Positions 1 through 64,000 of a stretch of 64,000 bases of DNA are shown piece by piece (position 1 is the stretch's first letter; the number at the start of each line of letters is the position of its first letter). The stretch comes from Bacteroidetes bacterium OLB9 (GTDB lineage: Bacteria > Bacteroidota > Bacteroidia > Chitinophagales > Saprospiraceae), in the NCBI GenBank assembly GCA_001567255.1, contig LNBW01000055.1, positions 1 to 64,000 on the forward strand, given 5' to 3'. A program made the translations under genes and the position numbers. A model generated the notes under the pieces. It was not told where the DNA came from. It did not search any database and saw only the letters and a program-made list of their open reading frames with translations.

Positions 1-543
1 CAAAGTTGTTACATCATAGAACAATAGATCATAGCTAAACTGGTATTGTTTCTTTGCGAAATTCATCACAATTTTTTCTGCTTTATCTTTAAGTTCAAGC
101 CACTGCTTAGCAGCATCATAATAAGTTTGTCTCCGATATTTCTTTCCAAAATATTGTCCCAAAAGTTCAATAGATTGAAGTTTAGAAGCTGGCTCAAAGA
201 GCCTGATAATCGCTAAATCCAACAATAATCCACTCTGTAACTTATCTAATCCAATATGGATAAATAACCGGTGAAGTAAATCATAGAAAAAAGTGTAGTA
301 AACGCCAATAAATTGGGCCTGTGAAAGGTTAACGACTTTACCGGACTCCATTTCTTCAAACAGAAAGGATTGTTGAGATATTTTTTCAATGAAATCATAA
401 GCCAATTGAATCAGTTTTGTCTTTTCCTCTTCATTTTTTGCTGTACCAATGTGACGAATGATTTTTCTTTTTCTATTTTCAATAGTGTAAACCTGAACAG
501 CAACAGTATTCTGACTATATGAAATTAACCTGATTTTGTACAT
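1..543 (-). mobile_element. IS1634-type transposase, N-terminal part (cut by window edge)
   Basis: Reading the minus strand from the ATG at 541-543 gives 181 uninterrupted codons running off the window. The protein starts MYKIRLISYSQNTVAVQVYT, has a basic stretch ENRKRKIIRHIGTAKNEEE, and reaches LLFYDVTTL at the edge. This order (IRHIG-type N-terminus, then a YDVTTL motif carrying the first catalytic Asp of the DDE triad) is typical of IS1634-family transposases of the IS4 superfamily. The rest of the DDE domain lies outside the window. The upstream IS end must lie between 543 and the next gene at 740; I could not define an inverted repeat. The family call is from motif recognition; whether the element is complete is unknown. 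Confidence 0.8.
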
Positions 544-608
544 TTTGACCCATTAGGTCAGCAAAATACAAAATTATCAATTACAACACACTAATAATCA
601 GTTGATTA

Positions 609-622
609 ATTTTTCGAAAAAT
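609..622. repeat. 14-bp perfect palindrome between transposase and giant gene A
   Basis: ATTTTTCGAAAAAT reads the same on both strands. It lies in the divergent space between the transposase and the giant T9SS gene. It could be an operator or part of the IS end; nothing in the sequence decides this. Confidence 0.35.
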
Positions 623-739
623 AAGGGGCGGACAAGTCAGGAAAAAGGTTTAAAGGTTGAATTATAGAAAATTTTAATATTTGGCATAAATTTTGCCTTC
701 TTGATATTACTGCTATAGTCAAATCAAAAAACCAAGGTA

Positions 740-3700
740 ATGAAAATTCCCAGTGTGAGTTTTAGACTATTAATTTTGCTAATATTAATAGTGACAAATC
801 TAAAGATTGTTTATGCTCAACAAAATTGTAACTGCAATCCGGAAATCCAAATCATCTTTGATGACTGTGTAAGTGCCGGCTCTGAAACCGAAATAGCTTA
901 TTATGTTTACTTTCCAAAAGGACAATTGTCTGAGGGTAATGCTTGGATAAGGTTATTTCAAGATGATAAAATCATTGTAGATAAAGCAGTAACAGGAATC
1001 AAAGATGGATTTTGGGGCGAAGCACTTGCTATTAACCCTTTAAAAGATAGTCAGTTACAACTAGAGTTTCACTGCGATAAGGGCAAGTGTTTTACTTCGA
1101 TGACTAAAATATTAAGGGTCTTTGAGCCATATCAAATTGAAGCAACAGGTATTAGTTGTAATGGCCTTCAAGATGGCTCAGTGAACCTAACCTCATCGAA
1201 CAATGAAAACATGAATATAATATGGGTAGATGGTACAAAGAAAAAAAGTGTAACTTCATTGGCCAAAGGTGTCTATCCTGTGACTATTGAAAGTGTCAAT
1301 GGTTGTAAGGTCAGTGATACTATCCGTATTGAGGAGCCTGATGCTATACATGCTCAAGCTAAATATATTTCAGTTAATAGTGGTGGTGTAAAGCACAAAT
1401 ATATCAGGATGGATGTCTCAGGTGGCAAACCAGATTTTTTATTTGAATGGCAATCTGAAGATGGTCAAAACTCTGGAAATCAATCTTATGTAGAATGTGT
1501 GGGCAGTAATGCCTTTTCTTGTACCATTACGGACCAGTCCGGCTGTAATTTAGTCAAAGAAATAGCATTTGATGATACTCATGCTCTGTCTTTTCATCCT
1601 AAAGATGGTGTTTTATATCCTGAATCACAACTTGAGAACGGTAGTTTTATGTTCAACCTGCCAAAATGTCTAAATCCAAACCATGGAGATATTGATGGTG
1701 ATGGTACGCGGGGTAGTATTTTTGATGTCAAGTTTTTATATGATAATCAAGAGATTCAAGAACCAAAGGAATTTGTGACAGATGCAAACATGGATCTCAC
1801 AGTGGTTTTTGAAGATCATAATGGGGTTAAAGAGTATTCGAAACTCCAATTAAATTTAGGATTTTTTATTATACAGAATAATAGTTCAACTGCTTGTGAT
1901 TATTTTGATCCTTTGGAAATTGTCGCTACCACACCATCAGGAGATCCTTTGCCAGCAGGTGGAGTATTTAAAGTATTTGAGCGATCATCTAAAATTGAAT
2001 ACTCTGATGAGGTACTAGATTATGATCCCGTCCTTAATACTTGGACATGGGATCCCGGCTATCAACCACCATCTGCCAGTACTCCTTTGAGGTACATTAT
2101 TTATTATATTCTAGGTACAGACACGTTACAGAGTCAACTGAATGTGGTTTCACCATCAGGTAGTGTTGATGTACTTGTAGATGAAGTATGTGGAAATGGA
2201 GACCTTGTACAGGTACTTTGTTCGCCTAAGGACGGTATTCTAGATGGGTTGGGGCTAACTTCTGGATTTATTACATTTCCTAATAGTGATCAAATCTTGT
2301 ATTTTATTGATCCTAAATCACTCACACCAGAAGCGAAGTATAGCTATAATTACAGCATTCCACAGATGACAGGCTCTAATGGAGACCTTAGGTGCGCTGC
2401 AACAATAGTTGACTCACTAGATGTATTTAATTTTCCTTCGATTAGCATTCAACAATATAAAGAGGAAGTATGCTCTCACGAAAGAATGAATTTACTATCA
2501 GATGCTTCTTTTACTTCCGGAAGCAGTACAGACTTAAATTTTCAATGGTTCACGTATAAGAATAATGTTGCTACAGAAATTCCTGGTGCTACTAATAGTA
2601 CCATAGAGATTCCCGGTATTGAGGAATCTACAGGATTTATCGTTCAAGTGACACAATCAAACAGTTGTTCAGCACAAGACACTGGTTTTGTTTCTGTCGC
2701 CAAAACACCTAATATAAGTTCCGATCCTATAGTAGGTACTACGTGTCAAGGTACTAGTAATGCTTCTGGCGAGATAACTATCGAAGGAGTGACAGATTTC
2801 ACAGGATATGGCATATTATGGGAAGGTGCAACTACAGGAATCAGAAGGTTGGGCCATATACAAAATAATCTTCCAGTTGATACTTTCTTTATAACCGTGA
2901 CAACGCCTCCTCTAAATGCGGATAGCCTCATCTGTAATATATATGATACGTTGGTCGTCAAAGCTTTCCCAAGTATCGATATTAATTGTTCACCTTCAGA
3001 CACAACAACTAATTGTTTTGGTGATATGAATTTAGTGCGAACAGTTACAGTTAGCGATGATGCAGTGGGGCCTTTTGGATATAGTCTGGTCAGTAAGGAC
3101 GGCCCGTTTCAAAGCACTAATACGTTTACAGGACTAGGCGTAGGAGTCGATCCCTCTATATTGGAGAGAGAATATACAGTCTATGTACGGGATGTGTATG
3201 GATGCGTGGATAGTTGCGGTTTTATTATTCGCCAAAATTCACAGTTACAGACTACCTTGTCAAAAACAGATTTGTTATGCCATAATTATGCAACTGGCTC
3301 AGTTACTGCCACTGTCACCGGTGGAAAACCCCCATATAGATTTCACTGGAGCAACGGGATTGTTGAAGGTCCGACTATGGCTTCAACTTCGTCTATAGCT
3401 GGTCTGGCAGCAGGCAGTTATGCTGTGACCATTTTGGATGCTAATGATTGTGAGATTATCTCATCTGTAGTGCTCACGCAACCGGATAGGATCGTTACTA
3501 CCATTGATAGTGATGTTATTTGTCTAGATCATCTGGGTAGTGGATCAGTGTCAGCTTCAGGAGGTTCAGGTACATATTATTATACCTGGTATATCAAAGA
3601 TCCTGGAACCACAGGACTGGTAGCTGGAGACCTTATTGATGCCGGAACATCAGAAGTTAAGATTTCAGGATGGGATAAAAATGAAGGTTATGCTGATTTA

Positions 3701-6700
3701 TATGTTAGAGTAGAAGATGGTAATGACTGCCCGGTGTTAGATTCTGTAAGAATTTATTTTAAGCCTTGTTTTGATCTTGCCATTAGAAAGAGGGTAGAAG
3801 CCCCTTTAAAGCAACACTATCCAGGGGATGTAGTGTATTTTACAGTTGAGGTTTTCAATCAGGGAAGTGTTGATGCTTTAAATGTTAAGATTATAGATAT
3901 ACCGGATGATGAGATGAGTTTTTCAGCAGCTAGCAATCTAGCCTCTGTCACTGGTAATCCTAATGACTGGGTACTGGATAGTGGTGGATTTATAAGTACA
4001 TTGATACCTCGCATCAATTCAAAGGAAAAGGCAATCGTTAGAATAGCTCTAAAAATCAATGAGCATACGACGAGAAAAAACATGATTAATTATGTTCGTA
4101 TAATAGATTACGATGGAGAAATAGTCTTTGGCACAGATATTAGAATTAAAAATAAACCAAAGGATGAAGACGACCTGTCAGACTCTACTGATCCTAATGA
4201 TTTTCTGTCAGAAGTAGATGATGAAATATGTGATTCAGAAAATATAGCGGGTGAATGTACCCGAGATGATAATCCTGATGATGAGGATCAGCTGGACTTT
4301 GCTGTCGTTAGCATTTGTCCGGGAGGTGGAGCTTTTATAGATCAAGAAGTTTGTCTGACTAGCATTATGCGTACAACAGGAATACCTTTGCATACACCGG
4401 CTATTTATGATCTCCTTGATCCGGAGGGTAATGGTAATGGTGTCCTTGATAATGATAATGGTAATAAGATAGTTTCATTGCACAATAGTCTGCTTGAATC
4501 CATGTCGGGAATCAATCCTATTACTGGCAAGATAGTCTTCGGGACTGGAACTGGTGGTGCGTCAAATGGGCAACTCCAACCTAATGGAAATCTGCAAGTT
4601 AATGCAAATCAAGAGATTAAAATTTATGCAAGGCTTGTTGCTCTTGACGAGTGTCTATCTATTTCTGTATTGACTTATCATTTTACATCACAACCTGAAA
4701 TTGTCAATCAACCTCGTGATGTTACCGCGTTGATTGATGAGGAGAATGTATGTTTCACAGCTTCCGTGCAGAACCCTTCAGGCATACCATACACTTTGCA
4801 ATGGCAGGAAAGTATAAAAGGTACTTTTGTAGATTTGCCTGGAGCTAATAGCGAAAAATTGTGTATAGATACAGCAAAAGTAGATTATGATCACCGGATC
4901 TTCCGCTTGATGACTTACTCCACGGAGGATTTGAATAGGACTTGTGTGAATACGTCCGGTTCTGTATATTTAGATGTGGGTGGAGAACCTACACTTGCTT
5001 GTAATGACTTGGTGCAGATTTCTTTAGATGTCAATTGTACCGCTTTGATTACTCCTGAAATGATTAATAAGGGAGCTTATAATAGTTCAAGATTTTATAT
5101 TAAAATTGTCGATAAGCATGGTAATGTAGTGCCTAATCCTGTCACAGGTGAATATATTGGCCAACTGCTGACCGTGTATGTTATAGACAGGATAAGCGGC
5201 AATTCGTGTTGGGGAATGGTCACTATAGAAGATAAACTCCCGCCAGTGATTGAGTGCCCGCTGGACTATACAGTGAGTTGTGCTAATATAGCGTTTGTAC
5301 CACCATTTCCTGTATTTAGAGATGGTTGTGACGCTAATGCTACCATAGAGCTGATATCTAGTACTCTGACCGAGTATGAGTGTGGCAGACAAGATGATAT
5401 TATTGCTAAAAAGGTCTTTACTTTCGTTGCAAAAGATAGGTTTGGCAATGCATCTTCTCCTTGTTATGTAACGGTGTATTTTACACGAGGTAATGTGCAT
5501 AACATTCAGTGGCCTGATAATGTTAATTTGTCATGTAGAGTGGCGCCAGGTTATCCAGTTTGGGATGTGAATAGGAATGATTATCCTGATGTATCTGAAA
5601 CCGGTGTTCCTAAGGTGGATGGGCTGAATCTAGCTGTATATCAAGACGGTAAATTACTGAGTAATACCTTGTGTCATGTCAATGTTACTTATGTTGACGA
5701 ACAAGTCGCCCTTTGCGGTAATAGCTTTAAAGTAATCAGAACTTGGACTCTGCTCGACTGGTGTACTCGCGAAGTAAAGAATCATTCTCAGTTCATCGTT
5801 GTCATGGATAATGAAGCTCCACAATTAGATTGTCCTAAGGGCCAAAGTATCAAAATTTTTTACAGATGCTCATTCCTGTACAGGAACGCTACTGGTACCT
5901 GCACCTAAAGTCATTAGCGATTGTAATGACACACACTGGTCTATAGCTTATAGTGTATCTAGTAATAACGTAAGTTTGCCAGAAGATCAAATCTATATCA
6001 CTGATAATGTGGTGTTCAATGGTAGAGATTATTATATTGTGGATTTGCCTCAAGGCAAAACATGGATTAGGTATTCTGTTGTAGATGCTTGTGATAATCT
6101 GGCGTATTGTTATGTAGAAGTTGAAGTCATCGATAATATCAAACCTGTTCCTGTTTGTGATAAGCATACCGTTGTTACATTGAACGAGAGTGGAAATGGT
6201 AGGTTGTTTGCTCAGTCTATTGATGATGGCAGTCATGATAATTGTTCTAAAGTGACATTTGCTATACGCAGAATGAAAAATAATTGCGGAGTACCTTCAG
6301 ACGCGGATTGGACAGCGACTTATCTAGGCAACAAATATTATAGCTATGTTGATTTTTGTTGTTTAGACTTGAATAGTAATCTCCAGCAGGTGGAGTTACT
6401 TGTCATTGATGAAGTCGGCAATATGAATACTTGTATGACCTGGGTGGAAATTCAGAATAAAATACTTCCTATTCTGACTTGTCCTCATGATATAACTCTA
6501 GACTGTGAATCTCCTTACACACCTACGGATTTGAATTCATTTGCGACATTTAGTTCCGGATGTCCACTTTATTTCCTGGATTTTGAAGATGTTATAGATG
6601 ACCTGAAATGTGGAGAGAAGAATATTAAACGAAACTGGCGAGTTAGACAAAAAGCAGATGGCAAGACAGTGGTATCTTGCGTGCAGCGTATATTGATCCG

Positions 6701-8912
6701 AAATCTTTCTCCTTTTGATTTGAATTCAGTGATATTTCCGCCTAATGTGACACTCGTCAACCAATGTAAGGGTGTCAGTGCATTCTTGCCTGACAATCCA
6801 GCAACTGGAGGTTATCCTACTTGGACATCTATTGGTTGTTCTCAGGTAGCGGCTTCGTATAGAGATGAAGTTTATGAGGTCGTACCGGATGCCTGTTTCA
6901 AAATCCTAAGATACTGGACTGTCATAGACTGGTGCACTCATGATTTGACTGATGAAAGTACGGTCAGAAATCATATTCAAGTCATTAAAGTGGTGGATAC
7001 TGAGAAGCCAAAGATAAATTGTCAAGATCTTCGGTTTGAAATCACTGAAGGTTGTTCAAAACTTGTGACCCTAATAGGTGAAAGTGAGGATGGTTGTACA
7101 CCTGCCGATAAAATGCGGTACAGTCACTCATTGAATGGCGAGCCGTTTATTCAATCTGGTATATTCAATAGAAATTTAACGCCTGGAGAGCATAAACTTA
7201 CATGGATTGCTGAGGATAGGTGTGGCAATATAGATACTTGCAGTCAGAAGATAATTATAGTGGATGGTAAGAAGCCGTCGCCCTATTGCATCACTGTGCT
7301 GAGTACCGTTTTGATGCCTACATCTTTGAAGATAGATCTTTGGGCTAAGGATTTTGATCATGGCGCTACAGATAATTGCAGCCAGCAATTAAGATTTACT
7401 TTTGGACCTAATCCACCTGTGAGTTTTGCTAGAAAGCACTATTATAAAAATGTAAATGGTGTATCGGTCGAAGCGACCGAAGGTGAGTATTTGTCAGGCC
7501 GTGCTGAACTCTGGGATCCTGCACTGCATTCTTCATCTCGTATGTTTAATTGTGAAGATGTAGGTCTAAATGAATTAGATATATATGTGTGGGACGATGC
7601 AGGTAATAGTGATTTTTGTTCCGTGAAAGTCATCATTCAAGATAATTCAGGCCTTTGTGCATTCTCTAGATCAGTCATAGCAGAAGGTACTGTGATTGCT
7701 GTAAATGGGATGCCTATGAGTAATGTGGACACTTATATCACAAATGTACTTAATAATGAAGCTGCAGGAGTGACCACTGACAGTGCTGGATTTTATCTTT
7801 ATAATAAAATGTTGAATAATGTACCTTATAAGGTGGAGCCGGTTAAATCAGATGACTATCTCAATGGATTGACAACTCTGGACTTAGTATTAATCCAGCG
7901 TCATATCCTCGGTGTCGAATTGATAAGTGACCCTAAATTACTACTTGCAGCTGACGTCAATCAGGATGGTAAGGTGTCTGCATCTGATTTATCTGTCATC
8001 AGAAAACTTATCCTGGGTATTTCAACTACTTTGCCGAATAATCGTTCCTGGATTTTTGTTGCAAATGATGGCATGATTAGTGATAATCCATGGGATTGGC
8101 TACAAAATGCAACTTTTACAGCACTAAATAATACAACATTTACAAATGACTTCACCGGTATCAAACTGGGTGATATCAATATGAGTGCTTTTCTTTCAGG
8201 AAATGGACAATTTGTAACTTCAAGAAGCCAAATAATACCATTGATTATCAATAAAAGGGAAGTTAAGGCAGGAAAGGAAGAAAGTTTATCCGTCAGTATT
8301 AAAGACATTGACGCTATAACAAGTTTACAACTGAGTATTGAGTTGAAACCTGGAACACACTTTGTCAAAATGATTCCGGGATTACTAGACATCAAGCAGG
8401 AGCATTATAATTTAATTAATAGAGACGGAAGGCAGATACTTAACATAAGCTGGAACCAGTCAGAGCGTTTAGATATACCGTCTAATGGTATTCTGTTTGA
8501 CCTTGTTATTCAGACGGATAGCGATATGAAGACTGATGAAATATTACAAATGACCAACACAATTCCTGCCGAGTTGAGTGATCAATTGCTTAGAACTTAT
8601 CCTGTCAAACTGAGATACAAGGATATACATCATGATGCAAATGTAGGACTAATCGTGTATCAAAACGTACCCAATCCCTTTATCCAATCAACCACCGTAC
8701 GGTATCATGTGAAGGCGGCCGGAAAAGTAGATGCTAGGGTTACAGATTTAGATGGTAGATTGATCTATAGTTATGAGCAGGAGGCTAAATCAGGTTACAA
8801 TGAATTGGTTTTGAATAAGAATATTTTTAACCACAAGAGTGGAATGTATTTATTGACCATAAGTACTTCTCTTGAATCAAAAACTATCAAGATGATCTTG
8901 ACAGAGTATTGA
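740..8912 (+). CDS. Giant T9SS-secreted protein A with SprB-like and HYR-like repeats (one frameshift)
   Basis: This is one gene of about 2,723 residues, split by one extra T in the run at 5856-5861; with five Ts the frame continues as KIFTDAHSCTGTLLVPAPK. It begins with a signal peptide (LLILLILIVTNLKIVYAQ). In order I see SprB-like repeats near nt 1115-1350 and 3235-3490 (GGKPPYRFHWSNG, GLAAGSYAVTILDANDCE), a DUF11-like domain near 3770-4150 (DLAIRKRVEAP), a low-complexity acidic linker, and HYR-like modules from about 5000 to 7650 with recurring IxCPxDxTxxC and DNC motifs. A dockerin-like pair follows (LTTLDLVLIQRHILG, then VNQDGKVSASDLSVIRKLILG), then a cohesin-like beta domain, then a T9SS type A sorting domain (YQNVPNPFIQSTTVRY). 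It is probably an exported adhesin or matrix protein; binding partner unknown. Its C-terminal 600 residues parallel those of giant protein B. Confidence 0.85.
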
Positions 8913-8940
8913 AGTTATAATTATATTTGAAAAGCATGAA

Positions 8941-8970
8941 AGGGCAGCTAGATTATTTCTTGGCTGCCCT
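8941..8970 (+). terminator. Hairpin after giant gene A
   Basis: AGGGCAGC (8941-8948) pairs perfectly with GCTGCCCT (8963-8970) around a 14-base loop, 28 bases after the stop codon. There is no strong T run after it, so it may be a weak terminator or an mRNA-end hairpin. Confidence 0.5.
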
Positions 8971-9335
8971 AATTGTATAGAGCGCTTTTTATTTATTCGA
9001 CAAAGAATTTTATATAAAAATCATCTCAGATATGAGGACAACTGCAGAATTATATTATGTGTATTAAAAATCGGATTTAAAATGTGTAATATATCTCAGT
9101 CATAATAAAGAAAAATAATTTATTGGGAAGAATACTTAGCACTAATAACAAGTTCTTGAGCAAATTTTGGTATTTACTGCCATTAAAAATTTAGTGAAAG
9201 TAGCCTTTAAATTTTGTTTATTAAAGGGGTTAAACCAAGGTAAAACGACCTGTTAAAATTTAAAAGATTGTGTTAATTTTTTATAATTATGCAACTAAAG
9301 AATATTTTTGTCGCTTTATTTATAAATTAAAATAA
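8971..9335. other. AT-rich gap with no gene seen
   Basis: This stretch between giant gene A and the small lipoprotein is very AT-rich. I see no convincing reading frame, RNA or repeat in it. Only the promoter at its right end can be supported. Confidence 0.5.
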
Positions 9336-9343
9336 TAACTTTG
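9336..9343 (+). promoter_or_regulatory. -7 box of the lipoprotein/ytxJ/mnmD operon
   Basis: TAACTTTG fits the Bacteroidota -7 consensus TAnnTTTG. It ends 48 bases before the lipoprotein ATG. The nearest upstream TTG is about 25 bases away, so the -33 element is weak. Confidence 0.5.
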
Positions 9344-9391
9344 CACATTATTTAGTTTATATTTGAATTGTAATATCAGAATTGTAATGTC

Positions 9392-9536
9392 ATGAACAAA
9401 AGTATTTCAAAAAAAATTAGCTGTTGCTACAGTCCTTTTAATGATGGTGGTAATTTTTACATCCTGCAATAGAGGATACGGATGCCCTTATGAATTAAAA
9501 GCTGCTGCTCATATCGTATCTTCGGTTGTTAAATAA
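9392..9536 (+). CDS. Small lipoprotein (one frameshift)
   Basis: With seven As instead of eight in the run at 9409-9416, the ATG at 9392 opens a 47-residue peptide: MNKSISKKLAVATVLLMM, then VIFTSC as lipobox, then NRGYGCPYELKAAAHIVSS. As sequenced, the frame ends after about 22 residues. A short basic N-terminus, hydrophobic segment and Cys after TS mark a lipoprotein signal. The mature part has a Cys in GYGCPYE and is very short. It sits 10 bases before ytxJ, so it is probably the first gene of that operon. Similar tiny Cys-containing lipoproteins occur in Bacteroidota; function unknown. Confidence 0.6.
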
Positions 9537-9546
9537 TTTCCCAATT

Positions 9547-9903
9547 ATGATAGAATGGGAAAATCTGACAGACTTATCTGATCTCGACAAAGCAGATAGT
9601 TATTCATACGACAGAGATGTACTGCTTTTTAAACACAGTACTACGTGTTCTATCAGTTCTATGGCCAAAATGCGATTAGAGGCATCATGGGAGTTTAGTA
9701 ATGAGGCATTGTTCCCTTTTTATCTCGATTTGAAAAAATATAGAGATGTTTCCAATGCAATTGCTGAAAGATATCAAGTGCACCATGAATCTCCTCAGGT
9801 GTTACTGATTAGAAAAGGCGAGTGTATTTATGATGCCTCCCATTTTGATATCTCAGTAGATGAAATAAAAGAAGCACTGGACTATTATGCCACTCCATCC
9901 TGA
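9547..9903 (+). CDS. ytxJ: Bacillithiol system redox-active protein YtxJ
   Basis: A 118-residue thioredoxin-fold protein of the YtxJ (DUF2847) family, thought to act in bacillithiol-dependent redox work, for example removing bacillithiol from proteins; the exact reaction is not settled. The family motif is present: LLFKHSTTCSISSMA carries the single reactive Cys, followed by DLKKYRDVSNAIAERYQVHH and SPQVLLIRKGE, then the ASHFDI end. I chose the ATG at 9547 because the family starts directly with a short acidic N-terminus; the TTG at 9526 overlaps the preceding gene. Its last 17 bases overlap the start of mnmD, so the two are probably translationally coupled. The cytoplasmic location follows from the lack of a signal peptide. 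Confidence 0.85.
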   Translation: MIEWENLTDLSDLDKADSYSYDRDVLLFKHSTTCSISSMAKMRLEASWEFSNEALFPFYLDLKKYRDVSNAIAERYQVHHESPQVLLIRKGECIYDASHFDISVDEIKEALDYYATPS

Positions 9904-10555
9904 AATTGTTGTTTCAGGAGATGGCTCACACTCCGTAATTTCCCCCATATTTAATACGCTTTATCATTCACAACATGGAGCTCTATCTGAAGCGAAGGTT
10001 GTGTTTATTCAAGCAGGTCTTGAGTATCTGTTGGAAAAAGGATACGAAAGGATAAAGGTTTTCGAAATGGGATTTGGGACTGGACTAAATGCTGTTTTAA
10101 CCAAAATATGGGCAGAACAACACAAAGTAGAGATAATTTATCATACTGTAGAAGCTTATCCGGTAAGCCTTGACACCATTAGGCAGCTCAACTACGGTGC
10201 GCTTTTTGGACATCATGATGATTTAGTCGCACTGCATGAGTTGAACTGGGATGATCGCCATACAATAAGTGCTCATTTTACTTTTTGTAAATGGCATAAG
10301 CGCATAGAAGAACTTCAGCTTGAAGAGAAGTTTGATGTGGTGTATTTTGATGCCTTTGCACCTGCTACACAACCACACTTATGGGAAGAGGGTATTTTGG
10401 CTAAATTGTATGGATGGTTGGAGGCGGGTGGTGTCCTTACCAGTTTTTGTGCTCAGGGTGCATTCAAAAGAAACTTAAAAAAAGTTGGGTTTGAGGTACA
10501 AAGACTTCCCGGTCCTCCCGGAAAAAGGGAAATGACAAGAGCTATAAAACCTTGA
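9887..10555 (+). CDS. mnmD: tRNA (5-methylaminomethyl-2-thiouridine)(34) methyltransferase MnmD
   Basis: A 222-residue SAM-dependent methyltransferase of the MnmD family (DUF752). In many bacteria this domain is fused to MnmC oxidase; here it stands alone, as is usual in Bacteroidota. It methylates nm5(s2)U at the wobble position of tRNAs. Visible motifs are the SAM-binding VFEMGFGTGLNAVLT (residues about 58-72), an acidic EAYPVS, the catalytic-region FDVVYFDAFAP, and the C-terminal LTSFCAQGAFKRNLKKVGF with LPGPPGKREMTRA. The length fits the single-domain family. It overlaps ytxJ by 17 bases. No oxidase partner is visible in the window. Confidence 0.88.
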   Translation: MPLHPEIVVSGDGSHSVISPIFNTLYHSQHGALSEAKVVFIQAGLEYLLEKGYERIKVFEMGFGTGLNAVLTKIWAEQHKVEIIYHTVEAYPVSLDTIRQLNYGALFGHHDDLVALHELNWDDRHTISAHFTFCKWHKRIEELQLEEKFDVVYFDAFAPATQPHLWEEGILAKLYGWLEAGGVLTSFCAQGAFKRNLKKVGFEVQRLPGPPGKREMTRAIKP

Positions 10556-10680
10556 TCATCAAATGTTAATGTTCATTGCTATAAACTTTAACATTATTAT
10601 AAGAGTGTGTAACGTAAACATTCTTGATCTTTGTAACGTCTTAGTTATTGAATATTTAATCGTAAAAATTTTAGAACAAG

Positions 10681-11103
10681 ATGAATTTTTCAAGACTTTT
10701 GCCATTGATGGCAGTTATATTAATGAGCATTAATTTTGCCATAGCTCAAAGCAGTACTAAAATTCAGTACAAGCCTGGAGTGCACATGACTTTTGTAGAT
10801 GAGCACATAGATTTGGGCAAAGTTAGAAAAGGGGAGATTAAGAAATTTGATTACGTATTTACCAATACAGGCACAGAAACAATTCAGATAGATATAGCTT
10901 CCGGTTGTGATTGTACTACTATTGACTATCCAAAGAATAAAATTGCTCCGGGTCAAAAGGCTGTATTACACATTACTTTTGATAGTGGTAAAAAAGAAGA
11001 ATCTGAAACCGTCGATGTGGATTTATATCTTAAAAACAAGGATCCTAAAACAGGACATCGTATGTTGAAAATTCTGGACTACAAGTACGAATTAATAAAA
11101 TAA
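10681..11103 (+). CDS. Secreted DUF1573 domain protein
   Basis: A 140-residue protein with a signal peptide (LLPLMAVILMSINFAIAQ) and one DUF1573 beta-sandwich domain. The domain signature is clear: IDLGKVRKGEIKKFDYVFTN, then TGTETIQI, then SGCDCTTIDYPKNKIAPGQ and a C-terminal VDLYLKNKD. DUF1573 domains are common in exported Bacteroidota proteins and resemble ASH/MSP-type folds; the role is unknown. It has its own 125-base upstream space, so it is probably monocistronic, and two terminators follow. Confidence 0.85.
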   Translation: MNFSRLLPLMAVILMSINFAIAQSSTKIQYKPGVHMTFVDEHIDLGKVRKGEIKKFDYVFTNTGTETIQIDIASGCDCTTIDYPKNKIAPGQKAVLHITFDSGKKEESETVDVDLYLKNKDPKTGHRMLKILDYKYELIK

Positions 11104-11122
11104 TCATATTTGCGAATTGTCT

Positions 11123-11155
11123 GCCTGGTTCATCAATGAATCAGCAAGGCTTTTT
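11123..11155 (+). terminator. First hairpin terminator after the DUF1573 gene
   Basis: GCCT (11123-11126) pairs with AGGC (11147-11150) around an inner TTCAT/ATGAA hairpin, followed by five Ts. It is the first of two tandem hairpins. Confidence 0.5.
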
Positions 11156-11185
11156 GATTTAGTTACATGGAATAATAGAGTGGTT

Positions 11186-11220
11186 AAAAGCCTTGAGGCG
11201 ATGTGTCTCGAGGCTTTTTT
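11186..11220 (+). terminator. Second hairpin terminator, also facing the regulator gene
   Basis: AAAAGCCTTGAG and CTCGAGGCTTTTTT pair over 12 positions with one G-T wobble. It lies between two convergent genes, 5 bases from the regulator's stop codon, and could end both transcripts. Confidence 0.75.
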
Positions 11221-11224
11221 GATT

Positions 11225-11821
11225 TTATAAATGTAGATAACCTAATCGGATTAATTGGATAATTAATTGAGTACTGGACACACAATCAAACTTAGAAATG
11301 AGGTGATTTTTCTGATTATTGATTGTATTTACTGAAACCTTAAGTTGATGAGCTATTTCTTTGGAAGTCATACCCATGCTCAGGTATTCAATTAATTGTT
11401 TTTCCTTAGGCGTTAACTTTAAAAGGATTTGATTCTTGTGAAATTCTGATTTGTAAGATGGTATGTTTTTTACATGATTATATAATTCTTCTAAAGGTGA
11501 ATAGGTGCAGTAGTAATAGTTAGCACCTGATTGCAAGCAGCAATTCCGATTAATTTCATTGTTGATCCTACTATACACAATAATGTAAAGCGTCGGCTGT
11601 AGATTTCTTACCTGTCTGATGAGGTCTAATCCCAGATTTTCTTTTGTGTGCAATGCCAATAATAGTACATCAGTAGTGGATTGAGAAGATTGTAGATGTT
11701 CTATTAGTTGTTGTGATGAAGAAAAGTCAGCAACAACTTCTATGTTGCTAGTAGATTTAAAGTATGCATGTAAGCCCGTAACGACCAGATTATTATTGTC
11801 AAAAATAATGACATTAATCAT
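11225..11821 (-). CDS. LuxR/NarL-type response regulator with degenerate receiver
   Basis: A 198-residue protein with an N-terminal receiver-like domain (1-125) and a C-terminal LuxR-type helix-turn-helix (about 135-198: LTPKEKQLIEYLSMGMTSKE, then VSVNTINNQKNHLISKF). The HTH is intact. The receiver is not: where NarL-type regulators have DVVLLDLxMP it reads DVLLLALHTK, so the phosphorylated Asp is replaced by Ala. The conserved Lys before the last helix is also missing (YYYCTYSPLEEL). It therefore probably does not work by phosphotransfer at that site. It is divergent from the membrane protein and giant gene B, which it might regulate; that is inference from position only. Confidence 0.85.
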   Translation of the reverse strand: MINVIIFDNNNLVVTGLHAYFKSTSNIEVVADFSSSQQLIEHLQSSQSTTDVLLLALHTKENLGLDLIRQVRNLQPTLYIIVYSRINNEINRNCCLQSGANYYYCTYSPLEELYNHVKNIPSYKSEFHKNQILLKLTPKEKQLIEYLSMGMTSKEIAHQLKVSVNTINNQKNHLISKFDCVSSTQLIIQLIRLGYLHL

Positions 11822-11856
11822 TTTAATTATTTTGATTGGTTTGGAGTAATTCAGTG

Positions 11857-11864
11857 CAAAATTA
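11857..11864 (-). promoter_or_regulatory. -7 box of the regulator gene
   Basis: On the minus strand this reads TAATTTTG, fitting TAnnTTTG, 35 bases before the ATG. No good -33 element was seen at the right distance. Confidence 0.45.
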
Positions 11865-12035
11865 TTGTTTTCAAGTGTTTTATTTTATAATTAACGGAAT
11901 TTATAATTTTTAATTTATTTATTTTTATATTTATGATCAATATTTTAAATATGTATAGTAATGAATAACAGTATTATAATTAAAATTTATAGGACATAGT
12001 TATAATTAACTATATGGTAGTGATTTGGATTGTTA

Positions 12036-12043
12036 TAGATTTG
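12036..12043 (+). promoter_or_regulatory. -7 box before the membrane protein/giant gene B operon
   Basis: TAGATTTG fits the TAnnTTTG consensus. Transcription starting a few bases later would include the GTG at 12077 and, with no terminator in the 17-base gap, giant gene B. Confidence 0.45.
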
Positions 12044-12076
12044 TGACCGAATTTTTAACCAAAACTTAATCTCCGA

Positions 12077-13039
12077 GTGTACAATACTTTATTTACACTT
12101 GTATTTGCAATAGTAGGGATCTCAGCTACTTTTATGCCTTGGGTTCATTATCCGATGGGCAATAGTTCACTTTATGGTTATGTTGGAGATGGCATTTTAA
12201 CAGGAGTTCTCTTTCTGTTTATTGCCTTATTTTCATTAAAATCACTGATGAGTAAGAAAATCATCATTTGGGAAACTATTGTTGTAGTTGTACTTTCTCT
12301 ATTATTGGTGTATATTGGTTACCAAAAGATTACAAACCTTGAAATAGAAAAAACTACTTTTAATACAGATAATATTTTAATTGCTCGATCTGCTGTCGGA
12401 TTTACTCAGGGAGTAGGTCTGTATGTGCTGCTGATGGCAGCTGTAAGTGCGTTTTTACTGTCTTTGGTGAGGCTCTTTTCTAAGCGAGATGGACTACTGG
12501 TATCATTTAAGCCATTCACATTCAATGCTGGTTTGTCTTTATTCATTGCTTTAGCTATTCCTGCTACTTTTTATTTAGTATATAATAAAGCTCAATTTTC
12601 AGTAATGCCGGAACGCAGTGAAATAGAAAGGATCTTTTCAGATGATATTGCATCTATGGGCAAATGCCTTGCTGAGGGTGATTATGCCTGCATTACAAAA
12701 TTAACACATCCTGCCATTGTTCAAAGTCTGGGAGGAACACAGAAGATGGATGACATGGTGAAGGATGCGATCGTAGGTATGAAAAAAGAGAATATCATTT
12801 TCAAAAGTGCTCAGTTTTCTGGTATTGATCAGATAGAAACTCAAGGCAATAACATACAGGCTATTATTAGCCAGACTCTCATATTTGCAAATAACAACCA
12901 AAAAGGCGAAGAAAAGCAAAAGATGCTTGCCATTTCTGAAGATAAAGGAAAAACATGGCATTATCTTTCACTTCAAGGTATGGATAGGTCTCAATTAAAA
13001 AAGATCTACCCATCACTAAACGATAACCTAAACTTTTAA
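12077..13039 (+). CDS. Membrane protein with C-terminal NTF2-like domain
   Basis: A 320-residue protein with about five membrane segments in residues 1-180 (for example GILTGVLFLFIALFSL, IIVVVVLSLLLVYIGY, LYVLLMAAVSAFLLSLV, LSLFIALAIPATFYLVY). The C-terminal 140 residues look like the soluble NTF2/SnoaL-type domain found in Bacteroidota proteins of unknown function (CLAEGDYACITKLTHPAIVQ, LGGTQKMDDMV, SEDKGKTWHYLSL). The start is GTG at 12077; no ATG lies upstream in frame. It ends 17 bases before giant gene B, in the same direction, so the two may be cotranscribed. I do not know the function; the domain call is from pattern memory. Confidence 0.6.
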   Translation: MYNTLFTLVFAIVGISATFMPWVHYPMGNSSLYGYVGDGILTGVLFLFIALFSLKSLMSKKIIIWETIVVVVLSLLLVYIGYQKITNLEIEKTTFNTDNILIARSAVGFTQGVGLYVLLMAAVSAFLLSLVRLFSKRDGLLVSFKPFTFNAGLSLFIALAIPATFYLVYNKAQFSVMPERSEIERIFSDDIASMGKCLAEGDYACITKLTHPAIVQSLGGTQKMDDMVKDAIVGMKKENIIFKSAQFSGIDQIETQGNNIQAIISQTLIFANNNQKGEEKQKMLAISEDKGKTWHYLSLQGMDRSQLKKIYPSLNDNLNF

Positions 13040-13056
13040 CCATAAAATCAATCAGA

Positions 13057-16000
13057 ATGATTAAGAACCTAAACTCATCTAAAGGCAATAAAAGCATCGA
13101 AACTCATGACAGTTTCAGGAATAGCTTTTTGACTTCTTTGATTTCTTTTTTGAAAGATCAAAGCGTTCCTCTAGTTATCGGCTTATTATTGATTTTCGGC
13201 ATAGGTAGAGTAGAAGGCCAAACGTTGACTACAGATAATTTTGGTCCTACTACAATGTGTCCAGGTGATATGGTTTCAGTTGGTTTTAATGTAACTGGTG
13301 GTAGTATGAATGCAGGAAATGTATTCAGGGTACAACTAAGCGATGCAGCTGGTAATTTTCCTGATAATGATAATTCGAGCAATGTTATAGGTACACTAAC
13401 CTCCAGTGCCCCTTCAGGTACAATTAGTGCAACCTTCCCTAGTGTTCTACCTCCAGGTACAAATTATAGGGTGAGAGTGGTCTCAACTGACCCTGTATTA
13501 AATAATTTGAATGCAAGTGATGATGATAATGGTAACGATCTCACTGTTCAAGCCAGAACTATAACACCTGACTATTCATCTTTAAATGCAACTTATGATA
13601 TAGGAGGTTCAATCAGTGTAAATTACACTGTAAATTGTCTATTTATACCTGGAAACCACTTTATCCTTGAGTTGAGCGATGCGACCGGTAATTTTACAAG
13701 TCCAGGTTATCCCTTAACATTGGACGATCAAACTACAAATGCCAATGGTACGCTTTCAGGAACAATACCATCTGTGCCCAGTGGTTCAGGTTATAGAGTA
13801 AGAGTGAGAGCTACTAATCCTGCTGTGACAAGTGTTGTAAGTGCTGCGTTTGCGATCAATCCGGATTTAGTTGCATCAGATTGTGCTTGTAATAATGATC
13901 AGACTCCTAATAATGATGATGGTACTTATTCGGTTACATTGACGATAAGAAATGGTGATAATAGCGCGATGGCATCAGGTTTAAGTTATAGGGTTACAGC
14001 CGGATCAGGCGTGGTATCTACTAGCAAGGGCTCTATTCTAAATGCATTATTTACATACTGTAATGGCATAGGATGTCCATCGGGTGTTAGTTCAGGCGAA
14101 TATTATTTAGTGGTTTATGTAACCGACGAGAACAGCTTTTCTATAGATGTTGATGGCCCTGATGGCAATAATGCTGCTGAATTATTTTTAGTAGGAGCAT
14201 CTTGCGATAATGCTGATCGGTATCCTGCATTACCAGTTTTTCCGGCTGAGTTGATGGGTGAGTTTTGTATGCCGGATGTGACATTTTCAATTAACAATCC
14301 TTCACAAGGTGTATTTTCAGAGGTCAACTCATTATCAAATATTCAATTGCCAAGCGGATTTAGTCAGACTGTAACTCCCGGACCTGGAATGAGTATGAAT
14401 GGAGGTGCTGTTAATTTAAATAATAATGATTTAGTACAGGCGGATAATAATCCATATTACGATCTGTATATGATTAGTCAGGCTGAGAATGGATGTAGAA
14501 TGTCTGCATTTAATCAAATGAATATTTATAAATTAATCAGACCTGCACTAGGTGATGTAGGTCTCTATTGTTCTTCTGCTTTACCGACGGATTCAGTGGA
14601 CTTAAGTATTATGCTGGCGCCTGAAAATGAAGGAGGGTTTGGCACTTATGAAGTTTTGAGCCCATCAGGTGTGACCGTTGTCAATGGTAAGATTGTACCT
14701 GAACATGGTACCTGCTATCATGTCAGATACACCGTAGTAGATAGCTGTGGTGTTTCGAGGACGGCAGAAGCTTATTTACAGACTACATTTAAGCCTAAAC
14801 CTGCATTTGATTTTTCAGGAGCACCTGTCTCCCCAGTTTGTACCACTGATGCTATCAGTTTTAATGTGACTAGAACAAGTACAGGCCAAAATCCGGTATA
14901 TAGTATATCATCCAATAATGCTTCTTACCCAGGTAGTATTACATCTGGTGGTGTTGTAACATTGCCCCAAATTCCGGAGGATGTTAGTGTTATTTATAAT
15001 ATTTGTCTGACAGAAACAAATGATGCTGTTACTACGTGTGGTTCACTTGTTGAAAATGATACTTGTGCTACTACGGTTTGTAGAAAATTTGTAATATACA
15101 GAGATAGGTATAATTGCGGAGCAGACAATCTATTTGCCTCACAATGTGTTGAAAATGAGCCCGATCTTTGCCCTACTGATCCCACACCAGGATTGAATTT
15201 TAGTTGTAGCTTTTTTCAGATCAATAGTCCGGATATTTTAACTTCGGAGGTTAATTTTAGTACTGGCGTAGCTGGTTGCAAAGATGAATTTGTCGAAGGT
15301 GACTTTGAGGTTTCTTTCTTTGGACTCAATCCTAATGCTCTCGGAGGTGGTAAGAAGATTAAAGACTTTCCAGGTATTGGTACAGTCTGCGATGTCTTGA
15401 ATTTTGAAATATTGGGATGGAGGCCGCTTGCCCCAATTTATGAGCTCCTTGGTTGTGATAAAACAATTTTACAATTTATATTAGGTATCATATCTAATAT
15501 AGCCGGTGGAGATGGAGGTGGTTATTTAGTTATGGCAGATACCGACTCAGATGGCGTCTTTGATTATTTAGTGGATCAAGGTGATTTTCCGGGTACTGGC
15601 ACTTTTCAAATTCCTAATAATGTCAAGGGATCTGGATATATATCGGTCAGGGCTGTCGGTGGATGGGTTAATTCACCTATTGATATGTGTGGTGATTTTG
15701 GTGTTGAGGGAGTAAACCTCTTAGATTTATTGCCTATAGGCTCTATTCCTATTGTAGGACCTCCAATAAAAAAATGCCTTAGAATCCGCAGGATGTTCCC
15801 TGAATATTGCATTTTCAGCAGAGGCAACAGAGAAAATTAAAGTGCTTAATAATGAGCCAGCAAATTATATGAATTGCAATCCTGGTGGTTATGTATTTTC
15901 TCAAACGCTCGATTGTAATATTCCTGTGAATTGGTCAGTACCAGTAGCATTAGATGGTTGTACTTCAGAAGCAATTGCATTTAGAGGTTTCTTGACTAAT

Positions 16001-19000
16001 CCAACTACTGATCCAACCTTATATGCAGGTACAACCCTACCACAGGAATTTAGTGATATAACAGAACCCGGCATTTACCAAATTGCAGGACCATTGCCAG
16101 GATCTAATCTAATGCCTGGTATCTATACTGTGACTTATCAAGCAGTTTCATGTAATGGAATTCCTTCATTATGTTCATTTGATGTTGTAGTGACATCAGG
16201 CGAGCTATATTAGAGTGCCCACGTGATATAACAGTTGCTGCAGATATTGATGGGTGTTCAAGAGCAGTTAATGGATTAGCCCCATATCAGGGTATTGGCT
16301 GTGCGAGTATTATAAATTATAGATTTACAAATCCGGTGAGTGGTACGGTTGTCGAAACAAATAGCACTACCATTGGTACTCATAATATACCTGATGGTTA
16401 TGAATTTGAATTAGGGACTACAGTTATTACCTATACAATGCTTGTAGATATAAATGGAGATGGAGATTATGCTGACCCTAGTGAAACCCAGATTTGTAGC
16501 TTTTCAATTACTGTTGAAGATAGGCAATTGCCTCATGCTGTTTGTCTGAGTGTTGAATTACATTTGAACAACGAAGGTCTAGGCACAGTATATGCTTCAT
16601 CGCTTCTAGATTCAATTTATATAGATGGAGGTAGTACAGATAATTGTGGCGGCAGTCTTGTATTAGAAATATCAGAAGATAATGTCAATTATTTTCCTTC
16701 ACTTGATTTTGATTGTGCAGACAAAGGCAATAACGTGATTAATTTCAGAGTAACTGATGAAAGTGGTAATACCAGTTATTGTAAAGCTGTGGTAAAAGTC
16801 TTAGACTACTTTGAAGGATACAGACTAGATATGGATGTTCCTGAAGTATGTTTTGATCCGTTCCAGGATACATTTGACTTTTCACCGTATATTGTTATAG
16901 CACAACCTAATGGTACAAATATTAGACACCAAGATGTGGGTACTTTAGGTCCTGAGATTGTTGGTGCATTTGGTATATCTGCTTTCTTACCAGATCCAGG
17001 TTCTACAGCTGATCCGGGTACGATTACTACTGATGGATTATATACTATAGGAACAGGTACTGGATGGGTGACTATTTCATACATACTCTCCATCAATGAG
17101 CAAGTCAATCAGATTAACGACACTACTTTGCTAACCGGTTGTTACAGAATGGTGCATGATGTTTTCAGAGTTCAGAAATTAGACCCGACTTGGGAAGGAG
17201 GATTTATGTGTTGTGATCAGTTACCTGTTTGGCTGGGAGGAGCTAATTGGGATGGTACCGGAGATCCTGTCATACCTGCTGGCATGTTGAGTTTGAGAGA
17301 CATAAGAGGTGATTATCCTAAAGATGCTTATGGAGAATGGATAGGTCAAGGCGTATCTTTTGTAGATCCTGATGGTGTTAATTTTACAGGAGACGAATTT
17401 TATCAGTTTGATCCAAATGGATTGGATGGCGATTATACAATTACTTATGTATTGGCAGATGAACCATGTGAATTCAAATACTCACAAGTGATTAGAGTGA
17501 CTTGTCAGGATCTTCATGTGGATATAAGTGATTATACAGTATGTCCGGCAAATTGGGTAGAAGAAAAACAAGTTCTGATTAATCTGGATGACAAGGATAT
17601 TGTAGTGTCAACCACTGGTTTTGATGAAATAGGTGCAGCAGGAGGACACTATGCAGATGGCACTCCAGTTACTGACCTGGATTCAGTTGTGGCTGTAGAT
17701 GGTAGGGTAGTTATTCCGGGATTTTTTGCTCCTGCAGTCAGAGACGAGGATTATGAAATTTGTGTTACCACCTTCCAAGTTACACCTTTTGGTTGTGCTG
17801 ATATCTTCTGCTATACGATAACTGTTCAAGACTTAGAGGCACCACAATTCCAAAATTGTCCTCGTGCACCAGTGGTAGTCGATGCTCCTGCAGGATGGTG
17901 TTCTTCTTTTGTTAATTTTGAATATCCTTGGGCAGTAGATAATTGTATGGGACATTTTGCCCGAATAGAGCAAGTGGACTCTACTGGATTGAAATCAGGT
18001 GATTTATTCCCTGTAGGTTTGACAATTCTTGCTTACACTGCCACGGATACAGTTGGTAATCAAAGTTATTGTGAGTTAAAAGTCATTGTTAATGATTATC
18101 ACACACCACCGTCAATTGCTTGCCCGGATGATGTTACTCAGAGCAATGATTTGGGTAAGTGTGGAGCAGTAGTTAATAATATTGCACCAGTTGATGTAGT
18201 AGATAATTGTCCGGATAATCTGGCTATCATCTATGAAGTTACTGGTCCTGATGGCGAAGTAATAAAATGTGGTGCTGAAGATGCAAGTGGAGATTTCTTC
18301 CCTGTAGGAACGTCCAGTGTGAAGTATAGAGTAGAAGATCAACCATTATTGCTAATTACTGAAATCGTACAAGATGGAGTCACAACCGGTATGGAAATCA
18401 CCAACTTTGGTCCCGCTGACATGGATATCACTTGTAGTACTTTCTATCTGAAAGATGAAAATGGAGTGGTATTAGATTCATTTATGGTGCCAACCAGGAA
18501 TAATAAATCAACTTACGGTAGTAGCCCGATATATCCACCTGATCCTATAGTTTGGGTTGTTCCTAATCCTAACGTGATTCCTGTAGGAGGTACATTTACA
18601 CATACCTTTAATGTAAATAGACCTGCAGGTGCTATCAGTAAATATTGTTTTACTTTCCTGAACAGATTGATTGATGAAGCTACGATCAACGATATTGTAG
18701 ATGGAAATGTTATACTGCGTAAAGATATTTGTGATCATGATCTGCAAACAGACTTTATTGCAGCAACACCTTGTGATCCGGGAAGTTTTGGCTTATTGAA
18801 CCCAGGACTACCTACTATGACACCAAATGGTACCGTCAGAGGCCTTCAAAATTATGCACCTTCAGTTGATGAATGTACCTTTAAAGTGACGATTCAAGAT
18901 GTGGAGGCTCCTGTATGTATTAAACATGACTCTATTAGAGTTGTCAATACCGAAGTGCCAATATCAATTGCTCCTAACACATGTATGGTATCTACTATCA

Positions 19001-22000
19001 CTATGCCGGCTGGAGTAGTGGATGATGTAAATATTCATGATTTACAGGTTCAGATTGCTGATGCAGGAGCAGTTACAGCGTACTTGAGTAGCCCTTCAGG
19101 AACTCGCATTTTGTTATTTGATGATGTGTGTGCAGGTCAACCAAATATTGATGTAACACTGGATAACACAATAGTGTGGACACCGGCACCTAGTATTATT
19201 TCAGCACTTTGTACACCATTAGGACAAGGCGGTATTTATAGACCTGAAGAGTCATTCAAAGCCTTTTATGGTGAGGAAGGTGGAGGAGATTGGATTTTGG
19301 AAATCTTCACTAAAAATAATGTCTCTGGTACATTGAATAATTGGGAATTGGAAATCCTTTATAGATTGCCTTATGATCAGCCTGATGTAGTCCTTGAAAA
19401 CGATCCGGGTAGATGTGATGCTGAATTTTCATGGATACACCCGATTATGGCAGATAATTGTGCACCGAGCACTATAACTGTAACATTTACATTTACTAAT
19501 AGTGTAACAGGTGAAACAAGTACAGAAACGGTGGTAATTCTTAACGAAAATGGCACTATTAATTTGCAAGGATTGCTAGAAACTAGAATTTTTGAAGTGG
19601 GTGTCACTTATGTAGAATATACACTTACAGATATTCATGGCAACCTCAACACTTGTGGATTTACAGTAACGGTTAATGATACTGAAGAGCCAGAGTTTGC
19701 AATTCCTGGTTGCCCAGATAGAGTGATCAATCTAGGTCCGGGTGAATGTTATGGTGTACTGATATTTACACCTAAGGCTACAGATAATTGTGCATTATTA
19801 GGTATAACTTTCTGGTTTGAAGATGGTACACCTGCTGATTTGAGTCATCTTCCTATTGGAACTTATAATATTATTGCACAAGCAGAAGATATTTATGGCA
19901 ATATTGGCACTTGTACATTCCAGGTGACAGTGGTAGAGTATGTTCCTAAAAGCAATACTCTAGCTTGTAATGATCAAATAAACTTGTCACTAGGACCAGA
20001 TTGTGAGGCTGTTATTTTGCCTGATATGTTACTCGAAGGTAATGATTACCGATGTTTTGAAAACTATTGTGTGACCATAGAGGATTTATTTGGTATTCCA
20101 CATCCAAATCTGTTTACACAAGAAGATGAAGGCAAAACGTTTAAAGTATCAATAAAGGATTGTGATTCTACAGATCCGGCACTTTATTGTTGGGGATATG
20201 TGATTATTGAAGAAAAACTCTTACCTGAGATTGAATGTCCGGATGATATTACTGTAACATGTAATTTTGATGTGTTAGCAACCGATACGTTAGGTAATTT
20301 ATTAACTGGAATGGCTGAGTTGAAATCCTGTGAAGATGGTGCTGTTATCAGCTGGCAAGATGATTGGGAAACGTTTGGTATTTGTGATAATCCTAGAGCA
20401 ATTGTGCACAGGATTTGGACAGTTAGAGATTCAGAGGGCAATAAGGTAGAATGTACACAAACTATCACTGTAGCACCTCTTAGCCTGGATGATGTAGATT
20501 TCCCTTCAGATATCGAATTTCATCAAGCTATTAATTGTGCAGATGTAGTTGATCATCCTGAATTGACACAACCAAACTCAACTGGATGGCCTACTTTGAA
20601 TCATATTCCGGTTAATAAAGCCGGAAGCCTGTGTATGATTAGTATAAATTATACAGATGAGATTTATGACATTTGTGACGGCTCTTACGAGATTCTTAGA
20701 TATTGGAAGGTTAGAAATATGTGTTTGCCTGTGACCTCAGATAATCCAAGGCAACATGTACAAGTTATTAAGGTGCTTGATACAAAAGGTCCAAAGATTG
20801 TGGATTGCCCTGTAGATATTACAGTTTCAGTTAATCCATGGAATTGTCGTGCAGCACTTGAATTGCCGCAACCAGGTTATGTAGGTGACGCTTGTTCTGA
20901 AGTGGCAGAATTTAAGTATATAATCTATGGTGGAGGCCATATATCCAATTATATAGATTCGTTGGGCGTCAATCATGTTGAAGCTTCAGAATTAACAATT
21001 GGGGTTTACACTATCAAATACACATACAAGGATAAGTGCGGCAATATTTCAACTTGTAGCTTTAAGGTGAGAGTCATTGATGCATCGCCACCTGTTGTAG
21101 TTACTAAGCAAAATATTGTTGTAAGCTTGACCAACGGATCTTCACCAGAAGCAGGTACTGCTAAGCTGTATGCATGGCAAGTGGACAATGGATCGTATGA
21201 TCACTGTGCCGATGTGATATTAGAACTCAGAAGAATCGGCAGCAATGTACCAAGTTGTGGCAATGTAGGTAATAATGGCACAAACAACAACGTAACGTAC
21301 AACCACTCACCATCGGACAATCTGCCTGGTGTATGGGCACACCCTGAAGATACAAGAGGAAGTACAGTATTAGATACAGATAATGGAGAATTTGTAATGT
21401 TCTGCTGTGAGGATATCCCTGCAGATTCTATATCGGCAGTTCATCAAGTAGAATTGAGGGTGTGGGATGATGGCAACCAGAATGGTATTGTTGGTGATAA
21501 CCTTGAAATTGATGGGGTAAGAGATAATTATAACACGACCTGGGCAGATATTCGTGTGGAGAATAAGTTCCCACCACAGATTGTTTGTCCACCAGATGTT
21601 ACTGTTACCTGTGATATGGAGTTAAATCTGAGCGAAGGTGTCGATACACCGATAGACAGTGTTGACTTGACGATGACAGGCATACCTACGGTGAATGATA
21701 TCTGTGGCACATTGCATGCAACCTACAGAGATGTAGTAAGAAGAGGCGATTGTGATAATGTTACGAGAATCGACAGAACATTCAAAGTAACAAAAGGAAT
21801 CGGAGCGAACTCAGTAACCGTACAATGTCGACAGATCATCACAGTAGAATGGATAGAAGTACCATTTGTAGTGACCTTTGGCTCAAATAATGGGAAAGAA
21901 CCATGGGATAAGTGTGAGTTTACTATTGAAGATGCAAGAGGAGGCAGTATTTTAATAAAGAAACCAACGGTAGTACATGGACCATGTGACATAGTAGGAG

Positions 22001-24258
22001 AGAATATCAAGATCGATACCTTCCTATTTGAAGATGGAGCATGTAAGAAGTGGAGAGTAGAGTACAACTACATCAACTGGTGTACAGGAGAGCAGAGAGG
22101 ACCATTTGTATATTATTACTACTACAAGGACAATAATGCGCCAAGTATAGTATGTCCTGCGGATCAAGAATTTGCAGCGACAGTAGATCCTGCGAATCCA
22201 AATGATGGGTGTTTAGCAGACGTAGTATTGAAAGCGAGCGCATCAGACTCATTGAAGTGTGCAGCAGAAAGCTGGGTTAAGTGGCAAGTATTCTTTGATG
22301 GCTGGGCAAATGGCACAGTAGATCGCTTAGCGTCAAGCTTTGTAGATAAGACGAAGTATGGTCGACCTGCGGGCCAAGGAGCATGGTTCCCAGTACCAAG
22401 ATTAGTGAATGGACAGTTGAACCCAGAATGGGTAAGATTGCAGAATGCACATCCTGGCGTAGTATTAGAAGACCTAGTATATGTAACATATGTAATACCA
22501 AGTAAAGCGAGTGGAGAAGAGATCACCTTACCAAGCTTCAAGTTACCAAACGAGCAGATCTGGCACAAGATCCTGTGGAAAGTAACGGACGGATGTGGCA
22601 ATGTAGCACAGTGTCAGAGCAGAGTAAAGGCGATCGACAAGAAGCCACCAACACCATACTGTATCCACTTGAGCACAGCGTTGATGGCAGGCAATCCGAA
22701 GATGGTAGAATTGTGGGCAAAAGACTTTGACAAAGGCGCATTTGACAATTGTACACCACAGAGCAAGTTGTACTTCACATTTGACGGGGTAGCACCGATC
22801 TATACAAAGATCACTGAGGAGCACTACTACAAAGCAGGGCCAAATGGAGACCCAGTAGAAGCGACTGCAAGTGAGTATGCAAACGGAAGAGCATACAAGT
22901 GGTTACCATCAGTAAGAAGCGCAGGAAAGATCTGGACGACAGCAGGCGAGTTTGATGTAAAAGTGAGCGTATGGGATGAAGCATGGAATACCGACTTCTG
23001 TGACGTAGACCTACGAGTAATAGACAACAATCAGCCGGGCTCAAGACCAGTAGTAAGCGGAACGGTAGCAACAGCAAATGGAGCAAGAGTAAGCGATGTA
23101 AGTGTAACCTTTGATGCAAACATGGTAGAGTATCCAAAGACAACGACCACTACAGCACAAGGCACGTACAGTATGTCCAATTACGAAGGCTTGAATTACG
23201 AAGTAAATGCGAGCAAGACAGGCGACTATCTGAACGGAGTAAGTACATTAGACCTAGTATTGATACAGAACCACCTATTAGGAAAGAGCACACTAAGCGA
23301 TTACAACATGATAGCAGCAGATGCTACCAATGATGGCAAAGTGACAGCAGCCGACCTAAGTGAGATCAGAAAGCTGATCCTAGGCGTAACGAACGAATAC
23401 AGCAACAATGCGAGCTGGAGATTCCCTGTGACAGGCACACCTGTAAGCATCTCCCCAATCAACTACATCGAAGTAATATCCATCGAAGCCTTAAGTGCAG
23501 ATGTGAGCGGACAAGACTTCGTAGCAGTGAAGATAGGAGACGTAAATAGTAGTGCAAAAGTCAATGCGACAAGCAACAGCATAGAGACAAGAAGCAATGA
23601 CAGAGTGGTACTAGCAGTAAACGAAGCAGAAGTAGAAGCAGGCGAAGCCATAGCAATACCTGTTACAGCAGAGCAGTACAACAATGTAGCAGGCTTCCAG
23701 TACACTATGCAGTTGAATGGAGCAGAATATGTAGGCATCGAGAGTGGCGCAATAGAAATGAATGCATCGAATGTAGGAAACCTAGGCAATGGAGTAGTAA
23801 CGATGAGTTACGCATCAACAGAGCCAGTGAGTGTAAGCGAAGGAGAAGTGTTATTCACGATCAGAGCGAAGGCAACAAAAGCGATGAAAGTAAGTGAGAT
23901 GATGACACTGAACTCAGCAGTTACAGCAGCAGAATCCTACAATGGCAACTTAGAAGTAGGCGGAGTATCATTGGCAGTAAGAACAGCACCTGTAGCAAGT
24001 ATAGAGCTGTATCAAAACGAGCCAAACCCATTCAAGGGAGAGACCACTGTAAGCTTCATGATGCCAGAAGCAGGTGTAGCTAAGTTAAGTGTATATGACA
24101 TGACAGGTCGCCAGATAGTAGTGAGAACGATCGACGCAGTCAAAGGACTGAACAGTGAAGTATTCACAAAAGCACAATTAGGTGTGAGTGGCGTATTGTA
24201 CTACACTTTAGAAAGCGGAGATTACACAGCGACTAAGAAGATGATCATCGTCGAGTAA
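13057..24258 (+). CDS. Giant T9SS-secreted protein B with HYR-like array (two frameshifts)
   Basis: One gene of about 3,733 residues, split in this sequence by one extra A in the run 15768-15774 and one missing base near 16202. Correcting these joins PPIKNALESAGCSLN and VVVTSGEAILECPRD. An extended signal peptide (VPLVIGLLLIFGIG) precedes two Ig-like repeats (nt 13255-13860; each with LSDAxGNF). A long HYR-like array runs from about 16220 to 22600, interrupted by a lamin-tail-like region (18345-18850) and a P-domain-like region (18940-19370, LSSPSGTRILLFDD and GGGDWILEIF). Then come a dockerin-like pair (STLDLVLIQNHLLG, TNDGKVTAADLSEIRKLILG), a cohesin-like domain (VAGFQYTMQLNG) and a T9SS sorting domain (YQNEPNPFKGETTVSF). 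Codon use changes sharply after about 21.7 kb. Probably a surface adhesin; ligand unknown. Confidence 0.85.
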
Positions 24259-24312
24259 TCGATAGTATGATATAACTCAAAACTGAGTTTAAGATAAATC
24301 GGTTTTTGGGAT

Positions 24313-24349
24313 GGCCTCTCTCTGAGCAATTGGAGGGGGGCTTTTTTTT
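24313..24349 (+). terminator. Terminator of giant gene B
   Basis: GCCTCTCTC and GAGGGGGGC pair with several G-T wobbles around a 10-base loop, followed directly by eight Ts (24342-24349). It lies 55 bases after the stop codon. Confidence 0.75.
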
Positions 24350-24363
24350 GTCATAAATTATTG

Positions 24364-24371
24364 TAATTTTG
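24364..24371 (+). promoter_or_regulatory. -7 box of the thiolase gene
   Basis: TAATTTTG fits TAnnTTTG and ends 20 bases before the ATG at 24392. It lies just after the giant gene's terminator. The upstream TTTG is too close to be a normal -33 element. Confidence 0.4.
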
Positions 24372-24391
24372 AGGATAATTTTATTTTAGTG

Positions 24392-25603
24392 ATGAAAGAT
24401 GCATATATAGTTGATGGTATTAGAACTCCTATTGGTAGTTTTAGAGGGACACTTTCTAATGTAAGAACAGATGATTTGGCTGCGATACCTTTAAGGTATA
24501 TGATTGAGCAGTATCCTTTTTTGACTGAGCTGACTGATGATGTAATCATGGGGTGTGCCAATCAAGCAGGAGAAGATAATAGAAATGTTGCCAGGATGGC
24601 TTTGTTGCTAGCAGGGTTGTCACATAAGGTGCCTGGTGAAACAGTGAACAGACTTTGTGCTTCGGGAATGTCATCAGTCAATCATGCCAGAAGATCAATA
24701 TTATCAGGTGAAGGCGACATTTTTTTGGCTGGAGGAGTGGAGCACATGACAAGAGGTCCTTTTGTTATTTCTAAATCAGCATTTCCTTATGGCAATGATG
24801 CCCAGCTTTACGACTCTAGTTTTGGTTGGAGGTTTATTAATCCCAAAATGGCTGCTATGTATGGAACTGAGGCAATGGGCGAAACAGCTGAGAACCTTGC
24901 CGTAAAGTATAATATATCAAGAGAAGAACAGGATTTATTTGCTTACCAATCACAAGCGAAGGCAAGCATTGCGCAAATAAATGGTAGGTTGGATAAAGAA
25001 GTAACATCGGTGGAAGTACCTATAAATAAAAAAGAAAATACTATTTTTTCAAAAGATGAATTTTTAAAACCAAAAACTACTCTTGAAGTACTAGCCACAT
25101 TAAGACCTGCCTTCAGGAAAGAGAATGGAACCGTCACTGCAGGTAATTCGTCAGGGCTCAATGATGGTGCAGCAGCATTACTTATTATGTCGGAAGAAGG
25201 AGTCAAGTGGCACAGCCTTCAGCCGATGGCAAGAATAGTTTCGTCTGGTGTAGCTGGTGTGGAACCTCGGATTATGGGAATTGGCCCAGTATATGCATCG
25301 GAAATTGCGCTTAAGCGAGCAGGTCTTTCAATCGATGAAATGGATATTATAGAAATTAACGAAGCTTTTTCTGTCCAGGTTCTAGCTTGTCTTAAAGAAA
25401 TGCATGTTGATTTTAATGATCCCCGGGTCAATCCTAATGGTGGTGCTATTGCTTTGGGACATCCACTGGGTATGACTGGCGCTCGAATTTTGTTGAGTGC
25501 AGCCATGGAATTAAATATGACAGGAAAACGGTTTGCTTTAGTGACCATGTGTATAGGCGTAGGCCAGGGTTATGCGGTTGTGTTAGAAAATGCTAGGCTT
25601 TAA
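24392..25603 (+). CDS. Thiolase (acetyl-CoA/3-oxoacyl-CoA C-acyltransferase)
   Basis: A 403-residue thiolase, the usual family length. It moves an acyl group between CoA thioesters, either breaking 3-oxoacyl-CoA (beta-oxidation, 3-oxoadipyl-CoA) or condensing acetyl-CoA. Catalytic residues are all present: the nucleophile Cys in NRLCASGMSS (about residue 90), GEVEH-type GGVEHMTRGPF, NEAFSVQVLA, the His in GGAIALGHPLGMTGAR, and the second Cys in MCIGVGQG. The N-terminus DAYIVDGIRTPIGSFRG resembles the PcaF-like branch. I chose ATG 24392 over the adjacent GTG 24389. No other beta-oxidation gene is near, so the substrate is uncertain. It is followed after 10 bases by a secreted protein gene. Confidence 0.9.
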   Translation: MKDAYIVDGIRTPIGSFRGTLSNVRTDDLAAIPLRYMIEQYPFLTELTDDVIMGCANQAGEDNRNVARMALLLAGLSHKVPGETVNRLCASGMSSVNHARRSILSGEGDIFLAGGVEHMTRGPFVISKSAFPYGNDAQLYDSSFGWRFINPKMAAMYGTEAMGETAENLAVKYNISREEQDLFAYQSQAKASIAQINGRLDKEVTSVEVPINKKENTIFSKDEFLKPKTTLEVLATLRPAFRKENGTVTAGNSSGLNDGAAALLIMSEEGVKWHSLQPMARIVSSGVAGVEPRIMGIGPVYASEIALKRAGLSIDEMDIIEINEAFSVQVLACLKEMHVDFNDPRVNPNGGAIALGHPLGMTGARILLSAAMELNMTGKRFALVTMCIGVGQGYAVVLENARL

Positions 25604-25613
25604 AATTTTCATC

Positions 25614-26135
25614 ATGAGAAACAAATCCTTGTACACTTTTCCTATTGCTATGTTAATTAGTTTGTTTTTATTGTTTCAATTTGATGTTTCTGCCCAGGTC
25701 ATTTTACAGCTGGAGATCAAATATGAAGTAGAAGCCGTAAAATTTGTACCGGGAGACCTGCTCATCTATAAACTCAAGGATAGTGATTGGCAAGAGGGGG
25801 AAATCGTTAAGATTATACAGGATGGCAACGCTGTTTTATTGGATCATGATTTAGTGAGTGTGTCTGATATCTCTGAGATTATGTTGTGGAATCGTAATGC
25901 ACAGACGGCTGGAAAATTATTGACAGGTTTTGGAGCAGGATGGCTAACCTTTGGGGGTATAGCTCATATTGTAGGAAAATATGACCTGAGCTGGTCAGAT
26001 GCGGCTATTGGTACAGGTGCAGTCGGTACGGGGCTTTTATTTTCTAAGGCAGTGGCCAAGAGACGATTTGTTATAGGTAAGGATGGAGTGCTGAGAATTA
26101 TTGATATAAGTTACCCTAAACCTACTGATAATTAA
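25614..26135 (+). CDS. Secreted protein of unknown function
   Basis: A 173-residue protein with a signal peptide (FPIAMLISLFLLFQFDVSAQ). The mature part has a beta-rich region (QLEIKYEVEAVKFVPGDLLI, then LKDSDWQEGEIVKIIQD) resembling small beta-barrel folds, and a glycine-rich hydrophobic stretch (LLTGFGAGWLTFGGIAHIVG and AAIGTGAVGTGLLFSKAV) that may insert in a membrane. I chose the ATG at 25614, 10 bases after the thiolase stop, because it directly starts the signal peptide; an upstream start would overlap the thiolase. I do not recognise the family. Confidence 0.65.
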   Translation: MRNKSLYTFPIAMLISLFLLFQFDVSAQVILQLEIKYEVEAVKFVPGDLLIYKLKDSDWQEGEIVKIIQDGNAVLLDHDLVSVSDISEIMLWNRNAQTAGKLLTGFGAGWLTFGGIAHIVGKYDLSWSDAAIGTGAVGTGLLFSKAVAKRRFVIGKDGVLRIIDISYPKPTDN

Positions 26136-26152
26136 CTATACGATAGTCTATT

Positions 26153-26884
26153 CTAGCGCCTTAAATACACTAATGGTCTGTAAATTAGTCCACATATCAT
26201 ACCAAAAGCAAAACCACCAATATGAGCCCACCATGCGACGTCTTCACTAAGTACTTCAGTAGCTCCGATAGTAGAAATACCTGAAAACAACTGTTGTCCA
26301 AACCAAATCACTAGAAAAATGACAGCAGGTATATAAAATGACCTGAATAAAATGAGCACCAGTATTTTAATTTTTGATTTAGGAAACATCATCAAGTAAG
26401 CTCCCATAACTGCCGAAATTGCACCACTGGCGCCTAACATCGGAATGACAGCAGATGGAATATCTTCAACGGTACCTCCACAGGGTGTGAGAATAGAGCA
26501 TGGCATACACTGAATGTCTGCTAGACTTGTGTTGTAGGTACTAAAATATATATGAGCTATTGCACCTAAAAGTCCACCGCCGATATAGAAAAGGAAAAAC
26601 TTCCAACTGCCAATGATGGCTTCTATATTATCTGCAAAAACCCATAGAAATATCATATTGCCAATAAGGTGCATATAGCTGCCATGTAGAAACATACTTG
26701 TGATTAGAGTATATAAGTTCTGTCCATTGATGACATCATAGGGCACGGCTGCAAATTCACAAACGAGATTTCCTTGTACTGTAGTTTGGTAAAGAAAAAT
26801 AGCTACATTGAGGATAATAAATGTGTAACTGACTATGGGCAAATGACCGCCACGTACTTGAGTATCACCTATAGGAATAATCAT
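26153..26884 (-). CDS. Rhomboid family intramembrane serine protease
   Basis: A 243-residue membrane protein with about six segments. The catalytic Ser is in GASGAISAVMGAYLM (about residue 150) and the catalytic His in HIGGFAFGMICG (about 217); the GxSG motif and the L1-region start (ITSMFLHGSYMHLIGNMIFLW) are all present. It cleaves substrates within membranes; targets are unknown. The loop between segments 2 and 3 has a cluster of Cys (CMPCSILTPCGG), which is unusual and might bind metal or form disulfides. It lies 12 bases downstream of the GlmU-like gene on the same strand, so the two are likely cotranscribed. Confidence 0.9.
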   Translation of the reverse strand: MIIPIGDTQVRGGHLPIVSYTFIILNVAIFLYQTTVQGNLVCEFAAVPYDVINGQNLYTLITSMFLHGSYMHLIGNMIFLWVFADNIEAIIGSWKFFLFYIGGGLLGAIAHIYFSTYNTSLADIQCMPCSILTPCGGTVEDIPSAVIPMLGASGAISAVMGAYLMMFPKSKIKILVLILFRSFYIPAVIFLVIWFGQQLFSGISTIGATEVLSEDVAWWAHIGGFAFGMICGLIYRPLVYLRR

Positions 26885-26896
26885 CGGAAAACGATT

Positions 26897-28102
26897 TTAT
26901 AAACCAGGAAAAGTTCTGATGAATATTTCGCGAAGCATATTCTTATCCGTTTCAGTCAAGAGCATATGTCTTCTTTTCATTACAATTTCGGCAGTTTCTA
27001 TGACTTTATTCAGCTGATGTGTTGTGAATCCTGCAGCTCCACCCCAAGAAAAGGAAGGAATATAAGTGCGAGGAAATCCATCACCGAAGATATTGCAGGC
27101 TACACCGACCACTGTGCCTGTGTTGAACATCGTGTTAATACCTGATTTGCTGTGATCGCCCATGATGAGTCCACAAAATTGTAATCCCGAGTCTTTAAAT
27201 GTCGCATGGGTGTATGACCATATTTTGACTGGTAGATAATTGTTTTTCAAATTTGAATTATTAGTATCTGCTCCTAGATTACACCACTCACCGATCACGC
27301 TATTGCCTAAAAAGCCGTCATGCCCTTTATTTGAATTAGCGATCATAACAGCGTTGTTAACTTCACCTCCTAATCGGCAATTTGGACCGATGGTGGTCGG
27401 ACCATAAATTTTAGCCCCCATTTTAACGATAGACCCTTCACCAGCGGCAAAACCTCCTCTGATCATTGTACCTTCCATGATTTCAACATCTTTGCCTAAA
27501 TACACCGGACCATCTGTTGTGTTGATGATGCAGCACTCCATTCTGACACCTTCTTCAGCAAATACAGGATATTTGCCAAAAACCTGATTGGATGAAGATA
27601 TAGGTGCGGATTTTCTATCTTTAGTGACAAGCTCAAAGTCCTGTAGGAGTGCGATACCATTTAATACAAAAATATCATAAGGCCGCCTTATGAATTGACT
27701 GTTAAAATGAATATCCACTTTTGTGGCTGTATCCTTGATGAGGGCTGTTATTTCAGACCAAAATGATATGGATGCAGCTATATCCCGAGGTAACGACGCA
27801 GCGATGATTTGGCCTTCACATTCTATATAACATCCTGAGTGAAGCGATTGTACTGATGCTACTATCTGAGGGTCAGGCAAAATAGAACTGTTGATAAAGA
27901 TATTTTCATCACCAAGTTGAGTAGGGTACTTTTCAGCAAGGTAAGGTTCAGTCATATAACTCACCTGCTGTTGTAGATATCTTTCCCATTTTTCTTTGAT
28001 AGTGAGAATGCCTATTCTTAATTCACTCACGGGTCGCGTAAAGGTCAGAGGTAAGAGATCAGTCCAGTGATAGTGATCAAAAAGAATAATGTTGCCAGAC
28101 AT
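26897..28102 (-). CDS. GlmU-like protein: degenerate nucleotidyltransferase plus left-handed beta-helix
   Basis: A 401-residue Bacteroidota-type GlmU family protein. The N-terminal part (1-190) begins NIILFDHYHWTDLLPLTFTR and PVSELRIGILTIKEKWE; it lacks the GxGTRM-type nucleotide loop of true sugar-nucleotidyltransferases. The C-terminal part (about 205-370) is a left-handed beta-helix made of hexapeptides (PVYLGKDVEIMEGTMIRGG, GAKIYGPTTIGPNCRLGGEV, NSVIGEWCNLGADTNNSN), as in acetyltransferases. I chose ATG at 28102 because the family starts MxxxILFD; the longer frame would overlap the L31 gene. It may be a sugar-phosphate acyltransferase or an inactive homologue. Confidence 0.8.
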   Translation of the reverse strand: MSGNIILFDHYHWTDLLPLTFTRPVSELRIGILTIKEKWERYLQQQVSYMTEPYLAEKYPTQLGDENIFINSSILPDPQIVASVQSLHSGCYIECEGQIIAASLPRDIAASISFWSEITALIKDTATKVDIHFNSQFIRRPYDIFVLNGIALLQDFELVTKDRKSAPISSSNQVFGKYPVFAEEGVRMECCIINTTDGPVYLGKDVEIMEGTMIRGGFAAGEGSIVKMGAKIYGPTTIGPNCRLGGEVNNAVMIANSNKGHDGFLGNSVIGEWCNLGADTNNSNLKNNYLPVKIWSYTHATFKDSGLQFCGLIMGDHSKSGINTMFNTGTVVGVACNIFGDGFPRTYIPSFSWGGAAGFTTHQLNKVIETAEIVMKRRHMLLTETDKNMLREIFIRTFPGL

Positions 28103-28122
28103 AAGTAGGTGATTTTGGTAGT

Positions 28123-28157
28123 AAAAAAAAAAGCCCTTATTGATCGTAAGGGCTTTT
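28123..28157 (-). terminator. Terminator of the L31 gene
   Basis: AAAAGCCCTTA (28129-28139) and TAAGGGCTTTT (28147-28157) form a perfect 11-bp stem. On the minus strand it is followed by a run of ten Ts. It separates rpmE from the GlmU-like gene. Confidence 0.88.
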
Positions 28158-28178
28158 AAAAATAATTTAGCTGTATTT

Positions 28179-28436
28179 TTATTTTTTATTGAACTTAGCA
28201 AATTTTTTATTGAACTTGTCAATACGACCTGCTGTGTCAACAAACTTAACCTTACCGGTAAAGAATGGGTGTGAAAAAGAAGAAATTTCCATCTTTACAA
28301 GCGGGTATTCTTTACCATCTGTGTACACTATACTTTCTTTTGATTTTGCACAAGATCTTGTCAAAATCATCTCATCATTGGAAATGTCTTTGAAAACTAC
28401 CATTCTGTACTCTGCCGGGTGTGTTTCCTTTTTCAT
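28179..28436 (-). CDS. rpmE2: 50S ribosomal protein L31 type B
   Basis: An 85-residue protein of the L31 type B family, a component of the large ribosomal subunit that contacts the 30S head. Visible family motifs are [18 protein letters not shown], the STxxTxxET-like [29 protein letters not shown] and a [13 protein letters not shown] end. The zinc-binding Cys set of type A L31 is missing; only one Cys (SCAKS) remains, so this is the zinc-independent form. It has its own -7 box and terminator, so it is probably transcribed alone. Confidence 0.93.
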
Positions 28437-28494
28437 TATATTTATTATTTTCTTTTTAAAATCTGTTTAAATACACTATTTCCTAAAAGGAACG

Positions 28495-28502
28495 CAAAGA
28501 TA
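28495..28502 (-). promoter_or_regulatory. -7 box of the L31 gene
   Basis: On the minus strand it reads TATCTTTG, an exact TAnnTTTG match, 58 bases before the ATG. Confidence 0.55.
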
Positions 28503-28562
28503 CAACCTTTGTGGGATAAAATAAATATTTTTACAAATAATTTTTTAAGAACTATGTAATTA

Positions 28563-29312
28563 TCAGGTATTTAACCCGCCACATACGCTCAATACCTGCC
28601 CAGTCACATAAGCAGACAAGTCAGAACCAAGATATACACATGTATCAGCAATGTCCTCACCTGAACCTAGGCGCTTGAGAGGTATATTATCAGTATAAGC
28701 CTTTTTCTGGTCTTCTGTCAGTGCATGTGTCATATCCGTTTCGATAAATCCTGGAGCAATAACATTGCATCGTATATTGCGAGAGCCGACTTCTTTAGCT
28801 ATTGATTTTGAAAATCCAATTATACCTGCTTTAGAAGCGGCATAGTTAGCCTGACCTGCATTGCCAAAAACACCAACTACAGAACTCATATTGATAATAG
28901 AACCTGATCGCTGTTTCATCATCGGCTTAAGTGCATGTTTTGTCAGATTGAAAACTGACTTTAAATTGACCTCGATGACCTGATCCCATTGTTCTTCAGA
29001 CATACGCAGCATAAGTGTATCCTTGGTGATACCTGCATTATTGACTAGGATATCAATTTTTCCCATTTTTTCAATAACTGTATTGACCAGAGCTTCTGCT
29101 TGATTGTAATCTGCTGCATCCGACTTCAGCGCTATGGCATTGACACCATAAGCCTTAGCTTTTTCGAGCACAGCATTGGCCTTTTCTGCAGAAGACAAAT
29201 AAGTGAACGCCACATCAGCACCTTGTGCAGCAAACTTTAATACAATTGCTTCACCTATACCGCGACTTCCACCGGTAACTAGCGCTACTTTGCCATTGAG
29301 TAAACCCATCAT
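28563..29312 (-). CDS. fabG: 3-oxoacyl-[acyl-carrier-protein] reductase FabG
   Basis: A 249-residue short-chain dehydrogenase, the usual FabG length; it reduces 3-oxoacyl-ACP with NADPH in fatty acid elongation, in the cytoplasm. The cofactor loop is VALVTGGSRGIGEAIV (8-23), NNAG is at about 88, the catalytic Ser lies in NMSSVVGVFGNAGQ, and Tyr/Lys are in NYAASKAG. The C-terminal VIAPGFIETDMTHAL and YVTGQVLSVCGG are FabG-like. The start is MM; the second Met (29309) fits the family slightly better. No other fab gene is adjacent. Other SDR reductases are possible but the overall match favours FabG. Confidence 0.9.
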   Translation of the reverse strand: MMGLLNGKVALVTGGSRGIGEAIVLKFAAQGADVAFTYLSSAEKANAVLEKAKAYGVNAIALKSDAADYNQAEALVNTVIEKMGKIDILVNNAGITKDTLMLRMSEEQWDQVIEVNLKSVFNLTKHALKPMMKQRSGSIINMSSVVGVFGNAGQANYAASKAGIIGFSKSIAKEVGSRNIRCNVIAPGFIETDMTHALTEDQKKAYTDNIPLKRLGSGEDIADTCVYLGSDLSAYVTGQVLSVCGGLNT

Positions 29313-29325
29313 GTTCTATTTTTTG

Positions 29326-29333
29326 CAAAAATA
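29326..29333 (-). promoter_or_regulatory. Possible -7 box of fabG
   Basis: On the minus strand it reads TATTTTTG (TAnnTTTG), 14 bases before the first Met. This would give a very short leader. Confidence 0.4.
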
Positions 29334-29377
29334 TTTATATTTCTGACCATTTCCTGATTTTGATAGCCAAATTATTA

Positions 29378-29407
29378 TTGAGTAATCAAATTTTTGAAGT
29401 ATATTTG
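29378..29407 (+). promoter_or_regulatory. Promoter of the MerC-like gene
   Basis: TTG (29378-29380), 19 bases, then TATATTTG (29400-29407): this matches both elements of the Bacteroidota primary sigma promoter. It places transcription start near 29413 and supports the ATG at 29467. Confidence 0.65.
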
Positions 29408-29466
29408 CAACATTATTGCATTTATATGCGTTGTACACATTGTTTAATATTCATTTTCAGAGTAAC

Positions 29467-29850
29467 ATGAAGTCATTTTTAAATATTAACCCTGATGCAG
29501 CCGGATTTTTCACTTCGATGTTATGTGCTGTACATTGTTCAGCAGTGCCTGTTTTAATTTCTATGGGTTTGCTGGGCTCTGGTTCTTGGCTTCATAATCA
29601 TGCATTTGATTGGATCATCATAGGGATAGGTGTGTTAATTGCGAGTTATTCGCTCATTGGAGATTTTTATAAAAAGCATAAAAATATCTTACCATTGGCA
29701 ATGGCTATGCTGGGTTTTGCAATGTTGATCATCGGTATGATAGAACATCACGGGTGGATGCTCGGTTTTAGTGTTGTTGGAGGGATTATTGTAGCTTTAG
29801 CCCATATGTATAATCACAAGCTGGGAGCTAATTGTTGTACTACACCATAA
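29467..29850 (+). CDS. MerC domain membrane protein
   Basis: A 127-residue protein with four predicted membrane segments (PVLISMGLLG, FDWIIIGIGVLIASYSLIG, ILPLAMAMLGFAMLIIGMI, MLGFSVVGGIIVALAHMYNH). The MerC family hallmark Cys pair is in the first segment (MLCAVHCSAVPVL), and a second Cys pair ends the protein (GANCCTTP). MerC proteins carry mercuric ions in mer operons, but single copies in Bacteroidota genomes are common outside mer loci and probably handle another metal. No mer gene is near. I chose ATG 29467, directly before the conserved region and after a good promoter. Confidence 0.82.
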   Translation: MKSFLNINPDAAGFFTSMLCAVHCSAVPVLISMGLLGSGSWLHNHAFDWIIIGIGVLIASYSLIGDFYKKHKNILPLAMAMLGFAMLIIGMIEHHGWMLGFSVVGGIIVALAHMYNHKLGANCCTTP

Positions 29851-29905
29851 TTTCTAGTGGCCTACCTAAAAATCATTTTATTCTCAGATAGAGCATAAAA
29901 ATATA

Positions 29906-29913
29906 TATCTTTG
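29906..29913 (+). promoter_or_regulatory. -7 box of lpxH
   Basis: TATCTTTG matches TAnnTTTG exactly, 40 bases before the lpxH ATG. The -33 region has no TTG at the expected distance. Confidence 0.5.
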
Positions 29914-29953
29914 GAGCTTCGTTGAGTTGCTAGTATAGCGTGATTGCACAAAG

Positions 29954-30727
29954 ATGAGTAAGAAAATATATTTTGCTTCAGATTTTCACTTAGGTATAGA
30001 TGCGTTTCAGACTTCTTCAGAAAGAGAGAAAAAGATCGTGCGCTGGCTGGATGCCATCCACGATGATACTAGGGAGTTATACTTGGTAGGTGATGTGTTT
30101 GACCACTGGTATGAATACCGAAAGTCAGTGCCTAAAGGTTTCGTGCGTTTATTTGGAAAGCTAGCCGAGATGAGAGACGATGCAATTCCCATCTATTATT
30201 TTACAGGCAATCATGATATGTGGATGTTTCGGTATGTAACTGACGAACTGGGCATTCCGATTTATCGGTCACCTATAATCAAATCCATAGATGGGCATCA
30301 GTTTTATATAGGTCATGGCGATGGTCTCGGGCCTGGAGACTATGGGTATAAAGTCATTAAGTCTATATTTAACAATAGGGCTTGCCAGTGGATATTTGGA
30401 TGGCTGCATCCGGACGTAGGACTGAAATTGATGCGTTTTTTCAGTGTTAAAAGCCGCCAATATACCGGTGAAGAAGCACCATTTGGTGATCCCGATAAGG
30501 AATATCTTGTGCAGTTTGCTGAGCATTTTCTCAAAAACCATGAAATTGATTATTTTATTTTTGGGCACCGGCATTTGCCTATTGAATACTTATTAAGCAA
30601 TGGAAAGAGTAAGTATTTTAACCTGGGAGAATGGATGTATGCTTCTTCCTATGGTGTATGGGATGGTCAAGAGATGAAGATAGAATTTTACGAATCCGCA
30701 TATCCTCAAATTTTTGGAAGAAGATGA
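29954..30727 (+). CDS. lpxH: UDP-2,3-diacylglucosamine diphosphatase
   Basis: A 257-residue calcineurin-like phosphoesterase that hydrolyses UDP-2,3-diacylglucosamine to lipid X in lipid A synthesis, at the inner face of the inner membrane. Metal-binding motifs are in order: FASDFHLGID (D-x-H), LVGDVFDHWYEY (GDxxD), YYFTGNHDMWMF (GNHD), YIGHGDGLGPGD (GHGD), FIFGHRHLPIEY (GHxH), and the end FNLGEWM. These match the LpxH-like branch common in Bacteroidota. The TGA overlaps the ATG of the next gene, so the two are coupled. Confidence 0.9.
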   Translation: MSKKIYFASDFHLGIDAFQTSSEREKKIVRWLDAIHDDTRELYLVGDVFDHWYEYRKSVPKGFVRLFGKLAEMRDDAIPIYYFTGNHDMWMFRYVTDELGIPIYRSPIIKSIDGHQFYIGHGDGLGPGDYGYKVIKSIFNNRACQWIFGWLHPDVGLKLMRFFSVKSRQYTGEEAPFGDPDKEYLVQFAEHFLKNHEIDYFIFGHRHLPIEYLLSNGKSKYFNLGEWMYASSYGVWDGQEMKIEFYESAYPQIFGRR

Positions 30728-31569
30728 ATAGGTTGCTGAAAATGGGTATATGGTCAGTGATTGCAGTGATTACATCCCTAGGATGTAGCACAACACATGC
30801 ATTTCAGTCAAAATCAGACAGTGGCGCTGCAGATAGAAAATTAGACCTGCTACTTGATATTCGGATGGTAGAGATGGATAATCTTGACAATATTTTTGTA
30901 GTTGATGCGAAAAATAGGTTGATTAAATTTGATAAGAATTTTAATGAAAAGTATCGATTTGCCAATAATAAGAATGGGTTGATTAAAAGTATTGATGTTA
31001 GTAATCCACTGAAGATTGTTGTATTTTATGATGATTTTAATCACATTAAGATACTGGACAATACTTTGTCATTGATCAATGAACTGGATATGCAACTTCC
31101 ATTGATGGACATATCGGCATGTGCAATGAGTAATGATGGCCAACTATGGGTGTACGACCCTATACAATTTAAATTATTAAAAATAGATGACCATGGAAGG
31201 GTACTGTCTGAAACATCGAATGTGGCAGATTACGGTATGAAAAATGTAAAAATTGGCGGCATTATGGAAAGAGACAACTATGTCGTATTGTGTGATTACT
31301 CAAGTGGATTTTATGTATTTGATAATCTGGGCCAGTATCTTTTTCGGTTTGAAGCAGGGAGAATACGACATTTTCAGTTAGATGGTGATCTCATCCTTTA
31401 CAATACGGACGCTGGATTAGAAACATTTTCCTTAAAGCATCAGGAAAGGCAAAGTATCACAATACCCGAACTGCCTCAGTCTGAAGCATTGATATACGTA
31501 TTGTATCATTCAGGAGCCTTCTTCGGTATTTACAGAGAGGGTATTATAAAAGCAAATTCTGATGAGTAA
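30724..31569 (+). CDS. Putative lipoprotein with propeller-like repeats
   Basis: A 281-residue protein starting at an ATG that overlaps the lpxH stop codon (ATGA). It has a lipoprotein signal: MNRLLKMGIWSVIAVITSLG followed by Cys. The rest has regular repeats of the type MVEMDNLDNIFVVDAKNRLI, KFDKNFNEKYRF, MSNDGQLWVYDPIQFKLLKI, as in six-bladed beta-propellers. It probably sits on the membrane facing the periplasm. I do not know its role; the overlap suggests coexpression with lpxH. Confidence 0.7.
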   Translation: MNRLLKMGIWSVIAVITSLGCSTTHAFQSKSDSGAADRKLDLLLDIRMVEMDNLDNIFVVDAKNRLIKFDKNFNEKYRFANNKNGLIKSIDVSNPLKIVVFYDDFNHIKILDNTLSLINELDMQLPLMDISACAMSNDGQLWVYDPIQFKLLKIDDHGRVLSETSNVADYGMKNVKIGGIMERDNYVVLCDYSSGFYVFDNLGQYLFRFEAGRIRHFQLDGDLILYNTDAGLETFSLKHQERQSITIPELPQSEALIYVLYHSGAFFGIYREGIIKANSDE

Positions 31570-31585
31570 AATTTTCAGTAGATAA

Positions 31586-32332
31586 CTATAAGATATAATT
31601 CTTTTGGGTGGCCATTGCAGCACCAATAATACCAGCATCATTGAGTAAGGAAGCAGTTTCTAAACGTACAGGTACATCAAGGTACTGGCCATACAAATCA
31701 AAATTTTTAGAAATACCACCACCTATCAGAATCAGATCAGGTGTTAAAATTAGGTTTAAATGATTGAGGTAAACATTTAGGTCTTTGGCCCATTGCTTCC
31801 AGCTTAATTTTCTCCTTTCTCTTGCAGCATTGGAAGCATATTTTTCAAAAATTGACTTTTTATAGAGCAAATGTCCCATTTCTGTATTAGGAATCAATAC
31901 ACCATTATGAAAAATAGCTGAACCTATGCCGGTACCCAAGGTGATGAAGACAACCGTACCATTGACACCCTTTCCTTTGCCAAAGGTCATTTCTGCAATG
32001 CCGGCAGCATCTGCATCATTAATGACGGTCACTTCACAGCCTAAGGTTTCACTAAAGGCAGCATCGATAGGAAAGTTGATAAATGCTTTGTCAATATTAC
32101 TAGCAGTCCTACAAATACCATTTTGGATCACGGCAGGAAACCCAATGCCGATTTGTTGACCTTTCCAGTTGAAGTTGTCTATTGATTCTTTTAAGCTAGC
32201 CATGACAGCATCAGGAGTAGCCGGGATCGGTGTTTTTACTTTAAATCTATTATTAACTACATTGCCAGATTTGAGATCTACAATATTAGATTTAATACCT
32301 GTACCTCCAACATCGATGCCTAAGATTTCCAT
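31586..32332 (-). CDS. ppgK: Polyphosphate glucokinase (ROK family)
   Basis: A 248-residue ROK kinase. The phosphate motif LGIDVGGTGIKSNIV begins the protein, INDADAAGIAEM carries the catalytic Asp, and VVFITLGTGIGSAIFHNG follows. The region EMGHLLYKKS, then RERRKLSWKQWAKDLN and LTPDLILIGGGISKNF, matches polyphosphate glucokinases, which phosphorylate glucose with polyphosphate (and often ATP) as donor. The CxCxxxxC zinc motif of most other ROK proteins is missing, as expected for this branch. It is the last gene of a four-gene run. The donor is inferred from family features only. Confidence 0.82.
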   Translation of the reverse strand: MEILGIDVGGTGIKSNIVDLKSGNVVNNRFKVKTPIPATPDAVMASLKESIDNFNWKGQQIGIGFPAVIQNGICRTASNIDKAFINFPIDAAFSETLGCEVTVINDADAAGIAEMTFGKGKGVNGTVVFITLGTGIGSAIFHNGVLIPNTEMGHLLYKKSIFEKYASNAARERRKLSWKQWAKDLNVYLNHLNLILTPDLILIGGGISKNFDLYGQYLDVPVRLETASLLNDAGIIGAAMATQKNYIL

Positions 32333-32342
32333 AATAATGTTT

Positions 32343-33257
32343 TTATTTTATGACTTGAATGCTAATAATTTTTATATCGTCTATCGGTCTATCTCTTCGG
32401 TCAGTCTCACTTGCTGCTATTTTATCTATCACGTTTAGCCCTTCAATGATCTGCCCGAATACCGTATAGTGCATATCTAGATCGGGCGTGCCACCCTCGT
32501 TGATATATATGTCTTTTGTCTCATCATCGTATTGAATGTTTTTTTCCAATTCATTATTTTCTAAATTAGTTGCTGATACTGGTCGTCCGTGCACTATATA
32601 AAACTGAGACCCGGAAGACATTTTTTGAGGATTAACATCATCCGATAGACGAGCCGCAGCTAAGGCACCTCGAATGTGAAACAGCGTATCGTTGATTTCG
32701 TGCTGGATGGTGTAGCCAGGTCCGCCTTGACCTAGTGCACGCCCTGAAGCTGCAGTTTTTGACTCAGGATCTCCGGCTTGTATCATGAAACCTTTGATTA
32801 CTCTGTGGAAAAGGATGCCATTGTAGAAGTTTTCTTCTGCAAGCTTTAAGAAATTGTCTCTGTGCAGAGGTGTGTCATCGTATAATCGGGCGATCATGTT
32901 ACCTGCTGAAGTATGGATGGCAACAAGGCAATCTTCCGGGGCTGCAATAAATAAATCTCTTTTTGCTGTGGATGATTTACTGCCTGATTTTGCCTTTAAC
33001 GTTACCGAATATCTGCCAGATGCAAAGTAAGTATGTTGGGGTTGCTTTTGCTCAGACATTTGCTCATCATCGAAATACCATTCGTACTGGTCAGCATTTT
33101 GGGATGTATTATTAAATACAATAGTGGCCGGTGCGCGATATTCCTGATTTTCAATGCTAAAACTAGCTTTTGGACTGGAACAGGATGCAGTGCTTATGAC
33201 ATAAAAGATGCCCAATAATAAAGATAAGGTTGAAAATCGAGTACTTATTATCACCAC
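32343..33257 (-). CDS. PKD-domain cyclophilin lipoprotein
   Basis: A 304-residue protein with a lipoprotein-like signal (LSLLLGIFYVISTASC), a PKD domain at about 30-110 (ATIVFNNTSQNADQYEWYFD, HTYFASGRYSVTLKAKSG) and a cyclophilin domain at about 115-300. The cyclophilin motifs include NFYNGILFHRVIKGFMIQ, GDPESK, GGPGYTI and YTVFGQIIEGLNVIDKIA. It catalyses cis-trans isomerisation of prolyl bonds, probably for folding of outer-membrane or periplasmic proteins. An insertion of about 30 residues separates FYIVHGRPV from the FGQ motif, as in the next gene. A PKD-cyclophilin fusion is uncommon but known in Bacteroidota. Confidence 0.88.
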   Translation of the reverse strand: MVIISTRFSTLSLLLGIFYVISTASCSSPKASFSIENQEYRAPATIVFNNTSQNADQYEWYFDDEQMSEQKQPQHTYFASGRYSVTLKAKSGSKSSTAKRDLFIAAPEDCLVAIHTSAGNMIARLYDDTPLHRDNFLKLAEENFYNGILFHRVIKGFMIQAGDPESKTAASGRALGQGGPGYTIQHEINDTLFHIRGALAAARLSDDVNPQKMSSGSQFYIVHGRPVSATNLENNELEKNIQYDDETKDIYINEGGTPDLDMHYTVFGQIIEGLNVIDKIAASETDRRDRPIDDIKIISIQVIK

Positions 33258-33262
33258 AATTA

Positions 33263-33895
33263 TTAATATATTTTCATTTTTATATCTTGTAATGGTCGGT
33301 TGAAGTCATCAGTTTTAACTGCTGCAATTTTATCTAGCACATCTAAACCTTCGATAATCTCACCAAATACAGTATAGTCTTTATCTAGCATAGGCGCTCC
33401 ACCTAAACGTTTATATTTTTCTCGTTGAGCAGGAGTGTATTTGATGTTTTTTGCTTTTTCGATAACATCCAGCTCACGGTCATCTATAGGATATCCTTGT
33501 ACTATATAAAATTGAGAACCTGAGGACATTTTGTTTGGATTTAATATATCACCTTGACGGGCTGCAGCAACCATGCCTTTAAAATGAGGCACGCCGATTT
33601 CTGCTGGAATTTCATAACCTGGGCCACCTATGCCCAGTTTAGCATCAGGGGGTGCATTTCGGGAATCAGGATCTCCACCTTGAATCACCATATTCTGGAT
33701 GACTCTGTGAAAAAGCAAGCCATCATAATACTTTTCTTTGACCAGCTTTATAAAATTTTCCTTGTGTTTAGGTGTAGAATCCAGGAGTTTGATCTTCATA
33801 ATGCCATAGTCAGTTTCTATTGTATAAATTCGGCTATTCTCGCATGAAGAAAAGAGAAATATAGCTATTATTATCAATACAAAATACGGTTTCAT
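33263..33895 (-). CDS. Cyclophilin-type peptidyl-prolyl isomerase lipoprotein
   Basis: A 210-residue protein with a lipoprotein signal (FVLIIIAIFLFSSC) and one cyclophilin domain: YYDGLLFHRVIQNMVIQGGD, GGPGYEIPAEI, MSSGSQFYIVQG, YTVFGEIIEGLDVLDKIA. The active-site FHR and Q are kept. It isomerises prolyl bonds in the periplasm. It is paralogous to the adjacent PKD-cyclophilin; the two are 5 bases apart, probably a local duplication with gain of a PKD domain by one copy. Confidence 0.9.
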   Translation of the reverse strand: MKPYFVLIIIAIFLFSSCENSRIYTIETDYGIMKIKLLDSTPKHKENFIKLVKEKYYDGLLFHRVIQNMVIQGGDPDSRNAPPDAKLGIGGPGYEIPAEIGVPHFKGMVAAARQGDILNPNKMSSGSQFYIVQGYPIDDRELDVIEKAKNIKYTPAQREKYKRLGGAPMLDKDYTVFGEIIEGLDVLDKIAAVKTDDFNRPLQDIKMKIY

Positions 33896-33923
33896 TTGTC
33901 AGTTATTGAATAATGAATACAAT

Positions 33924-34277
33924 TTACTGTTCTATATATTTATCAAAATATTGAATAATTTTATCAATCAAATAAGCTTCTTGATTATCAGCACCTTTAA
34001 TATTGAATGGTTTTAGTTCTTTCCAGTGAGGCCATCCATCTCCGTCTTTGCCTTCAAATCGATAAAATCCTTCTGGCTCTAGAAGGGTGCAAACTGCAAT
34101 ATGCATAAGATCCTGTTTCTCTTCCTTAGTAAATTTTTCTTTAGGAAGCTGACCGAGCTCTTGCACACCAATTAAAAAGAGCACTGTTTCTAGATCGGGC
34201 AAACCTTCTTTATGGACCATATCCTTAACGAAATGTCTTACTCTCAACCACTCAAAATCCCTTTCCCAATCTTCCAT
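33924..34277 (-). CDS. Conserved hypothetical protein, first gene of the cyclophilin operon
   Basis: A 117-residue cytoplasmic protein without signal or membrane segment. It begins MEDWERDFEWLRVRHFVKDM and has an acidic helical N-terminus, a central LVFLIGVQELGQLPK-like stretch and a C-terminal FEGKDGDGWPHWKELKPFN. I recall similar proteins in Bacteroidota without known function. It lies 28 bases before the first cyclophilin gene and has a -7 box upstream, so it probably starts the operon. Confidence 0.7.
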   Translation of the reverse strand: MEDWERDFEWLRVRHFVKDMVHKEGLPDLETVLFLIGVQELGQLPKEKFTKEEKQDLMHIAVCTLLEPEGFYRFEGKDGDGWPHWKELKPFNIKGADNQEAYLIDKIIQYFDKYIEQ

Positions 34278-34315
34278 TTGTGTTATCAGTACTTAATTGA
34301 ATGTTATAAAGTGCA

Positions 34316-34323
34316 CAAAATTA
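34316..34323 (-). promoter_or_regulatory. -7 box of the cyclophilin/ppgK operon
   Basis: On the minus strand it reads TAATTTTG (TAnnTTTG), 38 bases before the ATG of the first gene. Confidence 0.45.
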
Positions 34324-34592
34324 TAGATTTTTTTTGATATATGTGGTTAAATATCGATTGGGTAGCATTAGTTTCTTGTGAATAAGGCTCAAATTGTAAT
34401 TACACAAATATTTTAATGACTGCCATTTAATTCAAAGATAATAGCTAAGTGTTGCTCAGACTGTGAAATATAAAATGTGAAATGAATTATAAAGAGAAAC
34501 GCTATATTTAACTAATGAATTTTAATCAAAATAGATTTATTCTAAATTAATGTCGAAGGCTAATCTTTTTTCTAAATATGATATCTGTTCCT
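34324..34592. other. Divergent intergenic region, nothing else seen
   Basis: This AT-rich space separates the cyclophilin operon from sdhC. Apart from the two -7 boxes at its ends I see no reading frame, RNA or repeat. Confidence 0.5.
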
Positions 34593-34600
34593 TAGCTTTG
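34593..34600 (+). promoter_or_regulatory. -7 box of the sdhCAB operon
   Basis: TAGCTTTG matches TAnnTTTG, 23 bases before the sdhC ATG. The -33 region has a T run but no TTG. Confidence 0.5.
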
Positions 34601-34623
34601 CAGTATTACTTAAATACGATTAT

Positions 34624-35304
34624 ATGAAATGGTTAGTTACTTTTTTTGAAACAGGTGTTGGCAAGAAATTGCTAATGGGTTTTACGGGGCTGTTTTTGAT
34701 TTTGTTTCTGGTAGTTCACTTAGTAGGTAACCTCCAGTTGCTAAAAGATGATGGTGGAGAGGCCTTTAATACCTATGCGCATTTTATGACCACAAATCCT
34801 TTGATAAAGGTCATCGCCTATGGCAATTATTTCTTTCTACTGCTACATGCATTTGTAGGCATTTCACTGGCTATTTACAACAGAAAAGCAAAGGGAAAGA
34901 GAAATGCAGTAGCTTTCAAAAATCCGAGAGTGACCTGGGCATCTCAAAATATGGCGCTACTAGGTATGCTGATACTTGCCTTTTTGTTTATGCACATGGG
35001 AGATTTCTGGTTTAAGATGAAGACGGGGCAGCTTAATGTAGTAGATTATGGCAATGGTGAGGTGAAGGATTTATTTTCAGCGGTGTCAGCTTCTTTTAAA
35101 GAATTGTGGATAGTGATAGCGTATGTTATTGGTCAGATTGTGCTTGCCTATCACTTATGGCATGGATTTCAATCGGCCTTCCAGTCATTGGGTGTTAACC
35201 ATATAAAATACACACCGTTTATCAAGCAATTTGGTAAGTGGTATTCTATTTTGATACCATTGGGATTTGCTATACTACCATTGTACTATTATTTTTTTAA
35301 GTGA
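34624..35304 (+). CDS. sdhC: Succinate dehydrogenase cytochrome b subunit
   Basis: A 226-residue membrane protein with five segments, the single-anchor di-haem type (cytochrome b558) found in Bacteroidota and epsilon-like fumarate reductases. It begins with the family signature [20 protein letters not shown]. Candidate haem-ligand His residues lie in [26 protein letters not shown] and [12 protein letters not shown]. It anchors SdhAB, binds menaquinone and passes electrons between them. It is the first gene of sdhCAB; sdhA starts 32 bases later. Confidence 0.93.
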
Positions 35305-35336
35305 CTAATTTGAGAATATTTATAAAAATAAATAAA

Positions 35337-37331
35337 ATGACATTAGAATCTAAAATTCCGGAAGGGCCACTCGCTGATAAATGGACAAATTATAAATCAA
35401 CAGTTCCACTGGTGGCACCAAATAATAAGAGAAAACTGGAAGTTATCGTCATAGGATCCGGTCTTGCAGGTGCATCAGCAGCAGCATCACTCGCCGAAAT
35501 GGGCTATAATGTAAAATGTTTTACATTTCATGACAGCCCTCGAAGAGCACACAGTATTGCTGCTCAAGGTGGTATCAATGCAGCTAAAAACTATGCTAAT
35601 GATGGTGACAGCGTATATAGATTGTTTTATGATACAATAAAAGGTGGAGACTATCGCTCACGCGAAGCCAATACCTATAGGCTTGCAGAGTGCTCTGCGA
35701 GTATTATTGATCAATGTGTAGCTCAGGGTGTACCCTTTGCACGAGAATACGGAGGGTTGTTAGAGAATAGATCATTTGGAGGTGTTCAAGTATCGCGTAC
35801 TTTTTATGCGCGTGGCCAGACCGGACAGCAGTTGCTGATAGGTGCATATCAGGCGCTTTCAAGGCAGATAGCCACAGGCAAAGTAAAAATGTACAATCGC
35901 CACGAGATGTTGAATCTCGTACTTGTAGAAGGAAAGGCCCGAGGCATTATAGCAAGAAACTTATTGACGGGAGCACTCGAAAGACACGGAGCTCATGCAG
36001 TCGTACTCGCCAGTGGAGGTTATGGTAATGTATTTTATCTTTCAACCAATGCGATGCTGAGTAATGCTACTGCTGCTTGGAAGTCAGTGAAGAAAGGTGC
36101 TTTAATGGCTAATCCTTGTTACACACAAATTCACCCTACCTGTATTCCTGTATCTGGTCACTATCAGTCAAAGTTGACATTGATGTCTGAATCATTGAGA
36201 AATGATGGTCGGGTATGGGTGCCAAAGAAAAAGGAAGATGCCGTCTTGATCCAGCAAGGAAAGAAGAGAGGTGTGGATATACCTGAAGAAGACCGGGATT
36301 ACTATCTAGAGAGAAGGTATCCGGCATTTGGTAACCTCGTGCCAAGAGACGTTGCCTCTCGAGCAGCAAAAGTAGAGTGTGATAAAGGTCATGGTGTGAA
36401 TCCTACAGGACTTGCCGTTTTTCTTGATTTTGCAGATGCGATGATGCGATATGGAAGAATGGAAGCCAGTAAAAAAGGATTGGTTAATCTATCAGATGCT
36501 GAAATCAAGGCATTAGGAAGGCAGGTGGTTTCAGATAAATATGGCAACCTCTTTGAAATGTATGAAAAGATTACAGGTGAGAATCCGTATGAAACACCGA
36601 TGAAGATTTATCCTGCAGTTCACTATACGATGGGTGGACTTTGGGTAGATTATAATCTTGAGACTAATATCCCGGGACTGTTTGCCACAGGAGAATGTAA
36701 TTTCTCTGATCATGGAGCCAACAGATTAGGTGCTTCAGCATTGATGCAGGGTCTGGCAGATGGATACTTTGTACTACCTTATACTATAGGTTCTTTTCTA
36801 GCTCACGAAATATCAACGCCTAAAATTGATCCTGACAGACCAGAGTTTATCGAAGCTGAGAAGGAGACCAAAGCTCAGATAGATAAGCTACTTTCTATCA
36901 ATGGCAGTCAATCTGTTGAGAGCTTCCACAGAAGACTGGGCCAGATTATGTGGGATCACTGTGGAATGGCGCGTAATGAAGCAGGACTTAAAGAGGGCCG
37001 TAAATTGGTCAGAGCCCTGAGAGAAGAGTTTTACAAGGATGTTTTTGTACCCGGCTCTAATGAAGAATACAATCCAGAGCTTGCCAAGGCTATACGAGTA
37101 GCGGATTTTATGGAACTCGGTGAACTGATGATCATGGATGCACTTAATCGAAGTGAATCTTGTGGTGGACACTTCCGTGAAGAATCTGCAAGTCCTGAAG
37201 GCGAGGCCATGCGTAATGATGCAGAGTTTGCCTATGTGGCAGCATGGAAGTGGGATGAAAATGAACCGGAGATGTTTAAAGAACCACTTGAATTTAAAAA
37301 TGTGGAGCTCAAGACAAGGAGCTATAAATAA
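35337..37331 (+). CDS. sdhA: Succinate dehydrogenase flavoprotein subunit
   Basis: A 664-residue protein that oxidises succinate to fumarate with covalent FAD, on the cytoplasmic side of the membrane. The FAD loop is [19 protein letters not shown], the [12 protein letters not shown] motif carries the FAD-linking His, and active-site residues lie in [14 protein letters not shown] and [20 protein letters not shown]. The C-terminal [10 protein letters not shown] and [10 protein letters not shown] are typical. The long form (over 650 residues) is the one paired with single-subunit cytochrome b. I chose the ATG at 35337 rather than an upstream GTG that overlaps sdhC. Confidence 0.95.
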
Positions 37332-37357
37332 TCTATCCATCTAAAAATAAAAAAATC

Positions 37358-38107
37358 ATGGGATTGAATCTAAAATTGAAAGTCTGGAGACAGAAAAATA
37401 ATAAAGATGAAGGACATTTTGAAGATTATCAGGTCAAAGCTGATGAAGACATGTCTTTTCTTGAAATGCTGGACGTACTTAATGAGGAGTTAGTACATGA
37501 AAAGAAGGAGCCGGTAGCTTTTGAACATGACTGCCGAGAAGGTATCTGTGGTGCATGTAGCCTTGTAATTAATGGCCGTCCTCATGGACCAAATGCAGCA
37601 ACAACAACTTGCCAGTTGCACATGAGACATTTTAAAGATGGCCAAACCATTGTGATTGAGCCTTTCCGTGCTTCTACTTTTCCGGTGATAAAAGATCTGG
37701 TGGTGGATAGGTCGGCACTGGATAGGATAATTCAGGCCGGAGGATTTGTATCGGTCAATACAGGTCAGGCACCGGATGGCAACTCGATTCCAATAGAAAA
37801 GAACCGTGCCGAGCACTCATTTGAATCAGCTGCTTGTATTGGTTGTGGAGCATGTGTGGCAGCTTGTCCTAATGGTTCTGCAGCTCTCTTTACATCAGCT
37901 AAAATAAGGCACCTCGGATTACTTCCTCAAGGAAAAGTCGAAGAGGGCACAAGAGTGGCCAATATGGTAGCGCAGATGAATAAAGAAGGGTTCGGTATGT
38001 GTAGTAATATTGGCGCTTGTGAAGCAGAATGTCCTAAGGAAATCACACTGCAAAATATCGCATATATGAAGCGTGCTTATATAAAAGCAACCTTCAGCGG
38101 AGAATAG
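37358..38107 (+). CDS. sdhB: Succinate dehydrogenase iron-sulfur subunit
   Basis: A 249-residue protein holding the three Fe-S clusters that carry electrons from FAD to quinone. The [2Fe-2S] ligands are in [16 protein letters not shown] plus the Cys of TTTCQLHM, and the other clusters use [14 protein letters not shown] and [14 protein letters not shown]. The N-terminal NLKLKVWRQ and the C-terminal [13 protein letters not shown] fit the Bacteroidota type. It lies 26 bases after sdhA and is followed by a terminator. Confidence 0.95.
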
Positions 38108-38133
38108 AGATAGAGCTTAGGATTTATAAAGTT

Positions 38134-38167
38134 AAATGCCCATTGTCATTGACGTTGGGCATTTTTT
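38134..38167 (+). terminator. Terminator of sdhCAB
   Basis: AAATGCCCA (38134-38142) and TGGGCATTT (38156-38164) form a perfect stem followed by a T run. Confidence 0.88.
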
Positions 38168-38310
38168 ATTGTGGTGAATCACTTTAATACTAGGACATAA
38201 AAATAATAAACGTCAACTATGCATTAAGAAATGACTATGTGAAAATAGCGCTTCATATCTATTTTGTATCCTTTCCATTCGTAACAAAGTCATATGAGTC
38301 ATATGAGTTT

Positions 38311-39246
38311 TTAATTTTTCTCTACAAATAAAGCTGCAATAGATTTGTACTCATGGGTATTGCGGATCGCACGCGCAAAAAGCTTTGCACATGATAATAC
38401 TTTGATTTTGTCAGATGACTTTCTAAGAGGAATGCTATCAGTAACGATAATCTCACTAATCCTCGAATTTTCAATATTTTCGTATGCCTTGCCAGAAAGG
38501 ACAGGATGTGTGAGAATGGCTTTGACGCTTTTTGCTCCTTTTTCTATAAGTGCGTCGGCTGCTTTGCAAAGCGTACCTGCAGTATCTATAATGTCATCAA
38601 TGAGAATAACATCCTTGTCGGACACATCTCCTATCACAGTGATAGCAGCTACTTCATTAGCTACACGCCGTTCCTTATCGCAAATTACTAAGTCTCGCTC
38701 GAAGTACTTGGCATAGCTTCTGGCACGCTTTACACCGCCTACGTCCGGAGATGCAAAAGTGACATTGCTCAAGTCCAATTCACTTAAATATGGCATAAAG
38801 ATGGCTTCGCTTTTGAGGTGATCCACAGGAATGTCAAAAAAACCTTGAATCTGTTCAGCATGTAGGTCCATAGTCATTACGCGGTTTACACCCGATGCCT
38901 GAAGGATATTGGCTACCAGCTTAGCAGAAATGGGTACTCTGGGCTTGTCCTTTCTGTCCTGACGTGCATATCCGAAGTAAGGAATCACAGCAGTGATATA
39001 ACCAGCGGATGCTCGTTTAGCACAGTCAATCATCAATAGAAGTTCCATGAGGGTGTCGGCAGAACCGAAAGTAGAAGATATAAAGAAAGTATAGGCACCA
39101 CGTACAGACTCGTTTATGACCACCTGCATTTCTCCATCTGAAAATTTATTGACAGTGATGTCACCCAATGGGTAGCCATAATAATCTGAAATACGCTCAG
39201 CAAGATACTTAGATTGAGTACCTGAAAATAGTTTTACATCAGCCAT
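38311..39246 (-). CDS. prs: Ribose-phosphate pyrophosphokinase
   Basis: A 311-residue PRPP synthase, the usual length, making PRPP from ribose 5-phosphate and ATP for nucleotides, His and Trp. It starts with KLFSGTQSKYLAERI, includes the class I motifs FKDGE-like NKFSDGEMQVVI, FGYARQDRKDKPR (ATP), HAEQIQGFFDIPVDHL (Mg and ATP flexible loop) and the PRPP loop VILIDDIIDTAGTL. It is transcribed alone from a minus-strand promoter within 25 bases of its start. Confidence 0.95.
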   Translation of the reverse strand: MADVKLFSGTQSKYLAERISDYYGYPLGDITVNKFSDGEMQVVINESVRGAYTFFISSTFGSADTLMELLLMIDCAKRASAGYITAVIPYFGYARQDRKDKPRVPISAKLVANILQASGVNRVMTMDLHAEQIQGFFDIPVDHLKSEAIFMPYLSELDLSNVTFASPDVGGVKRARSYAKYFERDLVICDKERRVANEVAAITVIGDVSDKDVILIDDIIDTAGTLCKAADALIEKGAKSVKAILTHPVLSGKAYENIENSRISEIIVTDSIPLRKSSDKIKVLSCAKLFARAIRNTHEYKSIAALFVEKN

Positions 39247-39268
39247 GATAGTGAAAGGATTGGTTGCA

Positions 39269-39276
39269 CAAAGATA
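39269..39276 (-). promoter_or_regulatory. -7 box of prs
   Basis: On the minus strand it reads TATCTTTG, a TAnnTTTG match, 22 bases before the prs ATG. Confidence 0.5.
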
Positions 39277-39360
39277 AGAATAAAAGATAAGCTTTATGTT
39301 TGAAAAGATATTCTATTTTTAAAAATGGGGTATTTATTCAAAATTTAGATGGATTAAATA

Positions 39361-39368
39361 TACCTTTG
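39361..39368 (+). promoter_or_regulatory. -7 box deciding the start of the GT-C-like gene
   Basis: TACCTTTG matches TAnnTTTG. Transcription would start near 39375, after the TTG at 39300 but before the ATG at 39399, so the later start is favoured. Confidence 0.45.
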
Positions 39369-39398
39369 GTTTGCTTTAAAGGGTACAATTTGTATATC

Positions 39399-41183
39399 AT
39401 GTTTAAAAGTCAATCCGGTATATCGCTTATAATTTCTTATATCATCATGATATGGACTGCCTTTTTCTTTTATCCTAAGTGGAATCACACAGGTTCAGAA
39501 GCCACGATCAGCTGGGATGTATCCGGTTACTATATGTACCTACCTGCAATGTTTATCTATAAAGATTTAAAACAATGTAGCTTTCAGGATAGCATTTTAA
39601 GTAAATATAAACCGACACCTGATTTCCAACAAGCATTCAAACATGAGGAATCTGGCAATTATGTAATGAAGTATTCGATGGGACAAGCAGTGATCATGTT
39701 GCCATTTTTTACTTTGGCCCATTTGTATGCTACCATGGACAGCCGGTATCCGGCTGATGGATTTTCATTTCCGTACCAATTTGGGATAGGGTTTGGTATG
39801 TTACTTTATGGTCTATTAGGTTTGTTCTTACTTCGGAAGATTTTGCTGTGTTATTTCAAAGACAAAACAGTAGCTATTTTGCTACTTTGTTATGTAGTAG
39901 GTAGCAACTACCTTAATTACGCTGCTATAGATCAAGCGATGACGCACAGTCCTTTATTTACAATATATTGCCTGATATTATGGCTTACCATAAAATATCA
40001 CGAAAGCCCATCAATTCGACTTGCTTTAGGTTTAGGTGGTTTAGTCGGATTAGCTACACTCATTCGTCCTACAGATATAATCTCGTGTTTCATCCCGATA
40101 TTGTGGAACATAGATTCTATAAAGGATTTGAGACCTAAATTGCAATTTGTCAAGGAGTATATTAAGTATTTTGTAATAATGGGGATTATGGCATTAGCAG
40201 TGTTTTCTATCCAATTGATTTATTGGAAGTGGGTTGCTGGCACGTGGCTAGTTTACAGCTATGTAGATCAAGGATTTAGTTGGCTAAGTCCTCATCTTTA
40301 CGATTTTATGTTAAGCTTTAAGAGCGGATGGCTGAGATATAGCCCTATGTTGATTTTGCCGATAATAGCACTACCTCTTTATATCAAGAAAGGAAAGCAT
40401 AAATTGGCCATCGTGGGAATGATACTATTAGACATTTATATCGTTACAGCATGGGATATTTGGGATTATGGTTATACCTCAGGTCGAGCTATGGTACAGT
40501 TTTACCCTATACTTGCATTTCCTTTTGCTTTATGGCTAGAGGAAATGATGAAAAAGAAGTGGAAAACTATCGTCATGGTCATTTTGATAGCTATATTTGC
40601 TTACCTGAATGTGTGGTGGACGTATCATGCGCATGCAGGTAATATACAGACTTCCGGCTTGTCCAAAGCCTACTATATGCACATGGTAGGTAGATGGAAT
40701 GGTACTGATGAAGATAAGAAATTATTAGAAAATAAACATTTGTTTTATGGGACACCAAAGAAGGCTATAGAAATGTATCATAACGATTTTTCGCAAGATT
40801 CATCAGCTAATGCGATAATGGTGGACGATAATTTAAAGTTGAGGGTTAATCAGGAATTACAGTTTACATCGGTATATAAAGTGGAAAATACACATAATTA
40901 TAAAAAATGGATTCGAGTTTCAGCTGAATTTTATTGTGCTCAGAAAGAGTGGACAGAATGGTGGATGACTCAATTTTGGGTACATTTTAAAAAGGGTGAT
41001 CAAGTCGTACAAAAGAACTGGATTCGGATTCAGAGACATATTGAAAATGATAAAACCAAAGTTGTTTATCTCGACGCCAAAGTACCTGCTGACTGGGATG
41101 AAATAGAAATTCAATGGTGGAATTCAGATGGAAATAAGGAATTATTCATCGATAACTTGAGTGTCATTACATTTGATGAATAG
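39399..41183 (+). CDS. Polytopic membrane protein, GT-C glycosyltransferase-like
   Basis: A 594-residue protein with about ten membrane segments in residues 1-400 and a soluble C-terminal domain (about 430-594) rich in W and beta strands. The first periplasmic loop has SWDVSGYYMYLPAMFIYKDL; acidic residues placed like this after the first segment are usual in GT-C enzymes using lipid-linked sugars. GLATLIRPTDIIS is another typical GT-C patch. The soluble part (KKWIRVSAEFYCAQKEWTE, DEIEIQWWNSDGNKELFIDN) looks like a carbohydrate-binding beta sandwich. Donor and acceptor are unknown. I chose the ATG 39399 because it follows the -7 box and opens the first hydrophobic segment. Confidence 0.6.
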   Translation: MFKSQSGISLIISYIIMIWTAFFFYPKWNHTGSEATISWDVSGYYMYLPAMFIYKDLKQCSFQDSILSKYKPTPDFQQAFKHEESGNYVMKYSMGQAVIMLPFFTLAHLYATMDSRYPADGFSFPYQFGIGFGMLLYGLLGLFLLRKILLCYFKDKTVAILLLCYVVGSNYLNYAAIDQAMTHSPLFTIYCLILWLTIKYHESPSIRLALGLGGLVGLATLIRPTDIISCFIPILWNIDSIKDLRPKLQFVKEYIKYFVIMGIMALAVFSIQLIYWKWVAGTWLVYSYVDQGFSWLSPHLYDFMLSFKSGWLRYSPMLILPIIALPLYIKKGKHKLAIVGMILLDIYIVTAWDIWDYGYTSGRAMVQFYPILAFPFALWLEEMMKKKWKTIVMVILIAIFAYLNVWWTYHAHAGNIQTSGLSKAYYMHMVGRWNGTDEDKKLLENKHLFYGTPKKAIEMYHNDFSQDSSANAIMVDDNLKLRVNQELQFTSVYKVENTHNYKKWIRVSAEFYCAQKEWTEWWMTQFWVHFKKGDQVVQKNWIRIQRHIENDKTKVVYLDAKVPADWDEIEIQWWNSDGNKELFIDNLSVITFDE

Positions 41184-41243
41184 AATTAGTGAAAGATGTG
41201 CCGTATTTTCATAGAATTTATGAAATGGTCTGTTTCAATATTC

Positions 41244-41251
41244 TAATTTTG
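41244..41251 (+). promoter_or_regulatory. -7 box of the EamA/O-methyltransferase pair
   Basis: TAATTTTG matches TAnnTTTG, 17 bases before the EamA ATG. No TTG was seen at the -33 distance. Confidence 0.45.
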
Positions 41252-41268
41252 CAGCCAATATATATTCT

Positions 41269-42174
41269 ATGGGCAAATCAGAAAGGTCGCTTGCATTTAT
41301 ACGTATCCATATAGCAGTACTATTGTTTGGTTTCACTGCAATTTTCGGTGAATTAATTCATCTATCTGCGCTGGTACTGGTATGGTGGCGAGTGCTGATT
41401 ACTTCGATTAGTTTGTTGTTTTTTGTACAACTCGGTAAGATCATTAAAGAGTTGCCACGTGAATTATTGTGGAAATATGTATGGATAGGTTCACTGACAG
41501 GTTTGCACTGGCTTACTTTCTTCGGAGCTATAAAATTGTCCAATGCTTCCTTGACATTAATATGTCTGAGTACCACTTCATTTATGACCTCGCTCATAGA
41601 GCCGTTGATAATCAAACGAAAATGGGATCACACAGAAATTATCACCGGCAGTTTGATGATACCCGGAATGATGCTTGTGGTCAACAATATTGATTTGAGT
41701 TATTTAACTGGTATGCTCGTAGGTCTATTGTCTGCATTGATAGCCGTTATTTTCTCTATTTTAAATAAGAAATATATTGACAGAGCCGATCCTTATACCA
41801 TCTCTTTTATAGAATTGACTAGTGGTTGGATGACGATCAGCATCATCCTATTAGGTATTATTTTATGGAATGGAGTTCCGCAACCTTTTGTACCAGCTAC
41901 TGGTTTAGAATGGCTTTGGATTATTATTTTAGCTTTGGTTTGCACCACATTTGCTCAGATACTTACGTTAAAGTCACTCAAACAATTGACTACATTTACT
42001 GTTAATCTTACGATAAATCTTGAGCCGGTATATGGAATATTGTTGGCTGCATTGCTACTAAAAGAGCATCATCAACTCAATGGTATGTTTTACGCTGGTG
42101 CAGCTATTATTTTTCTCTCAGTTTTTATCTATCCGGTGATTCAGGCTTATCAATCAAAACCTAAGCTAAATTAA
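41269..42174 (+). CDS. EamA family (drug/metabolite) transporter
   Basis: A 301-residue inner-membrane protein with ten hydrophobic segments in two EamA repeats. The first repeat has ALVLVWWRVLITSISLLFFV and WLTFFGAIKLSNASLTLI; the second has LEWLWIIILALVCTTFAQIL and LNLEPVYGIL-like NLEPVYGILLAALLLKEH near the end. It probably exports or imports a small metabolite; the substrate cannot be told. It ends 5 bases before the O-methyltransferase gene, so they are likely cotranscribed. Confidence 0.88.
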   Translation: MGKSERSLAFIRIHIAVLLFGFTAIFGELIHLSALVLVWWRVLITSISLLFFVQLGKIIKELPRELLWKYVWIGSLTGLHWLTFFGAIKLSNASLTLICLSTTSFMTSLIEPLIIKRKWDHTEIITGSLMIPGMMLVVNNIDLSYLTGMLVGLLSALIAVIFSILNKKYIDRADPYTISFIELTSGWMTISIILLGIILWNGVPQPFVPATGLEWLWIIILALVCTTFAQILTLKSLKQLTTFTVNLTINLEPVYGILLAALLLKEHHQLNGMFYAGAAIIFLSVFIYPVIQAYQSKPKLN

Positions 42175-42179
42175 GAAAG

Positions 42180-42815
42180 ATGCAAGATAAAACCACAGAA
42201 CTCCATGATTACTGTGAGCAACACAGTTTTTTACCGGATAAGCTACTTAAAGATATAGAGCGTTATACTCATCTGCATACATTAGCACCTCGTATGCTTT
42301 CCGGACACCTTCAAGGAGCTTTTTTGACGATGATAACTAAAATGGTTGAACCTAAAGTAATACTGGAGATTGGTACATTTACCGGTTATTCAGGTTTGTG
42401 TATGGCTCATGGACTGGCCAACGATGGCAAGTTAATAACAATAGAATATGATAAAGAGAATGCCGCAATAGCTCAAGATTTTTTTTGATAAATCATCACT
42501 TAGAGATAAAATCCAATTGATAACTGGTGATGCAAAAACGATTATTCCCACATTGGATGAAACACTGGATCTCGTCTTTATAGATGCCGATAAAGAAGGT
42601 TACTCAACTTATTTCGATCTTGTGATAGAAAAATGTAGGACTGGCGCTATGATCATCGCTGACAATGTACTGTGGAGTGGTAAAGTAATGGACAAAGATA
42701 TGGACAAAAAACGGCCATCATCGATGCATTTAATAAAAAAATTGCTAGCGATGATAGGGTAGAGGTAGTTATGGTGCCAATGAGAGATGGATTGTATATG
42801 ATGCGGGTGAAGTAA
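42180..42815 (+). CDS. O-methyltransferase, family 3 (two frameshifts)
   Basis: A SAM-dependent catechol-type O-methyltransferase of 211 residues once two errors are corrected: one extra T in the run 42479-42486 (restoring QDFFDKSSLRDKIQ) and one missing A in the run 42705-42710 (restoring MDKKTAIIDAFNKKIASDDR and ending VPMRDGLYMMRVK). The SAM loop ILEIGTFTGYSGLCMA, the IEYDKENAAIA strand, the metal-binding LVFIDADKEGY and IADNVLWSGKV are all in place. The two changes cancel, so the full length is kept. Natural methyl acceptor unknown; members act on catechols or caffeoyl-CoA. The gene as sequenced would not make an active protein. Confidence 0.85.
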
Positions 42816-42962
42816 TGGCGGGGTTCAAAATATTCTCAAGGAAAGAATAGATTTAAACATGTTTACCTACCTTTTTCATGGTTTAATATGTGGTAAGGAC
42901 TGAATAGAAATGGAGAAAGTTGTTTATATGAAAAACCTTAGATTCATAGATTTGCTATAAAT

Positions 42963-42998
42963 AAAAAAGCCTTGCAAATTATTTATTTACAAGGCTTT
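42963..42998 (-). terminator. Terminator of the tRNA-Lys gene
   Basis: AAAGCCTTG (42966-42974) and CAAGGCTTT (42990-42998) form a perfect 9-bp stem. On the minus strand it is followed by six Ts, 14 bases after the tRNA end. Confidence 0.8.
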
Positions 42999-43012
42999 GC
43001 GATTTTTAAAAG

Positions 43013-43085
43013 TGATCTGGCTGGGACTTGAACCCAGGGCCCATACATTAAAAGTGTATTGCTCTACCAACTGAGCTACCAGATC
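43013..43085 (-). tRNA. tRNA-Lys (anticodon TTT)
   Basis: The minus strand folds as a 73-base tRNA. The acceptor stem pairs GATCTGG with CCAGATC, the D arm has AGCTCAGTTGGTAGAGC, the anticodon stem ATACA/TGTAT holds the loop CTTTTAA with anticodon TTT, and the T arm is CTGGGTTCAAGTCCCAG. The discriminator base is A and the CCA end is not encoded. It reads AAA and AAG lysine codons. Confidence 0.95.
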
Positions 43086-43301
43086 TCCTCCTTTAAGGGG
43101 ATGCTTTTATAGAAAAGCGACGCAAAGGTAACTTATATTTTTGTTTTTCAAAGAGATTAAAGTAAAATTTTTAATAAATTTATTTGGTCTGACTCGGATG
43201 ATCTTTCATCTCTAAAGTAGGCATTTAGGCATGATATTTGATATTAAATAATTATATCATTTATAAGAAATTAAATATCAAATCATTAAATAAGTTAAAA
43301 T

Positions 43302-43913
43302 TTGCGTGATTTTTTTTTCATTAGAAATAAGATAGGGAGTCTATTATTTTTGCTGCTCATCATGGTTGCTACCTCTTGCAGTACTACTACCGGGTATAGA
43401 TCTGGAAAATATGCTTCATCTCATAAGCGTGTAGTAAAGTCAAAGAAAAGCAGTAAAACCTATGTCAAAACAGTTTCTGAGCCAAAGTTTAGTTCAAAAG
43501 CAACAGTTATCGCCTCAGTAAGTGGTATCCGACATGAGATTATCGACTACGCTATTCGGTTTAGAGGCGTAAAGTATAAGTATGGTGGAAAATCACCTGA
43601 CACAGGATTTGACTGTAGTGGATTTACAGGTTATATTTTTTCGCAAAATGGGATTCCACTTTCTGGCCCATCGGATATTCAAGCTAAAAGAGGTGTCAAT
43701 AAGACAATGAAACAGTTGTTACCAGGAGACTTGGTATTTTTTGGAGATGAAAATAGGATTTCACATGTAGCTATTGTGGCTGAAACAAGTGATAACCACA
43801 TACAAGTAGTACATGCTACAACATCTGCAGGTGTAAAAATGGATGAAATTACCAGTTCGGAATACTGGAGTTCTAGATTTCTTTTTGGTAAGGATATTAT
43901 TTCTTCTCGGTAG
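43302..43913 (+). CDS. NlpC/P60 (C40) cell-wall peptidase lipoprotein
   Basis: A protein of about 203 residues with a lipoprotein signal (LLFLLLIMVATSC), a basic serine-rich linker and an NlpC/P60 domain from about residue 80. The catalytic Cys is in GFDCSGFTGYIF, the His in RISHVAIVAE and the third residue in VVHATTSAG. It cleaves peptidoglycan stem peptides in the periplasm. The start is uncertain: the frame opens at TTG 43302 just before a run of nine Ts (43310-43318), and a miscount of that run would instead allow the GTG at 43306. It is convergent with the next lipoprotein gene. Confidence 0.85.
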   Translation: MRDFFFIRNKIGSLLFLLLIMVATSCSTTTGYRSGKYASSHKRVVKSKKSSKTYVKTVSEPKFSSKATVIASVSGIRHEIIDYAIRFRGVKYKYGGKSPDTGFDCSGFTGYIFSQNGIPLSGPSDIQAKRGVNKTMKQLLPGDLVFFGDENRISHVAIVAETSDNHIQVVHATTSAGVKMDEITSSEYWSSRFLFGKDIISSR

Positions 43914-43935
43914 GATTAATCACGTCTTTAAGTAC

Positions 43936-44427
43936 TTAGTACAATATTGATTTGACCATTTTCTTTACTTGATCCTCGGTAAAATAATGGGTATTTCCAC
44001 CTATAAATGAGATTTCATTATTGCCCACTATCTTGACTATATAGAAATCATAACTTTTAGTACCATCGTCTTCTTGTTTTTCAAATATAAACCCATTATC
44101 AAATTCCTCAATGATTTTACTGAAAGCGGGATGCATGATCAATATTTCTTTGTGCTCTTGCTTTAGTTTCTTCAGATCTGCAGTATTGGCATCAGCCATA
44201 AACACTTGCACTTCATAAAATTTGCCATCAGAAATATTGACATTTGTTAGATAACCGCTTTGAGTTTGAGTGGCTTTAGCATCTGTAGGTGCTTTAATTG
44301 TATAGGGAATACCATATTTCATTAAGTCCATTCCTTCAGATTGCTGTTTTTTTTCTTTGCAATTTAGAAAGAAAAGTGCCAAAAACAGAAACACCAGAAA
44401 GTACTTTGTTTTATAAATACGTGCCAT
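43936..44427 (-). CDS. Hypothetical lipoprotein
   Basis: A 163-residue protein with a basic N-terminus and lipobox (FLVFLFLALFFLNC) followed by KEKKQQSEG. The mature part is a mixed alpha/beta domain with IPYTIKAPTDAKATQTQ, FYEVQVFMADANTADLKKLK and a C-terminal THYFTEDQVKKMVKSILY. I do not recognise the family with certainty. A -7 box lies 22 bases before the ATG. Confidence 0.72.
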   Translation of the reverse strand: MARIYKTKYFLVFLFLALFFLNCKEKKQQSEGMDLMKYGIPYTIKAPTDAKATQTQSGYLTNVNISDGKFYEVQVFMADANTADLKKLKQEHKEILIMHPAFSKIIEEFDNGFIFEKQEDDGTKSYDFYIVKIVGNNEISFIGGNTHYFTEDQVKKMVKSILY

Positions 44428-44449
44428 TACTGTTGAAATTTATACAGCA

Positions 44450-44457
44450 CAAAGCTA
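44450..44457 (-). promoter_or_regulatory. -7 box of the hypothetical lipoprotein
   Basis: On the minus strand it reads TAGCTTTG (TAnnTTTG), 22 bases before the ATG. Confidence 0.45.
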
Positions 44458-44688
44458 ATTTATTTTTTCGGAATAGGATTAAAAAGAAGAAATGTGAGCA
44501 TTTAGATTAATTTTTAAAGTATAAAAAATAAACTTTTGAAGAGATTTTTTTATAGTAAGCGATATTAGATACAACTATCTCAATACAACGCTCAATTTAA
44601 GCTATTTATAAATCAGAATAATATATATTATAAATAAAAAAATATTATTTATAAATAATTTTGTATTTTTTATGGTGTAATGTCATCA

Positions 44689-44696
44689 TATCTTTG
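44689..44696 (+). promoter_or_regulatory. -7 box of the candidate RNA
   Basis: TATCTTTG matches TAnnTTTG. A TTTTG lies 25 bases upstream (44659-44663), a little farther than usual for the -33 element. Confidence 0.45.
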
Positions 44697-44702
44697 TATT
44701 GT

Positions 44703-44866
44703 AAAGGAACAGCAAAAGGCAGTTCTTACATTTAAAAAGAAGATTTGAGTTTTGAGTTAAAATATTTTGTCAGAAAGGGATGAGATCCGGACTGACGGTG
44801 AGTTTTGGATATGTTTATGGGATTATAATTAGTAAATGGTCGCTGGGGGGCGACCATTTTTTTTTG
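44703..44866 (+). ncRNA. Candidate standalone small RNA, about 160 bases
   Basis: A -7 box (44689-44696) is followed, about 140 bases later, by a strong terminator, with no credible protein between and no same-strand gene nearby: the flanking genes on both sides are on the minus strand. An internal hairpin pairs GTCAG (44769-44773) with CTGAC (44792-44796). The region is less AT-rich than its surroundings. It could be a regulatory RNA or a 6S-like RNA; I see no SRP, RNase P or tmRNA signature. Existence is inferred from signals only. Confidence 0.45.
44834..44865 (+). terminator. Terminator of the candidate RNA
   Basis: AAATGGTCG (44834-44842) and CGACCATTT (44851-44859) form a perfect stem with a short G-rich loop, followed by nine Ts in all. 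Confidence 0.85.
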
Positions 44867-44923
44867 CGATTAAGTGACTTGTTCAGCCTAGATATTGCAG
44901 GTAATTGTAATTGAAATAGCAGA

Positions 44924-46375
44924 TTACAGATTCAAAAAGCCGATAGGCATTTGCCCTGACATAGGTGTGTAAAAGTGGCCAATATTAGGGAAAATCAATG
45001 CTAAATCAGACGAAGGAAGGCCATACCACAATGCTAATTCTGCAAAGTACTCATCAGTAGAAATTGTAGGTATGAGTACACCACCACCGACCTCCTGAGG
45101 GTTTGTATCATTATTGAAATTATTATTAGTCAATGCAAGAGATGGATACTGACCATAAATATTTTTTCCATTAACATCACCACCCATTACGAATACATTT
45201 GCTCCCCAAGCATGATCAGTACCGTTTCCGTTAGAGGTGAGCGTCCTTGAGAACTCAGAAAGTGTAAATGTAGTGACCTGATTAGCTACACCCATTTGTT
45301 CCAGTGCAGAATAAAAGCTATGCAATGCGCTATCAAGGATGCTTAGTAATTCTTCTTGGTTGTTCAATAGCTCATCGTGCATGTCCCATCCTCCAAATTC
45401 TACGAAGAATATTTGTCGTTTTACATTGAGGGTGTTTCTACCGGATATGGTTTTAGCCACCATTTGCATGCTCTGCGTAAAGTAGTGATCACCTTCAAAA
45501 GGTACATTGAATACTGGTGCATTTTCTATAGCAGTTGCAAAAAGTTCACTACCTTCAATAGCCGTTTTGATGGTTTTTCGATACGTGTTTTTAAATACAT
45601 TTTTATAGACTGGATTTACCATTCCGTTGATGGCTGCTGTCTGTAAATTGTGGAATAGCCAGTCCTCACTATTATAACCATATATGCCTTCACTGCCATA
45701 TTCAGGATGCAATGAATATTCTACAGTATTTTCACCACTTTGAAATACGTTACTCCCTGCGAGTGAAATATTCATTGATATTGTGTTATTAGGGTTTGCG
45801 GAGATCATAAGATCAGCCATTTTTCCGCCCCATCCTATGGATGACCTTTCGTGCGGTAGGCCAGTCTGCCATTGTTGTTGTTGATCAGAATGAGAGTAAA
45901 GGCCAAGTGGCGCAGGAACACTATTGTCATAATATTGAATTTTGTTCATCGGGCGAATCAGCGTTCCCACATTGGAAACAAAAGCTAGTTTTTCATTATC
46001 GAACAGCTGCTGCATATGGACAAGAGAAGGATGTAATCCAAATGTCCTTCCATCTCGATCAGGTATTTTAGGGTTAATGTTAAGCAAAGCATTCCTATTG
46101 AGTGCCATATTAGATCTGGTGTTGGCATACTGATTGTAAAATACATTATCATTGGGCACCAACATATTAAACGAATCAATACCTCCTGAAAACTGTATGC
46201 AAACTAAAGCTCGGTAATCTTCGGGAGTACCTCGCATGATTGATGAATTGAAAGATGCCGCCGCATTGAGTGACTTTAAGTTAAAAAGTGTCGAAAACAA
46301 AGTGGTAGCACCAATAGCAGCACAACTGGCTTCACCTAAAAATTTTCTTCGTGATATTGTTCTTTTATGACTCAT
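44924..46375 (-). CDS. DUF1501 domain protein with Tat-like signal
   Basis: A 483-residue protein of the DUF1501 family (alkaline-phosphatase-like fold, sulfatase relatives). It begins with a twin-arginine signal (TISRRKFLGEASCAAIGATT). Family motifs include RALVCIQFSGGIDSFNMLVP, HPSLVHMQQLFDNEKLAFV, GGWDMHDELLNNQEELL and FTLSEFSRTLTSNGNGTDHAWG; the last two hold likely metal-binding residues. It is probably folded in the cytoplasm and exported. DUF1501 genes are usually paired with DUF1800 genes, as here (33 bases apart); the shared function is unknown. Confidence 0.9.
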   Translation of the reverse strand: MSHKRTISRRKFLGEASCAAIGATTLFSTLFNLKSLNAAASFNSSIMRGTPEDYRALVCIQFSGGIDSFNMLVPNDNVFYNQYANTRSNMALNRNALLNINPKIPDRDGRTFGLHPSLVHMQQLFDNEKLAFVSNVGTLIRPMNKIQYYDNSVPAPLGLYSHSDQQQQWQTGLPHERSSIGWGGKMADLMISANPNNTISMNISLAGSNVFQSGENTVEYSLHPEYGSEGIYGYNSEDWLFHNLQTAAINGMVNPVYKNVFKNTYRKTIKTAIEGSELFATAIENAPVFNVPFEGDHYFTQSMQMVAKTISGRNTLNVKRQIFFVEFGGWDMHDELLNNQEELLSILDSALHSFYSALEQMGVANQVTTFTLSEFSRTLTSNGNGTDHAWGANVFVMGGDVNGKNIYGQYPSLALTNNNFNNDTNPQEVGGGVLIPTISTDEYFAELALWYGLPSSDLALIFPNIGHFYTPMSGQMPIGFLNL

Positions 46376-46407
46376 ATTCTATGTCTTTATTTAATTTTTG
46401 GAATGGG

Positions 46408-48294
46408 TTATTTAACACAGCTATAATCAGGTGAAATCATGAACAAGTATATAGCAAGACGAACTCTCCAGTACCTATATTCTTCTTCTTCATCCCAGTT
46501 AAAATAGAGTTGATTAAGTGTTTCTCTCATTACATTACGTGTTTCGTCAGAGAGCTGGCCATGGGTAAGTAAAATATCTAGTTCGTTAATAAGCGTTTCT
46601 GAATCATCTGCTATATTCTCAAGGTATGTTGCATCTAGGTAAACATTATCTGGATCATCAGGATAGGTTCCTTCCCAGCTATACATCAATGCCCAGCCTA
46701 GTCCGTCATAAATACTGTTAATATAACCTACTGAAGTGGCGGTATTGTGCAATTTAAACTCTGGAGCGACAAGGCCTAAAGCGGTGATTTCACCTACGGG
46801 TTGATAGTCAGGTAGATAAAAGTTGAAAACTGATGGCGATTCTAAAACGTGCTGTTTTGTAGCTGCTGACAGTGAAAAACCATTGAACCAATATCTATTT
46901 TTATCAGAGTAGGTAGGAAAGGCTTTGCACAAATGAGCATACCGAACAAAAGGTTCCCTAAGCTTGCCGGCAGCTGGATCTTCGTAATAATTTGTTCCAA
47001 TAGCCTCTTCATCTAGGAGAATCGCTTTGATTACTGCTTTCATATCACCACGTACATTTTGACCATTATTATTAAATGCAGCAGCTACTCGACTTACATA
47101 CGCAGGAGATGGGTTGGACTTAACAAAACGTTGAATCAGTCTATAAGCTACAAAAGGCCCTGTATTAGGGTGATTGAACAAATAGTCAATAGCGGCCTCG
47201 ATTTCAGCCATTCCGTCACCTGGAATTTCAATCACTGTACCATCATGCATTATTTTTGGTCCCGGTTCATGATTTTCTTCTGACATTGCCATTGGTACTG
47301 TTCTATCTATCAGATAGATATCATAACCAAAATCTGGCTCAGTCGGCCACCAGCAACACGTATTAGGTATAGTATCACAATATGATGGGTTATCGTCTGA
47401 CCAGCATATGCACTCTGCAGGATAAGGATCATCAGGGCATGGCAATACAGCTCCACCATGAAGGCCGGTCATGATTTTAGCCATTTCTTTTATATCTTTA
47501 TTAGTGTATGTAGGAATCGGTGCTCCACTTGCATCTAGCTTTCTGGTTCCATCTTGATTGAGTTCATATAAGCCTATAGTAAATAATTGCATCACCTCTC
47601 GAGCATAGTTTTCGTCAGGCCGGATATTGGCCAGCGTGTCTGTCTTATAGTTATTGAGGTGAGAGAGATAATATCCCATAGCAGGATGAGTGGTAACCTC
47701 CATCAAAATATCTCGATAATTTCCAAATGCATTTCTAACGAAAATGTCGTAATAGGAGGAAACCGCCTCCCCAAAACCAATTAGTTCAGAATTGACCGAA
47801 ACCACAAGTATCTGGCTCAAGGCATAAGCCATTTTTTGCCTTAGTTGATCATTGCCCTTCATATTGTTTTCCCACCATGCATAGTTGAAATGAAGCCCGT
47901 AAGGTCCATAAGCTTCAGGATCAGCAGTATAAATTTCATTCCATATCTCCTGCATCTTGGGTAACATCAGACTGGGCTGCCTTTCAAACTGATCTTCGAT
48001 CCATGCTTCATATCCCATTTCCATCACATCTTTGATGTCTTGTGAATTAGCACCTAGAGTAGCTTGTCCTAAAAACCGAGAGGCTTCCATCATTTCTGCG
48101 TTCAGCCCTGTTCCATTGACGGTGTTTTCCGGTAGCGCATTTTGTTCACTACTACTGGATGTGACTTTTACCCATGATGCACCTGCGCCAAAATAATTTC
48201 TGTTTGGTTGTGCTATCAAATAATTTATACAGGTAACGAATAAAATGAGTAAGATATATTTGTATTGAATGGTTTTCATATTGGATATCTTCAA
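46408..48294 (-). CDS. DUF1800 domain protein with Cys-rich insertion
   Basis: A 628-residue secreted protein. It has a signal peptide (YILLILFVTCINYLIAQ) and the DUF1800 domain: EASRFLGQATLGANSQDI, LRQKMAYALSQILVVS, NYAREVMQLFTIGLYELN, MKAVIKAILLDEEAI and REPFVRYAHLCKAF. A segment at about residues 296-330 carries at least seven Cys (PCPDDPYPAECICWSDD, then SYCDTIPNTCCWWP), not expected in this family and probably disulfide-bonded after export. The start at 48294 or the next Met (48279) both give a signal peptide. It lies between the DUF1501 gene and the discoidin-like T9SS gene. Function unknown. Confidence 0.88.
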   Translation of the reverse strand: MKISNMKTIQYKYILLILFVTCINYLIAQPNRNYFGAGASWVKVTSSSSEQNALPENTVNGTGLNAEMMEASRFLGQATLGANSQDIKDVMEMGYEAWIEDQFERQPSLMLPKMQEIWNEIYTADPEAYGPYGLHFNYAWWENNMKGNDQLRQKMAYALSQILVVSVNSELIGFGEAVSSYYDIFVRNAFGNYRDILMEVTTHPAMGYYLSHLNNYKTDTLANIRPDENYAREVMQLFTIGLYELNQDGTRKLDASGAPIPTYTNKDIKEMAKIMTGLHGGAVLPCPDDPYPAECICWSDDNPSYCDTIPNTCCWWPTEPDFGYDIYLIDRTVPMAMSEENHEPGPKIMHDGTVIEIPGDGMAEIEAAIDYLFNHPNTGPFVAYRLIQRFVKSNPSPAYVSRVAAAFNNNGQNVRGDMKAVIKAILLDEEAIGTNYYEDPAAGKLREPFVRYAHLCKAFPTYSDKNRYWFNGFSLSAATKQHVLESPSVFNFYLPDYQPVGEITALGLVAPEFKLHNTATSVGYINSIYDGLGWALMYSWEGTYPDDPDNVYLDATYLENIADDSETLINELDILLTHGQLSDETRNVMRETLNQLYFNWDEEEEYRYWRVRLAIYLFMISPDYSCVK

Positions 48295-48313
48295 TAATGA
48301 TTAAGAATTAAAC

Positions 48314-49117
48314 TCAATGGATTACTTCCATTTTTATAGTTGATAAATGACCATTTTGTACTACTTGCACAAAATATAATCCAGATGGAAAACTAGCAAC
48401 TGAAATGCTTATCTTCTCTTTCTCACTTGATACCAATCGATTGAATGACTGATACACTCTACCGTGTATATCTACAATTTTAATGATAGCTTCACTGGAA
48501 GTATAACCATTCAGCACCAACATGGCTTTGTCTTTTGCAGGGTTGGGTTCTATCGACAGACGTTGAGCATGAACTAAATCTTGAGTTGTTGTAGAAATTT
48601 CTGAAATATTAACTTTGATTTCCCCTAGTCCATAACATTTTCCACCGTGATTTGATAAGCCCGTGAGAAGCAAATAGCGTGCCTTGACACCTTCAAAGTC
48701 AGGACCATCAACGCCTTCGTAATAAGAAGATCCTGAAGCTTCAGGAATTTCAAAGATTTTTACTTCTTGCCAGGTCTGACCATCAATGGAAATATCAAAG
48801 GCCACTTCTTTCATTCCATCTTTTAGACTACCTATCAGTGGAGTCAGACTCCATGGCTCATTATTGTAGCTGTTGATGCGCTCAGGTGTATTGAAATTCC
48901 AAATCTTGGAGTCATTTAACTCAAAAGGGGCTCCAAGATCATACATGATCCAATAAGAAGAATCTCTTAGGGTATTTGGATTAAGTGACTTTTTGCAAGA
49001 TAGCCACTGATTAGTCAAGCTGGTCGAATGTCGATCAGGATAAGGGATAAAACCCTCTTGTGCTGTCAGACTTGTAGTAACCCAGTATGACAAAATGAAT
49101 AGATAAATGTGCTTCAT
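48314..49117 (-). CDS. Discoidin-like T9SS-secreted protein
   Basis: A 267-residue protein with a signal peptide (YLFILSYWVTTSLTAQ), a discoidin-like beta-sandwich at about 30-175 (SSYWIMYDLGAPFELNDSKI, AFDISIDGQTWQEVKIFEI, GVKARYLLLTGLSNHGGKC), and a T9SS type A sorting domain (LSIEPNPAKDKAMLVLNGY, IKIVDIHGRVYQSF, FPSGLYFVQVVQNGH). It is exported to the surface and probably binds a carbohydrate or other polymer. It is the first gene of the three-gene run with DUF1800 (19 bases) and DUF1501, so the three probably act together at the cell surface. Confidence 0.85.
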   Translation of the reverse strand: MKHIYLFILSYWVTTSLTAQEGFIPYPDRHSTSLTNQWLSCKKSLNPNTLRDSSYWIMYDLGAPFELNDSKIWNFNTPERINSYNNEPWSLTPLIGSLKDGMKEVAFDISIDGQTWQEVKIFEIPEASGSSYYEGVDGPDFEGVKARYLLLTGLSNHGGKCYGLGEIKVNISEISTTTQDLVHAQRLSIEPNPAKDKAMLVLNGYTSSEAIIKIVDIHGRVYQSFNRLVSSEKEKISISVASFPSGLYFVQVVQNGHLSTIKMEVIH

Positions 49118-49289
49118 GTTTTAGGATGGTGTTAATATTTCTTTAACGAATTGAGTTGTTAATTCCCTATTGAATCCGATTTGTAAAATAAATAATCCAT
49201 GTATAATCAGATCAGATGTTAATCGGTTTGATTAAAACATACAATGCTGGATTCATCATTACGAATGAGTAAATATTAGCGAAATTAAT

Positions 49290-49297
49290 TATTTTTG
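49290..49297 (+). promoter_or_regulatory. -7 box of the GH20 gene
   Basis: TATTTTTG matches TAnnTTTG, 60 bases before the ATG. No TTG was seen at the -33 distance. Confidence 0.4.
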
Positions 49298-49357
49298 TTT
49301 TTGGTTTTTCTCAATATGGGATAAATTCAATATTAAAACTTGTAAATATATTCACAC

Positions 49358-51589
49358 ATGCACAAATTATTGACCCTTGTTTTATTAACAGTAAGCTCTG
49401 TTTTGAGTGCTGCAATTAGTGACACTGTTCCTAATTATAACATCATTCCAAGACCTAACACGATTTTGTCAAATGACTTTCGATCATCTATAGATGCACT
49501 TAATATCTATATTGATAACTCATATTATACTCCATATTTAAAAAAACTATTTGAAGGCATTGATAATGTAAAATGGACAAAAAAGGAAGATGCCAATGTG
49601 GTTTTTGAGCCTATAGAATCATTGGATCATGAATCTTATACATTGTCTATCGGAAGTGACAAAGTTTCAATCAAAGCAAATGGTAGTACTGGTTTACAAT
49701 ATGGCCTCACTACACTTGCTCAGATTGTACAAAATGATGGGTGGCCTTTGCCGGTATTACTCATTTCTGATAGCCCAAAGTACGAGTATCGGGGTATGCA
49801 TTTGGATGTAGTTCGGCATTTTTTCTCTGTAGATGAAGTGAAGAAATATCTAGACTTCATGGCTTACTATAAGTTCAATAAATTCCACTGGCATCTCACA
49901 GATGACCAGGGCTGGCGAATTGAAATTAAAAAATATCCTAAACTCCAGGAGGTTGCAGCTTATAGGAAGGAGACATTGATAGGCCATTATAATGATGTGC
50001 CTCAAAAGTATGATGGCAAGCGTTATGGTGGTTATTATACCCAGGATCAAATAAAGGAAATCGTACAATACGCTGCTGATCGGCATATTACAGTTATACC
50101 TGAAATAGAATTACCTGGTCACGTAAAGGCTGCACTAGCAGCATATCCGGAATTGGGATGTGAAGACAAAAAATATGAAACGGCCACTACCTGGGGTGTA
50201 TTTGAAGATGTTTTGTGTCCGAATGCGTTCACATTTGAATTTCTGGAGGGCGTCATGGATGAGGTGATCCAGCTTTTTCCAGGCAAATATATACATGTTG
50301 GTGGTGACGAATGCCCTAGAGATGCATGGAAAAGGAGTGCATTTTGCCAAGAATTTATGAGAAGGCACAATATTGAGAATGAAGCAGGTATTCAAAGTTA
50401 TTTCATACAGCGTATCGAGCAATACATCAACTCTAAAGGCAAGCAAATCATAGGATGGGATGAAATACTTGAGGGTGGACTTGCTGACAATGCCACCGTC
50501 ATGTCATGGCGTGGAACTGAAGGAGGTATTCAGGCCGCCCGTATGGATCACAATGTCATTATGACTCCGGGTAGTCACTGTTATTTTGATTATTATCAGT
50601 CTGAATCTCCGGATGAACCGATAGCGATAGGTGGGTATATACCGCTGGAGAAGGTATATAAATGGGATCCTACGCCTACTGAACTGGAGGACAATAAAAA
50701 AAGATTTATTTTAGGTGGTCAGGCCAATTTATGGACAGAATATATCGCTACATTTTCTCATTTAGAATATATGGCCTACGCAAGAGCGATGGCAATGTCA
50801 GAAGCCCTGTGGTCTAAAAGTAAGGATTATCTTCAGTTTTTAGATAGATTTGAGAAACACAATGATTTCTGGAGAGTTAAAGGAGTGAATATAGCATTTC
50901 ATGCATATGACTTAAAGCCTGTGGTACAAGCCGGTGATGGGCTACCTATTCGACTCAGCTTTGAAGTGCCTTATGGTACAAAGGTAGCGTATCAGTTTAA
51001 TGATGGGAAAGTTAAGCCGTTTTCTAAAGATGGGCCTATGATTATATCTCAATCTGGAAAGTATATATTTTCTGCAGGCAAAGGAGATCGACATGGTAAT
51101 CCACTTAAAATAAATTTTAATTTACACAAAGGCACTAAAGCAAAACTTAAACTTCGAGACATGCCTTCAGTAAAGTATGCCGGAAATGGGCCTGGAAGCC
51201 TCGTGAATGGGGTTCTCGGTAGTGATAATAAATATGGTGGCACTGAATGGTTGGGATTTGAAGGTAAGGATTGTGAAGGTTTGCTCGGATGGGATGATAT
51301 AGAAAAAATTAAGTATGTGACTTTTCGGTTTTTTAATGGAATTGGACAATGGATTTACTTACCCAAGGCTGTAGAAGTATCTTATTCAAAGGACGGTTTG
51401 AATTATAAAACGATTCAATATAAAGGAGATATAGAAACATCTTCAAAGGTAGCTACCATTAAAGTGCCGGTCAAGGCAAAGGCTAAGTACCTCAAGTTTA
51501 AGATAACAAATTATGGAGAGATACCTTCAGGTGCTCAAGGTGCAGGATATAGAGCATGGTTATTTGTGGACGAGATTGTGGTAGAATGA
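49358..51589 (+). CDS. Beta-N-acetylhexosaminidase, glycoside hydrolase family 20
   Basis: A 743-residue secreted enzyme that removes terminal N-acetylglucosamine or N-acetylgalactosamine. It has a signal peptide (LLTLVLLTVSSVLSAAISD), a GH20b N-terminal domain to about residue 140, and the GH20 barrel at about 145-500. The catalytic Asp-Glu pair is in YIHVGGDECPRDAW, and WHLTDDQGWRIEIKKYPKL and MSWRGTEGG are typical. After about 620 comes a discoidin-like domain (TEWLGFEGKDCEGLLGWDD, VEVSYSKDGLNYKTI). There is no visible T9SS sorting domain, so it may stay periplasmic. It probably acts on chitin-derived or glycoprotein oligosaccharides. Confidence 0.92.
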   Translation: MHKLLTLVLLTVSSVLSAAISDTVPNYNIIPRPNTILSNDFRSSIDALNIYIDNSYYTPYLKKLFEGIDNVKWTKKEDANVVFEPIESLDHESYTLSIGSDKVSIKANGSTGLQYGLTTLAQIVQNDGWPLPVLLISDSPKYEYRGMHLDVVRHFFSVDEVKKYLDFMAYYKFNKFHWHLTDDQGWRIEIKKYPKLQEVAAYRKETLIGHYNDVPQKYDGKRYGGYYTQDQIKEIVQYAADRHITVIPEIELPGHVKAALAAYPELGCEDKKYETATTWGVFEDVLCPNAFTFEFLEGVMDEVIQLFPGKYIHVGGDECPRDAWKRSAFCQEFMRRHNIENEAGIQSYFIQRIEQYINSKGKQIIGWDEILEGGLADNATVMSWRGTEGGIQAARMDHNVIMTPGSHCYFDYYQSESPDEPIAIGGYIPLEKVYKWDPTPTELEDNKKRFILGGQANLWTEYIATFSHLEYMAYARAMAMSEALWSKSKDYLQFLDRFEKHNDFWRVKGVNIAFHAYDLKPVVQAGDGLPIRLSFEVPYGTKVAYQFNDGKVKPFSKDGPMIISQSGKYIFSAGKGDRHGNPLKINFNLHKGTKAKLKLRDMPSVKYAGNGPGSLVNGVLGSDNKYGGTEWLGFEGKDCEGLLGWDDIEKIKYVTFRFFNGIGQWIYLPKAVEVSYSKDGLNYKTIQYKGDIETSSKVATIKVPVKAKAKYLKFKITNYGEIPSGAQGAGYRAWLFVDEIVVE

Positions 51590-51711
51590 GCGTGACTAGA
51601 CGGAAGTTTAATTGCGCAGGGCAGGTAGTGCTATTCAATAGGGATATTTTCTGATACAAAAAGACCATTGTAAGTTGAGATCATGAATGATTAGGATCAA
51701 TGTAGAGATTA

Positions 51712-51748
51712 AAAAAAACCGTTTAGGAATAGCCTAAACGGTTTTTTT
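51712..51748 (+). terminator. Two-way terminator after GH20
   Basis: AAAAAAACCGTTTAGG and CCTAAACGGTTTTTTT pair perfectly around a 5-base loop. It lies between convergent genes and has T runs on both strands, so it probably serves both. Confidence 0.88.
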
Positions 51749-51776
51749 AATATCGGAAATGAAAATAATCTGGTGA

Positions 51777-52001
51777 TTATTGTTCAGTTGTTTGCTCAGC
51801 AGCTTCACCAGTTTGTTCAACAGCTTCACCAGCTTGTCCAGCAGCTTCAGTTGCTCCTTGCTGCACTTCACCTGCAGTTTCAGATGCTTCATTTGTAACT
51901 TCTTCTACATTTTCAGTTGCTTCTTCAGCAGGTTTTTGAGCATTATTACAAGCAACAAAAGTGAAAGCTGCAAATAATCCCAGGATAATAAACTTTTTCA
52001 T
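51777..52001 (-). CDS. Small Glu/Ala/Thr-rich lipoprotein
   Basis: A 74-residue protein with a lipoprotein signal (MKKFIILGLFAAFTFVAC) and a mature part of about 56 residues made almost only of E, A, T, G, Q and V with repeats such as GEAVEQTGEAAEQ. It is strongly acidic and probably unfolded or helical. Such short acidic lipoproteins are common in Bacteroidota; no function is known. The low complexity explains a mirror reading frame on the other strand, which I ignore. Confidence 0.75.
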   Translation of the reverse strand: MKKFIILGLFAAFTFVACNNAQKPAEEATENVEEVTNEASETAGEVQQGATEAAGQAGEAVEQTGEAAEQTTEQ

Positions 52002-52287
52002 TGAATAATATTTTGATAAAGGTTAAATAAAAATTTCGACACAAGAATAAAACAAATTACTGAAATGATTCATTACATTGACCAAACATTAACAAATATT
52101 AAGCTGGGGTTTGCTAAAATGAGCTGTTTAACTAAAAAATATACTTTTTTCTCTTGGTTTTTGTATTGTTGACTAGGTAGCCTCTTGATAATGAATTCTT
52201 ATTTATTAGTTAATAAGAGTGTTAAATAATCTTAATATCGAATACATTTTAGTCGTTTAAGGCATTATACTATAAAATGGTAGTAAT

Positions 52288-52822
52288 ATGAGGTACTTAT
52301 TTCTTTTATTTGGAATGATGGGCTTGTTTTCTTGTGCACCAAGTCTCAGTTATTATACAGAAAAGGTCCATCATGAATTAGGCAGGCATGAAGGAGATCT
52401 TAAAGATATTCAGTTTTATATTTCACGTGATATTGTACTTTGGCGGGATGTCAGCAGTGGTACATCGGTAGTATCTAATGGTAAGATTAAGATGGTAGAA
52501 GGTCGCCGTGTTGAAGAAGTGATTATTGAGCACGGTACTCCTGGCGTTTTTTTTATTTTCTCCTAAGAAAGACCAATACGCAATTGGCTTTGATCCAAAT
52601 GATGATTCAAAGTTTTTAGTTTTTGCCCCTTCTAGTCAGATGAATGGCAGATATGTTCTTTTAGCTAAAGAATGGGGCAAGTCCTTTGGGAAAGTCTCTT
52701 ATGGAGACCAAGTGTACAAAACCTCAGCAGAAAGCGCTTATTCTTATTTGATGGCTGATATCAAACGCGCTCAAAGGACCAAGATTACATCAACAAAAGA
52801 ATCAGGGAGACGAGTCAAATAA
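52288..52822 (+). CDS. Hypothetical lipoprotein (one frameshift)
   Basis: One gene of 177 residues when the run at 52547-52554 is read with seven Ts instead of eight (restoring GTPGVFLFSPKKDQYAIGF). It has a lipoprotein signal (MRYLFLLFGMMGLFSC), then APSLSYYTEKVHHELGRH, a beta-rich region with DIQFYISRDIVLWR, and a C-terminal FLVFAPSSQMNGRYVLLAKE. I recall similar proteins in Bacteroidota of unknown function. As sequenced the product would stop early. Confidence 0.72.
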
Positions 52823-52899
52823 TTCCTGACTTTCTTAATGTGCACATTTCATGTTGCATTCAATAATCAAAATGAATGCAAGTTGTTTGTTTAAAGAGA

Positions 52900-53130
52900 T
52901 CAGATAGACTCCAATTCCATTTTTTTATTGGGTCTAGCTTGGGATTTGTTTTGCACTTTGGCTAATAAATCTTTCCAGCAAACTTCTACAGACTTTCCAG
53001 GAATTTGAGTATATTCCAGTAATTTAAAATTTTTACTGAGATGGTTCAATTCATTATTCTCATCTTTTAGTTCTGAGAATTCTTCTTTTTGTGAGTGTAG
53101 CGTCCACTCAGATGATGATATGCTTTTCAT
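52900..53130 (-). CDS. Anti-sigma-like stub downstream of the ECF sigma factor
   Basis: A 76-residue, mostly helical, charged protein. It has SELKDENNELNHLSKNFKLL and a later SVEVCWKDLLAKVQ, which resembles the cytoplasmic N-terminal domain of FecR-type anti-sigma factors just before their membrane segment. No membrane segment or periplasmic domain follows: the frame ends after KKMELESI. It lies 82 bases after the ECF sigma gene on the same strand. It may be a soluble anti-sigma factor or a truncated remnant. The similarity is weak and judged by eye. Confidence 0.45.
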   Translation of the reverse strand: MKSISSSEWTLHSQKEEFSELKDENNELNHLSKNFKLLEYTQIPGKSVEVCWKDLLAKVQNKSQARPNKKMELESI

Positions 53131-53212
53131 GGGTATTCATTGTAAACCCTTAGACGTTTACCTCCGTAAATACCCTAAGTTTTTTTGATATTTTTATCCA
53201 AAATAGATAAAA

Positions 53213-53710
53213 TTAAGGGTTTACCTTGAGTTTTGAGAAGATTTCAAGTGCTTTTTGCATTCTCTTTTCTACTGTTTTGACACTCATGCCCAGAACGTCA
53301 GCAATTTGATTATATGTCAATTTATCCATTCTATTGAGCAGAAAAACTTCTCGAGCTTTTTCAGGCATGCTTTCTAGGATTAGATCTATTTTTTTCTGAA
53401 ACTCTTTAAGATCTAAGATAAATTGAGGATCAAGATCGTTTTGATGTTTTATTTCGGACAGACTGTATGATTGAACAACCTTAGTATGTCGTATGTAATC
53501 TAAAAACAAATTGTTGCTTACTTTAAATACAAAAGATTTTGCCTTACATGCCTCAACTTTGTTTTTATTGTCCCACAACCGGATGAAAGCTTCCTGAGCT
53601 AGATCTTCTGCTAGTTGTGCATTTCCACACTTCGCCCATATGTAGGTCCTAACTGATGGAAAACATTCAATATAAAATGATTTGAAATGGTCTTCTGAGG
53701 ATAAGTACAT
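53213..53710 (-). CDS. ECF-family RNA polymerase sigma factor
   Basis: A 165-residue ECF sigma factor of the Bacteroidota RpoE/SigW-like type. Region 2 is clear (YIWAKCGNAQLAEDLAQEAF, then FIRLWDNKNKV and FVFKVSNNLFLDYIRH), as is region 4 (LESMPEKAREVFLLNRMDKL, TYNQIADVLGMSVKTVEKRM). It directs RNA polymerase to a small regulon after release from an anti-sigma factor. It is 4 bases after aroQ and in line with recQ, an unusual operon place. No TonB receptor or SusCD pair follows, and only a short stub stands where a FecR gene is expected. Confidence 0.93.
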   Translation of the reverse strand: MYLSSEDHFKSFYIECFPSVRTYIWAKCGNAQLAEDLAQEAFIRLWDNKNKVEACKAKSFVFKVSNNLFLDYIRHTKVVQSYSLSEIKHQNDLDPQFILDLKEFQKKIDLILESMPEKAREVFLLNRMDKLTYNQIADVLGMSVKTVEKRMQKALEIFSKLKVNP

Positions 53711-53714
53711 AAAG

Positions 53715-54149
53715 TTATCTTTTGATTACATTTAGCTTAAGATAATCTATAGCTTCTTTGTAACCGTCAAGACCTTTACCTACAATACTGTAAATAGCAG
53801 ACTCACGGATAAAATTTATGTGTCTGTAGCTTTCTCGTTTATAAATATCGGTTAAATGCACTTCAATGACAGGAGTTGTAATAGCTCGAAGCGCATCGGC
53901 AATGGCAACTGATGTGTGTGTATAACCTGCAGCATTCAAGATGATACCGTCAAACCTAAATCCGACGGCGTGCAGTTTATCTATAATATCGCCTTCGTGG
54001 TTGGACTGATAGTAATGTAGGCTATATTCAGGATAAGCTGCTTCCAGCTCAGCAAAGTAGGTCTCAAAGGATTTTGTGCCGTAGATTTCAGGCTGTCGGA
54101 CACCCAATAAATTGAGATTGGGACCGTTGATGATGCTAATTTGTACCAT
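53715..54149 (-). CDS. aroQ: 3-dehydroquinate dehydratase, type II
   Basis: A 144-residue type II dehydroquinase, the usual size, making 3-dehydroshikimate in the shikimate pathway. Active-site motifs are present: IINGPNLNLLGVRQPEIYG with the catalytic-loop Arg and Tyr, QSNHEGDIIDKLH, ILNAAGYTHTSVAIADAL and EVHLTDIYKRESYRH. It lies 5 bases after recQ and 4 before the sigma gene; the three genes are probably cotranscribed. No other aro gene is near. Confidence 0.95.
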   Translation of the reverse strand: MVQISIINGPNLNLLGVRQPEIYGTKSFETYFAELEAAYPEYSLHYYQSNHEGDIIDKLHAVGFRFDGIILNAAGYTHTSVAIADALRAITTPVIEVHLTDIYKRESYRHINFIRESAIYSIVGKGLDGYKEAIDYLKLNVIKR

Positions 54150-54154
54150 TTAAA

Positions 54155-56356
54155 TTAATTGGCAATGTCAGAAATAAATTTTATTCTTCCTAAGAGCACT
54201 TCCTCTTCACTAATGTCATCTTCTTGAAGAGCTCGTATGGCCTTGTCAATAGCGTCAGTAGGTGCATTTTTAAAATAATCAAAGATTTCTTCAATGATAT
54301 CTTCATCTACTCTTTCCTTTATATAATATGCAATGTTGAGCTTTGTACCTGCGTCCACAATATTGTTGAGTTCATACAACAATTCATCCAATGTCATTTC
54401 TACATTTTTGGCTATGTCTTCAAATGACATTTTCCTATCAATAAACTGGATAATATTAACCTTATTTTTAGACTTATTTGCTACTTGCTTAATAATGACT
54501 TCAGTGGGTCGCTCGATTTCATTGTCTTCGACGTATTTTTTGATTAGCTCTATAAAAGGTTTTCCATATTTGACCGCTTTGCCTTGACTGACTCCGGAAA
54601 TTTTTATCATTTCTTCCATTGTGATAGGGTAAGAAGTGGCCATATCTTGAAGCGAAGGTTCTGAAAATACTACCCATGTAGATACTTTGTGCTTGATGGC
54701 CTCTCGTTTTCTCAAATCTTTGAGCATATCAACAAGGACTGTATCAAGTGCACCGCCTTGACCACCTGTATCTTCAATATCAAAACTATCTTTATTATTA
54801 AAATCGCGGTTGAGCGGCAATAAGAGAGAATAGGGCTTTTTAATAAATGCCCTACCTGCTTCAGTCAATTTCAAAACACCATATTGTTCTATTTCTTTAA
54901 ATAGTAAATCTTGCAGTACTGCTTGCCGAAATATAGTGTGCCAGAAAAGCTCATCCTTTTCTTTGCCAGCACCGAAAAGTGATAATTTGTCAAATTTAAA
55001 GTCCTTAATTTCTTTGGAGGCTTTGCCGGTTATAAAATCTACCATGATTTTAATGGTATAATTTTCATTGAGTTGGCTTATGCCTTCCAGTGCGAGCTTC
55101 ATTTCATTCTGCACTTCCACTTTTTGTTTAGGATAACGACAATTATCGCACATATTACTACACTTGCTGTCGTCATATTCCTCTCCGAAATAATGGAGTA
55201 AAAACTTCCTGCGACAGGTATTGCTCTCTGCATAAGCGATCACTTCATCCATAAGCTGAGCACTAAGCTCACGCTCTGCTGCCGGTTTATCTCTAAGAAA
55301 TTTTTCAAGCTTGACGATATCCTTGTACGAGTAGAAAGCCAGACAATCACCTTTAAGGCCGTCACGACCACCGCGACCGGTTTCTTGATAGTAATTTTCA
55401 ATACTCTTCGGTATATCGTAATGGATCACAAAACGCACATCCGGCTTATCAATTCCCATACCAAATGCAATAGTGGCAACGATGACTTCTACTTCTTCCA
55501 TTAGGAAGCCATCCTGTACCTGGGTGCGGGTTTTAGCATCGAGCCCAGCATGATATGCGGCAGCTTTAATACCATTTACGGTGAGCATCTTAGCTATTTC
55601 TTCGGTAGATTTGCGGGACTGAACATAGATGATGCCCGATTTGCCTCCAGAAGTTTTGATAAATTGAATGATGCTTTTGACTGTGCTTTCTTTATTGACT
55701 TTGGGTCGGATTTCGTAGTAAAGGTTATCTCTGTTGAAGGAAGAAATAAATATATTAGTGTCTTCCATCTCCAGGCTTTTGATGATATCGGACTGTACCT
55801 TAGGTGTAGCTGTAGCAGTAAGTGCGATAATAGGTATGTTTTCACCAATGTCAGAAATCATAGTACGAATCCTGCGATATTCCGGCCTAAAATCATGCCC
55901 CCATTCAGAAATACAGTGGGCTTCGTCAACGGCTACAAAGGAGATTTTTGATTTTTGAAAAAATTCAATGTTTTCATCTTTGGTCAGCGTCTCAGGAGCT
56001 ATAAAGAGCATCTTGGTTTTTCCGGAAGCTATTTCACTTTTTACCTCATTCATCTGGGTTTTGTTGAGTGATGAATTGAGAAAGCTGGCTATATGATCTT
56101 CCTGACTATAGCCTCGTATCGAGTCCACTTGATTTTTCATAAGTGCAATCAAAGGCGAAATGATGATAGCTGTACCTTCCATCATCATCGCCGGTAGCTG
56201 ATAGCAAAGAGATTTACCACCGCCCGTAGGCATAATGACAAAAGTGTTTCTTCCGTCAAGAACACTTTTAACAATTGCTTTTTGATCACCCTTGAAAGCC
56301 TCAAACCCAAAATGGTTTTTTAAAGCTTTATTGATATCTTGATCTGTAAAACCCAT
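54155..56356 (-). CDS. recQ: ATP-dependent DNA helicase RecQ
   Basis: A 733-residue 3'-5' DNA helicase for recombination and fork repair. Walker A is MPTGGGKSLCYQLPA, the DEAH box is FVAVDEAHCISEWGHDF, and motif VI is YYQETGRGGRDG. The zinc-binding part of the RQC domain keeps four Cys (SNTCRRKFLLHYFGE, KCSNMCDNC). After the winged helix an HRDC domain begins near 545 (LLKDLRKREAIKHKVSTW-like). The last 100 residues add a helical extension. The length and order fit the larger Bacteroidota RecQ. It heads the recQ-aroQ-sigma run. Confidence 0.95.
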   Translation of the reverse strand: MGFTDQDINKALKNHFGFEAFKGDQKAIVKSVLDGRNTFVIMPTGGGKSLCYQLPAMMMEGTAIIISPLIALMKNQVDSIRGYSQEDHIASFLNSSLNKTQMNEVKSEIASGKTKMLFIAPETLTKDENIEFFQKSKISFVAVDEAHCISEWGHDFRPEYRRIRTMISDIGENIPIIALTATATPKVQSDIIKSLEMEDTNIFISSFNRDNLYYEIRPKVNKESTVKSIIQFIKTSGGKSGIIYVQSRKSTEEIAKMLTVNGIKAAAYHAGLDAKTRTQVQDGFLMEEVEVIVATIAFGMGIDKPDVRFVIHYDIPKSIENYYQETGRGGRDGLKGDCLAFYSYKDIVKLEKFLRDKPAAERELSAQLMDEVIAYAESNTCRRKFLLHYFGEEYDDSKCSNMCDNCRYPKQKVEVQNEMKLALEGISQLNENYTIKIMVDFITGKASKEIKDFKFDKLSLFGAGKEKDELFWHTIFRQAVLQDLLFKEIEQYGVLKLTEAGRAFIKKPYSLLLPLNRDFNNKDSFDIEDTGGQGGALDTVLVDMLKDLRKREAIKHKVSTWVVFSEPSLQDMATSYPITMEEMIKISGVSQGKAVKYGKPFIELIKKYVEDNEIERPTEVIIKQVANKSKNKVNIIQFIDRKMSFEDIAKNVEMTLDELLYELNNIVDAGTKLNIAYYIKERVDEDIIEEIFDYFKNAPTDAIDKAIRALQEDDISEEEVLLGRIKFISDIAN

Positions 56357-56564
56357 AATGCTTTACATTTTAATTACTATATTAATTTGTCTTCAATATC
56401 CGCAACACAACAAAAATTTTGCTTCGAGCTGATACAGCTAAAATACATAAATACTCAACACCCCAAATCCATTATTTGAAAATCAGCGAAACAAGAAACC
56501 TAAAGGTAATTAAAATTTATTTTGAAATCTAATTTTTTAAAAAAATCATTTACCTTTAATACTC

Positions 56565-56595
56565 TTGCTTAGAATTTGTCCTTAGCGTATATTTG
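56565..56595 (+). promoter_or_regulatory. Promoter of kdsD
   Basis: TTG (56565-56567), 20 bases, then TATATTTG (56588-56595) fit both elements of the Bacteroidota housekeeping promoter. Transcription would begin near 56601. Confidence 0.65.
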
Positions 56596-56657
56596 ACCGT
56601 TCAAATTTAAGGCTGTTTTTTAAATTGGGTGCCAAAATTACAACATTGAATCCAAAT

Positions 56658-57620
56658 ATGCAAAAAGAAATTCAGGAAAATATTCAGGAAACTTTGCAAA
56701 AAGAGGCAGATGCGCTAATGAATATGGTAAGTTCGGTAGATTCCGGTATCTCTGAAGTGATTCAATTACTTTTTAATTGTCAAGGAAGACTGGTGATCAC
56801 TGGAATCGGCAAGAGTGCTATTATTGCCCATAAAATCGTAGCTACATTGAATTCTACTGGCACCTCAGCACTTTTTATGCATGCAGCGGATGCTATTCAT
56901 GGAGATCTAGGTATGATCAGCAAAGAAGATATTGTCATTTGTATTTCTAAAAGTGGAGATACACCGGAGATCAAAGTGCTGGCTCCACTTATCAAAGGAT
57001 TTGGCAATACGCTGATAGCGATGGTGAGCAACAAAACATCCTTTCTGGCGCGCAATGCTGACTATATTATCCACTTGCCACTGGAAGCAGAAGCAGACCC
57101 TAATAATCTAGCACCAACCACGAGTACCACCTTACAAATTGCAATGGGCGATGCAATTGCTATTGCTCTTCTTTCAATGCGAGGATTTTCTCAAGAAAAC
57201 TTTGCCAAATATCATCCTGGAGGTAGTCTAGGTAAGCAACTCTATCTGAGAGCAGGAGACCTTGCTGCTGAAAACGAACGACCAAAAGTCTATTTAGGCG
57301 ATAACCTTCGCACCATTATTATGGAGATTTCATCTAAACGGCTCGGTGCTACTGCCGTGATGGATGATAATGAAAACCTAGTTGGTATAATCACGGATGG
57401 TGATCTGCGTCGGATGCTTGAATCAGGTCAGGATACAACACAGATAACTGCTGGTAATATTATGACTTCTATGCCGAAATCAGTTGAATACAACACTTTA
57501 GCTGTGGAGGCACTAACCCTGATGCGCAAGTACTCTATTACTCAACTCCCTGTTATGGATGGTTGTAGGTACAAAGGGATAGTTCATCTACACGATTTAG
57601 TCAGGGAAGGGATCATTTAG
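56658..57620 (+). CDS. kdsD: Arabinose-5-phosphate isomerase (KpsF/GutQ family)
   Basis: A 320-residue isomerase turning ribulose 5-phosphate into arabinose 5-phosphate, the first step to Kdo for lipopolysaccharide. The SIS domain covers about 35-175 (GRLVITGIGKSAIIAHKIVA, ALFMHAADAIHGDLGMI, VICISKSGDTPEI, LAPTTSTTLQIAMGDAIAIA) and two CBS domains follow (LGATAVMDDNENLVGIITDG, DLRRMLESG; MRKYSITQLPVMDG). I chose ATG 56658; a TTG at 56625 would add 11 residues unlike the family. The promoter is 60 bases upstream and a strong terminator follows. Confidence 0.92.
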   Translation: MQKEIQENIQETLQKEADALMNMVSSVDSGISEVIQLLFNCQGRLVITGIGKSAIIAHKIVATLNSTGTSALFMHAADAIHGDLGMISKEDIVICISKSGDTPEIKVLAPLIKGFGNTLIAMVSNKTSFLARNADYIIHLPLEAEADPNNLAPTTSTTLQIAMGDAIAIALLSMRGFSQENFAKYHPGGSLGKQLYLRAGDLAAENERPKVYLGDNLRTIIMEISSKRLGATAVMDDNENLVGIITDGDLRRMLESGQDTTQITAGNIMTSMPKSVEYNTLAVEALTLMRKYSITQLPVMDGCRYKGIVHLHDLVREGII

Positions 57621-57641
57621 TGATAATCAAGAATAGTAACA

Positions 57642-57672
57642 AAAAAGGCAGCGGGATATCCGCTGCCTTTTT
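57642..57672 (+). terminator. Two-way terminator between kdsD and an outer-membrane protein gene
   Basis: AAAAAGGCAGCGG (57642-57654) and CCGCTGCCTTTTT (57660-57672) form a perfect 13-bp stem with a 5-base loop. The genes on each side converge on it. Confidence 0.92.
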
Positions 57673-57694
57673 GTTAATTGAAAATGAAAACTTC

Positions 57695-58177
57695 TTAGAA
57701 AGTATATCTTGCTGCAAGCGCTCCGTATCCTCCACTAAATCCACTACCATATCCATTGATAAAGAAGGTAGGAATCCAGTCAGCACTGACATTGAGTGGA
57801 ATGTCTGCAAATTTGTAATCCAGACCTAAAACACCTGAAATACCAAATGAAGTAGAACTTCCTGGATTAATAAAGCTAGAATCCCAAGACCAGAAATAAG
57901 CGTTAGCTCCAGCACCATAATACCATCTTAATCCACTTACGCTTGAGATATCATTGTGTATTTGATAGTAAGCACCCACATTAAACCAAGAGTAACCAGA
58001 ATAGCTTCTGAATCCAGCTGTTGCCTCGAATGCACCTTTTTCAGAAAGGAATGTCTTATAAGAAATGGAAAGAGGATAACCTAGACGCAAACCTATTGCA
58101 GACTTATAATCCTGAGCATTAGTAGTTACTGAAAATAAAAAGGCAAATGCCAAAACGGTAAAAATTTTTGTTTTCAT
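57695..58177 (-). CDS. Outer-membrane beta-barrel protein
   Basis: A 160-residue protein with a signal peptide (MKTKIFTVLAFAFLFSVTTN, ending AQ) and a small all-beta barrel: strands such as SAIGLRLGYPLSISYKTF, AFEATAGFRSYSGYSWFNVG, WYYGAGANAYFW and a terminal GGYGALAARYTF ending in the aromatic residue usual for barrels. I chose ATG 58177 because it opens the signal peptide; an upstream ATG would add an unlikely leader. A -7 box lies 40 bases before it. The exact barrel type is unknown. Confidence 0.82.
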   Translation of the reverse strand: MKTKIFTVLAFAFLFSVTTNAQDYKSAIGLRLGYPLSISYKTFLSEKGAFEATAGFRSYSGYSWFNVGAYYQIHNDISSVSGLRWYYGAGANAYFWSWDSSFINPGSSTSFGISGVLGLDYKFADIPLNVSADWIPTFFINGYGSGFSGGYGALAARYTF

Positions 58178-58216
58178 AATCCCTGAATTTTTAATTTTTT
58201 GGTTAACAATAATTGG

Positions 58217-58224
58217 CAAATATA
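58217..58224 (-). promoter_or_regulatory. -7 box of the outer-membrane protein gene
   Basis: On the minus strand it reads TATATTTG, a TAnnTTTG match, 39 bases before the chosen ATG. Confidence 0.5.
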
Positions 58225-58286
58225 TGAATTATTTTAAATATAAATATTTTTATAGTCAAAAATTATAAACTATAAATAAAAATTTT

Positions 58287-59957
58287 TTACAATAAGTGTT
58301 TGAACCTTGGCCTACGTGGAGTGATGTTTCCGAATTGCTCTATTTTTGACTTTTCATAATCACTGAAATTGCCTTCAAAAAAGACCACGTGGGAGTCATC
58401 TTCAAATGCAATGATATGCGTGGCTAATCGGTCGATAAACCATCGATCGTGAGAAATCACCAAAACACATCCTGCAAAATTCTCAATGGCTTCTTCCAGT
58501 GCTCGGAGGGTATTCACATCGATATCGTTAGTAGGTTCGTCTAGCAGTAGCACATTACCACCTTCCTTAAGTGTCATGGCCAGATGCACTCTGTTGCGCT
58601 CACCTCCTGATAGCACACCTATCTTTTTTTGCTGGTCTGAACCTGAAATATTGAATTTACTCAGATATGCACGAACATTGATCTGAGTTTTACCTACCAT
58701 GATGAGTTCCTGTCCTTTTCCGACAGCTTCCATAATGGTCAGATCTGGCTTAAGATCAGCATGAGACTGGTCCACATAACTCAAATGTACGGTATCACCG
58801 ATGGTAATCAAACCACTATCAGGTGTTTGTTGGCCCATAATCATTCTAAACAGTGTGGACTTGCCGACACCATTAGGTCCGATGATACCTACAATAGCGT
58901 TTTTAGGGATAGAAGCAGAGAAATTATCAATTAAAACGCGATTGCCATAAGCCTTGGATATTCCTTCTATGTCGATGACTTTATCTCCCAGTCGGTCCCC
59001 TGGTGGAATAAAGAGTTCCAGCTTGGCCTCTTTTTCTTTGGTTTCTTCGTTCATCAGTTTGTCATAGGCATTCAGACGTGCTTTGCCCTTAGCCTGGCGA
59101 CCTTTAGCGCCCATACGTACCCATTCGAGTTCTCGCTCTAACGTCTTTCTGCGCTTAGATTCTTGTTTTTCTTCCATTTCCAGACGTTTAGCTTTTTGCT
59201 CCAGCCAAGAAGAATAATTGCCTTCCCATGGAATGCCTTCTCCACGATCTAGCTCAAGTATCCAGCCTGCCACATTATCAAGAAAGTATCGATCGTGAGT
59301 CACAGCAATGACGGTGCCTGGAAAGTTTTTGAGATATTGTTCTAGCCAATGTACAGATTCAGCATCGAGGTGGTTAGTAGGTTCGTCCAGTAGTAAGATG
59401 TCCGGCTGACTCAATAGTAGTCGGCATAGCGCTACCCGACGTTTTTCACCGCCGGAACATACAGAAATGAGTGTGTCTCCTTCCGGACAACGTAGGGATT
59501 CCATGGCCACCTCCAGCTTATTGTCTAGATTCCAAGCATCATAGAGATCCATTTTTTCCATGAGTTCTCCTTGTAGTTCTATGGCTTTCATCATCTCGTC
59601 GTCGTCCATCGGCTCGCCCAGTTTGTTGTTGATATCTTCGTAGGCTTTGACTACATCCACAATGTGCTGCACACCTTCTTCGACTATCTGACGCACCGAC
59701 TTGGACTCATCGAGTGTCGGTTCCTGTTCGAGATAGCCGATTTTATATTCATTGTCAAAAGTTACCTTGCCTTGAAAGTTAGTATCAATACCTGCAATAA
59801 TCTTGAGGAGCGAAGACTTTCCGGATCCGTTAAGGCCAAGTACTCCGATTTTTGCCCCATAAAAGAATGAAAGCCATATATTTTTAAGTACTGTTTTCTG
59901 CGGAGGAAAGGTCTTAGTGACACCTTCCATTGCGAAAATAATTTTATTGTCTGCCAT
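58287..59957 (-). CDS. ettA: Energy-dependent translational throttle protein EttA
   Basis: A 556-residue ABC-F ATPase that binds the ribosomal E site and gates the first step of elongation according to ATP/ADP. Two nucleotide-binding domains are complete: Walker A GLNGSGKSSLLKI and GPNGVGKSTLFRM, signatures CSGGEKRRVALCR and LSGGERNRVHLAM, Walker B DILLLDEPTNHLD and VLLLDEPTNDID. The arm insertion in domain 1 and the linker (KQESKRRKTLERELEWVRM, RQAKGKARLNAYDKL) are EttA-like, as is the end RPRFKHLL. It is cytoplasmic. Confidence 0.95.
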   Translation of the reverse strand: MADNKIIFAMEGVTKTFPPQKTVLKNIWLSFFYGAKIGVLGLNGSGKSSLLKIIAGIDTNFQGKVTFDNEYKIGYLEQEPTLDESKSVRQIVEEGVQHIVDVVKAYEDINNKLGEPMDDDEMMKAIELQGELMEKMDLYDAWNLDNKLEVAMESLRCPEGDTLISVCSGGEKRRVALCRLLLSQPDILLLDEPTNHLDAESVHWLEQYLKNFPGTVIAVTHDRYFLDNVAGWILELDRGEGIPWEGNYSSWLEQKAKRLEMEEKQESKRRKTLERELEWVRMGAKGRQAKGKARLNAYDKLMNEETKEKEAKLELFIPPGDRLGDKVIDIEGISKAYGNRVLIDNFSASIPKNAIVGIIGPNGVGKSTLFRMIMGQQTPDSGLITIGDTVHLSYVDQSHADLKPDLTIMEAVGKGQELIMVGKTQINVRAYLSKFNISGSDQQKKIGVLSGGERNRVHLAMTLKEGGNVLLLDEPTNDIDVNTLRALEEAIENFAGCVLVISHDRWFIDRLATHIIAFEDDSHVVFFEGNFSDYEKSKIEQFGNITPRRPRFKHLL

Positions 59958-59977
59958 GCTTTTTATTAATTTGCTTG

Positions 59978-59985
59978 CAAAGATA
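59978..59985 (-). promoter_or_regulatory. -7 box of ettA
   Basis: On the minus strand it reads TATCTTTG (TAnnTTTG), 20 bases before the ATG. Confidence 0.5.
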
Positions 59986-60134
59986 TAGTAATTAATTGAG
60001 AAAAGAGCACAGAGAAATGTACCAAAATATACTCCGGTATATGAGGAAAATTCTTATGACCTAAGTCCTGAAATGCTTTTGCCAGGAGCAAGACATTTGG
60101 AAGAAATATTTATAAAGCAAAATCTAAGATTTGC

Positions 60135-60791
60135 TTATTCTTTTGATAGTTGTGGAAGACTGTAAGAGAAACCAATGCTAATATCTCCTAAAAAATTGAA
60201 CAAGGTAGTTTTACCACCCAAAGAATAATTTATTTTTTGTTTTTTGACATTTTGATCAGGGTATTGAGTAGTGGCATAAGAAACTCCCAGATTTAGGAAG
60301 TTGGGTGTAATCAAAAGCAAAAACTTATCAGTAAGCGCATATTCAAGGAGTGGATATGCATTGAGCGCAATCGTATTTGTGGCAGAGGATTTTTTATACT
60401 CGGTCTCATTTCCGGAAGCTGTTTTTTGAATTGTATGACTATAGTTCAAAGGGCTTTCCATATAGAGTTTGATATTTCCCCAGGTGTATAGCTTGTATCG
60501 CACAAAAACACCCAGACCATAACTTAGATCCTGCGTCTTTATGGTAGGAGTTGTTATCTGTGAATAGCCAATATTTGCTAGTCCTCCTAAAGCCAGTTTG
60601 TTATTGATCCAGTGACCCACTTTTGGCGATAAGCCGAAAGAAAAGGATGTGCTTTGTTTATTATTGGGATCGTTGACATTAGCATCTTCAATTAAATGGT
60701 TGATGCCAAAACTACCTGAAACAAAAGTCTGGCTGAAGCTAATGGAAAAGCTTAGTAATGCAGCAATTAGTGTGAAAATTCCTTTTTTCAT
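60135..60791 (-). CDS. Outer-membrane beta-barrel protein
   Basis: A 218-residue protein with a signal peptide (GIFTLIAALLSFSISFSQ) and a barrel of about eight strands: FSFGLSPKVGHWINNKLALG, LSYGLGVFVRYKLYTWGNIK, PLLEYALTDKFLLLITPNFL and NYSLGGKTTLFNFLGDISIG. It resembles the small porin-like outer-membrane proteins (OmpW/OprF-barrel type) common in Bacteroidota. It ends with FSYSLPQLSKE rather than an aromatic residue. Function unknown; transcribed alone. Confidence 0.8.
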   Translation of the reverse strand: MKKGIFTLIAALLSFSISFSQTFVSGSFGINHLIEDANVNDPNNKQSTSFSFGLSPKVGHWINNKLALGGLANIGYSQITTPTIKTQDLSYGLGVFVRYKLYTWGNIKLYMESPLNYSHTIQKTASGNETEYKKSSATNTIALNAYPLLEYALTDKFLLLITPNFLNLGVSYATTQYPDQNVKKQKINYSLGGKTTLFNFLGDISIGFSYSLPQLSKE

Positions 60792-60872
60792 AAATTTTTT
60801 TTTTAGAACGTTGCTTAATTATGTAACGTTTATTTTGTGTGAAATGCTGCCTAAAATTTATAAAATTAACGA

Positions 60873-63800
60873 TTATTCCACGACGACAAATCTTGCGTAA
60901 TAGGAACTGGAAGATGTTTTAAACTGCACGTGATACATACCTGGTAGATCAAACGTTTGATGGGATAACTTTTGGTTTAATGTGTTCAGGTTTACTTCCT
61001 GCTGAAAAAGTAATAAACCTACCGAATTATAAATCATGAGTCTGCCAATACCAGGGTCATTTTCTACTTCAATTCGGAAACTCTGGTGATGCCGAATGAG
61101 ATTAGGTACGACTTTTATACCTTGCTTCAACTGTACATCTTGAGTTGCCACTAACTTTGGCCAAACTTGGATTTTGGAGCCATCAAATCCGATAGCAAAT
61201 ATCGATGTAGTTCCGTCTAGCATAGGTACCAGTGTTGTTTGATTTGTCAAATCTCCAGTACCGGTCAATGTAGCTTGGATTAAGATGTCGTCTTTGTCGT
61301 ACGCTTCAAAAGCTACGGAGTTCTTCCATACGTTGTGGTCGATTTCCATGTAAGGATTGACAATGTCTGTATAGAGTTTATAACCTTCGCCATTTTGCCC
61401 GGTAAGTGTAGCTTTATTCCTGTACGTATCGATAGTCAGGGCGCTGATATAGTGAATGACAGGTGATACTGGTTGTGTAGTGAACTGGCTTTTGACTTCC
61501 TGAACAGCACGATTGATCTGATCTTCTGTTATGGTGAGTTGTCCTATCCCATAATCATCGATTTCAGTATCCACAGGTCGTAATAAGCCCATACGGATAA
61601 AGTAATCCGTCAAGTCTTCTTGAACTGCTGCACACGTGTTTTTATAGAAATTGAGCAACAAGGTTCCGTTGTCCAAATTGCTTTCGTCAGTATTGCGGAC
61701 TTTTTCAGCTACATAACCATACCAATGGGCGTAGTCAATTGAGTCAACAAGAGGATTTTTATCAAAAGTGAGCGGTCTGGCATCTCGACATGCTCCAGCC
61801 AGTTGATAGTACAGTTGCAATTGCCAGAATGGCACAAGCACTCTGAAGGGATAATCTTCTTGTGTCTCTTGAATGTGTGTATCCTGCTGATAGAGTTCAT
61901 TCAAAATGCTGTTGTATCGATTCATCACTCGAGCTGGTGAGCCGGTTGTGGAAAATCTCTCAGCTTCTAGGCGAGTATAGGGTTCCTTGGCTCTATTGAG
62001 ATGGTAACTTGCCCAGACAGCATAGACATTATTAGTAACCTCAGTGGTTCCGATCCATTTCAAGCCAGGACGAATCTGGTTGACATGGCCAAATTCATGT
62101 GGAATACCCCATAAGTCTAATCTATTAGCATCAGTGATGGCTTCCGGACCCCACGTCAGATCGAGATGAATACCCTGGCCACCAGCATAATATCCGCCTC
62201 CGGTGCCAGATACCCCAAACATATGGTTGGGAACGTGGTGATTATACTTGTACAATCCCATCTGGATACGCTGCCAAAGTACAATACTATCGTATAATGT
62301 TATTAAGTGATGCCCATCAAATGGGGAATGCGTTTTTAAGGGTAGTCGGTCATAATTGAGATGGACGTAACTGCCGAGCAGGTCCACTTTTTTATAAGTA
62401 TTTCTTGACATTAGGCGAACCCAGTCTTCGGAAGTGTGTACATTGATATCATAGTAACCATTGATAATGCCATTGACAATATTAACTCTAATTTTGTCGG
62501 CAACATCCGGGTGTGAAGAAAAGTAAGAAATATAGCCTAAACCAGCTCCGCGCATTACCATCACATTGAGTCCATTGTTGAGCTGGTAAGCGTAGTCGTC
62601 AGGATTTTCTTCATTGGCAAAATCCTTAACACGAAGATATACTGGCTCGGCACCGATGCCTTCAGCAAATGCTATTATGGTATCACCGCGACTGAATAAA
62701 ATGCCTGTAGGATTTTCATAGGCATCATATCTAGATGTTTTGAGTTTGTCCGCTAGTGTGCTAAGAGATTCATAAGCCTGATAATCTCTACTTCGTATAT
62801 TTCTGTCATAACTGCCTAAAAGCAAGCACTGGGCTAATGACTGGTAAAAACCGGGTTCCATTTTAACGATGTCCAGTGTAGTAACGTGTGATTGCACTTC
62901 ATCATAGAGTGGTGAAGTAAAAATATCACTATATGGAAATGGCTCTTGTCCGGTATCGGTATTCTTTTGATAAAACTCCATCTCAGCACAGCTGACAAAG
63001 CCTTGCTCGCCTGAATGAACTACAATTTTAATATCTTGAGTTTGAATCGTTGAAGGGAAATTGACACGGGTATCTAGACCATTGAACCCGAAGTCATAGT
63101 CCATCAAGTAAATATACTCGTTCTGGACTTCATCTAGATAATAAATTGACGAAAGACCAAAGAATCCATTATAACCTTCCTTGCGCGGATAATATACAAG
63201 ATAATCCACTTTTTCACTTTGTTCGAAGTGATAATTGAGTTCCACAGGCAAAGCTGAGTAGGCGTTATTCCAGTTGGAATGGTATAGGGTATTGAGGTTG
63301 CCATCAAAGCTTTTTTCGATATTTTCACCTGGTTGATAAGATGATGCAAACGAACCAGCCTGGCTGATCCTGAGCTTTTGATCTTCTGAGATCTTCAAGC
63401 CTTTTACACCGATGACACAGTCCACACTTCCATCTGGGAGTGCCGGACGGCTTGCGCCAAATACCATTTCTGCACATGATGAGAAGTCGCCAAAAGCCTT
63501 GGACACAGTGATGCGAATGGCATAAGGCTCATCAATAGCGAATGGAAAATGGTAGGACTTAGTACTGGCATCTATGCTCCATTCTATAGGAGTGGAATTG
63601 ATCATCACAAATTGATCTGGATTTGATCTGGTAGCTGCAAAGACATTGATTTGTTCCCACATTCCGTTGTACTGATCTTGTCTAGGTGTGTACTGAATGC
63701 TGTTGATTTCGGGTACGAGATTACTAAAGTAAAAAGTCAATGTATCTGGCATACCATTCGTGTACCACTTGCTGTGATACATAGTTGTAAGATCGCCATC

Positions 63801-63942
63801 GATAGCATACTCTATCTCTTGCCCACTCTGGGCAGGCTGATACGATGTAGCATAATAAACCGGCATAGAATACTGACCATGTAGATTGCCGATGATAAAA
63901 ATCAAAAAAAACTAATACAAAAACTTGCTTGAAAACCAACAT
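60873..63942 (-). CDS. M60-like metallopeptidase with discoidin domains, T9SS-secreted (one frameshift)
   Basis: Read with seven As instead of eight at 63904-63911, the frame opens at the ATG 63942 with a signal peptide (MLVFKQVFVLVFLIFIIGNL, then HGQ) and runs 1,022 residues. Two discoidin-like (F5/8 type C) domains come first (ATSYQPAQSGQEIEYAIDGD; FASSYQPGENIEKSFDGN). The M60 peptidase domain is at about 390-760 with the zinc site HEFGHVNQ followed 15 residues later by Glu (GTTEVTNNVYAVW). A beta domain and a T9SS sorting domain (GIGRLMIYNSVGLLLFQQEV, PGMYHVQFKTSSSS) end it. M60 enzymes cut mucin-like glycoproteins; the discoidin parts probably bind their glycans. Without the correction the signal peptide is lost. 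Confidence 0.87.
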
Positions 63943-64000
63943 ATGTAGTGTTATTAAAGTACTGAAAATCTATCCCTTTTATATACGGAATATTTTATTA

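Follow-up and report, generated by a model that had tools for sequence, protein, structure and literature searches.

A tag-plus-hairpin module common to putative small RNAs of the Saprospiraceae and to some phages

The locus, its signals and its conservation in the genus

The locus raises the question of what lies on the plus strand between two minus-strand genes of Bacteroidetes bacterium OLB9, a lipoprotein-like gene (43936-44427) and a DUF1501 gene (44924-46375), in the 64,000-nucleotide stretch of DNA analysed here as a whole (the window). The earlier note had placed between these genes a standalone structured RNA, with a promoter box, a strong terminator and about 160 bases without a credible protein. 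The flanking genes are as it described. The DUF1501 gene and a DUF1800 gene adjoin each other (44924-48294, minus strand), immediately downstream of the RNA.

The TAnnTTTG box is present as TATCTTTG at 44689-44696 and is read as the -7 box of a Bacteroidota promoter from the sequence itself, from the alignment within the genus and from its occurrence upstream of related loci. It is preceded by a T-rich -33-like stretch (TTTTGTATTTTTT), the -33-like promoter element at 44659-44672 (plus strand) being TTTTGTATTTTTTA, and the same layout, TTTTTGTxTTTG...TATCTTTG, stands before dozens of related loci. The box with its flanks is found upstream of the first module in 37 of 125 loci, compared with 9% of control windows. 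Transcription is inferred to start near 44702-44704. At the other end, the terminator hairpin AAATGGTCGCTGGGGGGCGACCATTT with its T tract (44834-44866, plus strand) consists of a stem of 11 bp (44834-44859) and a run of T's after it; it was found by the terminator search, is supported by the covariation of this hairpin across the family, and is the only terminator in 44400-45000 (0.1 expected from shuffles). The transcript, with both ends inferred, would extend over 44703-44866 of the plus strand, as suggested by its conservation beside the lipoprotein gene in the genus and by its fold (z = -2.6 for the 166-nt RNA, with respect to shuffled sequences).

The GC content of the RNA region is 0.356, clearly above the 0.195 of the 5' flank and about equal to the 0.333 of the 3' flank, with a window mean of 0.38. 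The higher GC content reported for the locus is thus true mainly on the 5' side, because the 3' flank hardly differs and the RNA lies below the window mean. No conserved protein is found in the ~165 nt, and the 44-aa open reading frame of the window shifts frame in relatives.

In a nucleotide search of 60 relatives, several genomes of the same genus matched the region at 72-85% identity, and genomes of other genera matched a shorter portion at its 3' side. The lipoprotein gene is also the neighbour of the RNA in five further members of the genus (G004, G005, G006, G007 and G009). Their alignment has in common the promoter region, TTGAGTTTTGAGTT, the hairpin loop TGAGA and a 3' part that hardly varies. 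The TTGAGTTTTGAGTT segment, with the A/T-rich bases after it (44748-44765, plus strand), precedes the internal hairpin and is also found upstream of terminal modules in other genera. The hairpin itself (GTCAG...GGGATGAGATCC...CTGAC, 44769-44796, plus strand) has arms at 44769-44773 and 44792-44796 and an invariant UGAGA loop. In nine sequences from relatives the stem differs by compensatory changes, being GUCAG/CUGAC in the window, UGCAA/UUGCA in G006, GGUGU/ACACC in G003 and GUUGC/GUAAC in G008. Counted by hand, 42 of 45 cells pair, and double changes occur at all five positions. The GTCAG/CTGAC hairpin proposed from the window alone is confirmed, because the closing stem around TGAGA is kept by compensatory change.

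The tag and its hairpin

The strongest feature of the locus was absent from the earlier note. It is a near-invariant tag, GGATATGTTTATGGGATTATAATT at 44807-44830 (plus strand), an instance of a module in which a 22-letter tag (GGATATGTTYATGGGATTATAATTTG) is followed by a hairpin of free sequence. Across 215 distinct modules, about 20 tag positions (mostly -5 to +16) are 92-100% identical. These values are somewhat inflated because some modules were retrieved by the exact tag pattern; the same conservation is seen in the BLAST-found modules read in the first 25 genomes. Each of the 251 tag instances that have two mismatches or fewer is followed by a stable hairpin. In 23 terminal modules 95% of the hairpin cells pair, with double changes in 8 of 10 pairs, a level reached by none of 500 shuffles, and sliding the partners destroys the pairing.

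Modules often occur in tandem. Clusters of two, three or four modules, in which the modules mostly lie 92-200 nt from one another, make up 74 of the 125 loci. The window RNA has one module, and the two further loci of its own genome (C50:32885 and C52:21932) have two each. Final hairpins carry a U tract in 78 of 125 cases, and internal ones lack it in 74 of 88. Some multi-part loci (L014:511, L016:585, L018:890 and L022:841) contain a middle element in which a shortened tag, GTTCATGGGATTA, comes after its hairpin, so that the parts are the same but differently arranged. Contig L025, which carries a two-module RNA, has a match to group II intron D1D4 at 215-343 (34.4 bits, cutoff 32).

The tag might instead encode a tiny conserved peptide, MFMGL (ATG TTY ATG GGA TTA TAA). 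The five-codon frame is open in most modules, and the C/T variation falls on the wobble position of TTY. The third positions of GGA and TTA, on the other hand, are 97-99% fixed despite the possible synonymous changes, variant modules (GTTCATGGGTTATAAT) lose the stop or the frame, and several phage copies have no ATG, to which the frame shifts of the 44-aa frame in relatives may be added. With synonymous positions fixed and variants breaking the frame, a coding function is very improbable. Two of the outcomes that the earlier note named as refuting an RNA, a lack of conservation and a conserved short peptide, were examined and neither is met.

Occurrence in the family and in phages

A covariance model built on the module matches 213 of 248 genomes (~86%) and 99 of 112 genera of the Saprospiraceae. 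Outside the family it gives only two marginal matches in 395 genomes of the class and no more than two in 298 genomes of the order. Weak matches in G408, G771 and G786 were not taken as homologs; that in G408 covers the terminator only. The titles of contigs with the exact tag name Saprospiraceae, Saprospirales, Lewinella, Phaeodactylibacter, Flavilitoribacter or less precisely classified Bacteroidota. The module is present in a cultured relative, Flavilitoribacter nigricans (NZ_PDUD01000010.1). In one genus (g146) of another Bacteroidia family (f80), four species share a conserved 3'UTR, TTCATGGGTTATAGTTAGC, with a terminator, located after a divergent coding end (L043, L328, L329 and L330). 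Over 15-16 nt this copy has the same sequence as second modules in the genus of OLB9, and it may be a distant relative of the module.

The tag is also carried by IMG/VR contigs; searches of collected plasmid and phage records yielded nothing credible. Phage contigs with both tag and hairpin are L294 (at 6656), L342 (5827), L344 (2458), L341, L343, L345, L291 and L290. In L341-L345, L294 and L291 the tag lies 6-25 nt past the stop codon that closes a reading frame, and mostly a terminator-like hairpin follows. In L294 and L342 the module occupies an equivalent position, flanked by the tail-tube gene and the gene preceding the tape measure protein. Their tube proteins are 49% identical and the products of the next genes 37%; the 21-nt tag is identical, and the surrounding DNA and the hairpin sequence have diverged. 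Three other phage matches (L338-L340) are treated as chance because they lie inside a protein frame.

The phage copies, placed shortly after stop codons and followed by terminator-like hairpins, together with the U tract of the terminal modules, suggest that the module could be a cis element of 3' ends that protects or processes transcripts, the host RNAs being its stable by-products. We consider this unlikely. The host clusters are standalone, with the nearest upstream gene on the same strand 139 nt or more away (the two clusters with a shorter distance are both on phage contigs), the internal modules mostly lack the U tract, and in its pure form such an element ought to follow many host mRNAs. 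A repeat or mobile element acting at the level of DNA, which several copies per genome and the phage contigs might otherwise suggest, is scarcely tenable in view of the promoter box ahead of the modules, the covarying stems and, in genus members, the unchanged location next to the lipoprotein gene.

The comparison of genomes thus shows a conserved, covarying and modular family of predicted RNAs, almost wholly limited to the Saprospiraceae and shared with phages. With a promoter, a terminator, covarying hairpins and its retention in most genomes of the family, the standalone structured RNA proposed for the window is borne out, and the locus encodes a non-coding small RNA, ~165 nt long, a single-module member of this family, whose transcription remains inferred.

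Relation to known RNAs and a possible protein partner

The earlier note could assign the RNA to no class and had suggested a comparison with Rfam models, including 6S; its lack of a name holds. At the gathering score the only Rfam match in the window is a tRNA at 43013-43085, and no 6S covariance model matches the RNA. Like 6S RNA, including that of the Bacteroidota, it is a standalone gene with a promoter and a terminator, but it has no long hairpin with a central bubble. With relaxed thresholds the best match is FopS (RF04319), at 22.4 bits with E = 0.42. Membership in FopS was rejected, as this score is below the gathering cutoff of 56 bits and no pairing at start regions, susC included, was found; the FopS model also gave no match in 20 related loci at E values up to 0.5.

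Several traits are nevertheless shared with FopS/GibS, which are Bacteroidota sRNAs with paralogs in one genome, standalone promoters and a UUCAUGG motif upstream of an intrinsic terminator, and which have also been seen in a phage. The present family meets this layout (own promoter, motif and then intrinsic terminator, several paralogs per genome), and UUCAUGG...AUUA is common to both. It differs in a tag kept in ~100 genera, in the tandem modules and in that no start-codon pairing was found. In Bacteroides, the FopS sRNAs bind the RRM protein RbpB and, through start-codon pairing, repress the translation of susC (PMC11697453).

By analogy with this published mechanism, the tag could be an antisense seed that blocks translation starts of mRNAs, UUYAUGG pairing with CCAUGAA; the seed-like motif before a terminator, the shared letters, the paralogous loci in one genome and the rank of FopS among the below-threshold matches all speak for it. 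Targets were sought at 649 gene starts from ~0.86 Mb and by pattern counts in the whole genome. The complement pattern is not enriched (102 occurrences, 101 for the control), duplex energies at the 649 starts are no better than those of shuffled seeds, none of the near matches examined lies at a gene start, and pairing at SusC-like starts is unremarkable. In 10 genomes of the genus, no 12-nt complement was shared between orthologous genes, and the likeness of the motif to that of FopS is itself not significant (p ~0.12). The antisense function is therefore doubtful, if still conceivable. Recognition by a protein is favoured over it, because no long complement to the tag is present in its own genome, none recurs within the genus, and rRNA contains none.

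The best explanation, which we put forward tentatively in the absence of binding or transcript data, is a family of sRNAs whose module docks a host RNA-binding factor. RNA polymerase would start at the TATCTTTG promoter and stop at the intrinsic terminator, as inferred from the sequence. The working part would be the module, for which the comparison demonstrates a near-fixed tag of 22-24 nt and, directly after it, a hairpin with maintained pairing. Tag and adjacent hairpin would together form the docking site, and the RNA might carry, stabilise or titrate the factor, with tandem copies raising the valency as in CsrB/RsmZ sponges. Those RNAs titrate a protein, the motifs of CsrB being GGA in loops. 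In the tandem loci, though not in the single-module RNA of the window, short identical motifs linked to hairpins are repeated within a transcript-sized cluster, which resembles CsrB/RsmZ; unlike in CsrB, the motif is ~22 nt long and lies upstream of the hairpin, and no binding partner has been shown. Phages with the module after some of their genes would perhaps attract this factor or sequester it. The multivalency of the module in the host and its presence in phages are both compatible with an element for docking or titration. The identity of the locus as an RNA is well supported, whereas it is by inference that it is transcribed between the ends given above, that a protein docks on it and that it acts as a sponge.

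Among possible factors, RRM-domain proteins of the RbpB type come first. The genome of OLB9 encodes two single-RRM (RRM_1) proteins (L048, at G000:C32:22367, and L049, at G000:C79:158517), which are candidate partners with binding only inferred. Bacteroides ihuae, the control genome, has an RRM protein too, so that proteins of this type, not being specific to the Saprospiraceae, do not explain the restricted distribution of the module. Two further points count against docking: a 22-nt tag exceeds the length read by one RRM domain, and the predicted accessibility of the tag is just slightly above that of shuffled controls. It is possible, at a clearly lower level of confidence than docking as such, that the RNA is a global regulator throughout the Saprospiraceae, in which tag and hairpin would be a dedicated recognition code, used in the host as a multivalent sponge and taken over by phages, in the form of a 3'UTR module, to hijack the factor.

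No paper on Saprospiraceae small RNAs came up in a full-text literature search, and RNA regulation in Bacteroidota beyond Bacteroides is little explored. On the best reading of these comparisons, the family is a new, previously uncatalogued one, and an unusually conserved RNA, with a 22-nt tag that has been retained in ~100 genera of a family abundant in the environment, and with no entry in Rfam. The presence of the tag in most genomes of the family and in some phages suggests that it is recognised by an important, unidentified partner. The tag would be a ready bait toward an sRNA-binding factor of the Bacteroidota, and the phage copies may offer an independent handle on its role in infection.
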